Assembly: GCA_002695035.1 (NCBI GenBank) | Contig: NZNU01000039.1 | Coordinates: 1 to 64,000, forward strand | DNA: 64,000 bases | DNA from: Micavibrio sp. | Lineage (GTDB): Bacteria; Pseudomonadota; Alphaproteobacteria; Micavibrionales; Micavibrionaceae | Reading direction: 5' to 3' | Shown: positions 1-64,000 of the stretch, in pieces | Layout of the letters: each line of letters starts with the position of its first letter | How positions within the stretch are numbered: the first letter of the stretch is position 1 | Position numbers and translations under genes: made by a program | The notes under the pieces: generated by a model | What the model was told of the DNA's origin: nothing | The model's input: only the letters and a program-made list of their open reading frames with translations | The model's database searches: none

Positions 1-100
1 TGCGCGCATGGCAATTCGAGAGCTGGGCAGGATTACAGGCCGCGTCGATGTTGAATATTTGTTGGATGTGATCTTTTCTGATTTTTGTATAGGCAAATAA
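1..100 (+). CDS. mnmE: tRNA uridine-5-carboxymethylaminomethyl modification GTPase MnmE (3' end only)
   Basis: Only the last 32 codons lie in the window. They are read in the frame that begins at base 2 and end at TAA 98-100. The tail ([20 protein letters not shown] followed by CIGK) is the hallmark C terminus of MnmE, whose terminal C-[ILV]-G-K motif is involved in the modification chemistry. MnmE is a potassium-activated GTPase. It forms a complex with MnmG, encoded directly downstream, to modify U34 of certain tRNAs. Adjacency to mnmG supports the call. Confidence 0.9.
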
Positions 101-154
101 GCCCACCTGATTTTTTGTAGTATTTTCTATAAGATTTCGGTATAGTCCCGCCCC

Positions 155-2059
155 ATGATACCAAGAGAATATGATGTAATAGTAGTTGGTGGCGGTCACG
201 CTGGCTGTGAGGCGGCGGCGGCTTCTGCGCGCATGGGCGCCAAAACCGCTCTTGTCACATTCGATAAAGAAAAAATCGGTGTTATGTCGTGCAATCCTGC
301 TATAGGCGGGCTTGGTAAGGGCCACCTGGTACGGGAAATTGATGCGCTGGACGGCATAATGGCGCGTGCAATTGATCGTGCAGGCATCCAATACCGCATC
401 CTCAATGCCTCCAAAGGGGCGGCCGTGCAAGGCCCAAGGGCGCAGGCTGACAGAAAACTTTACAGAGAGGCCATTCAGGATATTCTCGCAAATCAGGATA
501 ATCTGGATATTATTGAAGACGGTGCGGAAGACATCGTTCTTGATGAAGAGAATGCCGTGAAAGGTCTTATAACTTCGAGCGGGGCGGAAATTACAGCTCC
601 GACTGTGGTTATAACAACCGGTACGTTTTTAAGGGGTGTTATTCATCGCGGTATTGAGCAAATACCGGCGGGCCGAGTAGGTGAAAAGCCATCAATCGGA
701 CTTGCCGAGACGCTGGAAAAACTTGGCTTCCCGTTGGGGAGACTGAAAACAGGAACACCTGCCCGACTGCGAGCGGATACAATAAATTGGGAGAAGTGTA
801 AGGAGCAGCCAGGTGACGATGTCCCGGTCCCATTTTCTTTTCTAACGGAGAAAATAGAAGTCCCTCAGATATCGTGTTATATAACACATACGACACCTGA
901 TACGCATAAGATTATTCGCGATAATCTTGATAAGGCGCCCCTCTATTCAGGCCAGATAAAGGGCACAGGACCCAGATATTGCCCCTCAATAGAAGATAAG
1001 GTCACGAGATTTGCCGACAAAGAGTCTCACCAGATATTTCTGGAGCCGGAAGGTCTGGACTCTAACCTTGTCTATCCCAACGGTATTTCTAACGCATTGC
1101 CTGCCGATGTGCAGGAGAAAATGCTCAGGTCTATACCCGGTTTGGAGAATGTAGAAATTGAGGAATGGGCGTATGCAATCGAATATGATTATGTTGACCC
1201 GCGCTCGCTGAACAGAACTTTAGAGACGAAAAAAGCGCCCGGACTTTTTTTGGCGGGACAGATAAACGGTACGACCGGGTATGAGGAAGCAGCGGCGCAA
1301 GGCCTTATGGCAGGACTGAATGCCGCTCTTCAAGCTAGAGCAATTAAGCAAAATGTTTCACGTGAAACAGCGCCAGTGTTCACGCTTGACCGATCAGAGG
1401 CTTATGTCGGCGTACTCATTGACGACCTTATTTCGCGCGGCGCACCCGAGCCATATCGTATGTTTACAAGCCGAGCCGAATACCGTTTAAAATTAAGGGC
1501 TGATAATGCCGATCAGCGCCTGACAGATATGGGTATAGAAGTGGGCTGCGTTGACACAGAGCGGCGAGAGGCGTGGGCGCATAAAAAGCGCGATCTGGAA
1601 AACGGCAAAGCTCTCGCAATGTCGCTCAAAGCGACCCCTAATACGCTTAAAGAGCATGGCCTGACAGTAAATATGGATGGCCAGCATAGAACTGTTTTTG
1701 ATTTATTGCGTTATCCGGACATAAGCTGGGTTGATTTGCTGGCAGTCTGGCCGGAGCTTGAAGGAATTTCACCCGAGATTCGCAAGCAAATTGAGATCGA
1801 TGCTTTATATTCGGGCTATATGGAGCGGCAAGAGGCGGACATTAAAGCCTTCAAGAAGGATGAGGCGTTAAAAGTACCCAAGGATTTCGATTACAATTCT
1901 GTCGGTAGTCTGTCTAATGAGGTTATACAAAAGTTAAAGCAGGCGCGACCCGATACCCTAGGTGCGGCATCGCGCATAGCCGGTGTTACCCCAGCTGCGG
2001 TTATTTCCCTGTTGCGCGCCATCAAGAACAACTCCTCACGCCAGTCTGATGCAGCCTGA
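155..2059 (+). CDS. mnmG: tRNA uridine-5-carboxymethylaminomethyl modification enzyme MnmG (GidA)
   Basis: FAD-dependent partner of MnmE that installs cmnm5U34 on tRNAs in the cytoplasm. The 634-residue length is normal for the family. The N terminus has the dinucleotide-binding motif [12 protein letters not shown] (from about residue 10). It is followed by the GidA signature region around residues 42-67 ([20 protein letters not shown]). The second signature, [13 protein letters not shown], sits near residue 370. The ATG at 155 is 54 bp after mnmE and gives the canonical N terminus. A perfect parS site lies inside the gene and encodes V401-S-R-E-T405. The 3' end overlaps the rsmG start by 11 nt, so the two are translationally linked. 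Confidence 0.97.
1354..1369. promoter_or_regulatory. parS centromere site 1 (inside mnmG)
   Basis: Perfect 16-bp palindrome TGTTTCACGTGAAACA, identical to the universal bacterial parS consensus bound by ParB. It is embedded in mnmG in the frame that yields VSRET. The parA-parB operon begins 1.4 kb downstream, as expected for ParB loading close to the replication origin. Confidence 0.95.
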
Positions 2060-2648
2060 GGATTTAGAAGCAAAACTTAATATATATGAGGCACTGCTGA
2101 AAAAATGGCAGGCTAAGATAAATCTTGTGTCTTCCCAGACGCTGGGTCAGGCGCGCCTTAGGCATTTTGAGGACAGCTTGCAATTGTTAGATTATATTGG
2201 GGCAGATTTAACGGTTTATGATCTGGGCTCGGGGGGAGGTTTCCCGGGCCTTGTTATGGCCATGGCAAAACCCGATCTTTCCATCACGCTTATTGAGAGC
2301 GATCAAAGGAAATGCGCTTTTTTAAGGACTGTTTCACGTGAAACATCAACGGAAGTCGATATAGTAAATCAGCGCATCGAGGATGTAACCTTGCCCGCAC
2401 CGGATGTGGTAACTGCACGGGCTTTGGCTTCTGTTCAAAACTTGCTTTTTATGACTAAGGAATGGACAGAGCAGTCAAATTTAGAATGTTATTTCCTCAA
2501 AGGAGCAAATTTTAAGGAGGAAGTCTCTGAGGCCAGGGATGCTTTTGATTTTTCTTGTAATGCAATAGAAAGCAAGACAAATGCAGATGCTGCAATTTTG
2601 CAAATAAATTCGATTTACCTAAAAAAAGCGCATGTGAACAATGAGTAA
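2049..2648 (+). CDS. rsmG: 16S rRNA (guanine-N7) methyltransferase RsmG (GidB)
   Basis: SAM-dependent methyltransferase that methylates N7 of G527 in 16S rRNA. The 199-residue product begins at ATG 2049, overlapping the mnmG stop by 11 nt. A longer in-frame ORF from 1983 would add 22 non-homologous residues inside mnmG and was not used. Motifs seen are the [11 protein letters not shown]-terminal region, the SAM-binding loop [14 protein letters not shown] near residues 59-72, and a following acidic residue in [14 protein letters not shown] second perfect parS site encodes V95-S-R-E-T99. Gene order mnmE-mnmG-rsmG-parAB is conserved across Alphaproteobacteria. Confidence 0.95.
2330..2345. promoter_or_regulatory. 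parS centromere site 2 (inside rsmG)
   Basis: Second exact TGTTTCACGTGAAACA palindrome, 976 bp from the first. It is in the same reading frame relative to its host gene (VSRET) as site 1. It is about 0.4 kb upstream of parA. Confidence 0.95.
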
Positions 2649-2727
2649 GTTTTCCCGTTTTTGCTTTGCGTTTTAGGCTGGAAACCGTATAAATAGCATA
2701 TCAGATACATTTTCTAAGGAGAGCTTC

Positions 2728-3537
2728 ATGGCACGAAAGGCCTCGACACGTAACAGTATGCCGCGTTTTCTGGCGATCGCCAATCAAAAGGGCGGTGTTG
2801 GTAAAACGACAACGGCTGTCAACCTTGCAACTGCTTTATGTGCTACCGGGAAAAGCGTTTTGTTGGTTGATCTTGACCCGCAGGGCAATGCCTCAACCGG
2901 TCTGGGGGTAAGGCGTTCGGCGATCAGGAGCAGTGCTTATGATTTGCTTTTCGAAGATACCCCGCCAGAAGACATTGCCAAGCAAACTAAGGTGCCGGGT
3001 CTGAAAGTTATTCCCTCCTCAATGCATCTTTCAGGCGCGGAAATAGAGCTTGTCAACTCTCCCCGACGTGAATATAAGTTGCGTGACCGTCTGCGCCGAG
3101 CAATGCCTTATGATTACGTTATATTGGATTGTCCTCCATCTCTCAGCCTCTTAACTCTGAATGCTTTTGTGGCGGTGGACTCGGTTGTGGTGCCTCTGCA
3201 GTGTGAATTTTACGCTTTGGAGGGGTTGACCCAGCTTACGAAGACTATAGAACGCGTCCGGCAGCATTTTAATTCTGATTTGTCCTTGCAGGGTGTAGTT
3301 TTAACAATGTACGACAAGCGCAATAATCTGTCTCATATGGTAGAAGATGATGTGCGCGAGCACTTTGGCGACAAAGTTTACAAGACTGTCATTCCCAGAA
3401 ATGTAAGGTTGTCAGAGGCGCCTTCTTACGGATTGCCCGCAATCGTTTATGATATGCATTGCCCGGGCGCAAAAGCCTATATTAAGCTGGCCTCTGAAGT
3501 TATTAAGCGCGAAAAAACCCTGACAGGAGCAGCCTGA
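2728..3537 (+). CDS. parA: chromosome partitioning ATPase ParA (Soj)
   Basis: ATPase that forms the nucleoid-bound gradient along which ParB-parS complexes are segregated. The deviant Walker A motif KGGVGKTTTAVNLA starts at residue 21. VDLDPQGNAS and the DCPPSLSLLTLNA Walker B region follow. The 269-residue length is typical. The ATG at 2728 follows the Shine-Dalgarno AAGGAG by 6 nt; a second Met at codon 11 is a possible alternative. The stop overlaps the parB start as TGATG, indicating translational coupling. The 79-bp gap after rsmG holds TTTGCG-N17-TATAAA (weak -35), a possible promoter. Confidence 0.96.
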   Translation: MARKASTRNSMPRFLAIANQKGGVGKTTTAVNLATALCATGKSVLLVDLDPQGNASTGLGVRRSAIRSSAYDLLFEDTPPEDIAKQTKVPGLKVIPSSMHLSGAEIELVNSPRREYKLRDRLRRAMPYDYVILDCPPSLSLLTLNAFVAVDSVVVPLQCEFYALEGLTQLTKTIERVRQHFNSDLSLQGVVLTMYDKRNNLSHMVEDDVREHFGDKVYKTVIPRNVRLSEAPSYGLPAIVYDMHCPGAKAYIKLASEVIKREKTLTGAA

Positions 3538-4490
3538 TGAGTGATAACAACGACAAAAATATAGATGCCGAAGAAGAGGCCGTCTATGAGGCACTTGAGC
3601 GCAGCTTTAAGAAAAGGGGTTTGGGGCGCGGTCTGAATGCCTTGTTTGAGGATGAGGAGGGCGATTACCCGTCAGGTGCAGAGGCACAGCAGGAGTCAAG
3701 CGGCCCGGGGCGGAAGATGATTGATATTGCAAAGATACGCCCGGGAGAGTTTCAGCCTCGAAAGACTTTTGATGACGCTGCATTGAAAGAGCTTTCCGAA
3801 TCAGTGAAAAAGCATGGGCTGCTACAGCCGATATTGGTTCGCGAGAGTGAGGGCGAGTTTGAAATTGTCGCTGGAGAGCGTCGCTGGAGAGCGGCTCAGA
3901 AGGCGGGCTTGCACGAAGTCCCGATCATTTTGCGCGACTTTACAGACCGCGAAGCGTTGGAAATAGGTTTGGTGGAAAACCTCCAAAGAGTTGATTTGAA
4001 TCCGATGGACGAGGCGAATGCCCTGGAGCAGTTACTATCAGACTTTGGCTATACCCAAGAAGAGGCCGCAAAGGCTGTCGGCAAAAGCAGACCTTATGTT
4101 GCCAATATGGTGCGGCTTATCAATCTGCCCGAAGAGGTCCAGAAATTTATTGTAGCCGGAGAGCTTACTGCGGGGCATGCAAGAACACTTGTGACAGCAG
4201 ATGACCCTGTTGCGATGGCGAAACAGATCATAGGCAGCGGTTTAAGTGTGCGCGAAGCCGAAAAGCTTTCGGGTAAAAAATCGACCACACCAAAGAAAAG
4301 CAAATCTCCGGCTGCCAAGGATATAAACACAGTGGCACTGGAAAAAGAAGTCTCGGATAAGCTGGGGCTTAATGTCTCAATAGATATGAAAGATAAATCG
4401 GCAGGCAGGGTCGTTATTTCATTCAGAGATCTGGATCAGCTTGATGAGGTTCTTCATCGCCTGAGTATAGCACCAAAATCGCATTATTAA
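3537..4490 (+). CDS. parB: chromosome partitioning protein ParB
   Basis: CTP-dependent DNA clamp that loads at parS and spreads along DNA. The N-terminal patch KRGLGRGLNALF (ParA-activating region) is followed by the ParB/Srx-like CTPase domain with LQPILVRE and GERRWRAAQKAG. The helix-turn-helix (YTQEEAAKAVGKSRPYVANM) lies near residues 162-181, and a lysine-rich linker leads to the C-terminal dimerisation domain. At 317 residues it is slightly longer than average because of an acidic N-terminal extension. The stop overlaps the convergent holA stop by 4 nt. Confidence 0.96.
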   Translation: MSDNNDKNIDAEEEAVYEALERSFKKRGLGRGLNALFEDEEGDYPSGAEAQQESSGPGRKMIDIAKIRPGEFQPRKTFDDAALKELSESVKKHGLLQPILVRESEGEFEIVAGERRWRAAQKAGLHEVPIILRDFTDREALEIGLVENLQRVDLNPMDEANALEQLLSDFGYTQEEAAKAVGKSRPYVANMVRLINLPEEVQKFIVAGELTAGHARTLVTADDPVAMAKQIIGSGLSVREAEKLSGKKSTTPKKSKSPAAKDINTVALEKEVSDKLGLNVSIDMKDKSAGRVVISFRDLDQLDEVLHRLSIAPKSHY

Positions 4491-5509
4491 GCGACTTTAG
4501 ACAAGCCTATCCCGGCAATAAGCTGCCCTATACCTGTTTCTGTGTCATAGCCTGTTTTTTTGCTCTGGGACTCAAGCTCCAGAAACTTTTTCAATACACT
4601 AAGAAGCGCTGGCTCGCTCCATTTCGTCACATGGGATTCAAACATTTTTTCGACTTTGAAAAAAAGCGGCGGCGAAAGCGCCTTTTTTGCCTCATACAAA
4701 TGTTCACCGGAATTAATCAGCTGCTTAACAGTCAAAAGTCTTCTGAAATGGTTTTGCAGCGCGCGCATAAGGCTGATAACCGGAACGCCATCTTCCAGCA
4801 TGGAGTGAAAAATCCTGAGCGCGACTTCTGTGTTTTGGGCGCTAAGGGCGTAACACAGCTCATCAAAGGATTGAATACTTGCATCGCCGCAGGCCGCTTG
4901 CGCATCAGACAAAGAAATAGGTGTTTTTTCAGGGCCTTTATAAAGCTGCAGTTTTTCAAGTTCCGAACGTACGCGGCGCCTGTCACCAATGAGGGCGGTT
5001 GAAAGCCAGGTCAGGGCATCGCGGTTTATAGAATATCCTGCATCCTTGATTGTTGAGCTGATAAAGGAGACAAGGTCACGAGCTTCCTCGACGTAACAGG
5101 CGAGGGACGCTGCCTTTTTATCTTTTTCGCACAAGGTTCTAAGCTGAGATCGCGGGCCTAGCTCGCCGGCCTCTACCAAAACGAGACAATTACTGTTGGG
5201 GTTTTGAATGTAGTCTTTTATGGCCGGCGTAATTTTATCTGTTGCAGCCTCTATTTTTACAAGTCTTCTCCCCCCCATCATGGATACAGCATTTGCTTCG
5301 TCATTAAGCTTTGCGCCGTCTTCTGCCAAAGCCTCTGTCGCTATAAGCGACACATTGAAGGGATCAGTTAAATCTTCCACAACTGTTTTTGCAATTAAAT
5401 CGGATCTTTCGCGCATTAACCCGTAATCAGGGCCGTAAAGCAATATAACAGCAATATCTGAAGGCGGGGACCTAACAAAGCTTTCTGTGTCTCTATACGC
5501 GACTTTCAT
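4487..5509 (-). CDS. holA: DNA polymerase III subunit delta
   Basis: Clamp-loader delta subunit that opens the beta sliding clamp. The 340-residue length is normal. Recognisable HolA stretches are VILLYGPDYGLMRERSDLI near the N terminus, the RRLVKIEAA segment, and the later region starting SFDELCYALSAQ. The ATG at 5509 is 3 bp downstream (minus strand) of the lptE stop, so leuS-lptE-holA is a tight operon. This order is standard in Alphaproteobacteria. It is convergent with parB, sharing 4 nt, with no visible terminator between them. Confidence 0.92.
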   Translation of the reverse strand: MKVAYRDTESFVRSPPSDIAVILLYGPDYGLMRERSDLIAKTVVEDLTDPFNVSLIATEALAEDGAKLNDEANAVSMMGGRRLVKIEAATDKITPAIKDYIQNPNSNCLVLVEAGELGPRSQLRTLCEKDKKAASLACYVEEARDLVSFISSTIKDAGYSINRDALTWLSTALIGDRRRVRSELEKLQLYKGPEKTPISLSDAQAACGDASIQSFDELCYALSAQNTEVALRIFHSMLEDGVPVISLMRALQNHFRRLLTVKQLINSGEHLYEAKKALSPPLFFKVEKMFESHVTKWSEPALLSVLKKFLELESQSKKTGYDTETGIGQLIAGIGLSKVA

Positions 5510-5512
5510 GTT

Positions 5513-6028
5513 TTAATTCTGTGCCCCGAAATACAGGCTGATTTGTTGCTCTATCTGACGTGCCAATTCTCTTAAGCCATTATCACGCGTGTTTCTCTCG
5601 CTTACACGGGTTGCGTATTCATCGCCAAGCACGTTAAAGCTCGCAACGCTTCTGGCGGATCGCTCCAGCACGCTTTGGTTTGTGCTCAAATCTACCAGAC
5701 TAAATGAGGTTGTCTGGCTGAGCTGGGCGCGTGTGGTGTCGGCCGCAACTGTAATGTCCAGTTCGCTACGATTTTCGTTTATCGGCTCAATATATAATTT
5801 ATAAGCGGGATTAATTGGCGCGCCACTAAGGTAAAAGCGGTCTATCAATTCATTGCGCAAAAACTGCCCCTCGCGATCAGGAATTGTCTCGACTTCAATT
5901 GTGCGAAGAGCGGCTGGAACGGCGTCACCACCAAGTGATTTCTTACCGTAAACGGGCGAAAAGCCGCATCCAGTTATCAATGTGAGCGATAAAACCATAG
6001 CTAAAAGAAAAGAGTATTTGTGCATCAT
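5513..6028 (-). CDS. lptE: LPS-assembly lipoprotein LptE
   Basis: Outer-membrane lipoprotein that plugs the LptD barrel during lipopolysaccharide insertion. The 171-residue precursor has a hydrophobic signal ending in the lipobox LITGC, with the lipidated Cys at about residue 21, followed by the typical GFSPVYG stretch. The start codon overlaps the leuS stop (ATGA). Overall similarity in this family is low. The call rests on the lipobox, the GFxPxYG motif and the position between leuS and holA. Confidence 0.85.
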
Positions 6029-8589
6029 CCGACCACCACATTTACAATTCTACCTGGCACATAGATAAATTTACGGATTTGCTTGCCTGTAATAGCGTTT
6101 TGTATATTTTCATCAGCGAGCGCCACGTCTCTGGCTTCGCTTTCTTGCGCGTCCTTTTGCAATGTGATGGTGGCCTTGACTTTACCGTTTACCTGAACGG
6201 CCATTGTCACAGTATCATTTTCCAGCAGTGACTTGTCTATCTGAGGCCAGGGTGCATCTGTAATAAGTGTGTCGTGACCAAGCATGGACCATACTTCTTC
6301 TGCCAAATGCGGCATTACGGGGTTCATACAAACAGCCAAATAGTGAAGCGCTTCGCGCAGTGCAAATTTATCACCTTCATCTGAAATTTTGAACTTTTCC
6401 ATCATATTTGACAGTTCGCGGAGGCGCGCCACTGCCTTATTCATGTGGAAATCCTCTATATCCGCGGCAACCATGCTGGCCGTCTGATGAGATTTAATGC
6501 GGAGCTCGACAGCCCTGTCCGAGAGCTTGCCCGCTGATGAGGGTGCATCATTTGTGTCTCTGATGCCTTCCTCGTATAGCCTGTAAAGGCGATTCACATA
6601 TTTCCATGCGCCGTCAACACCGCTTTCCGTCCATTCGAGATCACGATCAGGCGGGGAATCAGACAGGATGAACAGGCGCGTCGCATCCGCACCGTAAGTT
6701 TCCAGGATGTCCTGAGGATCAACGACATTTTTCTTGGATTTTGACATTTTTTCAACACGGCCCTGTGTTGCGGGTTTACCTGTTTCGGCGTGCGTAAAGT
6801 CATTACCGTCCTGATTGACTTGTGCGGGGAATAACCATTTACCGTTTTCATCCTTGTAGGTCACATGGGTAACCATGCCTTGCGTATAAAGCCCTGCGAA
6901 AGGCTCGTCTATATCAAGATAACCACAGTCCCTTAGCGCTTTTGTGAAGAAACGAGAATAAAGTAAATGAAGAACCGCGTGCTCCACCCCTCCGATATAC
7001 TGGTCAACGCCCAGCCAGTTTTCAGCCCGTTGCTTATCAAATGCCTTATCCGTATTTCTTGGGTCGCAGTAGCGCGCAAAATACCAGCTTGATTCAAAAA
7101 ACGTATCGAACGTATCCGTTTCGCGTGCGGCATCCGCACCACATTCGGGGCAGGACGTTTTTTTCCATATCGGGTGGTTGGAAAGAGGGTTGCCGGGTTT
7201 GTCAAAAGACACGTCCTTTGGCAATTCCACGGGCAATTGCTCATCGGGCACAGGCACCAGACCGCAAGAATCGCAATGAACAAAAGGCACAGGACAGCCC
7301 CAGTAACGCTGGCGGGATACACCCCAATCACGCAATCTGTATTGTGTTGTGCCCTTTCCGCTGCCTTTTTCCTCGATGCGCTTTATGATCTTTAGCTTGG
7401 CTTCATCTACGCTTAGGCCATTAAGGAATTGAGAGTTGGCCAAAACACCGCTTTCTGTGTAAGCGTCGGCACCGACCTCAAAATTGGATGGATCCTCGTT
7501 TTCGGGAATAACAACGGGTTTTATCGGCAGATTATATTTGTGTGCGAAATCATTATCACGCTGGTCGTGTGCCGGCACGCCAAATATTGCGCCCGTTCCG
7601 TAATCCATCAGGATGAAATTGGCAAGGTAAACAGGTAGCTGAACATCTTCAAGGAATGGATGCTGGACGCTGTGGCCCGTATTGAGCCCAAGTTTTTCGG
7701 CTTGCTCGATGGCTGCTTCGGATGTGCCTGTGGCCTCACATTGACGTTTGAAATCTTTATATTGCGCCGAATTGCCCGTTAACGTTTCGGCCATAGGATG
7801 GTCAGCGGCCAAAGCCACGAAGCTGGCACCAAAAATTGTATCGGGTCGCGTGGTGTAGACTTCGATCTTTTCGTCACTGCCAACAACATCGAATTTAAAT
7901 TGCAGGCCTTGCGATTTTCCAATCCAGTTTTCCTGCATGATGCGGACTTTTTCGGGCCAGCGCTCTAAAGTTTTAAGGTCGTCAAGAAGCTCATCTGCGT
8001 AATCAGTAATCTTTAAAAACCACTGATTTAACTTTTTGCGCTCAACCGGTGCGCCTGATCTCCACCCCTTTCCATCAACAACCTGCTCATTGGCAAGGAC
8101 GGTGTTTTCAACCGGATCCCAGTTAACAATTGACTCTTTGCGGTAAGCGAGCCCTTTTTTATAAAAATCCAGAAAGATTTTTTGTTCATGTCTGTAATAT
8201 TCAGGATGGCAGGTCGCAATTTCGCGGCTCCAATCCAAAGATAGCCCCATGGATTTCAACTGCACGCGCATGGCATCAATGTTTTCATATGTCCACTCGG
8301 CCGGATGACGGTTATTTTCAATGGCCGCATTTTCAGCAGGTAATCCAAATGCATCCCAACCCATCGGGTGCAATACGTCATACCCTTTGGCGCGCCTGTA
8401 TCGCGCTACTACATCACCAAGCGCGTAATTACGGACATGTCCAACATGGATTCGCCCGGATGGATAGGGAAACATTTCCAGCACATAATAGGGATTTTTC
8501 GGGGCGTCATCGGGCGCACGGAAGCTGTCTTTATCTTCCCAGTGCTTGCGCCATTTGTTTTCGACTGACTTTATATTATAGCGGGACAT
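6025..8589 (-). CDS. leuS: leucyl-tRNA synthetase
   Basis: Class I aminoacyl-tRNA synthetase charging tRNA-Leu. The 854-residue length is normal. The HIGH-type motif HVGH is at residues 48-51. The CP1 editing domain carries [12 protein letters not shown] zinc-ribbon insertion has CDSC and CPEC pairs. The KMSKS loop ([14 protein letters not shown]) is near residue 620, followed by the anticodon-binding and C-terminal domains. First gene of the leuS-lptE-holA operon. Several long antisense ORFs over this gene are frame shadows. Confidence 0.97.
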
Positions 8590-8636
8590 AAAATCTATGT
8601 GGCTCCCTGTGGTTAGTTATTCAAAGGATGTTTATG

Positions 8637-9188
8637 TTATTTCGAATCTTCGGTAATCCGGTACTGACGTGCACGGGTCAGAATTGCATCTTCCAGCTTC
8701 CTACCGGTTTCCGCGCTTGCGGGCGCGTCCTGCCAGCTGCTGCCGTTGGCAACTTGCTTGAAGACATTAACCTTGATATTTGAAGCGGCAAGCTCCTTGC
8801 CAAGAACAAAAACATTTAACTTAATACGTTCATTTGGTGTTTCGGGCGCAGTGTACCAATCTGTTAATATTGTACCACCAAATGGGTCAGCGCTGGCGAT
8901 CGGCATGAAAGAAAGCGTGTCAAGTGAGGCACGCCAGAGATAGCTATTGACTGTAATGGAATCGTTATTGCTTTCTTTTTTACTGCCAAGGATGCCGCCT
9001 TCACCAAGGATGCCGCCGCTACCAAAAATGCTTGGGGCTTCCTGATATATATCGTTGGAGCCGGTGGCGGCGCGATCTGCCCCTGTTGGATATCGCGCCT
9101 CTGGCTGGACATCACTGTTGCAGGCGCCAAGCAAGGCAGCAACGCAAACGGGGAAAAGTAAAAACAAGGAACTTTTTTTATAAAACAT
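8637..9188 (-). CDS. DUF3576-type outer-membrane lipoprotein
   Basis: 183-residue predicted lipoprotein. The ATG at 9188 was chosen over an in-frame upstream ATG because it directly precedes the signal peptide and has an AAGGGT Shine-Dalgarno about 6 nt upstream. The hydrophobic segment ends in LLGAC, a lipobox. A short tandem GGILG repeat (GGILGEGGILGSKK) follows. The rest (NSYLWRASLDTLSFMPIASA, GGTILTDWY, ILTRARQYR) matches my memory of the DUF3576 family, which is widespread next to leuS in Alphaproteobacteria. Molecular function is unknown; an envelope role is inferred from the lipobox and the leuS-lptE neighbourhood. Confidence 0.8.
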   Translation of the reverse strand: MFYKKSSLFLLFPVCVAALLGACNSDVQPEARYPTGADRAATGSNDIYQEAPSIFGSGGILGEGGILGSKKESNNDSITVNSYLWRASLDTLSFMPIASADPFGGTILTDWYTAPETPNERIKLNVFVLGKELAASNIKVNVFKQVANGSSWQDAPASAETGRKLEDAILTRARQYRITEDSK

Positions 9189-9516
9189 CGGTGACCCTTC
9201 ATTTCTTAACTTGCACACATTAATATATATGCTTGATGGATATAAGGATATTATTTAATGTTATATACAACAATTGGCAAGGAATAGCTGGGTTTTTTGG
9301 TAAAAGGCCTCACAGTCTGTGAAAAAGCGATAGTTGCAAAAATGCCACGCCACAATCAAAAATATCATCATGCCTTAACAGCCTCCTTGTTTTTCAGAAC
9401 GAAATAGTAAAAATTAAGCTGTGATTTGATATGAATCACGAATCAAAAAAAAGGGCCCTCGGGTCTTAAATTCACAAATGGTTTTATTTTATTGCGTAGA
9501 AATTGGAGGATAAACC
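9189..9516. promoter_or_regulatory. divergent intergenic region upstream of the porin, with two inverted repeats
   Basis: 328-bp AT-rich gap between the divergent DUF3576 lipoprotein and porin genes. Two palindromes stand out. TCACAGTCTGTGA at 9310-9322 has 6-bp arms with a 1-nt centre. GTGATT-N7-AATCAC at 9421-9439 is the second. Either could be an operator. A poly-A run followed by GGGCCC lies at 9447-9460. The porin Shine-Dalgarno TTGGAGGA is at 9504-9511. No confident -35/-10 pair could be assigned. Confidence 0.4.
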
Positions 9517-10638
9517 ATGAAAAAACTACTACTTAGCAGTGCAGCCGTACTAGGTCTAGCAATTGCTTCACCTGCACTAGCGCAGGATGATAGCGCTCTT
9601 AGCTTGGACATTGGCGGTCACTATAAAGGTTATGTATCATACATTGATCAAGATGATATCGGTGATGATGTAAACGACGTTGATTGGCTACAAGAAACAG
9701 AACTTCACCTACAAGGTGAAACAACTCTGGACAATGGTCTAACAGTTGGTGCTCACATCGAACTAGAAGTTGATGGTGGCGATGACTCAGCAGTTGACGA
9801 ATCATATGCTTACTTCTCAGGCATGTGGGGACGCATTAACGCTGGTAACGAAGATGGTGCCGCATACTTGCTACAAGTTGCTGCTCCTGCAGCTGATGAC
9901 AACGTTGACGGTATCCGTCAATACGTTACAGGCTTCAATTCCGGTGGATTTGATATCGACACAGATGGTGACGGTGCTGATGATGCTCTTGGTGTTTTCG
10001 ATGGTCTTGACTACGACAACGATATTGCCAACAACTCAAACAAGTTGACTTACCTAACACCGATCTTTGCTGGCTTCCAGGCTGGTGCGTCATACACACC
10101 CGACGTTTCCGGTACATCTCTTGTAGATTCTTCTGGCAACCCAGTTGGCGCAAGCACAAATGCTTTTGGTAATGGCTTCGAAGACGAAGATCTATACAAC
10201 GAAGCATACGAAGTTGCTGCGCGTTATGAAGGTGCTTACAACAATGTAGGTTTCATCGCTGGTGCAGGTTACTCATTTGCCGAAGCTGGTACAGCTGCCG
10301 ATGATTTCGATCAGTGGAACGTAGGTCTTGACCTTGACATGGGTCCATTCGGACTTGGTGCTGTATACACAGAAGCTGATGCCGGAACAGGCGCTGCTAC
10401 TGAAACAGACACAATTGTTGTTGGTGCTGACTACACAACAGGCCCATTCAAACTTGGTGCTTCATACCTAAACCTAGATAACGATGCTATTGAAGCAGAC
10501 CGTTACACAGGTGGTGTTGTATACACATACGGCCCAGGCATGAGCTTCCGCGGTTCTGTAAGCTACATCGATGCCGAAGCTGGTGGCGATGATGCTGATG
10601 GTACAAACGTACTACTTGGTACACAAGTTAACTTCTAA
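9517..10638 (+). CDS. outer-membrane porin (alphaproteobacterial type)
   Basis: 373-residue general porin forming a beta-barrel diffusion channel. It has a clear Sec signal peptide MKKLLLSSAAVLGLAIASPA with cleavage after ALA (about residue 22). The mature part is acidic and rich in Gly, Asp, Asn and aromatic residues with alternating beta-strand patterns. It ends in ...TQVNF, the terminal Phe recognised by the BAM complex. Codon use departs strongly from the neighbours: about fifteen Leu are CTA and almost every Thr is ACA. This suggests very high expression tuned to particular tRNAs. It is monocistronic, with a strong Shine-Dalgarno and a downstream terminator. Confidence 0.85.
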   Translation: MKKLLLSSAAVLGLAIASPALAQDDSALSLDIGGHYKGYVSYIDQDDIGDDVNDVDWLQETELHLQGETTLDNGLTVGAHIELEVDGGDDSAVDESYAYFSGMWGRINAGNEDGAAYLLQVAAPAADDNVDGIRQYVTGFNSGGFDIDTDGDGADDALGVFDGLDYDNDIANNSNKLTYLTPIFAGFQAGASYTPDVSGTSLVDSSGNPVGASTNAFGNGFEDEDLYNEAYEVAARYEGAYNNVGFIAGAGYSFAEAGTAADDFDQWNVGLDLDMGPFGLGAVYTEADAGTGAATETDTIVVGADYTTGPFKLGASYLNLDNDAIEADRYTGGVVYTYGPGMSFRGSVSYIDAEAGGDDADGTNVLLGTQVNF

Positions 10639-10660
10639 TCTTAAGAAGTATACGAAATTT

Positions 10661-10690
10661 AAAGGGCGTCCCATCCGGGCGCCCTTTTTA
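10661..10690 (+). terminator. rho-independent terminator of the porin gene
   Basis: Stem AAAGGGCG/CGCCCTTT extended by CCC/GGG with one bulged T, followed by a T run. It starts 23 bp after the porin stop codon. Confidence 0.85.
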
Positions 10691-10770
10691 TTTGTAACTA
10701 AAGTTCCTGATGTTGATTGAAGAAAACAGAGTTTTGAGGTTCAGGAAATATCTTGAATTGCAATAGAAAA

Positions 10771-10802
10771 GCCCCCATCCCGCTTTTGGCGAAATGAGGG
10801 CA
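10771..10802 (-). terminator. probable rho-independent terminator of thrS
   Basis: Read on the minus strand, an imperfect hairpin (GCCCTCATTTCGCC, loop AAAA, GCGGGATGGGGGC) is followed by TTTTC. It lies about 20 bp beyond the thrS stop codon. Confidence 0.65.
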
Positions 10803-10822
10803 TTTTAACTGTCTTAAGATAT

Positions 10823-12811
10823 TTAATAGGGTGCTTTGGCTTCATCAACCAACATCTGCACCGCATCATTGCGTGACTTAATATCCTGATTCTTGCCACC
10901 CAAAGTACGTATAGCAACAGTACCTTCCTCGGCTTCTCGTTTACCAACGACAAAGATATAGGGGACTTTCAGAACGGAGTGCTCGCGTATCTTGAAGTTG
11001 ATTTTTTCGGAGCGGGCATCGATCTCAACACGCAAACCCTTCTCCCAAAGATCTTTATAAAGCTCTTCCGCATAAGGCTTGGCCTCATCGGTGATTGGGG
11101 CAACCACACATTGAACAGGTGACATCCATATCGGCATTCTACCTGCATGGTTTTCAATCAGAATTCCAATAAACCGCTCCAATGAACCTAAAATAGCCCG
11201 GTGAAGCATTACTGGTCTGTGTTTGTCGCCGTCTTCGCCGATATAAGTGGCATCAAGACGCTCAGGCATTACAAAATCAAGCTGTATTGTTCCGCACTGC
11301 CAGCTTCGTCCGATGGCATCGGTCAGGTGAAACTCAAGCTTAGGGCCATAAAATGCACCCTCGCCCTCAGCTATCTCATAATCAAGCTCGGCGGTTTTAA
11401 CGGCTGTTTCCAGTGCTTCTTCAGCGCGATCCCAAGTATCATTGTTGCCGGCACGTGTCTCAGGGCGCGTTGCCAGCTTCACTTTTATTTTTTCAAAACC
11501 AAAATCGGTATATACAGATTGGAGAAGCTGGCAAAAGGCGATTGTTTCTTCTGTGATCTGATCCTCGCGACAGAAAATATGGGCATCATCCTGCGTCATC
11601 TGGCGCACACGCATTAGACCATGCAGCGCGCCATGGGCTTCGTTGCGATGACAACAACCAAATTCCGCCATACGTATTGGCAGGTCACGATATGACTTTA
11701 TGCCCTGCTTGTATATCTGGACATGTGCCGGGCAGTTCATCGGCTTAATCGCCATAAATTCTTTTGGTTCTTCCTTAAAAACGGGCCCGTCCTCATCTGT
11801 GCTCGGTACGACATCAGGCACAACGAACATATTTTCGCGGAATTTTGACCAGTGGCCGGATGCTTCCCAGAACTTGGCATTCATCAATTGGGGTGTTTTA
11901 ACCTCCTGATATCCTGCATCGCGTAAACGACGGCGAATATATTGCTCCATCTGGTTGTAAATGATATGCCCCTTCGGGTGCCAGAACACGGAACCTTGCG
12001 CTTCTTCTTGAAAGTGAAACAGCTCTAATTCGCGGCCAAGCTTACGGTGGTCGCGTTTCTCGGCTTCTTCCAGCATTGTCAGATAGGCTTCAAGTTCTTT
12101 TTCATTTCTCCATGCAGTGCCGTAAATACGGGTCAGCATTGCGTTGTCGGAATTTCCGCGCCAGTAGGCCCCGGCAACTTTCATTAACTTAAATGCGTGG
12201 CCAATTTGCTTTGTATTGACCATATGTGGGCCACGGCAAAGGTCCAGCCAGTCTCCCTGGCGGTAAATGGTAATTGTTTCGGTCTCAGGCAAATCACTGA
12301 TAAGTTCGGCCTTGTATTCTTCGCCGATAGATTTGAAATGCTTGATGGCCTCATTCCTGTCCCAGACTTCACGTTCAAAATTCTGGGCGGCATCCACTAT
12401 ATCGTGCATTTTCTTTTCAATCTTTTCCAGATCTTCTGTAGAAAAGGGCTCATCGCGTGCAAAATCGTAATAAAATCCGTTTTCAATCACGGGGCCAATG
12501 GTAACCTGCGTACCCGGGAAAAGCTCCTGCACGGCTTCGGCAAGAATATGTGCCGCATCATGGCGTATCAGCTCAAGCCCCGCTTCATCGTCACGCTTTA
12601 TAATGTTTAATTGGGCATCTCCCTCTATCGGACGCTTTAAGTCCCACAAATTGTCATTGACTGATACGGCAACAGAGGCTTTCGCCAGGGATTTTGAAAT
12701 GGACTCAGCAATTTCCATTCCTGTGGTGCCGCGCGCATACTCACGTTTGTTTCCATCCGGGAAAGTAATGGTCATTTTGTCAGAAGTTTTTTGCGCTGCC
12801 ACGTCACTCAT
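10823..12811 (-). CDS. thrS: threonyl-tRNA synthetase
   Basis: Class II synthetase charging tRNA-Thr, 662 residues. Domains in order are: N-terminal TGS domain (residues about 13-75); editing domain with the [17 protein letters not shown] metal-binding histidines; and the catalytic core with zinc-ligand Cys in [12 protein letters not shown]. The core also has motif 2 ([20 protein letters not shown]) and a motif 3 region ending in [15 protein letters not shown]. The C-terminal anticodon-binding domain follows ([14 protein letters not shown]). The ATG at 12811 gives a 12-residue leader before the TGS domain. Transcribed alone, with its own terminator. Confidence 0.97.
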
Positions 12812-12905
12812 AATTTTTACCTGTAAGTTTTTGAAGATATTTTCTTGTAAGGTCTCTATTACAACCTTATACGCCCTTAAAAATCAAGCTTTTTGAAGGG
12901 GAGAC

Positions 12906-13292
12906 CTAATAGCATGTTGCCTTTGTCACGCTCTCGGTCTCGGAAATTTCGCGCCCGGTTATTACGACATCGCGATTGGCTACAGTATAGCATTCAAATA
13001 TAGGGATTAATGTTCTTAATACAAACCTTAACCGATACCCATCATAAAACGGCCCGCTGGAGCAAACCTGCTCACGTCCGCCCGATTGAAGGCGAAAATT
13101 GGATCTATGGTGCGTTACTACTCCCGCGGAAGAGGTGTGAGGCTTGCTCTCGACAGTGCCATAGACCGACCAGGGCGCACGATTAATAATTTCAAAACAG
13201 TATGGATAGGGAGAAAGGAGCTGTGCATCTGCTCTGGGCGATATTGCAATCACGGCAAAAAATAGCATCACTAACAGGACAGAGTTTCTCAT
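12906..13292 (-). CDS. small secreted protein of unknown function
   Basis: 128-residue protein with a Sec-type signal peptide (MRNSVLLVMLFFAVIAIS..ADAQ, cleavage after about residue 23). The mature part has four cysteines (in YPYCFEI, QVCSSG, FECYT and KATCY), consistent with two disulfides in the periplasm. I recognise no family. It lies between thrS and the next unknown gene, separated from each by short gaps on the same strand. Mature composition suggests a small beta-rich domain. Confidence 0.6.
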   Translation of the reverse strand: MRNSVLLVMLFFAVIAISPRADAQLLSPYPYCFEIINRAPWSVYGTVESKPHTSSAGVVTHHRSNFRLQSGGREQVCSSGPFYDGYRLRFVLRTLIPIFECYTVANRDVVITGREISETESVTKATCY

Positions 13293-13330
13293 AAAATAAA
13301 TATAGGGCTTTTCCTGGCGCCCTTCCAGAC

Positions 13331-14113
13331 TTAAATCACGGGGGACACGTTCTGATCCTGCTCGGGATCGGGCGCGTTCTCTGGCTTAATGTTATCCTGC
13401 TCGGGAACGGCTTCCAGATAACCGCCCAGTGACTTCATGAAGAGACCGTCAGGGTTTTCGGTGTAATACTCAAAGAGATCGGAAAGCTCTTCGGGTGTAT
13501 AGTCTCCCTTGGTATCAAATTCAGCCAATTCCGGCATGTTTTTATAAAGCTTGTTGTTATAACCGACCGCCGCCATATTAAACTGATCCCTTGTAATATC
13601 TATATCCATGGCATGAAGAAAAGTATGTGTAACAGCGTTACAATTTTGGCCGATTGTCCTGGTGCATAAGGGAATATAGAACAAATCCATATCATTGATA
13701 ATATCGCCGATACGGCATGCATCAATCCATTCTGTCAGAATATCATGCTTATCGCCTTCCATGACAACCTGCTGGTGTTGGGCATTATCAATGGCCCAAG
13801 GGCCTTTGGTAACAACGGATTTTAGCCGCGGAAATGTTGTTGCGTTATCAAACCGTCTTGCAACAGCCTCAAAAGGCTTGGATAGATTTAAAGAGCTAAA
13901 GATTGATTTTGCCGCGGCTTGTAATGATCCGCCACCATGGTTGAGTCTGTTTTTTTTGGGGTGCCAAGTCGTGCCATGCATTTCTGAGACGACCTCACCT
14001 TCCGGATCTTTCAAAACCAGATAGGAGTGACAGGTGTCCTGTCCAAAAATAAGCTGATCCCATCTTCCGAGATTCATATTTTGTTCGGCGAGTACGATTT
14101 GCCAATTTCCCAT
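13331..14113 (-). CDS. unknown protein, possibly a permuted papain-like (NlpC/P60 or PPPDE superfamily) hydrolase
   Basis: 260 residues, no signal peptide or membrane segment. An early His (CHSYLVLKDPEG, about residue 29) and a later Cys at the start of a helix (QNCNAVTHTFLHAM, about residue 168) follow the His-before-Cys order of circularly permuted papain-like enzymes, with the NCN motif resembling PPPDE/DeSI-type proteins. The C-terminal 40 residues are acidic and Pro-rich, probably disordered. No catalytic assignment is proven. It sits on the same strand as ahcY-thrS without overlap to either neighbour. Confidence 0.5.
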   Translation of the reverse strand: MGNWQIVLAEQNMNLGRWDQLIFGQDTCHSYLVLKDPEGEVVSEMHGTTWHPKKNRLNHGGGSLQAAAKSIFSSLNLSKPFEAVARRFDNATTFPRLKSVVTKGPWAIDNAQHQQVVMEGDKHDILTEWIDACRIGDIINDMDLFYIPLCTRTIGQNCNAVTHTFLHAMDIDITRDQFNMAAVGYNNKLYKNMPELAEFDTKGDYTPEELSDLFEYYTENPDGLFMKSLGGYLEAVPEQDNIKPENAPDPEQDQNVSPVI

Positions 14114-14164
14114 AAGTGGTATATTAGCAAATTTACACCTTAACTGTCAAAAAAACCAATATAG

Positions 14165-15181
14165 TCAAGCGGGTGAGCCCGGTACGCCCTTGGTCGTTGA
14201 ATATTCGAAATGCAATGGGGTATCGGGGTTAAGGCGATGATAAATATCATGCGCGGCCTGAGCAGCCTCGGCAAATCCGGTCAGGATAAGCTTTAGTTTT
14301 TTCGGATAGGTCGCCACATCACCTATGGCATATACCCCGTCTCGATTGGTCTGGCAGGTTTCCGGATTAACCGCTAACTCTTTTTTGGACAGCTCAAGTT
14401 CCCAATGCGATATCGCACCTAACGATGTAGACAAGCCAAAAAAGCAAAGAAGCGCGTCAGCTTTGATCTGCTTTTGGTTGCCATCCATATCGGCCAGATC
14501 AATATGATCTATCCGGCCTTCGGAACCCCTTATATCTTTTAACTGGTAAGGGGTTTCTATTTTTACCAGTCCTTTTTCGCGCAAATCCTGAAGCTTTGAA
14601 ACGCTGTCTGGTGCGCCCCTGAATTTATCACGGCGGTGGATAATGGTTATTGATTTTGCGATGGGTTGCAGGGCTATGGCCCAATCCAACGCTGAATCCC
14701 CGCCACCGGCTATGGCTACGTCACAATCTTTGAATTGTGATTTGTTCCGGCACGCATAAAAAACGGATGTGCCCTCAAAATCTTTTATATTTTCGATTGG
14801 TGGGCGGTTCGGACCGAATGCGCCGGCACCCGCTGCAATGATAACGGCGCCTGCATCGACTGTATTGCCGCGTGCTGTTTTTAGAATAAAACGACCATCT
14901 TTTTCCTGAAGCCCCTCAACGGGCGAACCCAGATGATAGACAGGGTTAAAGGCGGCGGCCTGCTTTTCCAGATTCTCAATCAAGCCGCCGGCTGCAATTT
15001 CGGGCAGGCCCGGTATATCATAAATCGGCTTTTCAGGGTAAAGCGCGGTACATTGCCCGCCAATTTCTTCCAGAGCATCAAAAACATGGCTTTTCAGCCC
15101 CAACATGCCGCATTCAAAAACGGCAAACAGGCCGACCGGCCCTGCGCCAATAATCGCAACATCTGTTTTGGTGTGTGTCAT
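14165..15181 (-). CDS. ferredoxin-NADP(+) reductase, thioredoxin-reductase-like type
   Basis: 338-residue FAD/NAD(P)H flavoprotein. The FAD-binding GAGPVGLFAVFECG is at about residues 12-25. GGQCTALYPEKPIYDIPG is diagnostic of the YumC/type-2 ferredoxin-NADP reductases, which look like thioredoxin reductase but lack its CxxC. The NADPH-binding segment AGGGDSALDWAIAL and a C-terminal FAD site YAIGDVATYPKK follow. It transfers electrons between NADPH and ferredoxin or flavodoxin. It is 24 bp downstream of an HD-domain gene and probably cotranscribed with ahcY. Confidence 0.85.
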   Translation of the reverse strand: MTHTKTDVAIIGAGPVGLFAVFECGMLGLKSHVFDALEEIGGQCTALYPEKPIYDIPGLPEIAAGGLIENLEKQAAAFNPVYHLGSPVEGLQEKDGRFILKTARGNTVDAGAVIIAAGAGAFGPNRPPIENIKDFEGTSVFYACRNKSQFKDCDVAIAGGGDSALDWAIALQPIAKSITIIHRRDKFRGAPDSVSKLQDLREKGLVKIETPYQLKDIRGSEGRIDHIDLADMDGNQKQIKADALLCFFGLSTSLGAISHWELELSKKELAVNPETCQTNRDGVYAIGDVATYPKKLKLILTGFAEAAQAAHDIYHRLNPDTPLHFEYSTTKGVPGSPA

Positions 15182-15205
15182 TGGAAAACTTTTTTGTGTA
15201 TGAAA

Positions 15206-15862
15206 TTAGTCGGGCGTCGGTGCATCAAAGGCGCTGGTTAATGCGCTATAACCGCTCAAACTGTTTTTCTCAAGGATTTCCCATGATGTTGGATTCTCCT
15301 TAAGCTCACTGTTTTCTATAAAATCAGCAAAAGGACTTCCGGCAGATATTTTGCCGGTCTTGACCGCCACCAGATATTCCTTCGCCATGATATATTTTTG
15401 AAGGCGTTCCAAATCCCTATCGTTTGGCAAATGGGCATTTCTAAACATGCTCATATTGTGTTCAAGATCGTTCAGCTTAACGTCAATCCCATCGTTATTT
15501 AAAGAGCAGCGTTCGATAAAATCAAAATACATCTCGCCCGGTTTTTTGGTGACACTGGCTACGCCTGCAATTACGCGTTCGGAAAACCCGGCTTCGCGCA
15601 AATCATCAAGCTCCCAATCACTATCCTCAACCACATCATGCAATATACCTATAATGCGCTTGGTGGTTGAGCGTGTCCCGTTATAACCGACATATAAGGG
15701 GTGTGCGGCATAATCATCCCCGTTCCACTGCTTCTGTTCAAAAAGCGCAGATGAAAAAATTAACAGCGCAAGGTTTTCTGAGGCACGCCATTCTTCGCCG
15801 CTTGCCTCACATCTTAATTTTTGCGCATCAATTTGTTCTAATATCTGCTCTTTTGAAAACAT
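15206..15862 (-). CDS. HD-domain protein related to (p)ppGpp hydrolases
   Basis: 218 residues. The core resembles the RelA/SpoT hydrolase HD domain: YAAHPLYVG, the HD pair in IGILHDVVEDSDWELDDL, SERVIAGVASVTKKPGE, and KLNDLEHNMSMFR. These would supply the metal-binding residues. No synthetase or regulatory domain is present, so a single-domain alarmone hydrolase or another nucleotide phosphohydrolase is possible. It sits 6 bp downstream of ahcY on the same strand, suggesting cotranscription. The precise substrate is not determined. Confidence 0.65.
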   Translation of the reverse strand: MFSKEQILEQIDAQKLRCEASGEEWRASENLALLIFSSALFEQKQWNGDDYAAHPLYVGYNGTRSTTKRIIGILHDVVEDSDWELDDLREAGFSERVIAGVASVTKKPGEMYFDFIERCSLNNDGIDVKLNDLEHNMSMFRNAHLPNDRDLERLQKYIMAKEYLVAVKTGKISAGSPFADFIENSELKENPTSWEILEKNSLSGYSALTSAFDAPTPD

Positions 15863-15868
15863 AAACGC

Positions 15869-17179
15869 TTAGTACCTGTATGTATCTGATTTGAAAGGAC
15901 CTTCTGTCTCCACACCGATATAATCCGCCTGATCTTTTGACAGTTCAGTCAGTTGCGCGCCGACTTTATCAAGGTGAAGGGCGGCAACTTTCTCGTCCAG
16001 ATGTTTTGGAAGGACGTAGACCTGATTGTCGTAATTGTCTGCGTTGTTCCAAAGCTCAATCTGCGCAAGTGTCTGGTTTGTAAAAGATGCACTCATAACA
16101 AATGAGGGGTGTCCCGTTGCACAACCAAGATTAACAAGACGTCCCTCGGCCAGCAAAATGATGCGCTTGCCATCCGGGAATTCGATCTGGTCAACTTGAG
16201 GTTTGATATTCGTCCATTTCATATTGCGGATCGGCTCAACCTGAATTTCATTGTCGAAATGCCCGATATTACAGACAATTGCCATGTCCTTCATCTCGCG
16301 CATGTGGTCGACAGTAATAATGTCCTTGTTCCCGGTTGCCGTTACGAAAATATCGGCGCGGGTTGCGGCATTTTCCATTGTAACCACTTCGTAACCTTCC
16401 ATGGCGGCCTGAAGCGCACAAATCGGGTCAACTTCCGTTACAAGCACGCGGGCACCAGCCTGACGCAATGACTCGGCTGAGCCCTTACCGACATCACCAT
16501 AACCCGCAACCACGGCCACTTTACCGGCCAGCATAACATCAGTTGCACGGCGTACGGCATCAACCAAGGACTCGCGGCATCCGTATTTATTGTCAAATTT
16601 TGATTTTGTCACTGAGTCATTAACATTGATGGCAGGGGCCAGAAGCTTGCCTTTCTTGGCAAGGTCGTATAAGCGGAGCACGCCCGTTGTTGTTTCTTCA
16701 GAAATACCTTTTATGTCATCGAAATATTGCGGGTATTTTTCGTGCATCAATTGTGTCAGATCGGCACCATCATCCAATATCATATTGGGTTTCCAGCCAT
16801 CCGGGCCATTAATAGTTTGCTCGATGCACCAGATATACTCTTCTTCTGTTTCACCCTTCCATGCAAATACGGGTGTACCTGTCGCGGCAATGGCAGCAGC
16901 TGCATGATCTTGTGTTGAGAAAACATTACATGAGCTCCAGCGCACCTCGGCTCCAAGAGCTTGCAGGGTTTCAATCAGAACCGCGGTCTGGATTGTCATG
17001 TGAAGGCATCCTGAGATGCGTGCACCTTTAAGGGGTGATTTGCCCTCATATTCTTCGCGCAATGCCATAAGGCCGGGCATTTCGATTTCGGCAAGTTCGA
17101 TTTCCTTGCGACCCCATTCGGCGAGCGAAATATCTTTAACTTTATAATCATTTTCTACGGTTTTTGCGGCGACTGACAT
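15869..17179 (-). CDS. ahcY: adenosylhomocysteinase (S-adenosyl-L-homocysteine hydrolase)
   Basis: NAD-dependent enzyme that splits S-adenosylhomocysteine into adenosine and homocysteine, recycling the product of methyltransferases. 436 residues, typical. Seen: [37 protein letters not shown], the NAD-binding [17 protein letters not shown], and [10 protein letters not shown]. The C terminus FKSDTYRY is the canonical ending with the NAD-contacting Lys/Tyr. The ATG at 17179 gives the normal N terminus. In many Alphaproteobacteria ahcY follows chvG-hprK-PTS genes. Here chvI-chvG-rapZ are nearby, but the PTS genes are missing. Confidence 0.97.
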
Positions 17180-17316
17180 GTAATTTCCTTGCGGTTCTAA
17201 AGTTTCAAAAATTTATAAAAGTATTTAGTAAAATCTTTACCTTTGCGCGACATAATTAAGCATCAGAGGCCAAAAAGCAAGCCTTAATCAAGGTTAGAAC
17301 AGAGTCAGAGATTACT

Positions 17317-17697
17317 ATGCTCGATAAAAAATTTTCATCTGCCAAAGCGGCAACAAAATTTACTTACAAACATATTCCGCACCATAAACGGTCTTATGAA
17401 ATTATGGCGCTGGATGCCGAAGCCGGATACAAGCCCGTCGGCCAGTACACTGTGCTGGATTTGTCGGAAGAGGCAAATTTATCTGAAAAAAAGGTTATGA
17501 ACCTGATTTCGATTATGAACGGGAAATCTGACCTGATTGATATTTCCGGTGATGTTGCGGGAAGTCGGCTTTATTTTAATGAGGGGAAGGAAGAGCGGGG
17601 CCGCAAAAAGGTCGTGTTCTATAAACAGGACGGTACGGGCGTGTCCAGGGAAAACGCCCTTTTACTTATAAACAAGGAGGTTTGGGGAAATGCCTAA
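17317..17697 (+). CDS. hypothetical protein, possible winged-helix fold
   Basis: 126 residues, basic, soluble. The central part (LDLSEEANLSEKKVMNLISI followed by a short beta-like region) has the helix-turn-helix-then-wing look of small DNA-binding proteins, but I recognise no family. The ATG at 17317 has a weak GAGTCAGAG upstream. It is on the plus strand, divergent from ahcY and convergent to rapZ, in the interval where relatives carry hprK/EIIA/HPr genes. Its 3' end overlaps a second short ORF that has a strong ribosome-binding site. Confidence 0.55.
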   Translation: MLDKKFSSAKAATKFTYKHIPHHKRSYEIMALDAEAGYKPVGQYTVLDLSEEANLSEKKVMNLISIMNGKSDLIDISGDVAGSRLYFNEGKEERGRKKVVFYKQDGTGVSRENALLLINKEVWGNA

Positions 17698-17809
17698 CAT
17701 TCAAGAAATCAGCGCCCTTTTTTCGGCGAATGCGGACGGGATAACTGCAGAAGCATCATATGAAAACAATCTGTCTAAACCCTTCACAAGTCCCGGTGCT
17801 TCACGCTAG
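17690..17809 (+). CDS. possible 39-residue peptide, coupled to the preceding ORF
   Basis: Short ORF MPNIQEISALFSANADGITA..ASR. The Shine-Dalgarno AAGGAGG (17673-17679) lies 10 nt before the ATG, inside the last codons of the 126-residue gene. The ORF overlaps that gene's stop by 8 nt, an arrangement typical of translational coupling. Its 3' end overlaps the convergent rapZ end by 26 bp. No family is recognised. The SD could be chance, so this is a candidate only. Confidence 0.4.
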   Translation: MPNIQEISALFSANADGITAEASYENNLSKPFTSPGASR

Positions 17810-18647
17810 GACTTAACCCCTTTTTTTCAAAAAAGGATTTTAAGCTCTCGGCCATATAAACAGAGCGGTGCTTGCCGCCTGTGCAGCCAATAGCAATAGT
17901 CAAATAAGATTTGCCTTCGGCCTCGTATGCCGGAATTAAAAAATCGACCATATCTGTAAATTTATTGAAGAAAGGCGCGAAATTTGCGTCTTTTTCTATA
18001 TAGGCCCCAACCTTATCATTTTGCCCTGTCAGGGGTTTCAGGTTTTCGTCCCAATGCGGGTTTTTCAAAAAACGTACATCAATAACAATATCGGCATTAT
18101 CTGGCGCACCATTTTTAAACCCAAAGGACATAAAGGTCATTGCCATATGGGCCACGGATTGACCGGCGGCCTCCAGTTCCTGCTCCAGCCGATGGCGCAA
18201 ATCATGAATGGACAATGTGCTGGTATCAACCATGATGTCAGCGAAATGGGCAATGGGTGCAAGCATTTCTGCCTCCAGCCTTATTCCCTCCCCAACGGTC
18301 TTGTCCTTGGCCATAGGGTGTTTGCGCCTTGTCTCGGAGAAGCGGTTTTGCAGAACTTGCGCGTTACAGGACAGATAGATCAGCGAAGCCTGCCATTCCC
18401 CGGTCTTTGTGAAATGCGATAAAAGAGTTTCCAGCTCTGCGGCTGAAAAATGACGCGTACGGCTATCTACACCGAAGGCCAGTTTCGCAGAGCCTGATGT
18501 TTCGCCGGCAAGAAGTGTTTCAATCTGGTCGAGGGGAAAATTATCAAAGGCCTCATAACCCATATCTTCCAGGCATTTTAGCGCCGTGGACAATCCCGCG
18601 CCAGACTGGCCCGTTACGATGATGATGGTGTTAAGCGCTTTATCCAT
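17784..18647 (-). CDS. rapZ: RapZ-family RNase adapter / nucleotide-binding protein
   Basis: 287 residues. The N-terminal P-loop domain reads TGQSGAGLSTALKCLEDMGY (about residues 12-31), where the expected Walker A GKS/T lysine is Leu (codon TTG). Other family marks are intact: the AFDNFPL segment, GVDSRTRHF, a Walker-B-like LIYLSCN, SFGFKNGAPDNADIVIDVRFL, and the C-terminal TIAIGCTGGKHRSVYMAE. In E. coli, RapZ senses glucosamine-6-phosphate and guides RNase E; in alphas it is usually linked to HPr kinase. It follows chvG by 1 bp, so chvI-chvG-rapZ form an operon. The Walker change suggests weak or no ATP binding. Confidence 0.88.
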   Translation of the reverse strand: MDKALNTIIIVTGQSGAGLSTALKCLEDMGYEAFDNFPLDQIETLLAGETSGSAKLAFGVDSRTRHFSAAELETLLSHFTKTGEWQASLIYLSCNAQVLQNRFSETRRKHPMAKDKTVGEGIRLEAEMLAPIAHFADIMVDTSTLSIHDLRHRLEQELEAAGQSVAHMAMTFMSFGFKNGAPDNADIVIDVRFLKNPHWDENLKPLTGQNDKVGAYIEKDANFAPFFNKFTDMVDFLIPAYEAEGKSYLTIAIGCTGGKHRSVYMAESLKSFFEKKGLSPSVKHRDL

Positions 18648-18648
18648 A

Positions 18649-20343
18649 TTAATTTATATGTACCAAAGGCAGACGCATGACAAACTTTGCGCCCGTAATT
18701 TTTTCGTTTTCTCCATATTTATTTCCCGCGGTTAGTGATCCGCCATGCGCCTCTACAATCTGTCTCGAAATGGAGAGTCCCAAACCGGAATGTTGGCCGA
18801 AGCCTTCATGGTCGGGTCGGGATGTGTAAAAGCGCTGGAAGATTTTTTCGGCATCTTCTGTATTCAAACCTGGCCCCTGATCTTCAATCGTGACAAAGAG
18901 ATCATTTTGCCGGGTTTCAATTTTGATGGTGATTATGCCGCTTTCCGGTGAAAAAGACAGGGCATTATCTATAATATTATTAAACACCTGTACCAATCGC
19001 TCGGGGCTTCCGGCGATTGTAGTTGGCATGTCGCTTTTGTTTTCCAATTTTACAGTCTTTTTTTCCTGATTATTGTCCAGGCGCAAATTATAATTTTCAA
19101 CAATTTCTCCCAAAAGAGCTCTCAGGCCGATGGCCTCCCCTTCATCGCGGGCCAGCTCGGCGTCCAGGCGCGAGGCGCGTGATATATCGGTCACCAGACG
19201 GTCGAGGCGCGTAACATCGTTTTGGAGTATATTGATAAGCTGTTGGCGATCTTCCTCGGTTTTCACAAAAGGCAGGGTTTCCAAAGCGCTTCTCATTGAC
19301 GTTATCGGATTTTTCAATTCATGTGATACGTCTGCTGCAAAACTCTCTATGGAACGCATTCTCTCCCAAAGGGCATGAACCAGCGCACGCAGCGCGATTG
19401 AGAGCTCACCAATTTCATCGCCGCGGGCGCTCATGTCGGGGATTTCAGCCTCCTTGCCCTGGCCTGTGCGTATTGTCTCTGCTGCTTTGGCCAAACGCCT
19501 TAAGGGTGTTGTTATCGTGCTGACTAAAAGCAAGGATACCGAAAGGGAAATAAACAGGATGATGAAAAATATTCTGAAAATATCGTTTTTCAGATTCTGT
19601 AACGTCTGGTCAACTTCTGTCGCAAGCTTGGAAACAGACAGAGCGCCTGCAACCTCTCCGTTAATCACGATTGGCAGCGCGCTGGAAAACACAAGTCTTG
19701 AACTGTTGGCACTCCAGACACTTAAATTCATTTTGCCGCTCAGTGCTGCTTCTATGCCGGGAAAGCTCGCGGCATTTGCGGGATCTGTATAAGGATACTC
19801 AGGCAGATCATATTCAATTTTAAAGATATTAAAGAAATTCGAGAGCAGATTTTCGGTTATCATATCAAGCCAGACGCGCCCTCCATCTGTATCATTCCCG
19901 AAACCTTCAATCTGCATACTATCGGCCAGGACGGTTCCGCGGCTGTCAAACAGGACAAGCCGCTTGGACGGGTCGCCCCCCATCCTTTGAAAGAAAGGGC
20001 CAGCGGCATCACTCATTGAATTGGCAGAGTCTGGAGTATCGCCCTCATAAAGTCTGTTTTTTAAAGCTGTGACATAAAGCTCGCTTTGGGTGTGTAATAA
20101 CTCAAGCTGGGATGTGATAAGATTCGTCCTGTATTGTCCCAACAGAATAAGCCCGAAAATAAGAAGTATAACCGGAATAAGATTAACCCCCGTAACCGTA
20201 AAAATCATACGGGCGGGGTTATAGTTGCGGCGTTTACTATAGCCTGAATCGCGGTTAAAGCGGGCCAATGCCTGTCCCGCATAAGATGGAATAGTGCCCG
20301 AGACTTTATGAAGAAGGCTCTTGGTATTTGTATCCGAGTCCAT
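18649..20343 (-). CDS. chvG: sensor histidine kinase ChvG-like
   Basis: 564-residue membrane kinase. A first TM helix at about residues 47-68 ([20 protein letters not shown]) is followed by a periplasmic stimulus-sensing domain of about 180 residues. A second TM lies near residues 245-268 ([20 protein letters not shown]). Then come a HAMP domain, HisKA with the phospho-His in [19 protein letters not shown], and HATPase with N box [12 protein letters not shown] and G boxes DQGPGL and [16 protein letters not shown]. It pairs with the upstream ChvI regulator, with which it overlaps by 38 nt. ChvG/ChvI systems respond to acidity and envelope stress in Alphaproteobacteria. Confidence 0.9.
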
Positions 20344-21022
20344 AAAGTGTTTCTATCTGATTAAAGCTTTGATCGGCATCCTTGAATTTTTTACGGATGC
20401 GCTTGATGTGAGAGTCAATGGTGCGGTCGTCAACATAGATGTTTTCACCATAAGCAGCAGTGATGAGCTGGTCGCGCGTTTTAACATGGCCTGGTTTATC
20501 AACGAGGGATTTGACCAGCAAGTATTCGGTCACGGTCAGGATAACAGGCTCGCCCCGCCAAGTGCAGGTATGCCGCTTATCATCCAGTTCCAGTGGCCCG
20601 CGTAAAATCATATTGCCTGATTGCGCGGCTGGCCCGGAGGGGGCAGAGTTTGGTGTTTCACTGCTGCGCCTTAGAAGGGTTTTAATGCGTTCGATTAGAA
20701 GACGCTGTGAAAATGGCTTTGTAATATAATCATCCGCCCCCATGCGCAGGCCGATAATCTCATCAATTTCATCATCTTTGGAGGTGAGAAAAATGACAGG
20801 GAAATTATGGGACGCTCTTAGCTTCTGGATAAGCTCAATGCCATCAAGCCGCGGCATCTTAATATCAAGTATGGCAAGCTCGGGAGGGGCGGCGTTTATG
20901 CCCTCAAGACCCTCAACACTGTCATTATAAACGGTTACATCAAACCCCTCACTTTTCAGCGCAAGGGAAACGGATGCGGTTATATTTTTATCGTCATCGA
21001 CAAGGGTGATTTTTTGACTCAT
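20306..21022 (-). CDS. chvI: response regulator ChvI-like (OmpR/PhoB family)
   Basis: 238 residues from ATG 21022. A TTG 9 nt upstream would add three residues and is less likely. Receiver domain with acidic pocket VDDDK and phosphoacceptor Asp in [12 protein letters not shown] (D53), then FLTSKDDE and KPFSQR. The C-terminal winged helix ([19 protein letters not shown].., [16 protein letters not shown]) follows. It is the partner of the downstream kinase. The neighbourhood (rapZ, ahcY) matches the chvI locus of other Alphaproteobacteria. Confidence 0.92.
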
Positions 21023-21043
21023 GGATAACAATCTACCACGATT

Positions 21044-22528
21044 TTAAAATTTTGAAACTAGAGGATCTTGCCCTATTTTGCGATATCGCCGGTGGTTCTT
21101 ATCCTTTTTCTCTGGATACACGTTGTCCCATTCGGAAACATCGGCACTAAAATTCATTTCACGCTCGTATTTTCGCGCCATTTCACCGGTACACTCTTTG
21201 GCGCGATCAACAATGTCGGTTACCGCCCTGCAAACCATATAGTCGCATTTCGGACAACCCTCTGCTGAACTATTGGGAATATTTGCGCCTATTTCTACTG
21301 CCCTGTTAGCGGTTTTTTCTATAATGTCTTGGAAAATATCCAATGACCGATCTTTTGACAGGCCACATGATTCTGTCCCAAACTTAACGAAGTCGGAAAC
21401 TTTCAACTTATTCTTTTTACCATTGATGGTAAGGGCTCCGTGATGCGCCTCATCATCCCCGAATTCATGGAAAATCGAGGTGTTCAGAGTATCATAAGTA
21501 GGTGATAGCCGTGTGGAGGTGAAATCATCTTCTCCGGGATTTTGTACTTTTAGAAAGGAGATGTTTTTCAAATGCATGTCACCATCTCTTATCGCCCATG
21601 AGCTCACGGCCTTTCTGTACAAATTTTCAAGATCTTTTTGCAAAGCGTCCGGATCATTGTCGTCATGCACTTTTTCTTTGAAAAGTTTAGCGACCTTTTC
21701 CATGCTGAGACTAAATTTATAAAGACCATTAATGTCGCTTTTTTCCTGCTTTATCCGCGCTGCCGTACACATGTCTTGAATCAGGTAGCGCTGCTGGTCA
21801 TCGGCACTCTGCGGGACATCAAAGCGCTCAACCAGAAGGGCGGGCGGTGCTGATTCACCGACATTGACTAAGGCATGGGCGGGTACATCTAGCCCTGCTT
21901 CCCCAGCAAGCTGCAGCCCCATCCACTCAAGAAGCTCTGAGGCACGCCATTCCTCGGTTCCGCCGAATTTCAGAATATGGGTAAATGAGCCTCCCATAGC
22001 ATGATGGATTTGTCCTTCTGAATCCAGAGCTACTGGCATTTTCATCTGCATGCCCGACATACGCGGAGTGCCGTGAAATTTAGCACGTTCCGCAACTTCT
22101 TTTTCAATATCGTTGTTAATGCTATCAGCTCTTGGGCCCAGATAAGATCCGGAAAACCAGACTCCGCCATCTGTGTGATCTTTCAGTCTTGATGTCAATT
22201 GATCCGGATCGCGGTTTTTTGAAAAGCTTTCATCTTCGGCAATAGTAATATTTGATAAATAGCGAATACCGCTTCGCAAATACGAAATCTGCGAAGGCGA
22301 GCCAAGCGCGCCTCTAAGCCAGCCTTCGGGCTGAAGGTTTTTTAAGAATGCGGGCATGTCGTCTTCATCAGGAAAGCGGAACAGAAGGGCTGCTTGTGTG
22401 TCTTCCCTGCTCCAGGTCATCTCCCCGTTATTGTAATGTAGCGTGCCGATTTGCTCGCCATACCATGCAACTTTGAGGTCTACCCGACCTTCACCCGCTG
22501 CGTCTTTAAAATTTTCCCTCGTTGTCAT
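21044..22528 (-). CDS. HipA-family serine/threonine kinase (orphan toxin-like)
   Basis: 494 residues. The N-terminal HipA domain opens VDLKVAWYGEQIGTLHY; then come MSGMQMKMPVALD (the ATP-contacting SG.Q.K motif) and HILKFGG. The catalytic loop WAIRDGDMHLKNISFL has D317, and the metal-binding LSPTYDTL has D346. HipA kinases phosphorylate tRNA synthetases and cause dormancy. No HipB-like HTH gene is adjacent, which is unusual, since most are in hipBA operons. The C-terminal part has a CPKCDYMVC cysteine cluster and a basic tail not typical of HipA. It lies 21 bp upstream of chvI on the same strand. Confidence 0.85.
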   Translation of the reverse strand: MTTRENFKDAAGEGRVDLKVAWYGEQIGTLHYNNGEMTWSREDTQAALLFRFPDEDDMPAFLKNLQPEGWLRGALGSPSQISYLRSGIRYLSNITIAEDESFSKNRDPDQLTSRLKDHTDGGVWFSGSYLGPRADSINNDIEKEVAERAKFHGTPRMSGMQMKMPVALDSEGQIHHAMGGSFTHILKFGGTEEWRASELLEWMGLQLAGEAGLDVPAHALVNVGESAPPALLVERFDVPQSADDQQRYLIQDMCTAARIKQEKSDINGLYKFSLSMEKVAKLFKEKVHDDNDPDALQKDLENLYRKAVSSWAIRDGDMHLKNISFLKVQNPGEDDFTSTRLSPTYDTLNTSIFHEFGDDEAHHGALTINGKKNKLKVSDFVKFGTESCGLSKDRSLDIFQDIIEKTANRAVEIGANIPNSSAEGCPKCDYMVCRAVTDIVDRAKECTGEMARKYEREMNFSADVSEWDNVYPEKKDKNHRRYRKIGQDPLVSKF

Positions 22529-22558
22529 AAGGGTAATAATGCCGCCTATGAGTTAATA

Positions 22559-23932
22559 TTATGCTAATTTTTTCAGTATATCGCCTATGAGATACAAAGA
22601 CCCGGCGCATATTGCTGTGATGGGCGTATCGGTAGTTTTGCTAATTTGGTTTACGGCTGTATTAAAGTCGGGCGCAGTAGAGATTTTCAAGTCGGGGAAG
22701 GTGTTTTTCAGAAGGCTTCCCAAATCGCCTATATCGTATCCGCTATCTTCTCCCGGCACGGGAATACATGTGACACTATCAATATGGGGCGCCAGACAGT
22801 CCATAAATGTAACCGGGTTTTTGCGTTTCAGCATGCCTGTAATTAAGTGTATGGGTCGGCCATTTTGTTTGCGCCATTTCTTTAATTGCAAGGCCAGTGC
22901 CATCGCGCCATTTTCGTTATGCGCACCATCAAGGTAAAGCTCCGACCCGGCAGGAAGTTTTCCTAAAATGGCCTCATCTTCAATTTGTTCAAGGCGTCCG
23001 CGATGCTTGATTTGTGTAATACCTTTCTTGAGGTCGTCAACAAGAAAGACTGTTTTTAAGCAATGCTCAGCTGCGCGCAAAGCCATAATGGATGTGGCCG
23101 CATTTTCGATCTGGTGACGTCCGGTCAGATTGGGGAAGGGGTAGTCCTCTATCCGGTCGCCATGAATAAGGCGGAAGCCAAGGGGTGTTTCCTCGAAAAA
23201 CCAGTCCCTTCCGTAAAGATAAAGTTTCGCGCCAACCTCCTCGGCCTTTTTGATAAAAACATCGTTCACACCTTCGCGCAAAGCCTGAAGAGATTGGGGT
23301 GCGACTACGCAAGGGCAACCTTTTTTCATGATACCCGCTTTTTCCGTGGCAATCGCTGTCAGGCTTTCTCCCAGAAAATCCATATGGTCATATCCGATAG
23401 AGGTGATGATGGACGCTGCGGGCGAGGGGATAACATTTGTGGCATCCAGCCGTCCGCCTAATCCTGTTTCTATCAGACAAAAATCGGCCTTATGGCGTGA
23501 GAAAGCCAGTAAGGTTGCGGCAGTTGCCACCTCAAAATAGGTGATCGGCGCACCTGCGTTCACCTCACCACATTCATCCAGCAATGCCAGCAGTTCATCT
23601 GTTTTAATCTCTTTTCCAGCCAGAACAATTCTCTCATTAAAAGCTATGAGATGTGGGGAAATTGTGGCGTGCACGGATTTTTCAGATGCTTCCAAACAGG
23701 CGCGCAAAATGGCTATAACCGAGCCTTTGCCATTTGTGCCGGCAACATGGAAAACTGGGGGCAAGGCCAAATGCGGATCACCAAGCTCATGCAGGAAACG
23801 CTCGATACGCTCAAGTGATAAATCTATAAGCTTTGGATAGAGCGCGGACAGCTTCGCAGTTATCGAAGAAAGTCTTTCTTCAATCTCGGGGCTGTCTGAC
23901 TGATATGTATATTTAGCGGGTTTTGCCTGCAT
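22559..23932 (-). CDS. folC: bifunctional folylpolyglutamate synthase / dihydrofolate synthase
   Basis: 457 residues. Mur-ligase-type ATP enzyme that makes dihydrofolate from dihydropteroate and adds glutamates. P-loop VAGTNGKGSVIAILRACLEA, the TSPH-like ATISPHLIAFNERI, and ITYFEVATAATLLAF are visible. So are ETGLGGRLDATNVI, SIGYDHMDFLGESL and the C-terminal LYLDGAHNENGAMAL. The start overlaps the accD end by 20 nt. The accD-folC order after trpA is widely conserved in Alphaproteobacteria. Confidence 0.94.
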   Translation of the reverse strand: MQAKPAKYTYQSDSPEIEERLSSITAKLSALYPKLIDLSLERIERFLHELGDPHLALPPVFHVAGTNGKGSVIAILRACLEASEKSVHATISPHLIAFNERIVLAGKEIKTDELLALLDECGEVNAGAPITYFEVATAATLLAFSRHKADFCLIETGLGGRLDATNVIPSPAASIITSIGYDHMDFLGESLTAIATEKAGIMKKGCPCVVAPQSLQALREGVNDVFIKKAEEVGAKLYLYGRDWFFEETPLGFRLIHGDRIEDYPFPNLTGRHQIENAATSIMALRAAEHCLKTVFLVDDLKKGITQIKHRGRLEQIEDEAILGKLPAGSELYLDGAHNENGAMALALQLKKWRKQNGRPIHLITGMLKRKNPVTFMDCLAPHIDSVTCIPVPGEDSGYDIGDLGSLLKNTFPDLKISTAPDFNTAVNQISKTTDTPITAICAGSLYLIGDILKKLA

Positions 23933-24968
23933 GTTTAACAGGCTCTTTCTTGATGCCTTTACGGGCTATCGGTTTTTCTGACGCTTTTGCGGCACGCTTT
24001 TCATCCAGACTTGCAACCGTTCCGCCGGTATTTTTGCCGGAGGTTTGGGCTGAGTTTTTGCCTTTGGTGGAGTCATCTTTTGCGGATGTTGTGCTACCTC
24101 TACCGCCGTTTTTGCTATTACTATGGGTTAGAAGTCCCAGGATACGACCGATTGTGGCATTGAGATCTTTCCTGTTTGTAACCATATCGACCATGCCATG
24201 CTCCAATAAATACTCGGATGTCTGGAAGTCATCAGGAAGCTCTTCGCGAATAGTTTCTTGTATAACACGTTTTCCGGCAAATCCAATTGTGGCGCCGGGC
24301 TCGGCAATATGAATATCGCCCACCATGGCAAAAGAGGCGCTGACCCCGCCAGTTGTCGGATTTGTCAGCAAAACAATATAAGGAAGACCTGCATCCTTGA
24401 CCATTTTTGTCGCAATAATCGTACGTGGCATTTGCATAAGGGAAATCGCCCCTTCCTGCATACGCGCGCCGCCTGAGGAGGGAACCACGATAAGTGCGGA
24501 ATTATTTTTAACTGCGGTTTCGGCGGCCACTACAATGCCTTCACCAACGGCGGCTCCCATCGAGCCTCCCATAAAGGCGAAATTAAAAGCGGCAACAACA
24601 GTTTTGCACCCGCCGATTTTACCCTCAGCCACAATAATTGCATCTTTTTCTTTTGTCTTGGCGCGGCTGTCTTTAAGGCGATCAGCATATTTTTTCTTGT
24701 CTTTAAATTTAAGCGGGTCTTCGGGAACTGATGGCAAGGAGATGCGCTTCCACTGCTTGTCATCAAAAAGAAGGTTAAGGCGGTCTTCTACCGCGATTTT
24801 CAGGTGTTCGCCGCAATGATGGCAAACATTCAGATTTTCCGCGAGCTCACGATGGAACAGCATGCCGTTGCAAGAAGGGCATTTTTGCCAGAGATTGTCC
24901 GGAACATCTTTTTGTTCACCGACTATAGAGCGGATTTTGGGGCGTATGTAATTTGAAATCCAGTTCAT
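23913..24968 (-). CDS. accD: acetyl-CoA carboxylase carboxyltransferase subunit beta
   Basis: 351 residues. Zinc ribbon with C30, C33, C49 and C52 (KCPSCNGMLFH ... CHHCGEHL), then the crotonase-like carboxyltransferase fold with GGSMGAAVGEGIV, SSGGARMQEGAISLMQM and GGVSASFAMVGDI. After about residue 285 there is a Ser/Thr/Lys-rich tail of roughly 65 residues that is probably disordered and longer than in E. coli. It catalyses malonyl-CoA formation with AccA, which is not in the window. It sits between trpA and folC on the same strand. Confidence 0.95.
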   Translation of the reverse strand: MNWISNYIRPKIRSIVGEQKDVPDNLWQKCPSCNGMLFHRELAENLNVCHHCGEHLKIAVEDRLNLLFDDKQWKRISLPSVPEDPLKFKDKKKYADRLKDSRAKTKEKDAIIVAEGKIGGCKTVVAAFNFAFMGGSMGAAVGEGIVVAAETAVKNNSALIVVPSSGGARMQEGAISLMQMPRTIIATKMVKDAGLPYIVLLTNPTTGGVSASFAMVGDIHIAEPGATIGFAGKRVIQETIREELPDDFQTSEYLLEHGMVDMVTNRKDLNATIGRILGLLTHSNSKNGGRGSTTSAKDDSTKGKNSAQTSGKNTGGTVASLDEKRAAKASEKPIARKGIKKEPVKHAGKTR

Positions 24969-24991
24969 AACGAATACCTGCTTTTCTTCTT

Positions 24992-25786
24992 TTAAAGTGC
25001 GCCTGACAGGTCTTTAACCTGTTCGACCACCTTGTTTATCACATTTTTTGTATCGGTTTGTCCAATCGTCTTTACAATGGCAGATCCCACGACCACTGCA
25101 TCTGCAATTTGTGCCATATCTTTGACGTGATCAGGCGTTTTTATACCGAAACCGACAGCCAAGGGCAATCGTGTTTTTTTGCGCAGGCGTTTAAAATGGT
25201 CCTCCAGCTGGGCTGATGAGGCACTTTTTGTGCCCGTAATGCCTGCCACAGCCACATAATATAAAAAGCCGCTCGCACCGTCCAAAATAACATCGGCACG
25301 GGTATCGCTGCTGGTCGTGGTAATCAGCCTGATGATATCCAGACCGGCTTTTTTTGCATGCGTTCGCAGATCTCCTGCCTCTTCGGGGGGAAGGTCAACT
25401 ATAATCATGCCATCTACGCCGACCTCTTTGGCGCGGCTACAGAATTTTTCCAGACCGAAATGGTAAACTGGATTTGCATACCCCATAACGATAATGGGCG
25501 TGTCGTGATCTGAGGCGCGAAAATCGGCAACCATATCGAGTACCTTTTCCAACGTCATGCCGGCCTCTAACGCGCGCTCGCCCGCCTCCTGTATAACAGG
25601 CCCATCCGCCATCGGATCGGCAAAAGGAATTCCGATTTCAATGAGGTCTGCCCCTGCATCCGGCAAGGCTTTGAAGAGGTCAAGCGAGGTCTGGTAATCC
25701 GGGTCGCCGCCCATAACGAAGGGTATCAGGGCGCTTCTGCCCTTTGCTTTCAGGTATTCAAAACGCTTCGTTATCCGGCTTTTCAT
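24992..25786 (-). CDS. trpA: tryptophan synthase alpha chain
   Basis: 264-residue TIM-barrel protein cleaving indole-3-glycerol phosphate. The catalytic Glu/Asp motifs are LIEIGIPFADPMADGPVIQ; further motifs are YANPVYHFG, the loop IVDLPPEEAGDL, and phosphate-binding GFLYYVAVAGITGTK and AVGFGIKTPDHV. Its start overlaps the upstream GyrI-like stop (ATGA). The usual upstream trpF-trpB are not here, so its beta subunit must be encoded elsewhere. Confidence 0.95.
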   Translation of the reverse strand: MKSRITKRFEYLKAKGRSALIPFVMGGDPDYQTSLDLFKALPDAGADLIEIGIPFADPMADGPVIQEAGERALEAGMTLEKVLDMVADFRASDHDTPIIVMGYANPVYHFGLEKFCSRAKEVGVDGMIIVDLPPEEAGDLRTHAKKAGLDIIRLITTTSSDTRADVILDGASGFLYYVAVAGITGTKSASSAQLEDHFKRLRKKTRLPLAVGFGIKTPDHVKDMAQIADAVVVGSAIVKTIGQTDTKNVINKVVEQVKDLSGAL

Positions 25787-26253
25787 GCATCATCCTTCAA
25801 AGAGAGGTAAATAGGGACCTCGCGTTTTTCGGGGTCGAAAAAATCAGGCCCGTAAATTTCAAAATCTACTTCAAAGCGGCGTTTTAAATCGCTTCCCCAT
25901 ATTTCCTGCCATTTCTCAATCAGGGCCCGCGGCTGCTCGCCACGCGCCTTGGCGCAGGCATATTGTGCCTTTGGTATATGGCGTAAATCCATATTGTCGG
26001 GAATGGCGCTGTCATCTTCTACGCGGCATCCGATTGTAAAGCGGTAAGGTTTCGTGTGGTCGCCCTCGTAATCGGAGTAAACGGCGTAAATCGTATCATC
26101 AACACGGCCGGTGATTTTTGAAAGCGCATCTTCTTCGTAAAACATTTGCCAGAGTGCGTTAATATGGTCGGCGGCCTTACCTTCTGCGTTATCGGTGCGG
26201 ATGGAAAGACCTATGACGTTAAAGCCGCCAATTGTTTTTTTCTCTAAAATCAT
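25783..26253 (-). CDS. GyrI-like / AraC effector-binding-domain protein
   Basis: 156 residues, a single small-molecule-binding domain of the GyrI/BmrR/Rob type. Seen: the FNVIGLSIRTDN strand, INALWQMFYEEDA, DTIYAVYSDYEGDHTKPYRF, and an IPKAQYACAKARGE turn followed by ALIEKWQEIWGSDL. The C-terminal FEIYGPDFFDPEKREVPIYL has the conserved Glu that closes the ligand pocket. There is no DNA-binding domain. It overlaps trpA by 4 nt, so it is translated with it; the reason for the linkage is not evident. Confidence 0.8.
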   Translation of the reverse strand: MILEKKTIGGFNVIGLSIRTDNAEGKAADHINALWQMFYEEDALSKITGRVDDTIYAVYSDYEGDHTKPYRFTIGCRVEDDSAIPDNMDLRHIPKAQYACAKARGEQPRALIEKWQEIWGSDLKRRFEVDFEIYGPDFFDPEKREVPIYLSLKDDA

Positions 26254-26291
26254 GGGACATGTTTTATCAAAGCGGGGTATAAGCGGTAAAG

Positions 26292-28214
26292 CTATTTATT
26301 CGCCCTAGATAAATTTTCTATATGCGATCTGACACGGGCAAATTCATGGTCGAGATTTTCTATTAAGTCAGGATCGTACTCTCCCTTTTCCGATGAATCC
26401 TGCAAATCAGCGGCAATATCACCCAGTTTCAGGGCGGCTGCTGACCTTGCTGCCCCTTTCAGGGAATGGGCGGTCTCGGTCACAGCGTGCCTGTCATCAT
26501 TAGCGTGGGCTTCTTTTAATTTGGAAATCAGGGGGGAGGTCATATCGACAAACATGCCCAGCATCTCGATGGCGCTGTCATCCAATGTTCCCATCTGCGC
26601 CTCCAGTGTTTTCAGGCAAATGGCATCATAACCCTTATTCAAATCGGGCGCCGAATCTTTCTCTGCCTCTGTATTTCTCTGGCTTTCGACACTATTATTC
26701 AAAAGGCCCCACCGTATTAAAAGCCTGCGAAAATGCCCTAAGGACACAGGCTTCAACAGGCACTCGTTAAAGCCGTGCCCAACATAAACTTGCCTCTGAG
26801 CCATTTGCACATCTGCGGTTAAAACAATCACAGGCAGGGGAGTTTCGCCTGTTTTTTCCTCATTTTGCCTGATATGCTCAACCAAGGCATATCCATCCAT
26901 TTCCGGCATATGAAGGTCCGTAAATAAAATGCCGTAATCACCGCTTTTAAGCTTCTCAACAGCCTCTGTCCCGTTTTCAACAAAATCCGCAGCAACGCCC
27001 AGCTTGTCCAGTTGCCTCTTGAGCAGGTCGCGCACGCTCTCTGTGTCCTCGGCAATAAGAAGCTTTTGCGCGCCTTCAGCCTTATACTTGGTGGCTTTCC
27101 GCGCAGCATCTTTAACGGCCTCGCCAAGTCCGGCACGGCTTGCGGGTTTTGATAAATAGGCCACACCCAGCGACTGCAGGGAATGTTGAAGGCCCGCATC
27201 ATCGCGGACTGTATACATGATTAACCCCATAAAGGGCCTTACATCCATAATATGGCGAACAAGGCCCAACCCCAGACCATCGGGTAAACCTTGATCAATA
27301 ATGCCCACATCGTAAGGTTTACTTCTTACAAATTCTTTCCCCTCTGCGATCGTTGCGACACTGTCGACATGGGCTCCCATTGATTTTAAAGAGTTTACAA
27401 TTTCCTTTGCACCTTGCGGATGATCCTCTACGGACAAAACGGTGACACCGCTAAGGTCTGGAAAATCGACAGTGTTGGCCTCAGTGCTGACGGAGCGTGT
27501 CGGTATTTCAAACCAGAATGTTGCGCCCTGACCTTCCCTGCTGGTCACGCCAATTTCTCCATCCATTAATTCAACAAGCTTTTTGCAAATAGAAAGTCCA
27601 AGCCCTGTGCCTCCGTATTTGCGGGATGTCGAACTGTCGGCTTGCGAGAAAGGTTTGAACAAACGGCCTGCCGCCTCCTTGCTCATTCCGATACCTGTAT
27701 CTATGATTTCAAAACGCAGCGCTGTACCGTCTTTGGCGGGCTTTACTTTTTTGCAGTCCGTGCTGACGCGTACCGTAATTTTCCCCTCGGCAGTAAATTT
27801 GAAAGCATTACCGCATAAATTTACAAGGATTTGACGCAGGCGTTTCGGGTCGCCTTTGATTACAAACGGCACATCTTCCTTGATGTCGTCAACCAACTCG
27901 ATGGGCTTGCCCTGAATTTTGACGGTCAGCGCTTCCAGTGTTCCTCTAACGAGTGTACGGACAGGAACCTCAAAATCATCTAATTCCAGCATCTCCGCAT
28001 CCATTTTTGCAAAATCCAGAATATCATCCAGAATTTCCAACAGCGAACTTGCTGATGAGCGCGCAGTTTCCGTCATTTCCCGTACCGCCGGCGAGACTTC
28101 TTCCAGCTCAATAAGCTCAAGCAAGCCATAGACGGATTGCATGGGCGTACGCATCTCGTGGCTTACTGTTGCGAGAAAATTTGATTTTTTTTCAGATTCT
28201 TTGTCACCAGGCAT
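26292..28214 (-). CDS. cytoplasmic hybrid histidine kinase (HisKA-HATPase-REC-REC-Hpt)
   Basis: 640 residues with no membrane segment or sensor domain. The phospho-His (H19) is almost at the N terminus in LATVSHEMRTPMQSVYGL. HATPase has N box LVNLCGNAFKFT and G boxes DTGIGM and GTGLGLSICKKL. REC1 is less canonical (VEDHPQG; Asp in IIDQGLPDG), while REC2 is canonical (IAEDTESV; Asp in FTDLHMPEMDG). A C-terminal Hpt domain has ETAHSLKGAARSAA. A complete phosphorelay in one chain; input probably comes through protein partners. It is divergent from the Asd-like gene with 67 bp between. Confidence 0.92.
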   Translation of the reverse strand: MPGDKESEKKSNFLATVSHEMRTPMQSVYGLLELIELEEVSPAVREMTETARSSASSLLEILDDILDFAKMDAEMLELDDFEVPVRTLVRGTLEALTVKIQGKPIELVDDIKEDVPFVIKGDPKRLRQILVNLCGNAFKFTAEGKITVRVSTDCKKVKPAKDGTALRFEIIDTGIGMSKEAAGRLFKPFSQADSSTSRKYGGTGLGLSICKKLVELMDGEIGVTSREGQGATFWFEIPTRSVSTEANTVDFPDLSGVTVLSVEDHPQGAKEIVNSLKSMGAHVDSVATIAEGKEFVRSKPYDVGIIDQGLPDGLGLGLVRHIMDVRPFMGLIMYTVRDDAGLQHSLQSLGVAYLSKPASRAGLGEAVKDAARKATKYKAEGAQKLLIAEDTESVRDLLKRQLDKLGVAADFVENGTEAVEKLKSGDYGILFTDLHMPEMDGYALVEHIRQNEEKTGETPLPVIVLTADVQMAQRQVYVGHGFNECLLKPVSLGHFRRLLIRWGLLNNSVESQRNTEAEKDSAPDLNKGYDAICLKTLEAQMGTLDDSAIEMLGMFVDMTSPLISKLKEAHANDDRHAVTETAHSLKGAARSAAALKLGDIAADLQDSSEKGEYDPDLIENLDHEFARVRSHIENLSRANK

Positions 28215-28281
28215 GATAATTTATGGTATCACAGCTATTAAGAATCCAAAGTTAAAATATTGAACAATTTGAGACATATTT

Positions 28282-29280
28282 ATGACGAAAAAGCTCCATA
28301 TCATTGACCCTGTGTCGCCTGAAATCCACGAGGTCCTGTCACAATTGGACGAATCCGGACTATCTGACGCCTTGGATATCAGGGCCTATAATACAGTTCT
28401 ATCAGGCCCGCGCGGCGTAAGTGTAGGCGGCGAAAATTTGCGTGTGCGCGATATTGTTGAGGCCAATATAGGCGAGGGCGATATTGTTGTTTTTGCAGGC
28501 GATGTTAAAAAGGGGGCGGCTTATGTCGAGAAATGGCGCAAAGGCGGCGCATACATTATTGATGTTAGCGGCGTTTTAAAAACCGACATTGATGTGCCTT
28601 TATATAACCCTCTCAAAAAGGATAATACCGCAACCGAAGCCGCTAAAAAGCACAGGGCGATCCGTCTTCCTGCGCGCGCGGCGCTCCACCTTGTTCCGAT
28701 ATTGGGATGTCTCAGCGAGAAAAGCCTTAAAACCCTTAACGTATCGGCCATGTTTCCTGTCTCCTTCCATAGCGGAAAGGCACGCGACGAGCTTTACAGC
28801 CAGACCAAGAATATCTTCATGAATATAGATGTCCGCCCTCAGGAATTTGAAAAGCCGATCGCTTTTAATCTTATTCCGCATGTTGGGGCTTTTATGGATG
28901 ATGGCCAGACCGAAGAAGAATGGATCACAAGGAATGATCTAAGGAAAATACTGGGCCGCGAGGTCGAAATAGTTGTGAATTGCGCCTATGCCCCGGTTTT
29001 TGTGGGCCAATCCTTAACGGTCAATGTAAGTCTCGAACAAGATGTATCCGCCTCTGAATTCAGGCAGGCCTTAACCGCCGATAAACGCTTCGGTGTCATT
29101 GATCTGAATAGTGATATTGAATATGTCACGCCGCACGAAACACAAGGTGAGGATCAGATTTTCATTAGCCGCATCCGCGAGGATATTCGCGATGATCCGG
29201 CATTTTCTTTCTGGACAACAACGGACAATCTTCGCTTGGGTGCGCTGGCTGTTGCCGATTGCATAAAGATGTTTTTGTAA
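28282..29280 (+). CDS. aspartate-semialdehyde dehydrogenase-like protein, probably catalytically inactive (USG-1-like)
   Basis: 332 residues matching the C-terminal and dimerisation half of Asd: VSAMFPVSFHSGKARDELYS, FNLIPHVGAF, TEEEWITRNDLRKILG, VVNCAYAPVFVGQSLTVNVS and LGALAVADCIKMFL. However, the N terminus (MTKKLHIIDPVSPEI) lacks the GxxGxxG NADP loop. The segment aligning with the catalytic NCST reads LPARAALHLVPILG, without the nucleophilic Cys. This resembles E. coli USG-1, an Asd paralogue of unknown role. It lies 72 bp before sdhC on the same strand; the intervening promoter suggests independent sdh transcription. Confidence 0.75.
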   Translation: MTKKLHIIDPVSPEIHEVLSQLDESGLSDALDIRAYNTVLSGPRGVSVGGENLRVRDIVEANIGEGDIVVFAGDVKKGAAYVEKWRKGGAYIIDVSGVLKTDIDVPLYNPLKKDNTATEAAKKHRAIRLPARAALHLVPILGCLSEKSLKTLNVSAMFPVSFHSGKARDELYSQTKNIFMNIDVRPQEFEKPIAFNLIPHVGAFMDDGQTEEEWITRNDLRKILGREVEIVVNCAYAPVFVGQSLTVNVSLEQDVSASEFRQALTADKRFGVIDLNSDIEYVTPHETQGEDQIFISRIREDIRDDPAFSFWTTTDNLRLGALAVADCIKMFL

Positions 29281-29288
29281 AACATGGG

Positions 29289-29316
29289 TTGCATGGAAAT
29301 GCAAAACACCTATTAT
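29289..29316 (+). promoter_or_regulatory. putative sigma-70 promoter of the sdh operon with an overlapping inverted repeat
   Basis: TTGCAT (29289-29294), a 16-bp spacer, and TATTAT (29311-29316), 37 bp before the sdhC ATG. The -35 box is one arm of a perfect inverted repeat TTGCAT-GGAA-ATGCAA (29289-29304), which could be an operator. Confidence 0.5.
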
Positions 29317-29352
29317 ATTCCCGGTAAAATTCTTTTTAGATAAGGAAAATCG

Positions 29353-29769
29353 ATGTCCTCGGAAATGAACTCATCCTCCACCTCTTATGAGAAGCCGCTC
29401 TCCCCGCATTTGGGTATTTACGGATGGCCTTTGAATATGGCCATGTCCATACTTCACCGTGCAACAGGGGTTGCCCTGTCAATCGGGCTAATCGCGCTCA
29501 CATGGCTTTTGGTTGCTGCGGCTTCCGGTCCTGAAAAATATGACCAGTTCATGGAATATGCGACACACCCGATAGGGCAGCTTTTCCTGTTTGGGTGGAC
29601 TGTGGCTTTATATTTTCACTTGTTTAGCGGTGTTCGGCACTTGGTTTGGGACACCGGCAAGTTGTTTAATCTGAGAAATGCAAAAATCGGCGGTATCGCG
29701 GTTCTTCTTGCAACCGTAATTTTCACGGCCCTGACATGGTGGCCAAAGCTTGAAGGGTGGCTGTCATGA
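29353..29769 (+). CDS. sdhC: succinate dehydrogenase cytochrome b556 subunit
   Basis: 138-residue membrane anchor of complex II. The conserved PLSPHLGIYGWPLNMAMSILHRATG carries the quinone-site Ser and Arg of the SdhC signature. Three TM helices follow, including LFLFGWTVALYFHLFSGVRHLVWDTG with the haem-ligand His. The Shine-Dalgarno AAGGAAA precedes ATG 29353. The stop overlaps sdhD (ATGA). Confidence 0.95.
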   Translation: MSSEMNSSSTSYEKPLSPHLGIYGWPLNMAMSILHRATGVALSIGLIALTWLLVAAASGPEKYDQFMEYATHPIGQLFLFGWTVALYFHLFSGVRHLVWDTGKLFNLRNAKIGGIAVLLATVIFTALTWWPKLEGWLS

Positions 29770-30161
29770 AGATGAAATGGGAAAAAACAGATAAAAAATC
29801 AGATATGGCACGTGCAACCGGGTTGGGTTCTGCCGGTGACGGCACGCATCACTGGATGGCACAACGTGTGTCGGCTATTGCCCTTGTGCCTCTTGTTTTC
29901 TGGGCGCTTTGGTCGGTGGTAAATCTTGTGGGCGCGGATCATGCCGCCTTTACAGAATGGTTGTCAGCACCAATAAATGCAATCTTGATGATATTGTTTA
30001 TTGTTACCACCTTTTATCACGCGGTACTTGGTAATCAGGTTGTTATTGAAGATTATGTGCATTGCGAATGCCTCAAAATTGCGAAACTGATCGGGCAGAA
30101 GCTATTTTTTGCAGCTCTTGGAGTTGCCTGCGCCTTCAGTATTTTACAAATCGCGCTTTAA
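29766..30161 (+). CDS. sdhD: succinate dehydrogenase hydrophobic membrane anchor subunit
   Basis: 131 residues from ATG 29766, overlapping the sdhC stop. An upstream in-frame GTG (29757) and an ATG at 29772 are alternatives. ARATGLGSAGDGTHHWMAQRVSAIA is the conserved SdhD N terminus with quinone-site residues. Three TM helices follow, with the haem ligand in FIVTTFYHAVLGNQVVIEDYVH. It anchors SdhAB to the inner membrane. Confidence 0.92.
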   Translation: MKMKWEKTDKKSDMARATGLGSAGDGTHHWMAQRVSAIALVPLVFWALWSVVNLVGADHAAFTEWLSAPINAILMILFIVTTFYHAVLGNQVVIEDYVHCECLKIAKLIGQKLFFAALGVACAFSILQIAL

Positions 30162-30188
30162 TCACGGAAAAAGAGATAGATAGAAATT

Positions 30189-31979
30189 ATGACCTTATCT
30201 TACGATATTATTGACCATGAATATGATGTTCTTGTAGTGGGCGGCGGCGGCTCGGGCCTGCGCGCCACTTTGGGGATGGCTGAAAAGGGTTTGAAAACAG
30301 CCTGTTTGACAAAAGTGTTCCCGACACGCTCCCACACTGTGGCGGCGCAGGGCGGAATTTCGGCAGCTCTTGGAAATATGGGCGAAGATGACTGGCGCTT
30401 CCATATGTATGACACCATCAAGGGGTCTGACTGGCTGGGCGATCAGGACGCAATTGAATATATGTGTAAAAACGCGCCAAAGGCGGTGCTTGAACTTGAA
30501 CATATGGGCGTGCCTTTCTCAAGAACGCAAGCCGGTAAAATTTACCAGCGTCCTTTCGGGGGTATGACAACGCATTTCGGCGAAGGTACGGCGCAACGTA
30601 CATGTGCAGCGGCTGACCGCACAGGCCACGCTATACTGCATACGCTATATTCAGAATGCCTGCGCCATTCAGCTGAATTTTTTATCGAGTATTTTGTTCT
30701 CGACCTTATTATGAGTAACGAAGGTGAATGCCTCGGCGTTATGGCTTTGGGCATGGAAGACGGGAAGATTCACCGTTTTCGCGGGCATATGACAGTCCTT
30801 GCAACCGGCGGATATGGCCGTGCTTATTTTTCCTGTACGTCTGCACATACTTGCACAGGTGACGGTAATGCGATGGTTTTACGCGCTGGTATTCCTTTGC
30901 AGGATATGGAGTTTGTTCAGTTCCACCCGACCGGAATTTACGGCGCTGGCTGTTTAATCACGGAAGGTGTGCGCGGAGAGGGGGGATATCTGACCAACTC
31001 TGAAGGTGAACGCTTTATGGAGCGGTACGCGCCATCGGCAAAGGATCTCGCTTCACGTGATGTTGTCTCCCGTTCAATGACGGTTGAAATTAACGAAGGC
31101 CGCGGTGTCGGCACAGAAAAAGACCACATCCATCTCCATCTTGAGCATCTGGACCCTGAAATCATTCATTCGCGTTTACCTGGTATTGCTGAAACGGCCC
31201 GCATTTTCTCAGGCGTTGATGTCACGAAAGAGCCAATCCCCGTATTACCAACAGTCCATTATAATATGGGCGGTATTCCAACGAATGTGCATACCGAAGT
31301 TGTAAACCCTACAGACACCGATCCGAACCATGTTGTGCCGGGTCTTATGGCCATTGGCGAGGCCGGATGTGTTTCTGTACACGGTGCCAACCGTCTCGGC
31401 TCAAACTCGCTTCTTGATCTGGTTGTGTTTGGTCGTGCCGCTGCTATCCGTGCGGCAGAGCTGATTACACCGGGTATGGGTCATAAACCTCTCGGTGATG
31501 ATAAGGGCGACCGCGCGTTGGCGCGTTTAGACCATATCCGCAATGCGAAGGGTTCAACATCTACGGCAGATTTGCGCATAAAGATGCAAAAAACCATGCA
31601 GAACCATGCAGCCGTTTTCCGCACAGGTGAGACTTTGTCTGCGGGTGTTCACAAAATCCATGAATGCTTTGACCAGAAACAGGATCTGGGTATCAAGGAC
31701 CGTTCACTGATTTTCAATACAGACCTTATTGAAACACTTGAGCTGGATAATCTACTTTCGCAGGCGGTTGCCACTATGGAATGTGCTGCCAATCGTGAAG
31801 AGTCCCGCGGCGCGCACTCCCGCGAAGACTTCACTGAACGTAACGATGATGAGTGGATGAAGCACTCTGTTATCTGGGTGGATGATAAAGGCGCAACCAA
31901 GATCGGTTACCGCCCCGTCACATTGCATACAATGACGGATGAGGTCGAGGCTGTCCCGCCTAAAAAGCGTGTCTATTGA
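30189..31979 (+). CDS. sdhA: succinate dehydrogenase flavoprotein subunit
   Basis: 596 residues. FAD-binding [12 protein letters not shown] near residue 17; the covalent flavin His is H49 in [15 protein letters not shown]. Catalytic-site segments [23 protein letters not shown] and [13 protein letters not shown] are present, as is [19 protein letters not shown]. The normal C terminus [15 protein letters not shown] is intact. It oxidises succinate to fumarate in the TCA cycle. sdhB does not follow; a lipid-modification fusion gene starts 12 bp after the stop. Confidence 0.97.
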
Positions 31980-31990
31980 TTTCGGACAAG

Positions 31991-34528
31991 ATGAATTTTT
32001 CCCGGGAACAGTTTTTTCACCTGATGAAAAAGGGCGCGCTCTGGGGCATTTTGGCTCTGGTTGTTGTTCCGCTCATCTTGCTGGCTCCTATTGAGGCGCA
32101 GCAGGTTTCTTTGCTTAAGACTGCTCTGTTCTCCCTTCTCTGGGCGGGCGTTCTTGTGGTATCAAAATTTGGACGTTTCCTTGTTTTGGGTCTAAAAATC
32201 TTTGCCCTGTTTTGTGTCATCGCGTTTACACACCGCCTGACATTTTACGAGATTCCTTTCGTCTCCTTGTTTACTTATTCTGCTGGATGCTTGGCGGTTT
32301 TGTCTGGTGGCTTCTTGCTTTCCAATATGAAACGCGCACCCTGGCGGCATTTTCTGAAAACTGCCTATTCGGTAATACTTATTTTTCTTTTTGCCGTACC
32401 TTTTATTTATCTGGGGCACTATCTGTTGTTTGATAGCCCATTGAATTCGGATGCTTATCTGGCGTTGCTGGACACAAATGTAAATGAGGCTTTTGAATAC
32501 ATTACCCAGTTCATAGGCTTTGGTGTTTTGCTTTCTGGGTTTGTTGTTTTGCTTCTTATATTTGTCGGGTGTCTTTATACACTGACTGACCGGCGCGGCC
32601 ATAAATGGCAGCTTGTACTTGCCGCCTTAATTTTATTGGTGGGCACAATTCGCGTGATTGATCAGCCAGATACAATTGACCTTTACGCCGGGTTTTGGGT
32701 TTATAAACAGCAATATGCTGAAGAGCTTGAAAAATTCCGGGAAATGCAAAAGACCTCTTCGGAGAATAAGGGGACATATCAGGCTGATACTGCAGCTGAA
32801 GGTGAAACCCATATATTGGTGATTGGGGAATCACTTAATAAATACCATATGGGGCTTTACGGCTATCCGCGTAACACAACACCGCAGCTTGATGCGCGTA
32901 TGGAGGGTGGAAATATGATTGCGCTGGACAAGGCATTCTCCAGCCATACTCACACAGTGCAGACCCTGACGTTAGCATTAACCACGGCCACACAAGAAAA
33001 TGAGCAGAAATATTATGCCTCGCCTACTATTATAGATATGGCGGAGGCCGCAGGTTATGACACGGCATGGTTGACAAATCAGGTCATGATGGGCAGCTGG
33101 GACAGTCCGATTTCAATTATTGCGCTGAGCGCCGATACCGTAAAAAAATATAATACCAATATTGGCGAGCATGCGAAAACCAATGATTTTGATGATGTTA
33201 TTATTGATGGAATAGAAGAGGCTTTGGCTAATGCATCAACCGAAAACAATCAGTTTATAGTTGTTCATTTAATGGGAAACCACGGCGATTATTGTCTGCG
33301 TTATCCGACGGAGTATGCAAAATTCCAAGATGATTTAACGCCCGAAATTTTTGGTAAGAAGCTTGCGGGCGATAATCGCCAGATTAATTGCTACGATAAC
33401 AGTGTGACCTTTAATGATTACGTTGTATCTTCGGTAATAGATAAGCTGGCTGGTGCTAAACGACTGGCAACTCTAACCTATTTATCCGACCACGCAGATG
33501 ATGTTATAAACGCAAAAGGGCATAATTCATCGATTTTTACGTATGATATGACGTCAATTCCATTTTTGGTTTGGGCCTCTGATGAGTATAAAGATAGTCA
33601 TAAAGAGAGATTAGACACGCTGCGCGAGCATGTTGATACCCCTTACGCAAATGAACAGTTATTTCATTATGTGCTTGGTAACCTTGGCATACGATCAGAT
33701 GTTTATGACCCCAAGCAGGACATTGCCAGCACTCTTTATGAGGGCGACAAGAACAATCTGGATATTGTGCACCGGAAATTCAAATGGAACAGCGCTGAAA
33801 ACCCTGTCTATGAATATGCAAGGTTGAACGATAAATGGAATGCAGATGAATATGGCCGCGTTCTGCCCCACCGCATCAACTCGCTTGGTAAGCTCATGGA
33901 TGTTCGCAAATATGGGTTGGACGGGTATGAAACCGATTTGATTTTTCAGGACGGCGTTTTCAAGGTCAGTCACGACCGGGAAGATGTACACAACCTGACT
34001 CTGAAAGACTTGCTGGAGTATGAGCTACCGGGCAAATCCATGAAAATCTGGCTGGATGTAAAAAATCTGGGCGACCAAACTTTTGAAGGCGCGCTTTCCA
34101 GGCTAACCGAGCTGGATGTGAAATATGATTTGAAGGACAGGGTTATTGTTGAAAGCTCAACACGCAGTGAAAAATTTGCTGATCTTTCAAATGCCGGCTT
34201 TCATATTTCTTATTACCTGCCGACCGGCCATATTGACGATTTGCTTGAGGAGAAGGATGAAAACGGTCTTAAGGCGGAGGCGCAACGCGTGTCCGAACAA
34301 GCAAAATTGCAAAATCTCTCAGCGGTTTCCTTTGATATAAAGCTTTATCCGTTTGTGACGGAGTATCTGGAACAGCTTTTGCCACAGGACATTGTCTATC
34401 ACACATGGGATTTAAAGAAATCTTATGAGGATAAAGATATCGAGGCCAAGCTGGGCGATACGAAATACTCTAGTAATAAGCGCATAAAAACCATACTCCT
34501 TGATCTTCCTTCCAAGTTCCATCTGTAG
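31991..34528 (+). CDS. phosphoethanolamine transferase fused to a glycerophosphodiesterase-like domain
   Basis: 845 residues from ATG 31991 (a TTG at 31976 would overlap sdhA). N-terminal about 240 residues: five or six TM helices. Then a periplasmic alkaline-phosphatase-type domain with ILVIGESLNKYHMGLYGYPR (metal-binding Glu), SHTHTVQTLTLALTTATQ (nucleophile Thr region), VVHLMGNHGDY and TYLSDHADDV, as in EptA/CptA. From about residue 610, HRINSLGKLMDVRKYGLDGY with ETD and KVSHD fits the H-R...E-x-D...H-D layout of GDPD phosphodiesterases, and a second half resembling the family follows. Probable role: attaching phosphoethanolamine to lipid A or another glycan; the GDPD part could process the lipid donor or product. 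It sits inside the sdh locus. Confidence 0.8.
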   Translation: MNFSREQFFHLMKKGALWGILALVVVPLILLAPIEAQQVSLLKTALFSLLWAGVLVVSKFGRFLVLGLKIFALFCVIAFTHRLTFYEIPFVSLFTYSAGCLAVLSGGFLLSNMKRAPWRHFLKTAYSVILIFLFAVPFIYLGHYLLFDSPLNSDAYLALLDTNVNEAFEYITQFIGFGVLLSGFVVLLLIFVGCLYTLTDRRGHKWQLVLAALILLVGTIRVIDQPDTIDLYAGFWVYKQQYAEELEKFREMQKTSSENKGTYQADTAAEGETHILVIGESLNKYHMGLYGYPRNTTPQLDARMEGGNMIALDKAFSSHTHTVQTLTLALTTATQENEQKYYASPTIIDMAEAAGYDTAWLTNQVMMGSWDSPISIIALSADTVKKYNTNIGEHAKTNDFDDVIIDGIEEALANASTENNQFIVVHLMGNHGDYCLRYPTEYAKFQDDLTPEIFGKKLAGDNRQINCYDNSVTFNDYVVSSVIDKLAGAKRLATLTYLSDHADDVINAKGHNSSIFTYDMTSIPFLVWASDEYKDSHKERLDTLREHVDTPYANEQLFHYVLGNLGIRSDVYDPKQDIASTLYEGDKNNLDIVHRKFKWNSAENPVYEYARLNDKWNADEYGRVLPHRINSLGKLMDVRKYGLDGYETDLIFQDGVFKVSHDREDVHNLTLKDLLEYELPGKSMKIWLDVKNLGDQTFEGALSRLTELDVKYDLKDRVIVESSTRSEKFADLSNAGFHISYYLPTGHIDDLLEEKDENGLKAEAQRVSEQAKLQNLSAVSFDIKLYPFVTEYLEQLLPQDIVYHTWDLKKSYEDKDIEAKLGDTKYSSNKRIKTILLDLPSKFHL

Positions 34529-34600
34529 TTTTTTTACGTCAAGTATTTAAGGGCTTTTTTAACCTTTTTCCTCCATGATGTGGCTGAAGGAGACTAAAGG

Positions 34601-35398
34601 GTGAAAAAATTAGGCGATGTATTTAGTGACGTTTTTGATGGTAAAAATCTGACAGACCGCATCTTTACGGGCGATTCCGCGTTTCTGGCCGATAAGCAGA
34701 ATAAGAACGCAATTTTTGAGGAATCCGCGGCCATGCCACATGAAATGTTAAAAAAGGCATTTCAGGGGCTAATCCTCCTTTTTTCAAAACAGGAACGCGA
34801 AATTGACAGGTTGAAAAAGGCCCTCGATAAGGCTGGTTACGATGTTCTAACGGGTTTGCCCGCGCGGGCGCGATTTGACGAACAGGCAAGGGATATTTTG
34901 CTTACCCAAAAACCTGATGCGTCCCAATCCTTAAAGTACATCATGCTTGATCTGGATGGTTTCAAAGAAATCAACGACACTGGCGGCCATGAAGCTGGAG
35001 ACCGCGCCTTGGAATTTTTTGCAGAAAAGATCCAAGAGCAGTTGCCGGAGGAAGCGGTTTTCGGGCGCGTAGGTGGCGATGAATTTGCCATTATAATGAA
35101 ATGGGATGGCGATAACGCGGATTTAAGAGACAATTTGCGCCAAGGTTTGTGGGAGCCCTTTTCTATGCGTGAGGGGCAATTCGCGCTTGGCGCCAGCATA
35201 GGGATAGCATCTTTTGAATATGATGCTGATTTTGAAGACAGGCTGGATGATAACTTGAAAGCAATTCAGGCTGAAAGTGATAATGGTGGGGATGGCGTTT
35301 ATAAGGATAAGGAACAGAAACACCAGCGGCTGGATATAGTGCGCGAAAAAGCCGGGATGCCCCTATTAAAAGACAACCCGGCGCTTCTCAATCGATAG
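34601..35398 (+). CDS. GGDEF-domain diguanylate cyclase
   Basis: 265 residues starting at GTG 34601 with Shine-Dalgarno GAAGGAG (34586-34592). The N-terminal 70 residues are helical with no known sensor. The GGDEF domain follows, with DVLTGLPARARFDEQ, MLDLDGFKEINDTGGHEAGDRAL and the intact active site G158-G-D-E-F162. No RxxD inhibitory site is visible five residues upstream. It makes cyclic di-GMP in the cytoplasm. It is 72 bp after the phosphoethanolamine-transferase fusion and probably cotranscribed. It is convergent with the aldo/keto reductase. Confidence 0.9.
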   Translation: MKKLGDVFSDVFDGKNLTDRIFTGDSAFLADKQNKNAIFEESAAMPHEMLKKAFQGLILLFSKQEREIDRLKKALDKAGYDVLTGLPARARFDEQARDILLTQKPDASQSLKYIMLDLDGFKEINDTGGHEAGDRALEFFAEKIQEQLPEEAVFGRVGGDEFAIIMKWDGDNADLRDNLRQGLWEPFSMREGQFALGASIGIASFEYDADFEDRLDDNLKAIQAESDNGGDGVYKDKEQKHQRLDIVREKAGMPLLKDNPALLNR

Positions 35399-35407
35399 TA
35401 TAATTTA

Positions 35408-36247
35408 TTAAGCGGCTTTTTTACCTGTGTCCCAATCAGGGGCAAAGTCAGGATCGACCTTGCGGCCATCCGGTCTCTGAAGATCGAAGATACGCTTCAT
35501 TTCATCCGTGGACAGTTGAAAGTCCATAATATCGAAATTTTCCTGCAAGTGATCTTCTGAGCCTGATTTTGGAATGGCGGCCACGCGGTCTTGCTGTAAT
35601 AGCCATCTTAAAGAAATCTGACCCGGTGTTTTGCCGTGAGTCTCTGCAATTTCCTTCATGGTTTTATCGTCAAAAATATCGCCACGACCCAAGGGAGAAT
35701 ATGCTGTTAGAAACATTTCACGCTTGCGGATGAAATCCAGAACCGGATCTTGTGAAAGATGCGGATGGTATTCCACCTGATTGCACACGATGTTTGCGCC
35801 GCATTCATTAATGGCCTTATCCATGTGGTCGACTGTGAAATTACTAACCCCTATGTAGCGTGTTTTCCCATTTTGGGATGTTTTCTCCAATGCATCCAAT
35901 GTTTCTTTCATTGATACGTCATCATTTGGCCAATGCAAAAGAACAAGGTCAACATAGTCAGTGCCAAGTTTTGACAATGATTCATCCAGTGACTTTTCCA
36001 AATCACCTGCCTCAAAACGGTCTGTCCAGATTTTAGTGGTCAGGAAAAATTCATCTCTTGGTACAGATGTATTTTTTATCGCTTTTCCAACATCCAGCTC
36101 ATTCTCATAGGCCTGTGCCGTATCTATATGGCGATATCCAATGTCCAGCGCAGTTTCCACCGCCTTTGTGCAGTCATCTCCTTTTAGCTGCCATGTCCCC
36201 ATTCCCAGCGCGGGTATGGAAATATTTGGTAACTCTATCGTAAACAT
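35408..36247 (-). CDS. aldo/keto reductase
   Basis: 279-residue TIM-barrel NADPH oxidoreductase. The catalytic tetrad is visible: Asp and Tyr in HIDTAQAYENELDVGKA, Lys in FFLTTKIWTD, His in VLLHWPND. The NADPH site AAIPKSGSEDHLQENFDI and the QVEYHPHL motif are present. Similar to 2,5-diketo-gluconate reductase and DkgA/B-type enzymes. The physiological substrate cannot be told from the sequence. It stands alone on the minus strand between the GGDEF gene and a stress-promoter gene. Confidence 0.92.
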   Translation of the reverse strand: MFTIELPNISIPALGMGTWQLKGDDCTKAVETALDIGYRHIDTAQAYENELDVGKAIKNTSVPRDEFFLTTKIWTDRFEAGDLEKSLDESLSKLGTDYVDLVLLHWPNDDVSMKETLDALEKTSQNGKTRYIGVSNFTVDHMDKAINECGANIVCNQVEYHPHLSQDPVLDFIRKREMFLTAYSPLGRGDIFDDKTMKEIAETHGKTPGQISLRWLLQQDRVAAIPKSGSEDHLQENFDIMDFQLSTDEMKRIFDLQRPDGRKVDPDFAPDWDTGKKAA

Positions 36248-36336
36248 ATCTTAAATCCTTTCTTTTTATCTTGCCCTACTAACGGTTGTGTCTGTCGGAA
36301 GTTCAGGAAAAATGACTCTTCGCGATTTAAATTATG

Positions 36337-36362
36337 GGAACTAAAATTGTGAGAGGTGCGTT
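36337..36362 (+). promoter_or_regulatory. putative EcfG-type (general stress) promoter
   Basis: GGAAC (36337-36341), 17-bp spacer, CGTT (36359-36362). This is the consensus -35/-10 pair for the alphaproteobacterial general-stress sigma factor EcfG. It lies 54 bp upstream of the 109-residue gene at 36417. A second site with the same spacing precedes the gene at 53530. Confidence 0.6.
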
Positions 36363-36416
36363 GTAAGGGCAAGGAACTGATAAAAACCTCAGTCCTGATT
36401 TGAATAGAGGTACATT

Positions 36417-36746
36417 ATGAAATATAGAACTGAAACTGGGCTTTCCGACAAAAGCTTAAATGACGCAACGGTAAAAGCCCTGTTCCGCATGCTGGAAAAT
36501 CTGGAAGATGAAGACCATGTCTATAAGATGAATATAGATAACAAGACAGCGGAAAATGGTCTCTTCACAGTAGAACTTACAGCTGAATATGATCAAGGCA
36601 TGCCATATTTTGACAGATTGGGGCATCTCCGCAAGCACCTCACCGATGCGATGAAGCGCCAGCGCAAGGCCAAAAAAGAACTGCGCTCAATGCCTGCGAA
36701 TGTGGTTGCACATATGTATGAAGACCATGATTCAGACGCTGCCTAA
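36417..36746 (+). CDS. hypothetical protein, probable general-stress gene
   Basis: 109 residues, highly charged, no signal or TM segment. Content is mixed alpha/beta: a central strand pair (NGLFTVELTAEYDQG) is followed by a basic helix (LRKHLTDAMKRQRKAKKEL). No family is recognised. The ATG at 36417 follows an AGAGG Shine-Dalgarno. A consensus EcfG-type promoter sits just upstream, so expression under general stress is inferred. Confidence 0.6.
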   Translation: MKYRTETGLSDKSLNDATVKALFRMLENLEDEDHVYKMNIDNKTAENGLFTVELTAEYDQGMPYFDRLGHLRKHLTDAMKRQRKAKKELRSMPANVVAHMYEDHDSDAA

Positions 36747-36761
36747 TCAGCGACACCCTTC

Positions 36762-38159
36762 TTAAAACTGAAAATATATAAATGGCTTGTAGCCCGTTGG
36801 CTGCAAGGCAAGTACAAAAGCTACTGCTATACCGAGTGCCGTGTAAAACGCTGTATCCTTCAGTACGACTACTTTTTCAAACCCGTCATATTTATGCCAA
36901 AAAATGTGAATGATGGCCAAGGCAGGAAAGCACAAGGTTGCGATAAGAGGTAACTGATCAACGCCTTGTGATGACCATGTCAGTATTGAGCTTGTCAAGC
37001 GCCACCCTGTTTCAAAATCCGGCGCCCGAAAGTAAATCCAGGCCAGATTAACAAAAGCAAAGGTCAATATAACCGACAATGCTGCCGGAAACCCTTTGAA
37101 TGAATTAAACTTTTCTTTTAAAGCATGATTAAAAGACAGCCCGGCTCCATGCAAAAACCCCCAAAAAACGAATGTCCATGCCGCGCCATGCCATAACCCC
37201 CCTAAAAGCATGGTCAGCATTAAATTGCGGTATCTCATTGCTGTTCCGTGGCGATTGCCACCAAGCGGGATGTAGAGATAGTCGCGCAGCCAGGTAGATA
37301 AAGAGATATGCCAGCGCCGCCAGAAATCGACCAGATTTCTTGCCAGATAAGGTGCTGCAAAGTTTTTCGGAAGATGAAACCCCAATAGTCCGGCAACGGC
37401 AATGGCCATATCGGTATAGCCTGAAAAATCACAGTAAATCTGTACGGCATACAGGCATACACCCATAGCCAGAGCGGAAGGCGAATATTGCTCTGGGGCT
37501 GCAAATATCAAATCAACGTAATAGGAAATATTGTCAGAAACACACGCCTTTTTAAAGAATCCGACCAGAAAAAGCAAAAGACATGTTTTTACTGCGACCT
37601 GATGCCATTCCCGCTTTTTTGTCAGCTGGGGCAGGAAATCGGCGGCACGTACAATCGGGCCTGCAACAAGCTGCGGAAAGAAAGCCACAAAAACAGCTAT
37701 ATCCAGAATATTTTTCTCGGCGCGTATGTTTTTACGGTAAACATCAATGGTATAGCTGAGGGTCTGAAATGTGTAAAAACTGATCCCGACAGGTAGGACA
37801 ATATTTAATGTTGTGGAATTTACGCTCATACCCAGCGTTGCCATTAACGCGGCGGCACTGTCGGTGAAAAAATTAAAATATTTGAAGAATCCCAAAATAC
37901 CCAGATTGCTCGCCAGGTTTAACATCAGCCATTTTTTACGGGTTTTTTGCTTATCGGAGGCCTCGATTTTTCGGGCAACGCAATAATCTATTCCGGTGGA
38001 TATAAGGATTAGGGATAAAAACCGCCAGTCCCACGCCGCGTAAAATCCATAGCTGGCAATCAGCAGCAGAGCTTTGCGGCCCATATTGCCCTTTAAAACC
38101 CAATAAAGCCCAAAAACGGCGGCAAAAAACAGGAAAAAACGAGGTTCAACAAAAAGCAT
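36762..38159 (-). CDS. MBOAT-family membrane O-acyltransferase (AlgI-like)
   Basis: 465 residues with about ten TM helices. AlgI/DltB-like features include NFDF-like FKYFNFFTDS, LPVGISFYTFQTLSYTIDVYR, FVAFFPQLVAGPIVRAADFLPQ, DFWRRWHISLSTWLRDYLYIP and the catalytic-His motif GGLWHGAAWTFVFWGFLHG. It transfers acyl (often acetyl) groups to extracellular polysaccharide. Its start codon shares 1 nt with the stop of the upstream SGNH-like gene (TAATG), so the two are cotranslated. Confidence 0.93.
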   Translation of the reverse strand: MLFVEPRFFLFFAAVFGLYWVLKGNMGRKALLLIASYGFYAAWDWRFLSLILISTGIDYCVARKIEASDKQKTRKKWLMLNLASNLGILGFFKYFNFFTDSAAALMATLGMSVNSTTLNIVLPVGISFYTFQTLSYTIDVYRKNIRAEKNILDIAVFVAFFPQLVAGPIVRAADFLPQLTKKREWHQVAVKTCLLLFLVGFFKKACVSDNISYYVDLIFAAPEQYSPSALAMGVCLYAVQIYCDFSGYTDMAIAVAGLLGFHLPKNFAAPYLARNLVDFWRRWHISLSTWLRDYLYIPLGGNRHGTAMRYRNLMLTMLLGGLWHGAAWTFVFWGFLHGAGLSFNHALKEKFNSFKGFPAALSVILTFAFVNLAWIYFRAPDFETGWRLTSSILTWSSQGVDQLPLIATLCFPALAIIHIFWHKYDGFEKVVVLKDTAFYTALGIAVAFVLALQPTGYKPFIYFQF

Positions 38160-39235
38160 TATTCACCTCCCCCACTGCTTTGGTAAATGTTACAGATCTG
38201 GCCGGCAATGCTTTTGGAAAAAAGGGTCGCGCCCTTCATATTTAGATGTGCTTCATAAAACACGTACTCTTTGTTCCATAGTCCTTTCGCATTTGCCCTC
38301 TCATATCCGTTAATGATGGCCAGTTCAGGGGCTGCTTTTTGGACTGCGGCAATAAGGGCCAGATCCTGCCTGTGCGTTTCTGTTTCCGGAAAAACAATAA
38401 AGGCAGGGCTGTTCCCTTGCTCGGTAATTTTATTGGCCAGAGTTTTTATCAGATTTGCCCGGCGCTTTGCCGCTTCAATCATATTTTCTGATGGAGGGGT
38501 AATGGCGCCCTGTTTTGCAAGGACGTTGTCCTGCCATTTATCGGCTCTTCCTTGAAAACGGCGGGCGCGTGTGGCTATTTCTTCATTGTTTTTAATATCC
38601 GCGCGCAAGTCAGGATAGCCGTTTTCTTTGTTCAGGCCAGGAAGATACTTCTCTGGGGTTACGCTGACATGTGGGAATAAAATTTTGCTCAAAAGTCCTA
38701 TGCCCAGAAATTTATAGGCGTATGCCCCTATTGAAAAGCCGCTTAATGCTGCTTTCTTCCATAATGGGGCCGGCAAAGACCATATATTTCGGTATCTGTC
38801 AGGCAGGTTGGCGTATGTTGTATAGCTTTGTGTTCTGACATTTGTCACGGCATTAAAATCAGGGCGTGGTGGCAGGGGATCGTTGAAAATAATGAGTTTG
38901 CCTGTCGTTCCTGTTTCCCCGAGCGTTGCAATAAAATCGGATAGCTCTTCCAGTACCAGTCCCGGCACACCAGCATTATAAACAGACAGGGGACAGTTGG
39001 CGGCTGCTTCAATTCCGTCCGGGTCAATATTGCGAAAGGTCTGAGATGTGCCCAGAAAAATCGCGTCATAGCTATCGGCTCTTTCGGATAGGGCTGCTTT
39101 CTTCGCAGACAAAACGCCCAAATCTTTTGGTTTTTCAAAGGGCCTCAAGGCAAGATGAAGTAGAGCCAACATCAAAATCAGCCCGGTCGCGGCAAAAACA
39201 GTATGTCTTAGAAAGGTGAAAAGATTTTCAATCAT
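38159..39235 (-). CDS. membrane-anchored SGNH/AlgX-like protein, partner of the MBOAT protein
   Basis: 358 residues. One N-terminal TM helix (about residues 11-28, HTVFAATGLILMLALLHLAL), then a periplasmic domain. AIFLGTSQTFRNIDPDGIEA matches the GxS block of SGNH/GDSL-like partners such as AlgJ/AlgX and DltD, and YNAGVPGLVLEELSDF and IIFNDPLPP resemble the following blocks. The C-terminal EAHLNMKGATLFSKSI carries a D/H-like catalytic His. With the MBOAT gene it likely O-acylates a surface glycan. Confidence 0.75.
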   Translation of the reverse strand: MIENLFTFLRHTVFAATGLILMLALLHLALRPFEKPKDLGVLSAKKAALSERADSYDAIFLGTSQTFRNIDPDGIEAAANCPLSVYNAGVPGLVLEELSDFIATLGETGTTGKLIIFNDPLPPRPDFNAVTNVRTQSYTTYANLPDRYRNIWSLPAPLWKKAALSGFSIGAYAYKFLGIGLLSKILFPHVSVTPEKYLPGLNKENGYPDLRADIKNNEEIATRARRFQGRADKWQDNVLAKQGAITPPSENMIEAAKRRANLIKTLANKITEQGNSPAFIVFPETETHRQDLALIAAVQKAAPELAIINGYERANAKGLWNKEYVFYEAHLNMKGATLFSKSIAGQICNIYQSSGGGE

Positions 39236-39392
39236 AACAGGGAAAAGTATGACAGAATTGCTCTTGAAGGCAATAAATTGAACGTATTAAGGAATAATTC
39301 ATCTTCTTGGGGCAGATTCGACCTTCACACTATTGTTAAAACACTGTATCTTAAATGCGCGAACTTAATTTATTTTAAAACGATACTGACCT

Positions 39393-40187
39393 ATGGCCGA
39401 ATTTACACTTCCTAAAAATTCCAAAGTTAAAACAGGCAAAACCATAAATGCCGCGAATGATGCTAAAAACAAAAAGACGTTTAAGGTGTATCGCTACGAT
39501 CCTGACACGGGTGAGAATCCTGCGCTGGATACGTATATCATCGATCGGGACAAATGCGGGCCGATGGTCTTGGATGCTATTATTTATATCAAGGATCAGG
39601 TTGATCCGACTTTAACATTCCGTCGTTCCTGTCGTGAGGGTATTTGCGGCTCATGCGCCATGAATATTGATGGTAAAAACACGCTGGCTTGCCTGAAGGC
39701 AATTGACGACACAAAAGGCGACATTAAAATTTATCCTTTACCGCATATGCCGGTTGTCAAAGATCTTGTTCCTGATCTGAACCATGTCTATGCCCAATAT
39801 GCGACAATTGAACCATGGATGAAAACAAAATCGTCTGCGCCGTCGAAGGAGCGTTTGCAGGCACCTGAAGATGCTGACCGCCTGAATGGTGAAGATGGCC
39901 ACGGGCCAGCCGCATGTATTCTATGTTTTTGTTGCTCAACATCCTGCCCAAGTTACTGGTGGAATGCCGACCGCTTTATGGGGCCTGCTGTCTTGTTGCA
40001 AGCTTATCGCTGGATTGCAGATACACGCGATGAAGCCACGGGGGAAAGGCTGGACCAGTTGGAAGATCCGTTCCGCCTGTATCGTTGCCACACAATTATG
40101 AATTGTACAAACACTTGCCCGAAGGGTCTTAACCCCGCAAAGGCAATCGCTGAAATTAAAAAACTCATGGTAGCCCGCAAGGCTTAA
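39393..40187 (+). CDS. sdhB: succinate dehydrogenase iron-sulfur subunit
   Basis: 264 residues. [2Fe-2S] ligands are in [20 protein letters not shown] and NTLAC, [4Fe-4S] in [16 protein letters not shown], and [3Fe-4S] in [19 protein letters not shown]. It transfers electrons from SdhA to quinone. It is separated from sdhCDA by 7.4 kb; a possible own promoter is TTCACA-N17-TATCTT in the 157-bp gap upstream. A DUF1761 gene follows at 22 bp. Confidence 0.96.
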
Positions 40188-40209
40188 ATTTTTAAAAGGG
40201 GAATTTTTT

Positions 40210-40623
40210 ATGCTTGGATCTTTTGTATCACTTATTATACCGGCGCTGGTCTGCGGATTAAGCGCATTTCTAATGGGTCTGGTTTGGTACCACCCAAAGG
40301 TACTTGGAACCAGATGGCTTGAGGCAAGAGGGAAAAACGACAGAGCCAAAATGGATACACCATTTCCGTTTGTCCTGACATTCCTGCTTTGGCTCGTTGC
40401 CGGGTTTTTCTATATCTGGATTGCCCAGACATTCGGAATTGAAACAATGGGCGGGCTCTTTTCCCTGTCATGTTTGCTTTGGGTTGCTTTTGCAATGCCT
40501 CCAACAGTAATCGGTTCTATATATACAGGCTATCCTTTGGAAGCTGTTGCAATTGACAGCTCTTACCAGCTGGCGGGCTATTATATGTTTGCCCTTATTT
40601 ATTCTTTAATACTTATGTTTTAA
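40210..40623 (+). CDS. DUF1761-type membrane protein
   Basis: 137 residues with four predicted TM helices. ALVCGLSAFLMGLVWYHPKVLGTRWL fits the DUF1761 N terminus (G..WY.p..fg..W). Function unknown. Shine-Dalgarno AAGGGGAA upstream. It ends in a perfect rho-independent terminator and is probably the last gene of the sdhB transcript. Confidence 0.8.
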   Translation: MLGSFVSLIIPALVCGLSAFLMGLVWYHPKVLGTRWLEARGKNDRAKMDTPFPFVLTFLLWLVAGFFYIWIAQTFGIETMGGLFSLSCLLWVAFAMPPTVIGSIYTGYPLEAVAIDSSYQLAGYYMFALIYSLILMF

Positions 40624-40647
40624 AAAATACTTTGCTAAAAAAACAAC

Positions 40648-40683
40648 AGAAGCCGTGAATTTCAAATCACGGCTTCTTTTTTA
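40648..40683 (+). terminator. rho-independent terminator after sdhB-DUF1761
   Basis: Perfect 11-bp stem AGAAGCCGTGA/TCACGGCTTCT with an 8-nt loop, followed by six T after the stem-closing T. It starts 25 bp after the stop codon. Confidence 0.93.
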
Positions 40684-40709
40684 TAATCGAATATGTTTAA
40701 ACTGACGCT

Positions 40710-42047
40710 ATGACACCAGCCGCCCGCATTGATGCCTGCATTTCAATTCTTTCTGTGATCGGAACAGTTAAAGTTCCGATGGATACTGTTATTGGCGATT
40801 ATATGCGCCAGCGCCGCTATATCGGCTCAAAAGACAGGGCTTATATTGCCGAGCATGTCTATATGTGTATGCGCCATAAGGCAAGATTTGCATGGCTGAT
40901 TGAAAAAGCCGGGGGGGACGCGCCAACACCACGACTTCAAATGGTTTGCTGTCTGTTATATCTAGACGGGCGTGCACAAAAGGATGTTGAAAAACTTTTT
41001 GATGGCTCAAAATACGGGGCTGACCCCTTATCTTCCGAAGAGGCGGCCTGTCTTGAAAAATTAAGCCGTTTCACATTGGATGAGCCTGACATGCCGGATT
41101 TGGTTAAGGCTGAATTTCCTGCGGAATACGAGCTGCAATTACGTGCGGTTTTTGGGGAAGATTTACCAGCGCAGGCGCGCGCAATGCTTGAACCCGCTAC
41201 TCTTGATTTAAGAGTAAATACGCTGAAAAAAACAAGGGACGAAGTTATGGATTCTCTTGCTCAAAATGATGTTGCCACCGAAAAGACATCTTATTCTCCT
41301 TGTGGTTTGCGTGTTCAGGAAAAAACTTACCTGTCAAAAACCAAGGCTTTTTCAAAAGGCTGGATCGATATTCAGGATGAGGGGTCGCAACTCATTGCGC
41401 TTGCGACAGGTGCAGGGCCGGGTAATCAGGTTCTCGATTACTGTGCTGGTGCGGGCGGCAAAACAATTGCGCTTGCCAATATGATGGAGGGAAAAGGCCG
41501 CATTATCGCCATGGATAATGATGAAAGGCGGCTCGACAGATCGCGTTCGCGATTTAAACGCTCAGGCGTTAGCGACAATATAGAGGTGCGCCCGTTAACC
41601 GAAAACCGTCACAAAAAATGGTTGCGACGCCAAAAAGGCACATTTGATGTGGTGCTTTGCGATGTGCCGTGCTCGGGCTCTGGAACATGGCGCAGAAATC
41701 CTGATATGCGCTGGATTAATTACGGGCCTGATTTGGACGCGCTTTATGAGGTGCAGGCAGAAATTCTAGAGAAGGTGGTTGATACGGTGAAGCCGGGAGG
41801 CAAGCTCGTTTACGCGACATGTTCATTATTCCGTGAGGAAAATGAGGATCAAATCGAGCGTTTTTTAAAATCTCACGAAGATTTTGAGTTGCTGGATGTC
41901 TCAAACCATTGGCCTGACGGTGTGATATCTCCTGTTGTTGGCCCTTATATGCGGCTAACGCCAAAAGACCACAATACGGATGGTTTTTTTGCGGCTGTGA
42001 TGCAAAGAAAACCAAATTCTGAAACAGAAAAGATGGAAGAAATTTAG
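40710..42047 (+). CDS. RsmB/NOP2/Sun-family rRNA cytosine-C5 methyltransferase
   Basis: 445 residues. NusB-like N-terminal domain, then the SAM domain with [18 protein letters not shown], the acidic [11 protein letters not shown], motif [18 protein letters not shown] and motif [16 protein letters not shown] carrying the catalytic Cys. It methylates C5 of cytosine in rRNA, probably 16S. Its start lies just after the preceding terminator, so it has its own promoter. The 3' end overlaps the convergent Trm112-like gene by 4 nt. Confidence 0.92.
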
Positions 42048-42238
42048 CCTTTTCTTTTTTCTGTCTCGTTCAGCTCGCGTGCCTCATCAGGCAACATTAT
42101 AGGGATACCCGATTTAATAGGATAGGCAAGGCCGGCACGGTTAGATATTAGCTCACCAGCATCTTTGTCATAGCGAAGAGGCTCTTTAGTCAAAGGGCAG
42201 ACAAGAATTTCCAGTAGTTTTGGATCAATATTTGACAT
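42044..42238 (-). CDS. Trm112-family small protein (YcaR/UPF0434-like)
   Basis: 64 residues. [17 protein letters not shown] followed by [18 protein letters not shown] is the family pattern. Only the first Cys of the usual zinc ligands is present, as in many bacterial members. Eukaryotic Trm112 activates methyltransferases; the bacterial role is less clear. It follows the LON-like gene by 9 bp. Confidence 0.9.
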
Positions 42239-42247
42239 TGAAGTAAA

Positions 42248-42913
42248 TTAGTGGAAAGACGAGCCTTGCGCAAGAGAGCTGTCGTTTATCGCCATATTTA
42301 AAAGATTGATAAAAAGCTCGGCGCGGTCCTGACAGTTTCTGGCCTCTAAAAGAGCTTGTTTTTCTTTTGCGCTAAACGGACATATCATGGCGAGCGCCGT
42401 CATCAGGTGGCGGTCAGGCGCCTCGTCCAGCAATTCCCATTCACAAGATAATCCGGTTTTGTGGAAATAGTCTTTTAAAAGGCTTTTCAATCTTTCGCGG
42501 TCAACGTCCAGACATTTTTGTCGTTGCAGGTCATGTGAATATTCTGACCAGTCTGGCCTTACGCGGCGATAACCTGCTTCGAGATTTAATTCTTCCTCAA
42601 CAGAAAATCTCTGTACGCCTGTGAGCGTTATAAGATATCGCCCGTCTTCTGTTTCTTGGAATGCAGTGATACGACCGGCGCAACCGGCTCTGCATAAAGG
42701 TGGACCGAATGCGGTGTCTTCTTTGCCTTCCTCGGGCTGTATCATGCCGATCAGCCTGTCGCCGCGCAGGGCGGCATCAAACATTTCCAAATATCTTGGT
42801 TCAAATATATTTAAAGGCAGCTCTCCACCCGGCAAAAGAAGGACGCCGGAGAGCGGGAAAACCGGCAGGATATCTGGCATTTCTGGTATGTTCGAAGTTG
42901 TCATACCAGTCAT
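42248..42913 (-). CDS. LON substrate-binding-domain protein (stand-alone Lon N-domain)
   Basis: 221 residues from ATG 42913; ATG 42904 is equally possible, and a longer frame from 43000 would overlap the upstream gene and is rejected. PVFPLSGVLLLPGGELPLNIFEPRYLEMFD and IGMIQP are the Lon N-terminal domain signature, followed by GCAGRITAFQETEDGRYLI. No ATPase or protease domain. Function unknown; found in many Alphaproteobacteria between a thioredoxin-TPR gene and a Trm112-like gene, as here. Confidence 0.9.
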   Translation of the reverse strand: MTGMTTSNIPEMPDILPVFPLSGVLLLPGGELPLNIFEPRYLEMFDAALRGDRLIGMIQPEEGKEDTAFGPPLCRAGCAGRITAFQETEDGRYLITLTGVQRFSVEEELNLEAGYRRVRPDWSEYSHDLQRQKCLDVDRERLKSLLKDYFHKTGLSCEWELLDEAPDRHLMTALAMICPFSAKEKQALLEARNCQDRAELFINLLNMAINDSSLAQGSSFH

Positions 42914-42926
42914 ATAGAACAGTGTT

Positions 42927-43877
42927 TTAAGAAAACAAAATACTGGATAGTTTTTTACGTCCTTTGATGGTCGCAGAATGTGTATCGCCAAGGCTTTCAA
43001 AAAATTTCAGGAGTTGTTTTTTTGCTTTTTCATCTTCCCAGTCGCGCTTTTTCGCAAAAAGGGAAAGCATCTCCTCAACGGCCTCATCTTCCTGGCCGTT
43101 TGCAAATAATGACATGGAAAGGTCATAATGTGCCTGATGGTTATCAGGTTGCTTTTCGACCTTTTTTCTTAATGCGTCCTGTTCGTCTTTTGAGGGTGCG
43201 TTTTCCATCATTTCCAATGTATCCTTGATGGATTTCAGAGCTTTATCACCTTTGATTTCAGGAGGTGCTGTTTCATAAAGACTTCGCGCCTGATCGGCCT
43301 GTCCTGCCTTCATAAAAACCTTAAGAAGCCCGGCAAAGGCTTTGGCGTCTTTATCATCGTTTTGAAGTAATGCAGCATAAAGAGCTTGCGCGGTGGGCAG
43401 ATCGCCCTCGTTCAAAGCGCTTTCTGCCTTTTCGTGGTAGGCTTCTGCGTCAAATTCCTGAGGGGCTTGAGTGTTTTCCGGATTTGCACCTCTTCCCATT
43501 TGTATCAACTGATCGCAAATGGATTTGATCTGGCTTTCGGGTTGCGCACCCTGAAAACCTGTCACCGGTTGCCCGCCGGCAACTGCAATAACTGTTGGTA
43601 CCGATTGAACCTGAAAAGCTTGCGCCAGTTCGGGATTGGAATCAATATCGACTTTGGCCAGTTTTATCTTCCCGCCATAGGAGGATACCACTTTCTCCAG
43701 GACCGGCATTAATTGCTTGCACGGGCCGCACCACGGCGCCCAGAAGTCTATTAATATAGGTGTATTCAATGAAGCCTTCAGGACATCGTTTTCAAATGTG
43801 TCTATTGTCACATCAAAAATCGTTTTGCCCTCATTGGTGCCGCTTTGTTTTTTACCTTTTCCTAAAATCATGGTCAT
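42927..43877 (-). CDS. thioredoxin-TPR protein, CnoX/YbbN-like co-chaperone
   Basis: 316 residues. N-terminal thioredoxin domain with active CGPC (C50, C53) in FWAPWCGPCKQLMPVLEKV and the cis-Pro in VQSVPTVIAVAGG. From about residue 145 a helical TPR-like region (AESALNEGDLPTAQALYAALL and following repeats) continues to the end. It is expected to protect unfolded substrates from oxidation and pass them to chaperones. Unlike E. coli YbbN, the CxxC is intact. It heads a three-gene operon. Confidence 0.9.
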   Translation of the reverse strand: MTMILGKGKKQSGTNEGKTIFDVTIDTFENDVLKASLNTPILIDFWAPWCGPCKQLMPVLEKVVSSYGGKIKLAKVDIDSNPELAQAFQVQSVPTVIAVAGGQPVTGFQGAQPESQIKSICDQLIQMGRGANPENTQAPQEFDAEAYHEKAESALNEGDLPTAQALYAALLQNDDKDAKAFAGLLKVFMKAGQADQARSLYETAPPEIKGDKALKSIKDTLEMMENAPSKDEQDALRKKVEKQPDNHQAHYDLSMSLFANGQEDEAVEEMLSLFAKKRDWEDEKAKKQLLKFFESLGDTHSATIKGRKKLSSILFS

Positions 43878-43900
43878 ATTTCCTTTTGTTTAATACTGAC

Positions 43901-44440
43901 TTAAGGGGCTAGGGGTGCAAAATCAATCTCTTCCACGTCATTTCGGCCTATTGTGGCAAAAAATTTGTACAGATGCGACGGTGGTAAAGATATTGTCATT
44001 GTATTAAGGAGGGGGTGATAACATACAAGCTCTTCTTGCATCATGCCTTTTTCAAGAATAATGCGGACATCTTTTTGTGTGTCGTGAATAGCGGCAAACG
44101 GGCAAACAGAACCGGGCTTGACCTTAAGAAACTCCCATAGCCGATCCGGTGATCCGAAAGAAAGTCGCGCCGCGCCAATTTCTTCCTGTAATTTCTTTAA
44201 ATCAATTCCGGCTTCGTTACGTGCCACCACGAGGTAATTATTTTTCTTTTTATCGCGCAGGAACAGATTGCGGCAATGCGCGCCTGGAATATTCTTTTCA
44301 TGCTCGGCCGCCTCTTCCACTGAAAAAAAGGGCTCATGATGATAAAGGGTGTACGAAATGCCATTGCTTTCTAAATAAGACAAAAGCTCCTCGGGTGTGT
44401 AATGCGAATCTTGACCCTCAATATTCTTGCCCTCCGGCAT
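43901..44440 (-). CDS. prolyl-tRNA deacylase/editing protein (YbaK/ProX type)
   Basis: 179 residues. YbaK/aaRS-associated domain: YTLYHHEPFFSVEEAAE, IPGAHCRNLFLRDKKKNNYLVVA and the GSVCPFAAIHD loop match the trans-editing ProX family (prolyl-tRNA synthetase associated domain), which removes alanine from mischarged tRNA-Pro. It is 23 bp upstream of the CnoX-like gene on the same strand. Confidence 0.9.
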   Translation of the reverse strand: MPEGKNIEGQDSHYTPEELLSYLESNGISYTLYHHEPFFSVEEAAEHEKNIPGAHCRNLFLRDKKKNNYLVVARNEAGIDLKKLQEEIGAARLSFGSPDRLWEFLKVKPGSVCPFAAIHDTQKDVRIILEKGMMQEELVCYHPLLNTMTISLPPSHLYKFFATIGRNDVEEIDFAPLAP

Positions 44441-44575
44441 ATTTCACCCCCGGTTAATCTTATGTAAACTATATCTAAAGCCTTTAAAGAATTAGATAAA
44501 ATACAATCTATTTTCAACAATTTGGTAACTTGGGTATACTATAAAGGTAATCAAGACAACGAAACAGGGATTTTT

Positions 44576-44794
44576 ATGGCATTTTCTCCTGAAATATTGG
44601 ACGGACAGGCGCTGGCGAATGAAATGCAGGGCATGCAAATGGCATCCCAGCCACTTATGGGGTCAGCCGTAGTACTTTCAAATGCAGAGAATCTAGCCCC
44701 CTCAGGTGCGGAAGAGCAAGCTGCGGGGCTACATCAACCCGAAATTGGATCCGATTTTGGATCATTACTTAACAATAGCACTTTGGACATGTAA
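44576..44794 (+). CDS. hypothetical small protein
   Basis: 72 residues from ATG 44576 with an AGGGA Shine-Dalgarno. An in-frame TTG at 44522 would add 18 residues over the promoter region and was not used. Rich in Met, Gln, Ala and Ser; no TM segment or known motif. A possible promoter is TTTCAA (44512)-N17-TATACT (44535-44540). It lies 3 bp before the next small gene. Confidence 0.5.
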   Translation: MAFSPEILDGQALANEMQGMQMASQPLMGSAVVLSNAENLAPSGAEEQAAGLHQPEIGSDFGSLLNNSTLDM

Positions 44795-44797
44795 TTA

Positions 44798-45079
44798 ATG
44801 AATATTCAACTGGGATATCTGCAAAATGGTAATGTTGCTTTTTTAAGTGATAAACCGCTGGCCCATGCTGTGAAGCGTGTTGAATATTACAAGGATCAGA
44901 AACTTTTTATGATGGTTTATGATGATCCGGAACATGAGGGTGACCTTATGCATTATGAACTTTCTGATGAGGCCGCGCACAAGGTCGAACACGCACGCAA
45001 TGTGATGATCTATATTGATGATGCGGGAAACGGCCAGCCCATGGGGTATTATACGTATCTGGTGCAGGTCGGCGCTTAG
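44798..45079 (+). CDS. hypothetical small protein
   Basis: 93 residues, acidic alpha/beta. MNIQLGYLQNGNVAFLSDKP is followed by YYKDQKLFMMVYDDPEHEGD and VMIYIDDAGNGQPMGYYTYLVQ. I do not recognise the family. Cotranscribed with the preceding 72-residue ORF (3 bp gap). The weak ribosome-binding site suggests coupling. Confidence 0.55.
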   Translation: MNIQLGYLQNGNVAFLSDKPLAHAVKRVEYYKDQKLFMMVYDDPEHEGDLMHYELSDEAAHKVEHARNVMIYIDDAGNGQPMGYYTYLVQVGA

Positions 45080-45178
45080 AAAAAGCCAGAATCTAAAAAA
45101 TCTTTATTTCTTTACTTGCAATTCTTTTTCAAAGGTTTTAAAACCAGTTTCTATCCTGTGTTGATATAAACACCGTAA

Positions 45179-45253
45179 GCGGGTGTAGCTCAGGGGTAGA
45201 GCGCAACCTTGCCAAGGTTGAGGCCGTGGGTTCGAAGCCCATCACCCGCTCCA
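45179..45253 (+). tRNA. tRNA-Gly (anticodon GCC)
   Basis: Full cloverleaf: acceptor GCGGGTG/CACCCGC, D arm GCTCAGGGGTAGAGC, anticodon stem AACCT/AGGTT with anticodon GCC, T arm GTGGGTTCGAAGCCCAT. The discriminator is T, and an encoded CCA is at 45251-45253. Confidence 0.97.
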
Positions 45254-45287
45254 TTTTCTTCCTTTGAATCAATAATTTATTAGAAAG

Positions 45288-45656
45288 TTACGCCGAGTGA
45301 TTTTCAATATAGCTTTTGAGCATTTTCTCAACCTGCTCAGGGCTGAACGCTTTATTTTCCAAACCATCAAAAGCCTGGGCCCGTTCGGGCGAGACTTCAT
45401 CAGGGGTAACGGTAAAACCTATAATAGGTGAATCTGTGTGCGGGCGCAGCTTGGGAACCAGCTGGTCTCCCTGAATATCAGGTAAATTGATATCCACCAA
45501 AAGCAGGTCGAAAGGGCCTTCAGTTGCAATGATTTTTTCGGCCTCTACGCCTGTTGATGCGGTAACGCATTCATACCCTATCCGCTTACAGATATAGTTC
45601 ATGATCAAAATTGAGGCTTCGAAATCTTCGATATATAATATTTTTGGCTTATTCAT
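45288..45656 (-). CDS. single-domain response regulator (receiver only)
   Basis: 122 residues, receiver domain only: acidic pair in YIEDFEAS, phosphoacceptor D55 in LLLVDINLPDIQGDQ, Thr in GFTVTPDE. The Lys switch position near KAFSPEQV is present. No output domain, so it probably relays phosphate or acts by protein contact. Separate from the kinase cluster at 48.7-53.4 kb. Confidence 0.88.
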   Translation of the reverse strand: MNKPKILYIEDFEASILIMNYICKRIGYECVTASTGVEAEKIIATEGPFDLLLVDINLPDIQGDQLVPKLRPHTDSPIIGFTVTPDEVSPERAQAFDGLENKAFSPEQVEKMLKSYIENHSA

Positions 45657-45737
45657 AAGGATATTCCCTATAATTAGATATATATGATTCCCAAGCTCTG
45701 ACCAGCTAAAAAAATATGAAATCCGCTCACCCCGTCT

Positions 45738-46466
45738 TTATGGGGCGGGGGCGTGCTGTGAAGGGTGAAAGTAAGAGTCCAGTTCATCTGAATAGCACAC
45801 ATATATGCCCTCATTTAGAAAGTCTTTGATGGCGGCCATTTTCCCTTCCGAAGATATGGCAGCAGAGGCATCCAGTACGACTACAACGTCAAAGCCTTCT
45901 TTCTTAAGGTCCAAAGCGCCATCGCGAACACATACATCCAAAGCCAATCCCCCCATGACCACTGTCGTTATACCGTCCTCCCTTAATTGTTCCGGCAAAG
46001 TCATCCCGTTTTCAAATCGGGGCTGCGTTTTCTTGTCATTTTCAAAAACGCATGAGTATGAATCTATATTTGGATTATTGCCTTTGCGCAAAATCATGTC
46101 ATCGCTCGGCACATGGAGTATGGGATGCAACGCGGCCTCTTCAGTGCCTTGAATTCCGTGGTCAGGCCATAATATCTGAAGCACAGCATTTTTGGGGGCT
46201 TCTGCATTATCGTCATAATCTGCAACTATTTGACCGTTCTCAAGCCAGACCTTTGTAAAAGGTTCACGTCCGTGCGTGCTGGCAAAAGATGAATGCCCAA
46301 TGGGGTGCCAATCTTGTGTCCAATACCCTTTGGTGCTCTTGCTGCGCAATTCGTTAAGCTTTGGCATGATTTGATGACCGCCTGACACAGCCAGCCCACC
46401 GTCTTCGCAAAATGTCAGTTGCGGGTCTATGCCCAGAAAGGCCACATGTGATGGAAATGTTTTCAT
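45738..46466 (-). CDS. pncA: nicotinamidase / isochorismatase-family hydrolase
   Basis: 242 residues. Catalytic triad visible as D14 (FLGIDPQLTFC), Lys in MILRKGNNPNIDSYS, and Cys in GGLALDVCVRDGALDL. Metal-binding TQDWHPIGHSSF and LWPDHGIQGTEEA are typical of nicotinamidases. It converts nicotinamide to nicotinate. Directly downstream of pncB, forming a two-gene NAD salvage operon. Confidence 0.92.
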   Translation of the reverse strand: MKTFPSHVAFLGIDPQLTFCEDGGLAVSGGHQIMPKLNELRSKSTKGYWTQDWHPIGHSSFASTHGREPFTKVWLENGQIVADYDDNAEAPKNAVLQILWPDHGIQGTEEAALHPILHVPSDDMILRKGNNPNIDSYSCVFENDKKTQPRFENGMTLPEQLREDGITTVVMGGLALDVCVRDGALDLKKEGFDVVVVLDASAAISSEGKMAAIKDFLNEGIYVCYSDELDSYFHPSQHAPAP

Positions 46467-46481
46467 AAATCGTCCCTTAAA

Positions 46482-47678
46482 TTATTTTTTATCGCTTTTG
46501 TCAAATATGACAGGCGATTGCTCTGCATATCTTTCTGCCAGATATTCCCGGCCTGCCTTTACGCGCGTACTTCCATCATAGCGGAAAATATCTGCTGTTG
46601 CATATGTTTTATGAAAATCGCTTGGAATATAAGAACCTGTGCCGACCCCGTCCAGAGGTGCTTTTGCCATTGCCATCATCCTGCATTTTTCCGCATTAAA
46701 TCCTGATGAAGCAATAATTTTGATGTTGGGAAAGCCGGCCTTGTCCATTTCGTGCCTGAAATGCCAGATCGCAGCGACGCTGACACCTTTGCCGTAAAGA
46801 ACCTTTAATTGCTCTTCTTCCCAGCTTTCAATCATCATTTGTGGTGCAAAATTGTGCAAAACCTCAATTGATGAATCGTGGTTCAAGCCCTCGATATAGC
46901 GCGCTCCGTTTGTGTCGAGACGAAATCCAAGACTGCCATTTTTGGCCTCTTCCGGAAAAGCCTGACAGACGTCAATGGAATCTGTGATCTCCTTGCCATC
47001 AAAATCGTTCAGGACAATAAACGGTTTTTCGGGATGCGCTGCCTTGAAGGCTTTGGCGGCTTCCAGGGTCGAATCGTAATATCCGATCAGGGCGTGGGGC
47101 ATTGTTCCCATGCCCTCTTCCTGGCCAAAAAAATGTGCTGTTGCATTGCTTGCACCATTTATAAAGCCTTTTGCCCCCAACTGCCTTTGGGCTGTTTTAC
47201 CGCCTATGCTAGCTGCATAATCCATCATTTCCTGCATTTCTGTCCCGCAACAATGCCGTGCTCCCATGGCGATAAACGGAATATCCGGTAATTCCTGACA
47301 GGCTCGATATGCGTTTAAGGCTGCAACAGAAACAGCGCCTATTTTTTGTAATAAAAAGGTTTCGCATTCCGCAAGCTTGGTAAATGGCCCCGTGATATAA
47401 AGCTGAGCCTCACCTGCAGGGACAATGTCCCCTGGCTGATATCTTGATTCAAAGATGACGTCAAACCCTTCCTTTTTTGCAACCTCTTTCAACCAGCTGA
47501 CTGCGAGATCAGGTGCAAACATGGCGGGGCTACGTACGAAAACAGCATAAGTGACTTCTTTGTCACCGTCCCGCTCTGCGCATTGTCGTGAATTTGTAAA
47601 ATAGCTATCCGTCCAAAGAGTAATATCTTCGCGAGAGGTGACGCGCTTGTCATAAAGAGTATTTTTGGGGGTGCTCAT
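46482..47678 (-). CDS. pncB: nicotinate phosphoribosyltransferase
   Basis: 398 residues. Type II phosphoribosyltransferase fold. Segments VTSREDITLWTDSYFTNS, LLQKIGAVSVAALNAYRA and MGARHCCGTEMQEMMDYAAS are seen. KGFINGASNATAHFFGQEEG with IVLNDFDGKEI, and the phosphate-binding DGVGTGSYIP, complete the pattern. It makes nicotinate mononucleotide from nicotinate and PRPP. It precedes pncA by 15 bp, and the putative promoter lies 59 bp upstream. Confidence 0.9.
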   Translation of the reverse strand: MSTPKNTLYDKRVTSREDITLWTDSYFTNSRQCAERDGDKEVTYAVFVRSPAMFAPDLAVSWLKEVAKKEGFDVIFESRYQPGDIVPAGEAQLYITGPFTKLAECETFLLQKIGAVSVAALNAYRACQELPDIPFIAMGARHCCGTEMQEMMDYAASIGGKTAQRQLGAKGFINGASNATAHFFGQEEGMGTMPHALIGYYDSTLEAAKAFKAAHPEKPFIVLNDFDGKEITDSIDVCQAFPEEAKNGSLGFRLDTNGARYIEGLNHDSSIEVLHNFAPQMMIESWEEEQLKVLYGKGVSVAAIWHFRHEMDKAGFPNIKIIASSGFNAEKCRMMAMAKAPLDGVGTGSYIPSDFHKTYATADIFRYDGSTRVKAGREYLAERYAEQSPVIFDKSDKK

Positions 47679-47737
47679 AATCCGCCTTTCGCGGCATCCG
47701 TATGAATTAAAGACAAATATCTCTATTGCTTCTCTCT

Positions 47738-47765
47738 GATATAAAAAAGGACTTCACTATGTCAA
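47738..47765 (-). promoter_or_regulatory. putative sigma-70 promoter of pncB-pncA
   Basis: On the minus strand TTGACA (47765-47760), a 16-bp spacer, then TATATC (47743-47738), about 60 bp before the pncB ATG. Confidence 0.6.
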
Positions 47766-47849
47766 TATATTAAATCAGGAAAGGCAAATTTTCTTTTTAA
47801 GTCAGGTATTTTAGTAAAATCTAAACTAACTTCAGGATAGACTGGAAGG

Positions 47850-48644
47850 ATGTGGGATGAAAAAAAATGCAAGAAACATGTCTTTGATTGTGTAGAAGTT
47901 TATAAGTCTAGCAAGGATCTGGTGAAAACACTGGAGAAATGCTTAGAGGCCTCCGAGGCTTTGGAATATGAATACCTGCCTTTATGGTTTTATAAAAATA
48001 AAGTCATGTCAGGGTCAGTTATAAGTGTAACCAAGGGTGTTCCGGATGATTTCGCCAATTCTCAGGCTTTCGAAGACGTTATGCTGCTGAGCCGAATTAT
48101 AAAAGATTTGGAAGATATGAAGGAGCATGTATCAGGCGCGCTCGTGGTTATGCCCTTTTATATGACGACATTTAATGATGGGATGGCAGCCGAACTTATA
48201 AAAATTTTCCTAAAACATGTTGAGGAGCATTATAAGGACAGGATAATTTTTCTTGTGCGGGCCTGTGAAAAAGTTTCCATGGAGACCAAGCTTAAGCTTT
48301 CCTTATTGCGAAAGGCCGGTAGGGCATTAATCCTCGACTCTAATTATCAAAAAGCACCACCTGAACAGTTTCAGGGGTTTCATGCTTATGGATGTGACAT
48401 GTATGGTCAGACCTTTACCGAAGATCAGCTTTTCGTTCTCCTTAACAAATATGCCGATTATTATGACGGACAAAATCAGAAAACCTTCCTGACCGGGATC
48501 GATACCAAAAGCATTCTGATGGCGGCTGTTGCTGCCGGGTTTACCTATCTTTCAGGAAAGGCAGTGTCAAAACCCTATAAAACCCTCAAGGAGGCCTCTT
48601 TTTTGACGGTTGAAGATATCTACATCAATGATGCCGGCAAGTAG
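47850..48644 (+). CDS. unknown protein, possibly a degenerate EAL-like domain
   Basis: 264 residues, no signal or TM. The layout resembles the second half of an EAL phosphodiesterase: SGALVVMPFYMTTFNDGM, then IIFLVRACEKVSMETKLKLSLLRKAGRALILDS, then FLTGIDTKSILMAAVAAGFTYLSGKAVSKP, like the GxxxxQGxxxxxP ending. Metal-binding EAL, DDFG and similar residues are not seen, so catalysis is unlikely. It is convergent with the phosphorelay cluster, suggesting a signalling role. This assignment is by pattern only. Confidence 0.5.
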   Translation: MWDEKKCKKHVFDCVEVYKSSKDLVKTLEKCLEASEALEYEYLPLWFYKNKVMSGSVISVTKGVPDDFANSQAFEDVMLLSRIIKDLEDMKEHVSGALVVMPFYMTTFNDGMAAELIKIFLKHVEEHYKDRIIFLVRACEKVSMETKLKLSLLRKAGRALILDSNYQKAPPEQFQGFHAYGCDMYGQTFTEDQLFVLLNKYADYYDGQNQKTFLTGIDTKSILMAAVAAGFTYLSGKAVSKPYKTLKEASFLTVEDIYINDAGK

Positions 48645-48680
48645 GAGGGCAGGGCGCGTTATTTACAGCTTGTTATGCCC

Positions 48681-49040
48681 CTAGATTGAGTCCAGGGCTT
48701 CAATCAGTTCGCCGTTTCTAAAGGGCTTTGCCAGCGTTTTATCTGCGCCGATTTTTTTCGCCAATTTCAGAAAATCCAGATTATTCGTCCGGCCGCCCCC
48801 TGATATTGCAATAACTTTCAATGCGGGCTGAATTTTCTTTGCCTCGGAGATCGTTTCGATGCCCTCTTTTTCCGGCATGATTATATCGCTTATCAAAACA
48901 TCGAACTTGCTTTCGGCTTGTAATACCTGAAGGGCTTCTTTGCCGTTCCCGGCTGTTGCAACTTGGTGTTCGCGCGATTGAAGCAGTTCTTTCAGAGTTT
49001 CCAAAACAAGTTCATCATCTTCAACAATTAAGATCTTCAT
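48681..49040 (-). CDS. single-domain response regulator
   Basis: 119-residue receiver: VEDDE acidic pocket, D52 in LISDIIMPEKEG, conserved Ser in VIAISGGGRT, and Lys in KTLAKPFRNGELIEAL. CheY-like, no output. Its start overlaps the hybrid kinase stop by 4 nt, so the two are cotranslated and functionally linked. Confidence 0.93.
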   Translation of the reverse strand: MKILIVEDDELVLETLKELLQSREHQVATAGNGKEALQVLQAESKFDVLISDIIMPEKEGIETISEAKKIQPALKVIAISGGGRTNNLDFLKLAKKIGADKTLAKPFRNGELIEALDSI

Positions 49041-50725
49041 ATATCCTGTCCTTGCATGGTCTTGTTAATATACTCCTCCAGAGCGCTGACTTTATATGGT
49101 TTTTTCAGTACATGTATATCAGAAATTTCGTTTAGATCCGACTCTTTAAACTGGTTGCCCATATACCCTGACGTTAATAAAAACTTTTGGTGGGGGCGGA
49201 ATTTGCGTATTTCCTTAATCAGGCCAATACCATTTAATTTACCGGGCATGACAACGTCGCTGAAAACAAGATCGAAAACATCGCCTTTTTCTAGATAGAT
49301 CAACGCATCATCGGCTGTTGTGCAATGCGTGGTTTGATGCCCGAGTAGCTTAAGCTGTTTTTTCACAAATTCGGCAACACTGTCTGTGTCTTCTACCATG
49401 AGAATATGCAAAGACGCAGAGTCCGGGCGTTCCTGTGAGGCGATGCTTTTATCATCCTCAGGGCTTTGGTCATGATGTTGTGTGGGTGCATGATTCCCGC
49501 TTTCTTTAGAGACGGACGGAGACAGTTTTTCACTATTTGTTGCGGTCAGCTCTTCTCCGCTTTCGTATACGGGTAGATAAACACAAAAAGTAACACCCTC
49601 ACCAGGCTTGTTCTTAATCTGTATGAACCCGCCGCTTTGTTCTACGAAACCGAAAACCATACTTAGGCCAAGACCAGTTCCCTTTCCGGGATCCTTGGTT
49701 GTAAAAAAGGGGTCGAAGACTTTGTCTATCGCGGCATTTTCAATACCTGTTCCCGTATCGGATACCCCAATTCTGATATACTCACCGGGAAGTGGATGCT
49801 GGCCTCGGAAATCCTCAGCTTTGGGATGCACAAATGCCTTTTTAGTTTCTATCATAAAATATCCACCTTGCGGCATTGCGTCTCTTGCGTTAACGGCAAA
49901 ATTGAGCAGTGATGTTTCAAGCTGGACTTTATCGACATTTATAAGCGGAAGGTCGTTACTTAGGGTGTATTTTGCAATGATTGCATCTCCGACTGCCTTA
50001 TCCAGCAACTCTTCCATGTTGATGAGGACGGTGTTGATATCCAAAACAGACGGGCGCAACTCCTGTTCGCGTGCAAAGGACAACATCCTGGCCGTGAGGG
50101 CTGCACCTTTTTCGGCGGCGGTGAGAATTAATTCGGCGCGTCTCCTGATTTTTTCGGCCTCTGCAACATCTGATGCCTCTGCAGCCTCTGCCAAAGCCTC
50201 CAATATGCTTGCATTTCCAATAATGACTTGCAAAAGATTGTTGAAATCATGGGCAATTCCACCGCTCAACTGACCGATAGCGTCCATTTTCCGTGATTGG
50301 ATCAGCTGCTGCTCGGCGCGTTTCTGATTTACCTTCAAATCAAATACTTCACGTGCTTTTGTAACGGCAATAGAGAGCGTATCAGGTGAAAGCAGTTCCT
50401 TGATCAGGTAGTCCTGCGCGCCAACACGAATGGCTTCGGCAACTATTGAAGTTTTTCCGTGACCGGTCAGCATGATAATTGGCAGTGGTGCGGTTCCTAA
50501 GTTTTCATCATAAATGTCTCTCAAAAGAGACACGCCGTCCATATCAGGCAAAAGATAGTCCAGGAAAACGCAGTCAAACTCTTCTGTTTTAATTCTCTCA
50601 ATGCCATCCTTCCCGCTGTCTGCTTCTTCAATATGAGGATTTTCGTAGACCTGTTTCAATGCCCGCCTTATTGAAATGCGGTCCACTTCATCATCATCAA
50701 TTACGAGTATCTTTTTTAATGGCAC
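49037..50725 (-). CDS. hybrid sensor kinase (REC-HisKA-HATPase-REC)
   Basis: 562 residues starting at GTG 50725 (Shine-Dalgarno AGGGG 7 nt upstream). N-terminal receiver with Asp in FDCVFLDYLLPDMDG. The kinase has the phospho-His in GQLSGGIAHDFNNLLQVIIG, an N box NFAVNARDAMPQGG, G boxes SDTGTGI and GTGLGLSMVFGFVEQ. A Ser/Asp-rich linker leads to a second receiver with Asp in LVFSDVVMPGKLNG. No TM. Its first receiver is probably fed by the upstream kinase/regulator pair. Confidence 0.92.
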   Translation of the reverse strand: MPLKKILVIDDDEVDRISIRRALKQVYENPHIEEADSGKDGIERIKTEEFDCVFLDYLLPDMDGVSLLRDIYDENLGTAPLPIIMLTGHGKTSIVAEAIRVGAQDYLIKELLSPDTLSIAVTKAREVFDLKVNQKRAEQQLIQSRKMDAIGQLSGGIAHDFNNLLQVIIGNASILEALAEAAEASDVAEAEKIRRRAELILTAAEKGAALTARMLSFAREQELRPSVLDINTVLINMEELLDKAVGDAIIAKYTLSNDLPLINVDKVQLETSLLNFAVNARDAMPQGGYFMIETKKAFVHPKAEDFRGQHPLPGEYIRIGVSDTGTGIENAAIDKVFDPFFTTKDPGKGTGLGLSMVFGFVEQSGGFIQIKNKPGEGVTFCVYLPVYESGEELTATNSEKLSPSVSKESGNHAPTQHHDQSPEDDKSIASQERPDSASLHILMVEDTDSVAEFVKKQLKLLGHQTTHCTTADDALIYLEKGDVFDLVFSDVVMPGKLNGIGLIKEIRKFRPHQKFLLTSGYMGNQFKESDLNEISDIHVLKKPYKVSALEEYINKTMQGQDI

Positions 50726-50734
50726 AACAAGCCC

Positions 50735-51172
50735 CTAGCCTGGAAATTCGACGATGCGCCAATAGGACTTCAGCAACTGAAGAGCCTGCATGAAATCTGT
50801 GCCGACATTTTCTTTCAGCAGATATCCGGCCACATTGTAATTATAGGCCTTTATTTTGTCCTCTTCAGCCCTGGACGTTGTGAGCACAAAGACAATGGCT
50901 TCCCGGAAGCGGCTGTCACCGCGAAGCTTTGCCAGGAATTCCTGGCCGTTCATGCGTGGCATGTTCAAATCAAGAAGTATGATGAACGGCTTGGATACGT
51001 CACCACTTTCGAGAAGCTCCCAAGCTTCAACCCCGTCTACAGCATGTATCAGAGGATTTAAGAGACGGTTATCCTTAAAGGCGCGCTTAACCAGCATCGC
51101 ATCAATATCGTCGTCATCTATCAGTAAGACCGTTACATTTTGACTCTTTTCGACTTCCTGTTCTGACAACAT
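50735..51172 (-). CDS. single-domain response regulator (Rcp1-like)
   Basis: 145 residues. LLIDDDDIDAMLVKRAFKDN and D68 in PFIILLDLNMPRMNGQEFL, the Thr in FVLTTSRAEED, and Lys in LLKENVG are the Rcp1/phytochrome-partner receiver pattern. Located 38 bp after the CHASE kinase and 9 bp before the hybrid kinase. Likely shuttles phosphate between them. Confidence 0.92.
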   Translation of the reverse strand: MLSEQEVEKSQNVTVLLIDDDDIDAMLVKRAFKDNRLLNPLIHAVDGVEAWELLESGDVSKPFIILLDLNMPRMNGQEFLAKLRGDSRFREAIVFVLTTSRAEEDKIKAYNYNVAGYLLKENVGTDFMQALQLLKSYWRIVEFPG

Positions 51173-51209
51173 CTCTACCTTCCCTGTTTTTCTTTGAATT
51201 GTTTTCCTG

Positions 51210-53354
51210 TTATTTTTCTTCCGGTTCGTTCATTTGGAAGACTTTCGGCCATGTGAAACAAATTGATGTGCCCCTCTCTCCGTTAGCGGGGGAGATAATG
51301 TTGACTGTGCCGTTTTGCGTTTCAACCAGTTTTTTTATAATTGCCATACCAAGGCCGCTCCCTTCGACTTTATCGCGGGATTTAAGTGTCTGGAACATTT
51401 CAAACACGCGCTTATGGTATTGTTCGGGGATACCTGGTCCGTCATCTGTCACGCAAAAACGTAAATAAGCCCCCTCATCTTTGGCAGTAATGTCTATATG
51501 GCCTGATTTCTTGTCATGGTGCTTAACTGCATTAGTGAGAAGATTTCCAAATATCTGCTCCAGCGGTGATGAAGGCGATATGATTTCGGGTAGGTCTGAC
51601 TGTATATCTACCTGAAAATCTTTTGGAAGGCTCTGCATGGCCACAACTTCCCGAATAAATTCATCGAGGTTGATTTTTGAGGATTCTTCCACAATACGAC
51701 CGGCGCGGGAAAAAGCCAGAATATCTTCTAAAAGCCCCTCAAGTCGTCTGATTCGCCCGCTCAAAAGGGCCAGATTTTTCAACGTGTCTTCACTGGCTGT
51801 TTCGGATATATCTTCTGTTATCCATTTTGCTAGATTATCAATACCGCGCAACGGGGCTTTAAGATCGTGTGAGGCAATATATGCAAACCGTTCCAATTCT
51901 TTATTTGAGCGTTTTATTTCTTCAATCGCTTTGACCTGCCTGGTGATAATCTCTGTAAACATTATCATGCCACCGATTTCGCCTTGGGCGTTGTCCCATG
52001 GATATAGGGCATATCTGATGTACTCTATTTGTCCGTCTGGGCGTATAAATTTCTCCTGATTCACAACCTTGACCTCGCCTTTGAGTATCCGTTTGTGGTC
52101 TTCCATCCATTCCGGCTTTTGTTCTTTTATCACGGGGAAGACTTCGTAATGGTTTCTACCTGTAATATCTCTGTTTTCCAGACCGTAATCCATCATCCAG
52201 CGATCCGAATAGGCAATATAATTCATGTTCTTGTCAAACATGGCAACGGCAGCCGGAGTATGCTTTATAATCAGCCGGAACATTTTTGAGGCCTCCATAG
52301 CTCTAAGCTCCGAGCGTTGCCTCAAAACAGCGATAGACCATGAAATAAAGAAAGCGCACAAGCTGAGGGCAAGTCCTGCAACTACGATATATATATGTTT
52401 GGATTTGTTAACATGTCTGGCAAATGATGGAAGTGTTTTATAGGATATGGTCCAGTCATGGTTGGCAATGGTCAGTTTTTCCATCTTGTTATATTCGCCT
52501 ATGCCGCGGGCAAAACCATCCTGGTTCATGGGGCGTTGATACATAAGCGTATCTGAAGATATGTCTTCCTGATCGTGAATTTCAAAATAAATGTCGGGGT
52601 ATCTCTCGCCAATAATGCCTGAAATAAGGTTGTCCATACGGAAGGGGGCGTATACAAAACCTTGTATGGTTTTCCTGCGTTGGTCAGGGGTGAGGGATTC
52701 GCCTAAACTACTGCGATAGAAAGGCAGGTAAAGCAGAAACCCTGCCTGGACATCCTCATCAATTTCCTGAACCAGTGTGACACGTCCTGAATTTGTCGCC
52801 TCACCTGTGAGCATTGCCTTTTCCATGGCCTCACGACGTGTCTCTTGTGACCACATATCGTAACCAAAGGCCTGCTGGTTGCGCACATCGAATGGCTCCA
52901 AAAACTTAATGGCGGTATATAATTCGCGATTATGCTCGGGATGGATTTTAAAGTCGGGAAAGCCCTCAGCGCGAATATTTTTTTCGAATGCGTCCTTTTC
53001 CCCGGGCCTGACAAAAACCGAATATCCTAATCCTTGTATTCCGTTGAAACCCTCGTTTATATATAGCGCTTTGTAATATTCGGCCCATTCCTGGCGGCTT
53101 ACGTTATCAGATCCGTAAAGAAGACCTCTCGCGCCGCGCAAAATCTGTTCATATGCGGCAAAACGCGTAACTATGTCTTCTCTGATCTGAACCGTTTCCA
53201 TATTAAAAAGCGCTTTGGCGTTTTCCCGCGTTTCTGTGTACTCGTTACAGGCAAGAAAAACAGTAACGGCCATAATAATGAATACCAGAAACAGTGTTCT
53301 GAGTATGTCGCTTCTCAAAAACGGTTGTTTATTATTTTCTTCAAAACTTGGCAT
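51210..53354 (-). CDS. membrane CHASE-PAS histidine kinase
   Basis: 714 residues. TM helix near residues 18-36, then an extracytoplasmic CHASE domain (from AYEQILRGARGLLYGS to about residue 310). A second TM lies about residues 325-345 (HIYIVVAGLALSLCAFFISW), then PAS/PAC (MFDKNMNYIAYSDRWMMDYG). HisKA follows with the phospho-His in FAYIASHDLKAPLRGIDNL, and HATPase with NLLTNAVKHHD and DDGPGIPEQYH. Its C terminus resembles the phytochrome-type kinases that pair with Rcp1-like regulators. CHASE domains bind small molecules; the ligand is unknown. It is the first gene of the four-gene signalling operon. Confidence 0.92.
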   Translation of the reverse strand: MPSFEENNKQPFLRSDILRTLFLVFIIMAVTVFLACNEYTETRENAKALFNMETVQIREDIVTRFAAYEQILRGARGLLYGSDNVSRQEWAEYYKALYINEGFNGIQGLGYSVFVRPGEKDAFEKNIRAEGFPDFKIHPEHNRELYTAIKFLEPFDVRNQQAFGYDMWSQETRREAMEKAMLTGEATNSGRVTLVQEIDEDVQAGFLLYLPFYRSSLGESLTPDQRRKTIQGFVYAPFRMDNLISGIIGERYPDIYFEIHDQEDISSDTLMYQRPMNQDGFARGIGEYNKMEKLTIANHDWTISYKTLPSFARHVNKSKHIYIVVAGLALSLCAFFISWSIAVLRQRSELRAMEASKMFRLIIKHTPAAVAMFDKNMNYIAYSDRWMMDYGLENRDITGRNHYEVFPVIKEQKPEWMEDHKRILKGEVKVVNQEKFIRPDGQIEYIRYALYPWDNAQGEIGGMIMFTEIITRQVKAIEEIKRSNKELERFAYIASHDLKAPLRGIDNLAKWITEDISETASEDTLKNLALLSGRIRRLEGLLEDILAFSRAGRIVEESSKINLDEFIREVVAMQSLPKDFQVDIQSDLPEIISPSSPLEQIFGNLLTNAVKHHDKKSGHIDITAKDEGAYLRFCVTDDGPGIPEQYHKRVFEMFQTLKSRDKVEGSGLGMAIIKKLVETQNGTVNIISPANGERGTSICFTWPKVFQMNEPEEK

Positions 53355-53480
53355 AGGCTAATGGATCGGACGACCTGGTTTAATTTATTAGCTTTTTCAA
53401 AACTACATTGATTTTAAAGGAAAATCCATAATAATGGCTTAATAAAACATAGTTTTTTATGTCCGGACTGTTACGTAGCC

Positions 53481-53506
53481 GGAACTCTGGCAGGTTACAA
53501 GCTGTT
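53481..53506 (+). promoter_or_regulatory. putative EcfG-type (general stress) promoter
   Basis: GGAAC (53481-53485), 17-bp spacer, TGTT (53503-53506; consensus CGTT, one mismatch), 23 bp before the ATG of a general-stress-type gene. Spacing is identical to the site at 36337. Confidence 0.6.
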
Positions 53507-53529
53507 AGCTGTGCTAAAGGAGTTATAAA

Positions 53530-54015
53530 ATGGATAAAAAAGAAGCAGATAAAATCTGGGAACTGGCAAAGGAATTGAAAGTGGCCATGGTTGTCACTGA
53601 GGACAATTCCACTAATACTTTGCGCTCACGCCCCATGCACATTGTGCAGGATGAATTCGATGGCACATTCTGGTTTTATACAAAGGCCAGCGGTGACAAG
53701 GTTGATGAGATTAAAGATGACTCACGTGTAAATCTGGCTTTTGCCTGTCGCGAAGATGGTGATTATCTGTCTGTCTCAGGCACGGCACGCATAAACCGCC
53801 GTCAGGATTTAATTGATAAATATTGGAATCCGTTTGTAGCGGCCTGGTTTCCCGAAGGAAAAGACAGCCCGAAATGCACTTTGATGGAAATAAAGGTAAC
53901 ACAGGCAGAAAGCTGGGAAAGCAAGTCTAACAAAATGGTGCAGCTATATAAAATTGCTAAAGCCAATATAAAGGATGAGCTTCCTGATATGGGCGAAAAT
54001 ACGAAATACGGATGA
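53530..54015 (+). CDS. pyridoxamine-5'-phosphate-oxidase-fold general stress protein
   Basis: 161 residues. Split-barrel FMN-binding fold resembling general stress protein 26. LKVAMVVTEDNSTNTLRSRPMH starts the barrel, FWFYTKASGDKVDEIKDDSRVNLAF and YLSVSGTARI continue it, and WFPEGKDSP.CTLMEIKVTQAESWES ends it. It probably binds a flavin or haem. The substrate is unknown. The upstream EcfG-type promoter and AAAGGAG Shine-Dalgarno support stress expression. Confidence 0.88.
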   Translation: MDKKEADKIWELAKELKVAMVVTEDNSTNTLRSRPMHIVQDEFDGTFWFYTKASGDKVDEIKDDSRVNLAFACREDGDYLSVSGTARINRRQDLIDKYWNPFVAAWFPEGKDSPKCTLMEIKVTQAESWESKSNKMVQLYKIAKANIKDELPDMGENTKYG

Positions 54016-54094
54016 TAAAAATGCGGAAGAATTTATTAAAACGGATACTTATCCGGTCTCGTAACAGACATTGGAAAATTAGTCTCAAAAAGGC

Positions 54095-54784
54095 TTAACC
54101 TAATATTTCGGAGGGGAAAGTATAAATTTTTTTTCCTCCGCTCATATGTATTACAAATTCGTTGTCCATTAATGACTTGATGGCTGGATCCAGTACATCC
54201 AAAGAGCCGGTATAGGTACCAAAGGCTGGCATAATAATGCGTTGGCTGTCTGTTACAAAACAGCGTTTGCGCGTAGCTTTCCCTTTATGACGTATAGTGG
54301 CGCAAGGATGGTAATGTCCGCTAATCTCATAATCCTGATTTTTTTCCTTCGCGATATGACGAAAAATAAGCCCTTCAATATCAAGACTTTCATAAGAGGT
54401 CAGGCCGGGCGGCACAAATCCCCTCTCATGATTGCCCTCAATCCATATGATTTCATAATTTTCACATAGCTGGCTAAAATCATGGCGGCATTTTTCGTCT
54501 AATCTGTGATAGGCATTTTCATCGTGAAAGCTGTCGCCCAGCAATAGTAGTTTAATTGCTTTCGTTTTATGGAGTACGGCATTCAATCGGGAAAGTGTTT
54601 CGCATGTATCATGTGGGGGCACAAAGACGCCATTCGCGACAAAACTTGATCCCTTTTCCAAATGCAGATCTGATACCACCAAAAGATTTTCGTCCTTCCA
54701 GTAAAGACAACCTTCTGGCAACAGCTGGAGTTCATGCCCGCCAAAGGCAAGCTTTTTTGAAGTGGGTTTGTTATTCATTGTCAT
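54095..54784 (-). CDS. pdeM: ligase-associated DNA repair metallophosphoesterase (MPE/PdeM)
   Basis: 229 residues from ATG 54784 (ATG 54778 also possible); the longer upstream frame lies wholly inside the helicase gene and is not homologous. Binuclear-metal phosphoesterase motifs: VVSDLHLEKGSSF, LLLGDSFHDENA, IWIEGNHERGF and ISGHYHPCATIR. In Pseudomonas putida the equivalent Mn-dependent nuclease works with an Lhr-core helicase, MBL exonuclease and ATP ligase. The start overlaps the helicase stop. Confidence 0.9.
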   Translation of the reverse strand: MTMNNKPTSKKLAFGGHELQLLPEGCLYWKDENLLVVSDLHLEKGSSFVANGVFVPPHDTCETLSRLNAVLHKTKAIKLLLLGDSFHDENAYHRLDEKCRHDFSQLCENYEIIWIEGNHERGFVPPGLTSYESLDIEGLIFRHIAKEKNQDYEISGHYHPCATIRHKGKATRKRCFVTDSQRIIMPAFGTYTGSLDVLDPAIKSLMDNEFVIHMSGGKKIYTFPSEILG

Positions 54785-57239
54785 CCATTCCGGCTTCTGC
54801 CAAAAGGTCATGTTCCAAATCTTCGAGCATATAATCTCCGGAATCCTCGCGGCTAATGCTTTCACCGAAGGCCTGCAATACAAGTGGTACAGCCAGAGGT
54901 GAAATTTTATCCAGTTCCCTATAAGATATTTTTCCCTCAATACGTCTTAACATTGCACTCAGGCGGTGCAGATCAATCAGGCCGCCCGCTGCGTCATGGT
55001 AAGCTGCCTGTAGCAAAATATGGTCAGGTTCGTATTTGCGTAAAACATCATAGATAAGGTCAGAGCTAAAGGTCACTTGTTTTCGTGTTTTTTCCTGTCC
55101 TGGATGGCGCCGCTCTATTAATCCTGCAATGACGGCTGCTGTCCTGAAATTGCGTTTCATTAGTGGTGTTTCTGCCATCCATTCTTCCAAATCATCGGAC
55201 AGTATGTCTTGTGAAAATAAATCTTCTATATTTTTGGGCGGTTTAAGTGACCATACGGCCAGAGCGTAATCACTTGCTATAAAGCCCAATGGCCTAAAAC
55301 CTTTGCGCTGCATACGGCGCATGAGAAGAAAGCCCAGTGTCTGGTGTGCGTTCCAGCCCTCGAAGGGATAGGCAACAAGATAAAACTTACCGTTACGGGA
55401 AAAGCTTTCGACAATCAGATTGTCTCTATCGGGTAGGTCGGAGCGCTCTTTCTGGTGTTTTAACCAGTATTTCACAGGCTCGGGCAGCGCCTCCCACTCT
55501 TCTTCCGTCCCTAATATGCCGCGCACCGTATCTGCAAGATGGGATGATAAAGGCATGCGTCCGCCAGCATATGAAGGGATAGAGGGCGTGCCGTCCTTCG
55601 TTTTCGAGACTTGAACATTCATATCTTTTAACCCCTCGAAACGCAAAACCTGCCCGCCGAAGTAAAATGTGTCACCGGGGGAGAGTTTGTTTATGAACCA
55701 TTCTTCGATAGTGCCTAATGTTTTATGACGTAATTTGACCTTCAGGGCGGGGGCTTCCACAATTGTTCCTATATTCATCCTGTATTTGCGGATAAAATTT
55801 TTATCTGAAAGCTGGTAAAGTCCAGCTTTGTTTATTTTAAGGCGTGCAAACCGCTCATAGGTACGAAGGGCATAGCCGCCATTCATGACAAAACCTAATG
55901 TTTTTTCAAAATCTTCCCATTCAAGATTGCGGTAGGCCCAAACCTGTATGATTTCTTCATAAAAGTCCTTTGCCTCAAAAGGGCCTGAGCAGGCGCGTGC
56001 AAAAATATGCTGTGCCAGAACATCAAGCCCCCCATCGCGCGGTTCTACCCCGTCATAATAATCTCTTGATATTGCGGCTTTTGCGGCCAGGCATTCCAGA
56101 TATTCAAACCGTGAGGCAGGCACTAATATGGCGCGGGACGGCTCATTTAGGCGGTGGTTGGATCGTCCGATACGTTGCAAAAGGCGCGATACACCTTTCG
56201 GTGCGCCGATTTGCATGACAAGGTCCACATCTGCCCAGTCCAACCCCAGATCAAGAGAAGAGGTCGCCACCACACAGTCCAGCTCACCGCGGGCCATTTT
56301 CTCCTCGACTTTGCGTCGGATTTCGCGATCCAGTGAGCCATGATGCATGGCAATGCGCAGATTCTTTTCGTTAATTTTCCAAAGTTCCTGAAAAATAAGC
56401 TCGGCTTGCGCGCGTGTATTTACAAAAACAACGCTCATATCCGCGTCGCTGACAGCGTCATAAATTTCTGGTATGGCATAGGTTGCCATATGCCCGGACC
56501 ATGGCATACGGTTTTTACTGGTCAGGATTTCTATTTTCGGCTTTACGCTTTGTGCAAGCTCCACCCTTGCGCCTTTACCGGGACGGGATAGCCAGTCTTG
56601 CGCATTTATCGGGTCAGCAACTGTCGCGGACAATCCAATGCGCTGTGCCTTTGGCGCAAGTGTCGCTAAACGCGACAAATTAAGGGACAAAAGATCACCG
56701 CGTTTGGAGTGCATAAGCGCATGCATTTCATCTATGATGATATAACGTAGATGCGCAAAATATTCAGGCGCCTCCTCGTAAGAAAGCAGCAGGGCAAGGC
56801 TCTCTGGTGTTGTCATCAACATGTGCGGAGGCTTGTTTTTTTGGCGCTGCCTCTTTGATGCTGGCGTGTCGCCTGTGCGTGTTTCAAAGGTGACCGGCAG
56901 GTTTAAGTCCTCAATGGGTTTTCCGACATTGCGATGTACGTCAACGGCCAATGCCTTCAAGGGAGATATGTAAAGCGTATGCAGCTTATGTTCCGGTGGC
57001 AGGCTTTCAAGTATATCGACAAAGCTTGGCAGAAAACCTGCAAGTGTTTTTCCTCCGCCTGTAGGGGCAATTAAAACAACGTCACGCCCCGCTTGGGCAT
57101 CTTTCAAAACATCAAGCTGGTGCGGATGCCAAGACCAGCCCCTCTTCTCAATCCAGCCGGACAGGGGGTGACTTTCCAGATTTTTTGGAAGTGCGGGCTG
57201 ATCCGCCCTATCTTTATACTCATGAACTTGCTTCGACAT
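54771..57239 (-). CDS. ligase-associated DNA repair helicase (Lhr-core type)
   Basis: 822 residues. Helicase motifs: I LIAPTGGGKTLAGF (61-65 GGGKT), II IIIDEMHALMHSKRG, III RIGLSATVADP. Domain 2 has VFVNTRAQAELIFQEL, ATSSLDLGLDWADVDLVMQIG and RLLQRIGRSNHRL. The Lhr WH and core C-terminal domain continue to the end. 3'-to-5' DNA translocase of the four-gene repair cluster. Its start (57239) overlaps the divergent exonuclease start (57222) by 18 bp. Confidence 0.93.
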   Translation of the reverse strand: MSKQVHEYKDRADQPALPKNLESHPLSGWIEKRGWSWHPHQLDVLKDAQAGRDVVLIAPTGGGKTLAGFLPSFVDILESLPPEHKLHTLYISPLKALAVDVHRNVGKPIEDLNLPVTFETRTGDTPASKRQRQKNKPPHMLMTTPESLALLLSYEEAPEYFAHLRYIIIDEMHALMHSKRGDLLSLNLSRLATLAPKAQRIGLSATVADPINAQDWLSRPGKGARVELAQSVKPKIEILTSKNRMPWSGHMATYAIPEIYDAVSDADMSVVFVNTRAQAELIFQELWKINEKNLRIAMHHGSLDREIRRKVEEKMARGELDCVVATSSLDLGLDWADVDLVMQIGAPKGVSRLLQRIGRSNHRLNEPSRAILVPASRFEYLECLAAKAAISRDYYDGVEPRDGGLDVLAQHIFARACSGPFEAKDFYEEIIQVWAYRNLEWEDFEKTLGFVMNGGYALRTYERFARLKINKAGLYQLSDKNFIRKYRMNIGTIVEAPALKVKLRHKTLGTIEEWFINKLSPGDTFYFGGQVLRFEGLKDMNVQVSKTKDGTPSIPSYAGGRMPLSSHLADTVRGILGTEEEWEALPEPVKYWLKHQKERSDLPDRDNLIVESFSRNGKFYLVAYPFEGWNAHQTLGFLLMRRMQRKGFRPLGFIASDYALAVWSLKPPKNIEDLFSQDILSDDLEEWMAETPLMKRNFRTAAVIAGLIERRHPGQEKTRKQVTFSSDLIYDVLRKYEPDHILLQAAYHDAAGGLIDLHRLSAMLRRIEGKISYRELDKISPLAVPLVLQAFGESISREDSGDYMLEDLEHDLLAEAGMDDNE

Positions 57240-58208
57240 GATCTTTATATAGAGCCAATTGATGCGTTTATCGACCCTATGAAACCCTCAAGGCTCGCAA
57301 TTATTACGCATGGCCATGCTGACCATGCACGGCCTGGCCATGACCATGTAATCGCAACGCCTGATACAATAGAAATTATCAAACGCCGCTATGGTGAAAA
57401 TTGTGCCAAAACATTTGAAGCTCTGGAGTATGGGGTTGAAAAGAAAATAAAGGATGTAACCATCTCTCTCCATCCGGCAGGCCACGTGCTCGGCAGTGCG
57501 CAAGTCCTTCTGCAGTATCAGGGGTATCGCGCTGTCATGACGGGGGATTACAAGGCTCGGCCTGATTCAACTTGCGCCCCTTTTGAAGTTGTTCCATGCG
57601 ATTTATTTGTAACCGAGGCTACATTCGGCCTTCCTGTCTTTCAGCATCCCGATTCTGCCGATGAGATCAAAAAACTGCTTAAAGCCCGGGAAGAGCAGCC
57701 AGAGCGTGCTTTTTTAATCGGTGCATACGCGCTAGGCAAAGCGCAACGCGTCATCAAACTTATACGCGAAGAAGGCTATGACCGCCCAATATATATTCAT
57801 GGCGCCCTTAAAAAGCTATGCGAATTTTATCAGGAGCGCGGCATTAATTTAGGGGAATTGCGCTCCCCGACTGGTTTAAAAAAAGACGATTTCCACGGGG
57901 AAATAGTGGTCGGGCCGCCATCTGCGCTTAAAGATCAATGGTCACGGCGCTTTCCTGACCCTGTAGTGGCGTATGCATCAGGCTGGATGACTATAAAACA
58001 GCGCGCGCGCCAAAGTGGTGTGGAATTGCCACTTGTTATTTCCGATCACGCCGACTGGAATGAGCTTACTGAGACTATAAAGGCAACCGGAGCGTCAAAA
58101 ATATGGGTTACTCATGGCCGAGAAGATGCGCTTGTCCATTATTGTCGCAGCATCGGGCTGGAAGCAGAGCCTCTTTATCTGCAGGGCCGCGACGATGAGG
58201 AGGACTAA
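57222..58208 (+). CDS. ligase-associated DNA repair exonuclease (metallo-beta-lactamase fold)
   Basis: 328 residues from ATG 57222. The longer frame from 57093 lies antisense inside the helicase gene and is rejected. The usual N terminus is DLYIEPIDAFIDP, followed by ITHGHADHARPGH (H30, H32, D34, H35) and LHPAGHVLGSAQV; MTGDYKARPDSTCAPFEVVP, EATFGLPVFQHP and SDHADWNEL complete the beta-CASP-like exonuclease. Cotranscribed with the ligase 6 bp downstream. Confidence 0.9.
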   Translation: MNLLRHDLYIEPIDAFIDPMKPSRLAIITHGHADHARPGHDHVIATPDTIEIIKRRYGENCAKTFEALEYGVEKKIKDVTISLHPAGHVLGSAQVLLQYQGYRAVMTGDYKARPDSTCAPFEVVPCDLFVTEATFGLPVFQHPDSADEIKKLLKAREEQPERAFLIGAYALGKAQRVIKLIREEGYDRPIYIHGALKKLCEFYQERGINLGELRSPTGLKKDDFHGEIVVGPPSALKDQWSRRFPDPVVAYASGWMTIKQRARQSGVELPLVISDHADWNELTETIKATGASKIWVTHGREDALVHYCRSIGLEAEPLYLQGRDDEED

Positions 58209-58214
58209 ACCATC

Positions 58215-59798
58215 ATGAAAGCCTTTGCCGAGTTGCTGGAGCAACTGATCCTAACATCCTCCCGCAATAAAAAAGTGGATTACCTGGCACAATATTTTGC
58301 CAAGACACCGGATCCTGACAGGGGTCTGGCACTGGCGGCAATAACACGCGATTTGTCATTGCGCCATGTTAAATCCTCCTTAGTAAAACAAAATGTGCTT
58401 GAGCGCGTGGACCCCAAGCTTTTCGCCCTGTCATATGATTATGTCGGTGATCTGGGTGAAACGGTTGCTCTTATTTGGCCGGAAACAGTAAGCGGTGAAT
58501 TGCCATCCGTAAAAGATTTTATCGCGTTTCTGGAAGATACGCCCAAGGCTGAATTGCCTGCCCTTTTTTCTGACCTTATGGATCTGGCTACACCCAATGA
58601 GCGCTGGGCCATGATTAAGATGATTACCGGAGGCTTGAGAGTAGGGGTTTCAGCCCGCCTTGCAAAAACAGCCCTTGCAAAATATGGCAATGTGGAATTA
58701 CAGGAGATTGAGGAAATCTGGCATGGGCTAACCATTCCTTATCTTAAACTATTTGCCTGGCTTGACGGTAAAACAGATAAGCCCCAAATAAAGCATACCG
58801 AGACCTTTCATCCTCTTATGCTGTCTAATCCCGTAGATGAAATCAAGGATTTTGAAAAGCTGAGTGAGGCAGATTTTGCAGCTGAATGGAAATGGGACGG
58901 TATCCGCGTACAGCTGGTTTTTAACGAGGACACACAGCGTATGTTTTCACGTACAGGTGACGACATATCACACACATTTCCCGACCTGACTGAGAGCCTG
59001 AATGGGGCGGCCGTTTTGGATGGCGAGCTGTTGGTCGGTAAGGATATGGAGCCTCTCCCCTTTAATAACCTGCAGCAACGCCTTAACCGCAAAACCATTG
59101 TAAAAAAACACCTTAAAGATTACCCCGCTTTCGTGCGTGTTTATGACATCCTGTTTGATGGTGAAGAGGATTTACGTACCCTTCCCTGGCAGGAGCGGCG
59201 AGCAAGACTTGAGAGCTGGATGGAATCTCACGATAACAAACGGCTATCCTTGTCTGAGCTTATCCCTTTCAAAAGCTGGGAGGAGCTTAAAAAAATCCGC
59301 GAAAAAGGCGCTGAGGAGCAAGGACATGAAGGCATCATGTTGAAGCGCAAAACCTCGGTTTACGAGCCGGGCCGCCCAAAAGGCCCTTGGTATAAATGGA
59401 AGCGCGATGCACGGCTGGTTGATGCAGTTCTCATGTACGCGCAGCGTGGACACGGTAAACGCTCCTCCTTTTACTCTGACTACACATTCGGGGTATGGAA
59501 AGGAAACGAGATCGTGCCAATCGGCAAGGCCTATTTCGGATTTACGGATCAGGAGCTTAAACAACTCGATAAATGGGTGCGTGCCAATACAATCCAGAGG
59601 TTCGGTCCTGTGCGCGAAGTCAAAAAAGAGCTGGTATTTGAGGTTGCTTTCGATAGCGCACATGTCAGCCCACGTCACAAATCAGGCATTGCCTTACGTT
59701 TCCCCCGCATCAACCGTATCCGTTGGGATAAACCCGCGCAGGAAGCCGAAACCTTGGACGGTATGCAGTTTTTCGTAGAAGGCCAATCAGACTCATAA
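58215..59798 (+). CDS. ATP-dependent DNA ligase
   Basis: 527 residues. N-terminal DNA-binding domain (residues about 1-200), then the nucleotidyltransferase core with K226 in AEWKWDGIRVQ (AMP-accepting lysine). Further motifs are SRTGDDISHTFPDL, AVLDGELLVG, FVRVYDILF and EGIMLKRKTSVYEPG, then YKWKRDARLVDAVLM. An OB domain ends at residue about 520. It seals nicks with ATP and is part of the four-gene repair cluster. The NAD ligase LigA is not in the window. Confidence 0.95.
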   Translation: MKAFAELLEQLILTSSRNKKVDYLAQYFAKTPDPDRGLALAAITRDLSLRHVKSSLVKQNVLERVDPKLFALSYDYVGDLGETVALIWPETVSGELPSVKDFIAFLEDTPKAELPALFSDLMDLATPNERWAMIKMITGGLRVGVSARLAKTALAKYGNVELQEIEEIWHGLTIPYLKLFAWLDGKTDKPQIKHTETFHPLMLSNPVDEIKDFEKLSEADFAAEWKWDGIRVQLVFNEDTQRMFSRTGDDISHTFPDLTESLNGAAVLDGELLVGKDMEPLPFNNLQQRLNRKTIVKKHLKDYPAFVRVYDILFDGEEDLRTLPWQERRARLESWMESHDNKRLSLSELIPFKSWEELKKIREKGAEEQGHEGIMLKRKTSVYEPGRPKGPWYKWKRDARLVDAVLMYAQRGHGKRSSFYSDYTFGVWKGNEIVPIGKAYFGFTDQELKQLDKWVRANTIQRFGPVREVKKELVFEVAFDSAHVSPRHKSGIALRFPRINRIRWDKPAQEAETLDGMQFFVEGQSDS

Positions 59799-59833
59799 AG
59801 AAAACCCCCTTGCGGCGTGAAATCCGAAGGAGG
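59797..59833 (-). terminator. possible terminator downstream of the minus-strand gene at 59948
   Basis: On the minus strand CCTCCTTCGG, an 8-nt loop, and CCGCAAGGGGG pair with one bulged C and one mismatch, followed by TTTTCTTT. It lies 115 bp after the stop of the 142-residue gene and just past the ligase stop. Confidence 0.5.
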
Positions 59834-59947
59834 CTCTCTAATAGAAGCGGATGAAGCTAAAACAACCGTTGAAGGCTGTCATTTTGCACCCGCTTCTGTG
59901 TTACAAACACATGGCACGGAAATTCGTTCCAAAAAAAACCGAAAATA

Positions 59948-60376
59948 TTAGCGCGAGACTTTTAGCGCCTGCTCAAAGACTTTATAGCTGTAATCATATT
60001 GGCAGGATGTGGCCTTTTTATCATATAAGGATACAGAATCATCACCGATATAATTATTGTCGGGCATATTATTTGCCTCATCCCAGCCGGCCTTCATAGG
60101 ACGTACTTCACCTGAATTCATGTCCCAGACGGTTTTCAAGGCCTCGCAATTTTTGCGATCAATGGTTGTCAGCTCCACCGAGCAATCGTCATGATTAATT
60201 GTGAGTTCGGCAGTGGTCCGGTTAAATTCAGCGCGCAAAGTCGTAAAAATGCCGCAATCTTCAATGGCCACAAAATATTTGGTATCGGGCAGCGTATCCG
60301 GATCTGTATTCAATATGGCAGAGGTAATCGATTTGGCGTGTTCGGGGAAAACCCGTCTTTCTTCGGCGTCTGACAT
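59948..60376 (-). CDS. hypothetical protein
   Basis: 142 residues, acidic, with four cysteines (EDCGIF, DDCSVE, KNCEAL, TSCQYDY) and no signal peptide or TM helix. No known family. It has a good promoter: TTGACA (60432-60427), 17-bp spacer, TATTTT (60409-60404), and an AAGGAG Shine-Dalgarno (60390-60385) 8 nt before the ATG. Probably monocistronic. Confidence 0.6.
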   Translation of the reverse strand: MSDAEERRVFPEHAKSITSAILNTDPDTLPDTKYFVAIEDCGIFTTLRAEFNRTTAELTINHDDCSVELTTIDRKNCEALKTVWDMNSGEVRPMKAGWDEANNMPDNNYIGDDSVSLYDKKATSCQYDYSYKVFEQALKVSR

Positions 60377-60403
60377 AAAATTTGCTCCTTAACTGAGCCC
60401 CCT

Positions 60404-60432
60404 AAAATAAACACATAAGCGCAATATGTCAA
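60404..60432 (-). promoter_or_regulatory. sigma-70-type promoter of the 142-residue gene
   Basis: Minus strand TTGACA, 17-bp spacer, TATTTT, about 28 bp upstream of the start codon. The -35 is a perfect consensus match. Confidence 0.65.
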
Positions 60433-60452
60433 TTAAAATATGGGGTATGCGC

Positions 60453-62336
60453 CTATTCCCCGGCAGTGGCTTTCATTTCCTCCAGTTCAAGCCAGCGCGT
60501 TTCCGCCTCATCCAGCCGGTTTTTCAAACGCCCTATTTTCTCCGACGCACGCATGAACCCATCGGCATCGCGGTTATAAAAGTCAGGGTCTTTTAAAAGC
60601 GTGGTCAGCTCGGTGATTTCGCTCTCAAGTGTTTTAATTTTCTTCGGCAACTGTTCCAGCTCATATTTATGTTTGTAGCTGAGCTTGGCAGGGGGCTCTT
60701 CCCCGCTATCTTCTGCTGCCTCTTCAACTTGTGTCGCTGCTTTTTTGGTTTTCGCCTTGGATTTGGAAGAGCCTTTTTCAGTGCCTTCCGAATTGTCTGC
60801 GTTGCCTGCTTTTTTCTTTTCCTGACGCTTTTTAAAGGCCACATAATCGGAATATCCGCCGATGATATGCTCGACCACGCCGTCACCTTCAAAAACAAGC
60901 AGCTGGCTGACCGTCTGGTCAAGAAAGTCACGGTCATGGGACACCACAATCAATGTGCCCTTATAGGCGGTCAGGATCTCCTCCAGCATATCAAGAGTGT
61001 CCATATCCAGATCATTGGTCGGCTCATCCAGTATCAGGAAGTTTTTCGGGTTGGCCAGAACCTTGGCCAGCATCAGGCGGTTTTTCTGCCCACCTGATAA
61101 TGTAGCAACCTTGTTGCGTGCATCGGACGGGTCAAACAGAAACTGTTTCAGATAGCCACAGACATGGCGTTCCTTACCCATAACATCGATGTAATCGCTT
61201 TCATCGGGGGAGAGGGTTTTCCAAAGAGAATGGTCGTCATTCAGTTCTTTCCGTTTCTGGTCGAAATATGAAAATTCGATATCTTTCTTTAATTTAACCG
61301 TTCCCTCATCCGGCTCCAGATCGCCGATCAGGGTTTTAAGGAAGGTCGTCTTTCCCGAGCCGTTTTTGCCTATAATTCCGATACGGTCACCGCGCTGGAT
61401 TTTCATCGACAGCTTATCCAGCAAAACCTTCTCACCATAGCCCTTGGACACGTTATAAAATTCGGCAATATTTTTAGATGTGTTTTCGGTTTCAATGTCG
61501 TCAATCTTGATTTTGGCCATAACACGGCGATAGGCAGAGGTATCCTTTTTCAGGGCATCGCGTTCTTTACGCATATTTTCCAGCCTCTGCTGGTTACGTT
61601 TGCGGCGCGCCTTGACCCCGCGGGACGCCCATTCGACCTCGATATCCAGTTTTTTCTGGCGGTTCTTCAGCTCGCGCTCCTCCTGCTCCAATAACATGGT
61701 TGACCATTCATCAAATTTGGCAAACCCGTCGGGTGAAACCTTGATTTCGCCACGGTCAAGCCAGAACACCTTATTGGTGATATTGGCCAGAAAGGTTTTG
61801 TCGTGAGAAATACAGACAAGCGTGCCGCGGCGGGAATTCAGAAAATTTTCCAGCCACTCAATCACGTCCAGATCAAGATGGTTGGTTGGCTCATCCAGCA
61901 GGAGAATATCAGGATCCTCAACCAGTGCGCGCGCCAGTTCGGTGCGGCGCATCTGTCCGCCCGATAAATGTGTGGTGAGGGCATCCGCCTCAAGATCAAG
62001 CGGCGTAATAACCATATCGACAAGGTAGGACAGCTCATCCGCATTTTGTGCGGTGATGCCTTCAAAAACATAATCGCGCACGGTTTGCCCCTTTTTAGGC
62101 TTTACATCCTGGCGCATCATGCCGATGGATGTGCCTGCCAGTTTCCAGCGTTCCCCCATATCAAGCGTCAGCTTGCCTGATATCATATTCATCATGGTGG
62201 ATTTGCCCGCGCCGTTTTTCCCGACAACGGCAATGCGGTCACCTTCATGAACATGGAAGGTGAGGTCCTCGAATAAAGGGGCTTTTCCGAAAGTAATCAG
62301 CGCGTCCTGCACGCTTAGAAGCAATTGTTCTGTCAT
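60453..62336 (-). CDS. ABC-F family ATPase (Uup-like)
   Basis: 627 residues, no TM. First ABC domain: Walker A GKNGAGKSTMMN, signature LSGGQMRRTELARAL, Walker B DILLLDEPTNHLDL. The linker is charged. The second ABC domain has GKNGSGKTTFLKTL, LSGGQKNRLMLAKVL and FLILDEPTNDLDMD. The C-terminal region (LPKKIKTLESEITELTTLL and beyond) is a coiled coil preceded by a Lys/Glu-rich stretch, as in Uup. ABC-F proteins act on ribosomes or replication structures. The start overlaps the preceding small gene (ATGA). Confidence 0.92.
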   Translation of the reverse strand: MTEQLLLSVQDALITFGKAPLFEDLTFHVHEGDRIAVVGKNGAGKSTMMNMISGKLTLDMGERWKLAGTSIGMMRQDVKPKKGQTVRDYVFEGITAQNADELSYLVDMVITPLDLEADALTTHLSGGQMRRTELARALVEDPDILLLDEPTNHLDLDVIEWLENFLNSRRGTLVCISHDKTFLANITNKVFWLDRGEIKVSPDGFAKFDEWSTMLLEQEERELKNRQKKLDIEVEWASRGVKARRKRNQQRLENMRKERDALKKDTSAYRRVMAKIKIDDIETENTSKNIAEFYNVSKGYGEKVLLDKLSMKIQRGDRIGIIGKNGSGKTTFLKTLIGDLEPDEGTVKLKKDIEFSYFDQKRKELNDDHSLWKTLSPDESDYIDVMGKERHVCGYLKQFLFDPSDARNKVATLSGGQKNRLMLAKVLANPKNFLILDEPTNDLDMDTLDMLEEILTAYKGTLIVVSHDRDFLDQTVSQLLVFEGDGVVEHIIGGYSDYVAFKKRQEKKKAGNADNSEGTEKGSSKSKAKTKKAATQVEEAAEDSGEEPPAKLSYKHKYELEQLPKKIKTLESEITELTTLLKDPDFYNRDADGFMRASEKIGRLKNRLDEAETRWLELEEMKATAGE

Positions 62337-62665
62337 AATAGGCGGTAAAATAGTGGATTTGGCGAAGAATGCAAAGGAAACTCGCTTAAAAGACGGGAGG
62401 CCTCACTTTTTTGCATATCAGCCTCAATCTTTCGCAACAGGCGGTGGTGGAGGGCGAGCATATGGGCGAGTTTCCGCATGACAACCGCGCGGCCCCCGTG
62501 TTTGAAGGCGTTTTGCGCGGCACGCGCCTTACCCGTCCGTGTTTTCGGCCCCGTAGATTTAAGCCACGGTTTTAAAGCCCTTAGACGTTCGGCCTGTTTA
62601 CGGCGACGCTCAGGCGGCCAGCCCCGTGATGTAACACCTGACTTAACCTTTGATTTAAAAGACAT
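62333..62665 (-). CDS. small conserved basic protein (STGPKT-AQNAFKHGG motif)
   Basis: 110 residues, very basic. RALKPWLKSTGPKTRTGKAR followed by AAQNAFKHGG matches a short motif that I recall as common in alphaproteobacterial small proteins of unknown function. The downstream helix is also basic, suggesting nucleic-acid binding. It overlaps the upstream 145-residue gene by 11 nt and the ABC-F gene by 4 nt, giving a three-gene coupled unit. Confidence 0.6.
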   Translation of the reverse strand: MSFKSKVKSGVTSRGWPPERRRKQAERLRALKPWLKSTGPKTRTGKARAAQNAFKHGGRAVVMRKLAHMLALHHRLLRKIEADMQKSEASRLLSEFPLHSSPNPLFYRLL

Positions 62666-63092
62666 TTTTGTTGTCCTTTAGTTCGTTTGTCAAAAGCGTT
62701 AAAAATTTGCGCCGCTCCACCGCTGACAGGGTATTAACGGTATGGCGGCATTCGCGCTGGCTGCGTAAGGCAAGGGTCAGCATGTCCTGATTGACATAGC
62801 CTTTATGTATATCGGTGGAGGATAAGGTGGCGGTACTTTTACCAAGCAGGCGATGGAAAAGCGCGTCCAGAGCAAGTGCCTGTTTCTTCAAAAGGTAGGA
62901 TTGGTCGCCGCCTGTCTTTAAGGCACCCGCCAGTTGCGCCGTGACCGCATCAATCGTGCTGTCATCCCCATCCGAAAAAGGCGCGGTCAGTGTATGCATT
63001 AGTTGTGCGGACGGGTCGGCAGGTGGCGGATGTTCAGATGTTAGTAAGAGTGAGTTTGATATTGTGTGGGGTATGTGCGTTAAATCAGTCAT
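62655..63092 (-). CDS. hypothetical protein
   Basis: 145 residues. The N-terminal half is Thr/Ser/Pro-rich and probably disordered. The C-terminal half is helical (SYLLKKQALALDALFHRLLG, DMLTLALRSQRECRHTVNTL) and ends in a Lys/Asn tail. No family recognised. First gene of a unit with the 110-residue protein and the ABC-F gene. The region upstream holds no obvious strong promoter. Confidence 0.55.
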   Translation of the reverse strand: MTDLTHIPHTISNSLLLTSEHPPPADPSAQLMHTLTAPFSDGDDSTIDAVTAQLAGALKTGGDQSYLLKKQALALDALFHRLLGKSTATLSSTDIHKGYVNQDMLTLALRSQRECRHTVNTLSAVERRKFLTLLTNELKDNKNVF

Positions 63093-63332
63093 ATCTCACA
63101 ATAGGATACTATTCCTATTAAGGCAAGTTTTTAAATAAGCTGCCTCGGATGCGCTTAATATGACGGCGGCAAAGGAGAAAAATTAATATCTATTATGAAA
63201 TAGGTTTGAGATAAAACATATCAGAGTAATAAAGGTGACAAGGAACGATTGACCGAAGAATCTTTTTATGATTCATTATAAAAGCGGCGGTTAAATCCCG
63301 TCATTTATAGAGCAAAAGGTGAGTAGGGGAAC
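63093..63332 (+). other. intergenic stretch, possible small RNA locus
   Basis: 240 bp with no ORF of size. It ends in a plus-strand terminator though no plus-strand gene precedes it. A weak promoter-like TTGACC lies at 63249-63254, with TATGAT at 63267 and TATAAA at 63277, but spacing is poor (12 and 22). A short transcript is possible but unproven. Confidence 0.3.
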
Positions 63333-63348
63333 CTACTTGCCTTTTTTT
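63317..63348 (+). terminator. rho-independent terminator reading on the plus strand
   Basis: Stem AGGTGAGTAGG/CCTACTTGCCT, loop GGAA, then a run of seven T beginning with the last stem base. Two stem pairs are G-U wobbles that pair only in the plus-strand RNA; on the minus strand they are A-C mismatches. The stop codon of the minus-strand 40-residue gene lies inside the hairpin. Confidence 0.7.
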
Positions 63349-63455
63349 GATGGCGTTTTTATCGTCTCAACAACGTGTGTATTTTTGCACCGTTGAGCCT
63401 TTTTTACAGTTGTAAACTGTCCAGTTTTAGCACTTCTGCCAATTTTTCTAGCCAT
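63333..63455 (-). CDS. 40-residue basic conserved small protein
   Basis: MARKIGRSAKTGQFTTVKKA followed by QRCKNTHVVETIKTPSKKGK. The start at 63455 is chosen because a perfect Shine-Dalgarno AAAGGAGGTGG lies 7-8 nt upstream; an in-frame ATG at 63539 would add 28 residues without a ribosome-binding site. The GRSAKTGQF...VVETIK pattern resembles a small bacterial family of unknown function. A perfect -10 TATAAT is at 63603-63598 (minus strand) without a good -35. Confidence 0.65.
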   Translation of the reverse strand: MARKIGRSAKTGQFTTVKKAQRCKNTHVVETIKTPSKKGK

Positions 63456-63545
63456 AATTACCACCTCCTTTCTGTCGCTAGTTGCAACGGTAGGAATAGG
63501 TGCGGAATAACCGCCATGATTATTATTGTGCGATTCCATTACTCA

Positions 63546-63569
63546 AATAAAAAAATTTATTTTTTTATT
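63546..63569. repeat. perfect AT-only inverted repeat
   Basis: AATAAAAAAA, spacer TTTA, TTTTTTTATT: 10-bp arms with no G or C. It lies in the 211-bp divergent region between the 40-residue gene and the ResB-like gene. It could act as an AT-rich promoter element or a protein site; it is too weak for a terminator. Confidence 0.5.
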
Positions 63570-63666
63570 CACAACATATGCGGTCGAGAGCAGTATTATT
63601 ATAACTCATAAAAGATATTTATCTTCATACTTGTGCGGGTGTGGATTCCTTTTTATAGTCCGGCAC

Positions 63667-64000
63667 ATGGTTACCTACGCAGTATTCAAAAGAGGCAGTA
63701 AGGTCAGGCGCGTCCTGATGTCGCCCGCCATTTTATTCTGGGCGCTGCCCTATCTGATGATGCTGTTGTTAATCGGCACATTGGCGCAAGCCGAAATCGG
63801 GATTTACGAGGCGCAAAACCGCTTTTTCTCCTCCCTCATTTTATGGGTCGGGCCCATTCCCCTGCCCGGCGGATTGGCAGTCAGCGCGCTGATTTTTCTG
63901 AATCTGCTGGCCAAATTTATCTTTGACAGCCCGTGGAGTTTAAAAAAAACAGGGATAAATTTGACCCATCTGGGTGTTCTTGTCCTTCTTATCGGTGGCG
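63667..64000 (+). CDS. ResB-like cytochrome c biogenesis protein (5' part)
   Basis: The first 111 codons are present; the gene runs off the window end. MVTYAVFKRGSKVRRVLMSP leads into a TM helix FWALPYLMMLLLIGTLAQAE. GIYEAQNRFFSSLILWVGPI then PLPGG, a second TM (LAVSALIFLNLLAKFIF), the SPWSLKKTGINLTHLG stretch, and the start of a third TM follow. This matches the ResB-like family, which works with CcsA in haem attachment to cytochrome c. No strong Shine-Dalgarno precedes the ATG. Confidence 0.8.
   Translation, partial: MVTYAVFKRGSKVRRVLMSPAILFWALPYLMMLLLIGTLAQAEIGIYEAQNRFFSSLILWVGPIPLPGGLAVSALIFLNLLAKFIFDSPWSLKKTGINLTHLGVLVLLIGG

Follow-up and report, generated by a model that had tools for sequence, protein, structure and literature searches.

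The window analysed here, a stretch of 64,000 nucleotides from the marine bacterium Micavibrio sp. (contig NZNU01000039.1), contains a gene that starts with an ATG codon 11 bases past sdhA and encodes, in one chain of 845 residues plus stop, a phosphoethanolamine (pEtN) transferase followed by a domain resembling glycerophosphodiesterases (GDPDs; Table 1). A second species of the genus (G002/L008) carries the frame uninterrupted at 82% identity, which excludes an assembly error. In the window the fused gene lies between sdhA and a GGDEF-like gene, and in a same-genus genome and in relatives these two genes are close together and the fused gene is absent, so that it is most simply explained as a late insertion into the sdh operon. 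A phage origin is unsupported, as no relative was found in phage and viral collections. In several genera of the family, the GGDEF-like gene itself follows sdhA at a short distance (window 34601-35398; L057, L059, L060, L064, and L065), and a conserved diguanylate-cyclase-like gene inside an sdh operon is unusual. The gap between sdhA and sdhB spans ~7.4 kb (window 31979-39393) and contains further genes, among them an MBOAT gene and an SGNH-like gene on the opposite strand. The genome of the window organism encodes LpxC and PS decarboxylase; no other PF00884 protein and no PF03009 match were found in it.

Table 1. The fused gene, its parts and its neighbours in the window
Feature	Position	Strand	Basis or remark
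Fused gene, 845 aa: pEtN transferase + GDPD-like domain	31991..34528	+	Open frame; intact homologue in G002/L008
N-terminal membrane part (residues about 16-224)	32036..32662	+	Hydropathy scan, no transmembrane segment past residue 224
Periplasmic PF00884-type transferase domain (residues 258-582); E280, nucleophile T322, D500/H501, H431, H511	32762..33736	+	PF00884, PDB 5zzu EptC, residues
Linker (residues 583-622)	33737..33856	+	Between two matched regions; low pLDDT
GDPD-superfamily-like C-terminal domain (residues 623-845)	33857..34525	+	Profiles, profile-profile comparison, folds
H627-R628 motif	33869..33874	+	
E647-x-D649 metal-ligand motif	33929..33937	+	
H661-D662 motif	33971..33976	+	
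WLDVKNL (D689, K691; position of GDPD E-x-K)	34049..34069	+	
sdhA	30189..31979	+	Context, directly upstream
GGDEF-like gene	34601..35398	+	Context, downstream; close to sdhA without the fused gene in relatives

Residues about 1-585 form a CptA/EptC-like pEtN transferase in which the key catalytic residues are present. This half matches PF00884 at 2.4e-47 (162.2 bits against a cutoff of 25), PDB 5zzu (EptC) at 3.4e-47, and the NCBIfam models for CptA, EptA, and EptB at E values down to 6.7e-76, all under their curated cutoffs. Since the CptA models score only 256 against 404 bits and 227 against 900 bits, we regard it as CptA-like rather than as CptA proper. The threonine nucleophile and zinc ligands listed in Table 1 were placed by alignment to EptC, and H426 is likewise present. 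An identity as an MCR-type polymyxin resistance protein was rejected, the best MCR model scoring 86.7 against 1225 bits. By homology, the transferase half is predicted to move pEtN. The initial annotation had read the chain as a transferase followed by the GDPD motif layout (HR, ExD, and HD), which the open frame, the PF00884 match, and the motifs bear out. Its link to lipid A is not borne out: the enzymes closest to the transferase half are CptA/EptC, of the core or glycan type, and one of the fused relatives is encoded within a cluster of sugar-nucleotide genes. Because hydropathy confines the transmembrane segments to the part before residue 224, the C-terminal domain should be periplasmic, alongside the transferase domain.

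In the C-terminal domain, the motifs follow in the order HR (627-628), ExD (647-649), HD (661-662), and WLDVKN (687-692), and the full GDPD catalytic set (H, R, E, D, H, acidic, and K) is kept as H627, R628, E647, D649, H661, D689, and K691. What is missing is the GDPD insertion between beta2 and alpha2, and the window domain is a divergent branch in this respect. The direct match to GDPD or PI-PLC families that might have been expected from the initial annotation did not appear: searched by itself, the C-terminal half gives no significant match to Pfam, to NCBIfam, or, as a single sequence, to the PDB, and we set aside what the direct search returned (such as SAM_KSR1 at 0.03) as chance matches. 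The GDPD identity of the domain is instead supported by profiles, relatives, and folds. A profile of six family members, none of them a PF03009 match, has a GDPD as its best PDB match (1o1z, E 0.0019), and GDPDs or a GDPD-like PLD account for five of its eight PDB matches up to E 10. With a 15-row profile, the PDB matches are mostly GDPD or GDPD-like PLD structures and include 7ww4 at 1.6e-5, 3no3 at 4.6e-4, and 8ghh at 0.0048. The relative L026 exceeds the PF03009 cutoff by itself (4.3e-8, 34.0 against 23.6 bits). Profile-profile comparison of the family with 15 canonical GDPDs scored 30.0, whereas 30 column shuffles reached at most 19.9, the reversed profile 11.1, and two other TIM barrels 17.2 and 14.5. 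HHalign's own probability is low at 13%, or 42% with three bridging members.

Two AF2 models built from two rows each alternate strands and helices and are weak (pLDDT 50 and 56, pTM 0.49-0.52). In a Foldseek search with the better of these low-confidence models (pLDDT 56, pTM 0.52), GDPDs took five of the first six ranks, and a protein with a GDPD-like domain took rank 4; the GDPD matches have probabilities of 0.98-1.00 and TM scores of about 0.4, and the E values of all matches are >0.001. That the resemblance is superficial and the domain has another fold is very improbable: the window sequence does lack a direct Pfam or PDB match and its model is of low confidence, but the profiles, the member above the PF03009 cutoff, the shuffles, and Foldseek all agree. 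We conclude from these sequence comparisons that the domain is a divergent branch of the GDPD superfamily and not a PF03009 member.

Searches of whole genomes and plasmids with tblastn and profiles yielded 17 further members, giving a family of 18; L012-L015 (weak matches inside unrelated genes) and L027 (five stop codons in the matched stretch) were left out. The domain is fused to a pEtN transferase in eight of the 18 homologues, one of them partial: the window protein, L008/G002, G257, G628, G672, G652 (with the N-terminal part missing from the frame), G814, and G860, whose contig begins within the gene and whose fusion was read from the tail alone. Among the 10 separate copies, nine adjoin a PF00884 transferase gene. 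Four of these partners are CptA-like (on an Acinetobacter baumannii plasmid, in Vibrio, in G739, whose PF00884 protein closely resembles the Vibrio partner, and in G701), one is a PF00884 protein with no NCBIfam match (G065), and four are phosphoglycerol-transferase/LtaS-like (G540, G448, and G684, all of one genus, and G942); L028 is the lone separate copy that has no transferase neighbour. Among 15 loci of ordinary GDPDs, drawn entirely from the order to which the window belongs, none lies beside a PF00884 transferase gene. The separate copies carry an N-terminal hydrophobic anchor, consistent with a location in the periplasm. The family is rare, occurring in 3 of 142 genomes of the order and in 4 of 369 genomes sampled from another class of the phylum. 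As the same pairing, fused or neighbouring, recurs across several bacterial families, the transferase and GDPD-like activities probably act together. The fused copies do not form one clade in the tree (AU p 0.014). As the window copy also clusters with the LtaS-adjacent copies at moderate support (81/89; long branches leave the details unsure), transferase partners have probably been swapped. On the small A. baumannii plasmid (L016, NZ_CP053221.1, 3402-5684), the CptA-like transferase gene and the GDPD-like gene, annotated as 'hypothetical protein', are followed by an IS5 transposase gene. Vibrio sp. THAF191d, a cultured environmental strain, is an example of a bacterium with the two genes apart.

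The catalytic residues are kept unevenly across the family. A catalytic His is lacking in 6 of the 18 members, namely G628, G652, and G672 (one genus), G257, G814, and the separate copy in G942, and five of these six are fused to transferases; hydrolysis therefore cannot be the role of every copy. The domain could instead serve as a binding module for glycan or phosphate, without catalysis, that keeps the acceptor in place for its transferase partner. This reading, which we consider unlikely for the window protein but the strongest of the alternatives, draws on the loss of the His mostly in fused members and on the pattern in G628, G652, and G672, where the equivalents of H661 and K691 are absent and D689 is replaced by E, yet N, E, D, W, ES, and SF are kept. 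It also draws on the lectin-like Laminin_G_3 domain added in G814 and on PDB 7ww4, matched in its GDPD-like part and named a glucanase. Against it, the full HR/ExD/H/DxK set is kept in the window, in L008, in L011, in the partial fusion L046 (where D stands in place of N630, outside this set), and in most separate copies. The G814 protein (L070 2756-6514) is 1253 aa long, combines the Laminin_G_3 domain with the pEtN transferase and a degenerate GDPD-like domain, and is encoded beside sugar-nucleotide synthesis genes. Fused transferases of 961-964 aa with an extra N-terminal region (L073 2853-5744 and L074 2601-5483) likewise have a GDPD-like domain lacking the H661 and K691 equivalents.

For the window protein, we favour, at a probability of roughly one half, the reading that the GDPD-like domain is a catalytic phosphodiesterase acting on its partner's product. 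LpgD and GlpQ use two histidines, together with a metal that acidic residues coordinate, to promote attack by a vicinal hydroxyl, giving a cyclic phosphate that is then hydrolysed (PMC10404611, PMC7086022), a mechanism that needs a free vicinal hydroxyl (PMC10404611). The window protein would thus be a CptA/EptC-like inner-membrane transferase bearing a divergent GDPD-superfamily phosphodiesterase domain on its periplasmic C-terminus. By homology, the transferase half would use T322 and zinc to move pEtN from PE onto a hydroxyl group on a glycan in the periplasm, such as the LPS core or a surface polysaccharide, and the GDPD-like half would then process the resulting phosphodiester. Extrapolating from GDPD chemistry, we infer the activity, substrate, and direction of cleavage of this domain as follows: the sugar would provide the attacking hydroxyl, ethanolamine would be expelled, and a phosphomonoester would stay on the glycan. 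We hold this specific ethanolamine-releasing reaction to be tentative and clearly less probable than the general reading. What speaks against it is that the partner is sometimes phosphoglycerol-transferase/LtaS-like, so ethanolamine specificity is not a family trait; an equivalent reaction would suit phosphoglycerol partners too. About as tentative is a more general form, in which the pair would be an ATP-free device for periplasmic glycan phosphorylation, the transferase moving pEtN or phosphoglycerol from a phospholipid to the glycan and the GDPD-like half stripping the alcohol to leave a phosphomonoester.

The initial annotation had suggested that a phosphodiesterase domain in this position could recycle or edit the lipid product or donor, a reasonable idea for the candidate domain. 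Editing of the donor is less likely, because diacyl PE has no free vicinal hydroxyl, on which the established GDPD mechanism relies (PMC10404611). As for recycling, the domain might scavenge lysophospholipids or glycerophosphodiesters (lysoPE or GPE) near the membrane as by-products of envelope remodelling. Such hydrolysis is the standard activity of GDPD, GlpQ, and LpgD (PMC10404611, PMC7086022), and the profile matches 8ghh, the LpgD of S. aureus; however, the by-product of the transferase is diacylglycerol rather than lysoPE or GPE (PMC10525099), so that scavenging would leave the specific pairing with transferases unexplained, and the GDPD insertion is missing. We rank scavenging slightly below the binding module. 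Still less probable is an eraser that would take off the phosphoalkanol group entirely and give back an undecorated glycan. Such turnover of decorations would fit the exchange of partners with phosphoglycerol-transferase/LtaS-like genes, and GlpQ trims GroP polymers (PMC7086022), but ethanolamine has no attacking hydroxyl for the cyclic-phosphate mechanism and full removal of pEtN would need another one.

Neither the fusion nor the pairing came up in the searchable literature, whose coverage is incomplete, so that novelty is unproven; a survey covering 69,814 MCR-like proteins is silent on it in its main text (PMC10285318), and the searchable papers describe no partner that processes the product of a pEtN transferase. 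Phosphoethanolamine transferases set surface charge and sensitivity to antimicrobial peptides, and a recurrent, partner-swapping GDPD-like domain that is invisible to Pfam would point directly to enzymes able to trim, convert, or recognise phosphoalkanol decorations, and to a testable route for phosphomonoesters made outside the cytoplasm. The ATP-free phosphorylation device, if real, would give two transferase families a shared finishing step in this domain and account for the swapping of partners.

Among known systems, the CptA/EptC-type transferases (NCBIfam NF007933/NF012179; PDB 5zzu) resemble the window protein over the whole transferase half, including the Thr nucleophile and the metal ligands, but the window protein stays under the curated cutoff (256 against 404 bits) and has about 260 extra C-terminal residues. 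Menorin/FAM151 (PF10223) is matched by one or two family members at E 0.02-0.05, which is not significant, and identities as Menorin or PI-PLC-X were dropped, the matches being weak only. With the GDPD family PF03009 (GlpQ, UgpQ, and LpgD), the window domain has the HR, ExD, H, and acidic-x-K motifs in common, and GDPDs are its best profile and fold matches; unlike them, it has no direct PF03009 match, spaces HD and acidic-x-K by 26 residues instead of the 58 of ordinary GDPDs, and has N-S right after HR-I where GDPDs have a longer loop. The GDPD-like phospholipase D enzymes (SMaseD/PLD, TIM barrel) also lack the long GDPD insert, and 9yd8 carries the motifs HRV, ExD, and W-[LF]-D-x-K-N. However, the 9yd8 score is weak (E 0.022-0.05), the similarity is far below the within-family level, and it is with transferases that the window family is associated.

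Follow-up and report, generated by a model that had tools for sequence, protein, structure and literature searches.

We found that the ligase-associated DNA repair cluster in the window, the whole 64,000-nucleotide stretch of DNA analyzed here, is split into two divergent arms whose 5' ends interlock through an 18-bp start-to-start overlap. The arms are likely driven by two facing promoters, each lying inside the opposite gene, which would produce leaderless mRNAs with complementary 5' ends. Judged by its sequence, the locus represents the ligase-associated repair cluster already known, here in the divergent layout of Alphaproteobacteria, the class to which the 2.1-Mb source assembly belongs, and in a variant with interlocked arms.

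All four genes named in the original prediction were present and adjacent, and each exceeded the curated NCBIfam cutoff of its family. The minus strand carries the Lhr-Core (ligase-associated DEXH box) helicase gene (54771-57239, 822 amino acids; TIGR04121, 1053.7 bits, cutoff 850), whose product also has Lhr winged-helix and DEAD_assoc domains, and the gene for the ligase-associated phosphoesterase (endonuclease) PdeM, or MPE (54095-54784; TIGR04123, 210.7 bits, cutoff 150). On the plus strand are the genes for the ligase-associated exonuclease of the metallo-beta-lactamase fold (57222-58208, 328 amino acids; TIGR04122, 450.8 bits, cutoff 325) and the ATP-dependent DNA ligase (58215-59798, 527 amino acids; TIGR04120, 771.4 bits, cutoff 400). 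The motifs APTGGGKT, HGHADH, KWDG, and DLH...GNHE, which we take to be the catalytic motifs of these proteins, appear intact in the translations. The start of PdeM reads as 54784 or 54778, in either case overlapping the helicase stop, and the ATG at 54784 is most likely the one used; the longer frame at 54095-54940 is a mechanical open reading frame and was rejected as the extent of the gene. PPOX and ABC-F, which flank the cluster in the window, occurred in 4 and 27, respectively, of 35 genomes, the source genome included. In an empty-site test for a recent insertion, a cluster-bearing genome of the same genus had the cluster, PPOX, and ABC-F on three separate contigs (C1, C3, and C5). A 142-amino-acid minus-strand open reading frame beside the cluster (59948-60376) gave no NCBIfam or Pfam match at an E value of 0.001.

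The coordinates also confirmed that helicase-PdeM and exonuclease-ligase run in opposite directions, but the oddity of this order implied in the original prediction was not borne out. Among 337 genomes sampled from the class, the exonuclease was detected in 87 and the helicase in 115 at the thresholds used. Both genes occurred in 85, where they were divergent within 15 kb in 39 (with 25 of them no more than 400 bp apart, measured between model boundaries), convergent in 2, codirectional in none, on different contigs in 36, and more than 15 kb apart in 8. With 39 of the 41 pairs within 15 kb divergent, this is how Alphaproteobacteria commonly arrange the two genes where they lie close together. 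Outside the class, both genes were present in 6 of 160 genomes sampled phylum-wide, on the same strand in five and divergent in one according to their coordinates. Three of the five same-strand pairs were separated by 1.6 to 1.8 kb, a gap that would fit a ligase, and the other two by 6.6 and 16 kb. Three divergent helicases from one family with genomes of about 1.4 Mb (L041, L042, and L056) scored below the family cutoff and were still paired with an exonuclease; those of L041 and L042 shared 34% and 31% identity, respectively, with that of the window.

The overlap has the form ATG(N12)CAT (57222-57239), with the exonuclease starting at 57222 on the plus strand and the helicase at 57239 on the minus strand. 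The helicase start thus lies inside the exonuclease gene, as predicted; the 17 bp stated there is how far apart the first bases of the two genes lie, and the overlap itself measures 18 bp. The two frames are in register, so that codons 1 to 6 pair codon to codon and codon 6 of both genes must be CAT (His). The N termini read MNLLRH for the exonuclease and MSKQVH for the helicase, and M1 and H6 were invariant in four aligned exonucleases.

Of the 107 divergent loci, 43 had exactly the same geometry; their junctions comprised 39 distinct sequences, and removal of near-copies left 16 overlap loci, hereafter the representatives. Such recurrence argues that the overlap is neither a chance event nor an annotation artifact. 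The 143 loci examined comprised the window, two further individual loci, 60 chosen loci, and 80 returned by one search. Twenty of the chosen loci (L024-L043) were picked for their divergent map positions, and two other blocks (L044-L063 and L144-L163) combined carriers from the window's order and from that of genome G217 with the top-scoring ones from the order of G592 and further loci, so the 107 divergent loci among 143 do not represent a frequency. Some loci were near-copies, and two loci (L053 and L119) had the same junction on contigs of equal length. Among the 80 loci returned by the search, 47 were divergent, 33 were without a helicase at the threshold used, and 18 had the overlap; one locus counted as lacking the helicase (L112) had a cut piece of it about 5 kb away. 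PdeM lay downstream of the helicase in all 10 of the 43 overlap loci that were scanned. Divergent loci without the interlock mostly had starts from 8 bp to several kilobases apart, with start codons as chosen, and a few had alternative starts that would overlap.

The overlap occurs in the window's order, in the order of G217, whose members have uncultured single-cell or metagenome relatives, and in a SAR116-type order, where overlap loci reach 63% GC. In the window's order the cluster was patchy, its exonuclease being present in 7 of 142 genomes, and all seven had the 18-bp overlap. Twenty of the 83 carriers in the order of G592 were sampled; the 11 best scoring besides L064 all had the overlap, and the other 9 had none. 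It was also found in a 1.6-Mb genome (L071) from an order in which the other genomes listed measure about 3 to 5.5 Mb. One genome of the SAR116-type order had two exonuclease matches, on different contigs. In the exonuclease tree (112 rows), all 20 overlap rows fell within one 37-row set with a support of 100, which also held Devosia-type rows, an AT-rich group with starts 17 bp apart, and L065, L093, and L097. The helicase tree (72 rows) had a corresponding 29-row set, also with a support of 100, in which 18 rows had the overlap, 7 belonged to the AT-rich group, and 4 fell in neither category; L097 was joined there to long branches, with a program warning. The overlap label required five changes on the exonuclease tree and two on the helicase tree. 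A single origin followed by losses would fit these patterns without being proven by them. The exonuclease of L065, a contig labeled Gynuella sp. (Saccharospirillaceae by that label), lies inside the alphaproteobacterial overlap set and has a TTG start and a 21-bp overlap, which suggests a transfer or a mis-binning.

Could one of the two proteins simply start later, so that the genes do not overlap? Misannotated starts do have precedent, as every one of the 75 divergent overlaps longer than 60 bp in one survey was of this kind, according to the available text of PMC2478687, and the exonuclease of the window has a TTG at codon 3. That TTG would still leave a 12-bp overlap, and the next candidate, an ATG at codon 20, is too late because it sits past the conserved IDP. 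In the window, the first alternative ATG, GTG, or TTG of the helicase comes no earlier than codon 45, and 5 of the 16 representatives have none in the first 80 codons. Since the exact 18-bp ATG-CAT geometry is preserved across distant groups, both start codons look genuine, and a later start is very unlikely. Comparison of the start codons with orthologues, which had been proposed as a check, thus favored both annotated starts. The overlap described here is short, and its exact form recurs in distant groups, in contrast to the long divergent ones reported as annotation errors in the text available from PMC2478687.

With both starts retained, a -10-like box was found inside each gene, directed at the opposite one. 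The probable -10 element of the exonuclease-ligase arm, TATCTT (57209-57214, plus strand), lies inside helicase codons 9 to 11 and ends 7 nt before the exonuclease ATG. That of the helicase-PdeM arm, TATATA (57246-57251, minus strand), lies inside exonuclease codons 9 and 10 and ends 6 nt before the helicase ATG. Among the 16 representatives, TAT was present at -13 of the exonuclease in 12 and at -12 of the helicase in 15; on either side, none of 2,000 mononucleotide shuffles reached the observed count, although these probabilities are not independent because the overlap rows are related. All 14 representatives from orders other than that of G217 had TATATAG. The exonuclease-side box was poor in two loci (L045 and L047), and in the AT-rich order of G217 the overlap was kept but TATATA was not, 20 of the 43 loci with the overlap having TTT ATC as exonuclease codons 9 and 10.

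Codon choice beneath the boxes was unusual on both sides. Exonuclease Ile10 was encoded by ATA in 15 of the 16 representatives, where the codon usage of each gene pair predicts 2.9, and in 23 of the 43 unreduced overlap loci; helicase codon 11, where it specifies Arg, was AGG in 8 of 8 cases versus 25 of 373 elsewhere in the same helicases. The probability attached to this bias treats rows as independent and is only indicative. The boxes were kept in nine loci of 58 to 63% GC (L144-L152), one of which (L144) had ATA at Ile10 though at only 1 of its 35 other isoleucines. One might suppose that these codons serve the protein or an mRNA structure of one gene and have nothing to do with promoters, the more so as the Tyr-Ile pair of the exonuclease is conserved at the protein level too. 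This is highly improbable, since it is the synonymous choice itself (ATA and AGG) that is fixed, on both sides and at a mirrored distance. Seven Devosia-type relatives from the same exonuclease set had TATATA in none of seven cases, and Ile10, present in three, was ATC in all three; this is a partial control only, because residues 9 and 10 have themselves changed there. No helicase was found near the exonuclease in these seven relatives down to an E value of 1e-3, two of them being covered by 664 to 713 upstream bases.

A different reading accepts the overlap as real but denies it any regulatory role: compact genomes tolerate overlaps, and longer transcripts would start farther upstream within the opposite gene. 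It draws on the -35 region, where matches were weak on both sides (3 to 4 of 6), the helicase-side TCGATA being largely explained by a conserved Ile-Asp. It draws also on a generic sigma-70 scan that gave no promoter match at the junction, with a model requiring the final T of the -10. We nevertheless regard this reading as unlikely, given the mirrored boxes at a fixed distance, the rare codons maintained in GC-rich members, the absence of the box in the Devosia-type relatives, and the lack of a Shine-Dalgarno-like site on either side. That each promoter lies within the opposite gene, as originally predicted, is well supported by the sequence comparison, the placement of both boxes accounting for the odd codons. 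Counting against it is a weak terminator-like stem just ahead of the exonuclease box (57193-57206, plus strand), one of 11 such stems found in the region where 8.5 were expected.

Because each box is 6 to 7 nt from an ATG, both mRNAs probably begin directly at their AUGs, without a leader or a Shine-Dalgarno sequence. Indeed, none of the four Shine-Dalgarno-like 4-mers tested occurred at -16 to -4 before either gene in any of the 16 representatives. The pair therefore has the features expected of leaderless genes, though less clearly for the exonuclease and for members of the G217 order. In 78 non-overlap exonuclease starts, with the nearest ATG taken as the start, the same type of box peaked at -13 (11 of 78) and a Shine-Dalgarno-like 4-mer was found in 9, so this gene may often be read from a leaderless start. 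The spacing fits that of alphaproteobacterial leaderless starts: TATAGA and TATAGT boxes lie 6 to 8 nt from the start site (PMC9320726, Table 2), and -10 elements without the final (-7) T are described in the available text of the same paper.

The proposed mechanism is thus one in which the box at 57209-57214, in the helicase gene, would serve the exonuclease-ligase arm, and that at 57246-57251, in the exonuclease gene, the helicase-PdeM arm. One RNA polymerase would cover both promoters, and the enzyme might occupy only one of the two at a time. With transcription beginning at both AUGs, the two mRNAs would be complementary over their first 18 nt and might pair; the predicted duplex energy ranged from -19.8 to -32.2 kcal/mol over all 16 representatives. 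The likely outcome would be two weakly expressed, mutually limiting arms and no strict switch. Mutual limitation is plausible; for five bidirectional promoters of Escherichia coli, no polymerase competition was reported at the basal level in the available text of PMC12825309. Because the starts are shared and each promoter would lie inside the other arm's gene, the arms may not be turned on independently. It is rather unlikely that the interlock is a selected regulatory device.

Control by the SOS response was also considered. The consensus of the SOS (LexA) box is GTTC-N7-GTTC; its exact form occurred nowhere in the window (1.5 expected by chance) and within 300 bp of the junction in none of the 16 representatives, and SOS control through this exact box was rejected.

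The cluster has the same four genes, assigned here by curated family models, as the one that Ejaz and Shuman have worked on, cited in PMC7437997 and PMC10140301. In the text available from PMC10140301 it is reported as an operon, whereas the arms in the window are divergent with overlapping starts. Divergent clusters of other Alphaproteobacteria (39 of the 85 genomes with both genes) share the two oppositely directed arms, but the ATG-N12-CAT interlock is absent from 64 of the 107 divergent loci. Among gene overlaps, the divergent type is the rarest, with 331 of 14,958 in one survey (PMC2174442, available text). Our literature search, which covered the cluster and overlapping, leaderless, and bidirectional pairs and had subscription journals mostly outside its scope, returned no title or opening of an abstract that describes this overlap. 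The overlap carries a cost in codon choice that can be seen in the sequence, renders promoters hidden in an opposite coding sequence directly testable, and offers a first lead on the control of a poorly understood repair pathway.

Leaderless mRNAs are known in Sinorhizobium meliloti (PMC3616915), Zymomonas mobilis (PMC7566282), and Methylorubrum (PMC9320726), and all those mapped in S. meliloti begin with AUG, as far as the available text of PMC3616915 reports. In these alphaproteobacterial cases the start at AUG is documented, whereas here it is predicted from box spacing and the lack of Shine-Dalgarno-like sites; the accessible parts of the three papers describe no interlocked pair. Two opposite start sites close together are also a feature of the bidirectional promoters of Warman et al. 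(PMC12825309), which share a symmetric -10. In an AT-rich sister group of eight loci, the two start codons are separated by 17 bp with a TATA-rich stretch; this arrangement looks like such a shared promoter and would form a natural contrast to the overlap type. A shared symmetric -10 was ruled out in the window, where there are two separate boxes (57209-57214 and 57246-57251). According to the available text of PMC12825309, the opposite start sites of the Warman et al. type flank or fall within one -10; in the window, by contrast, two -10 boxes would flank start sites that cross between them, so that the two transcripts would overlap.
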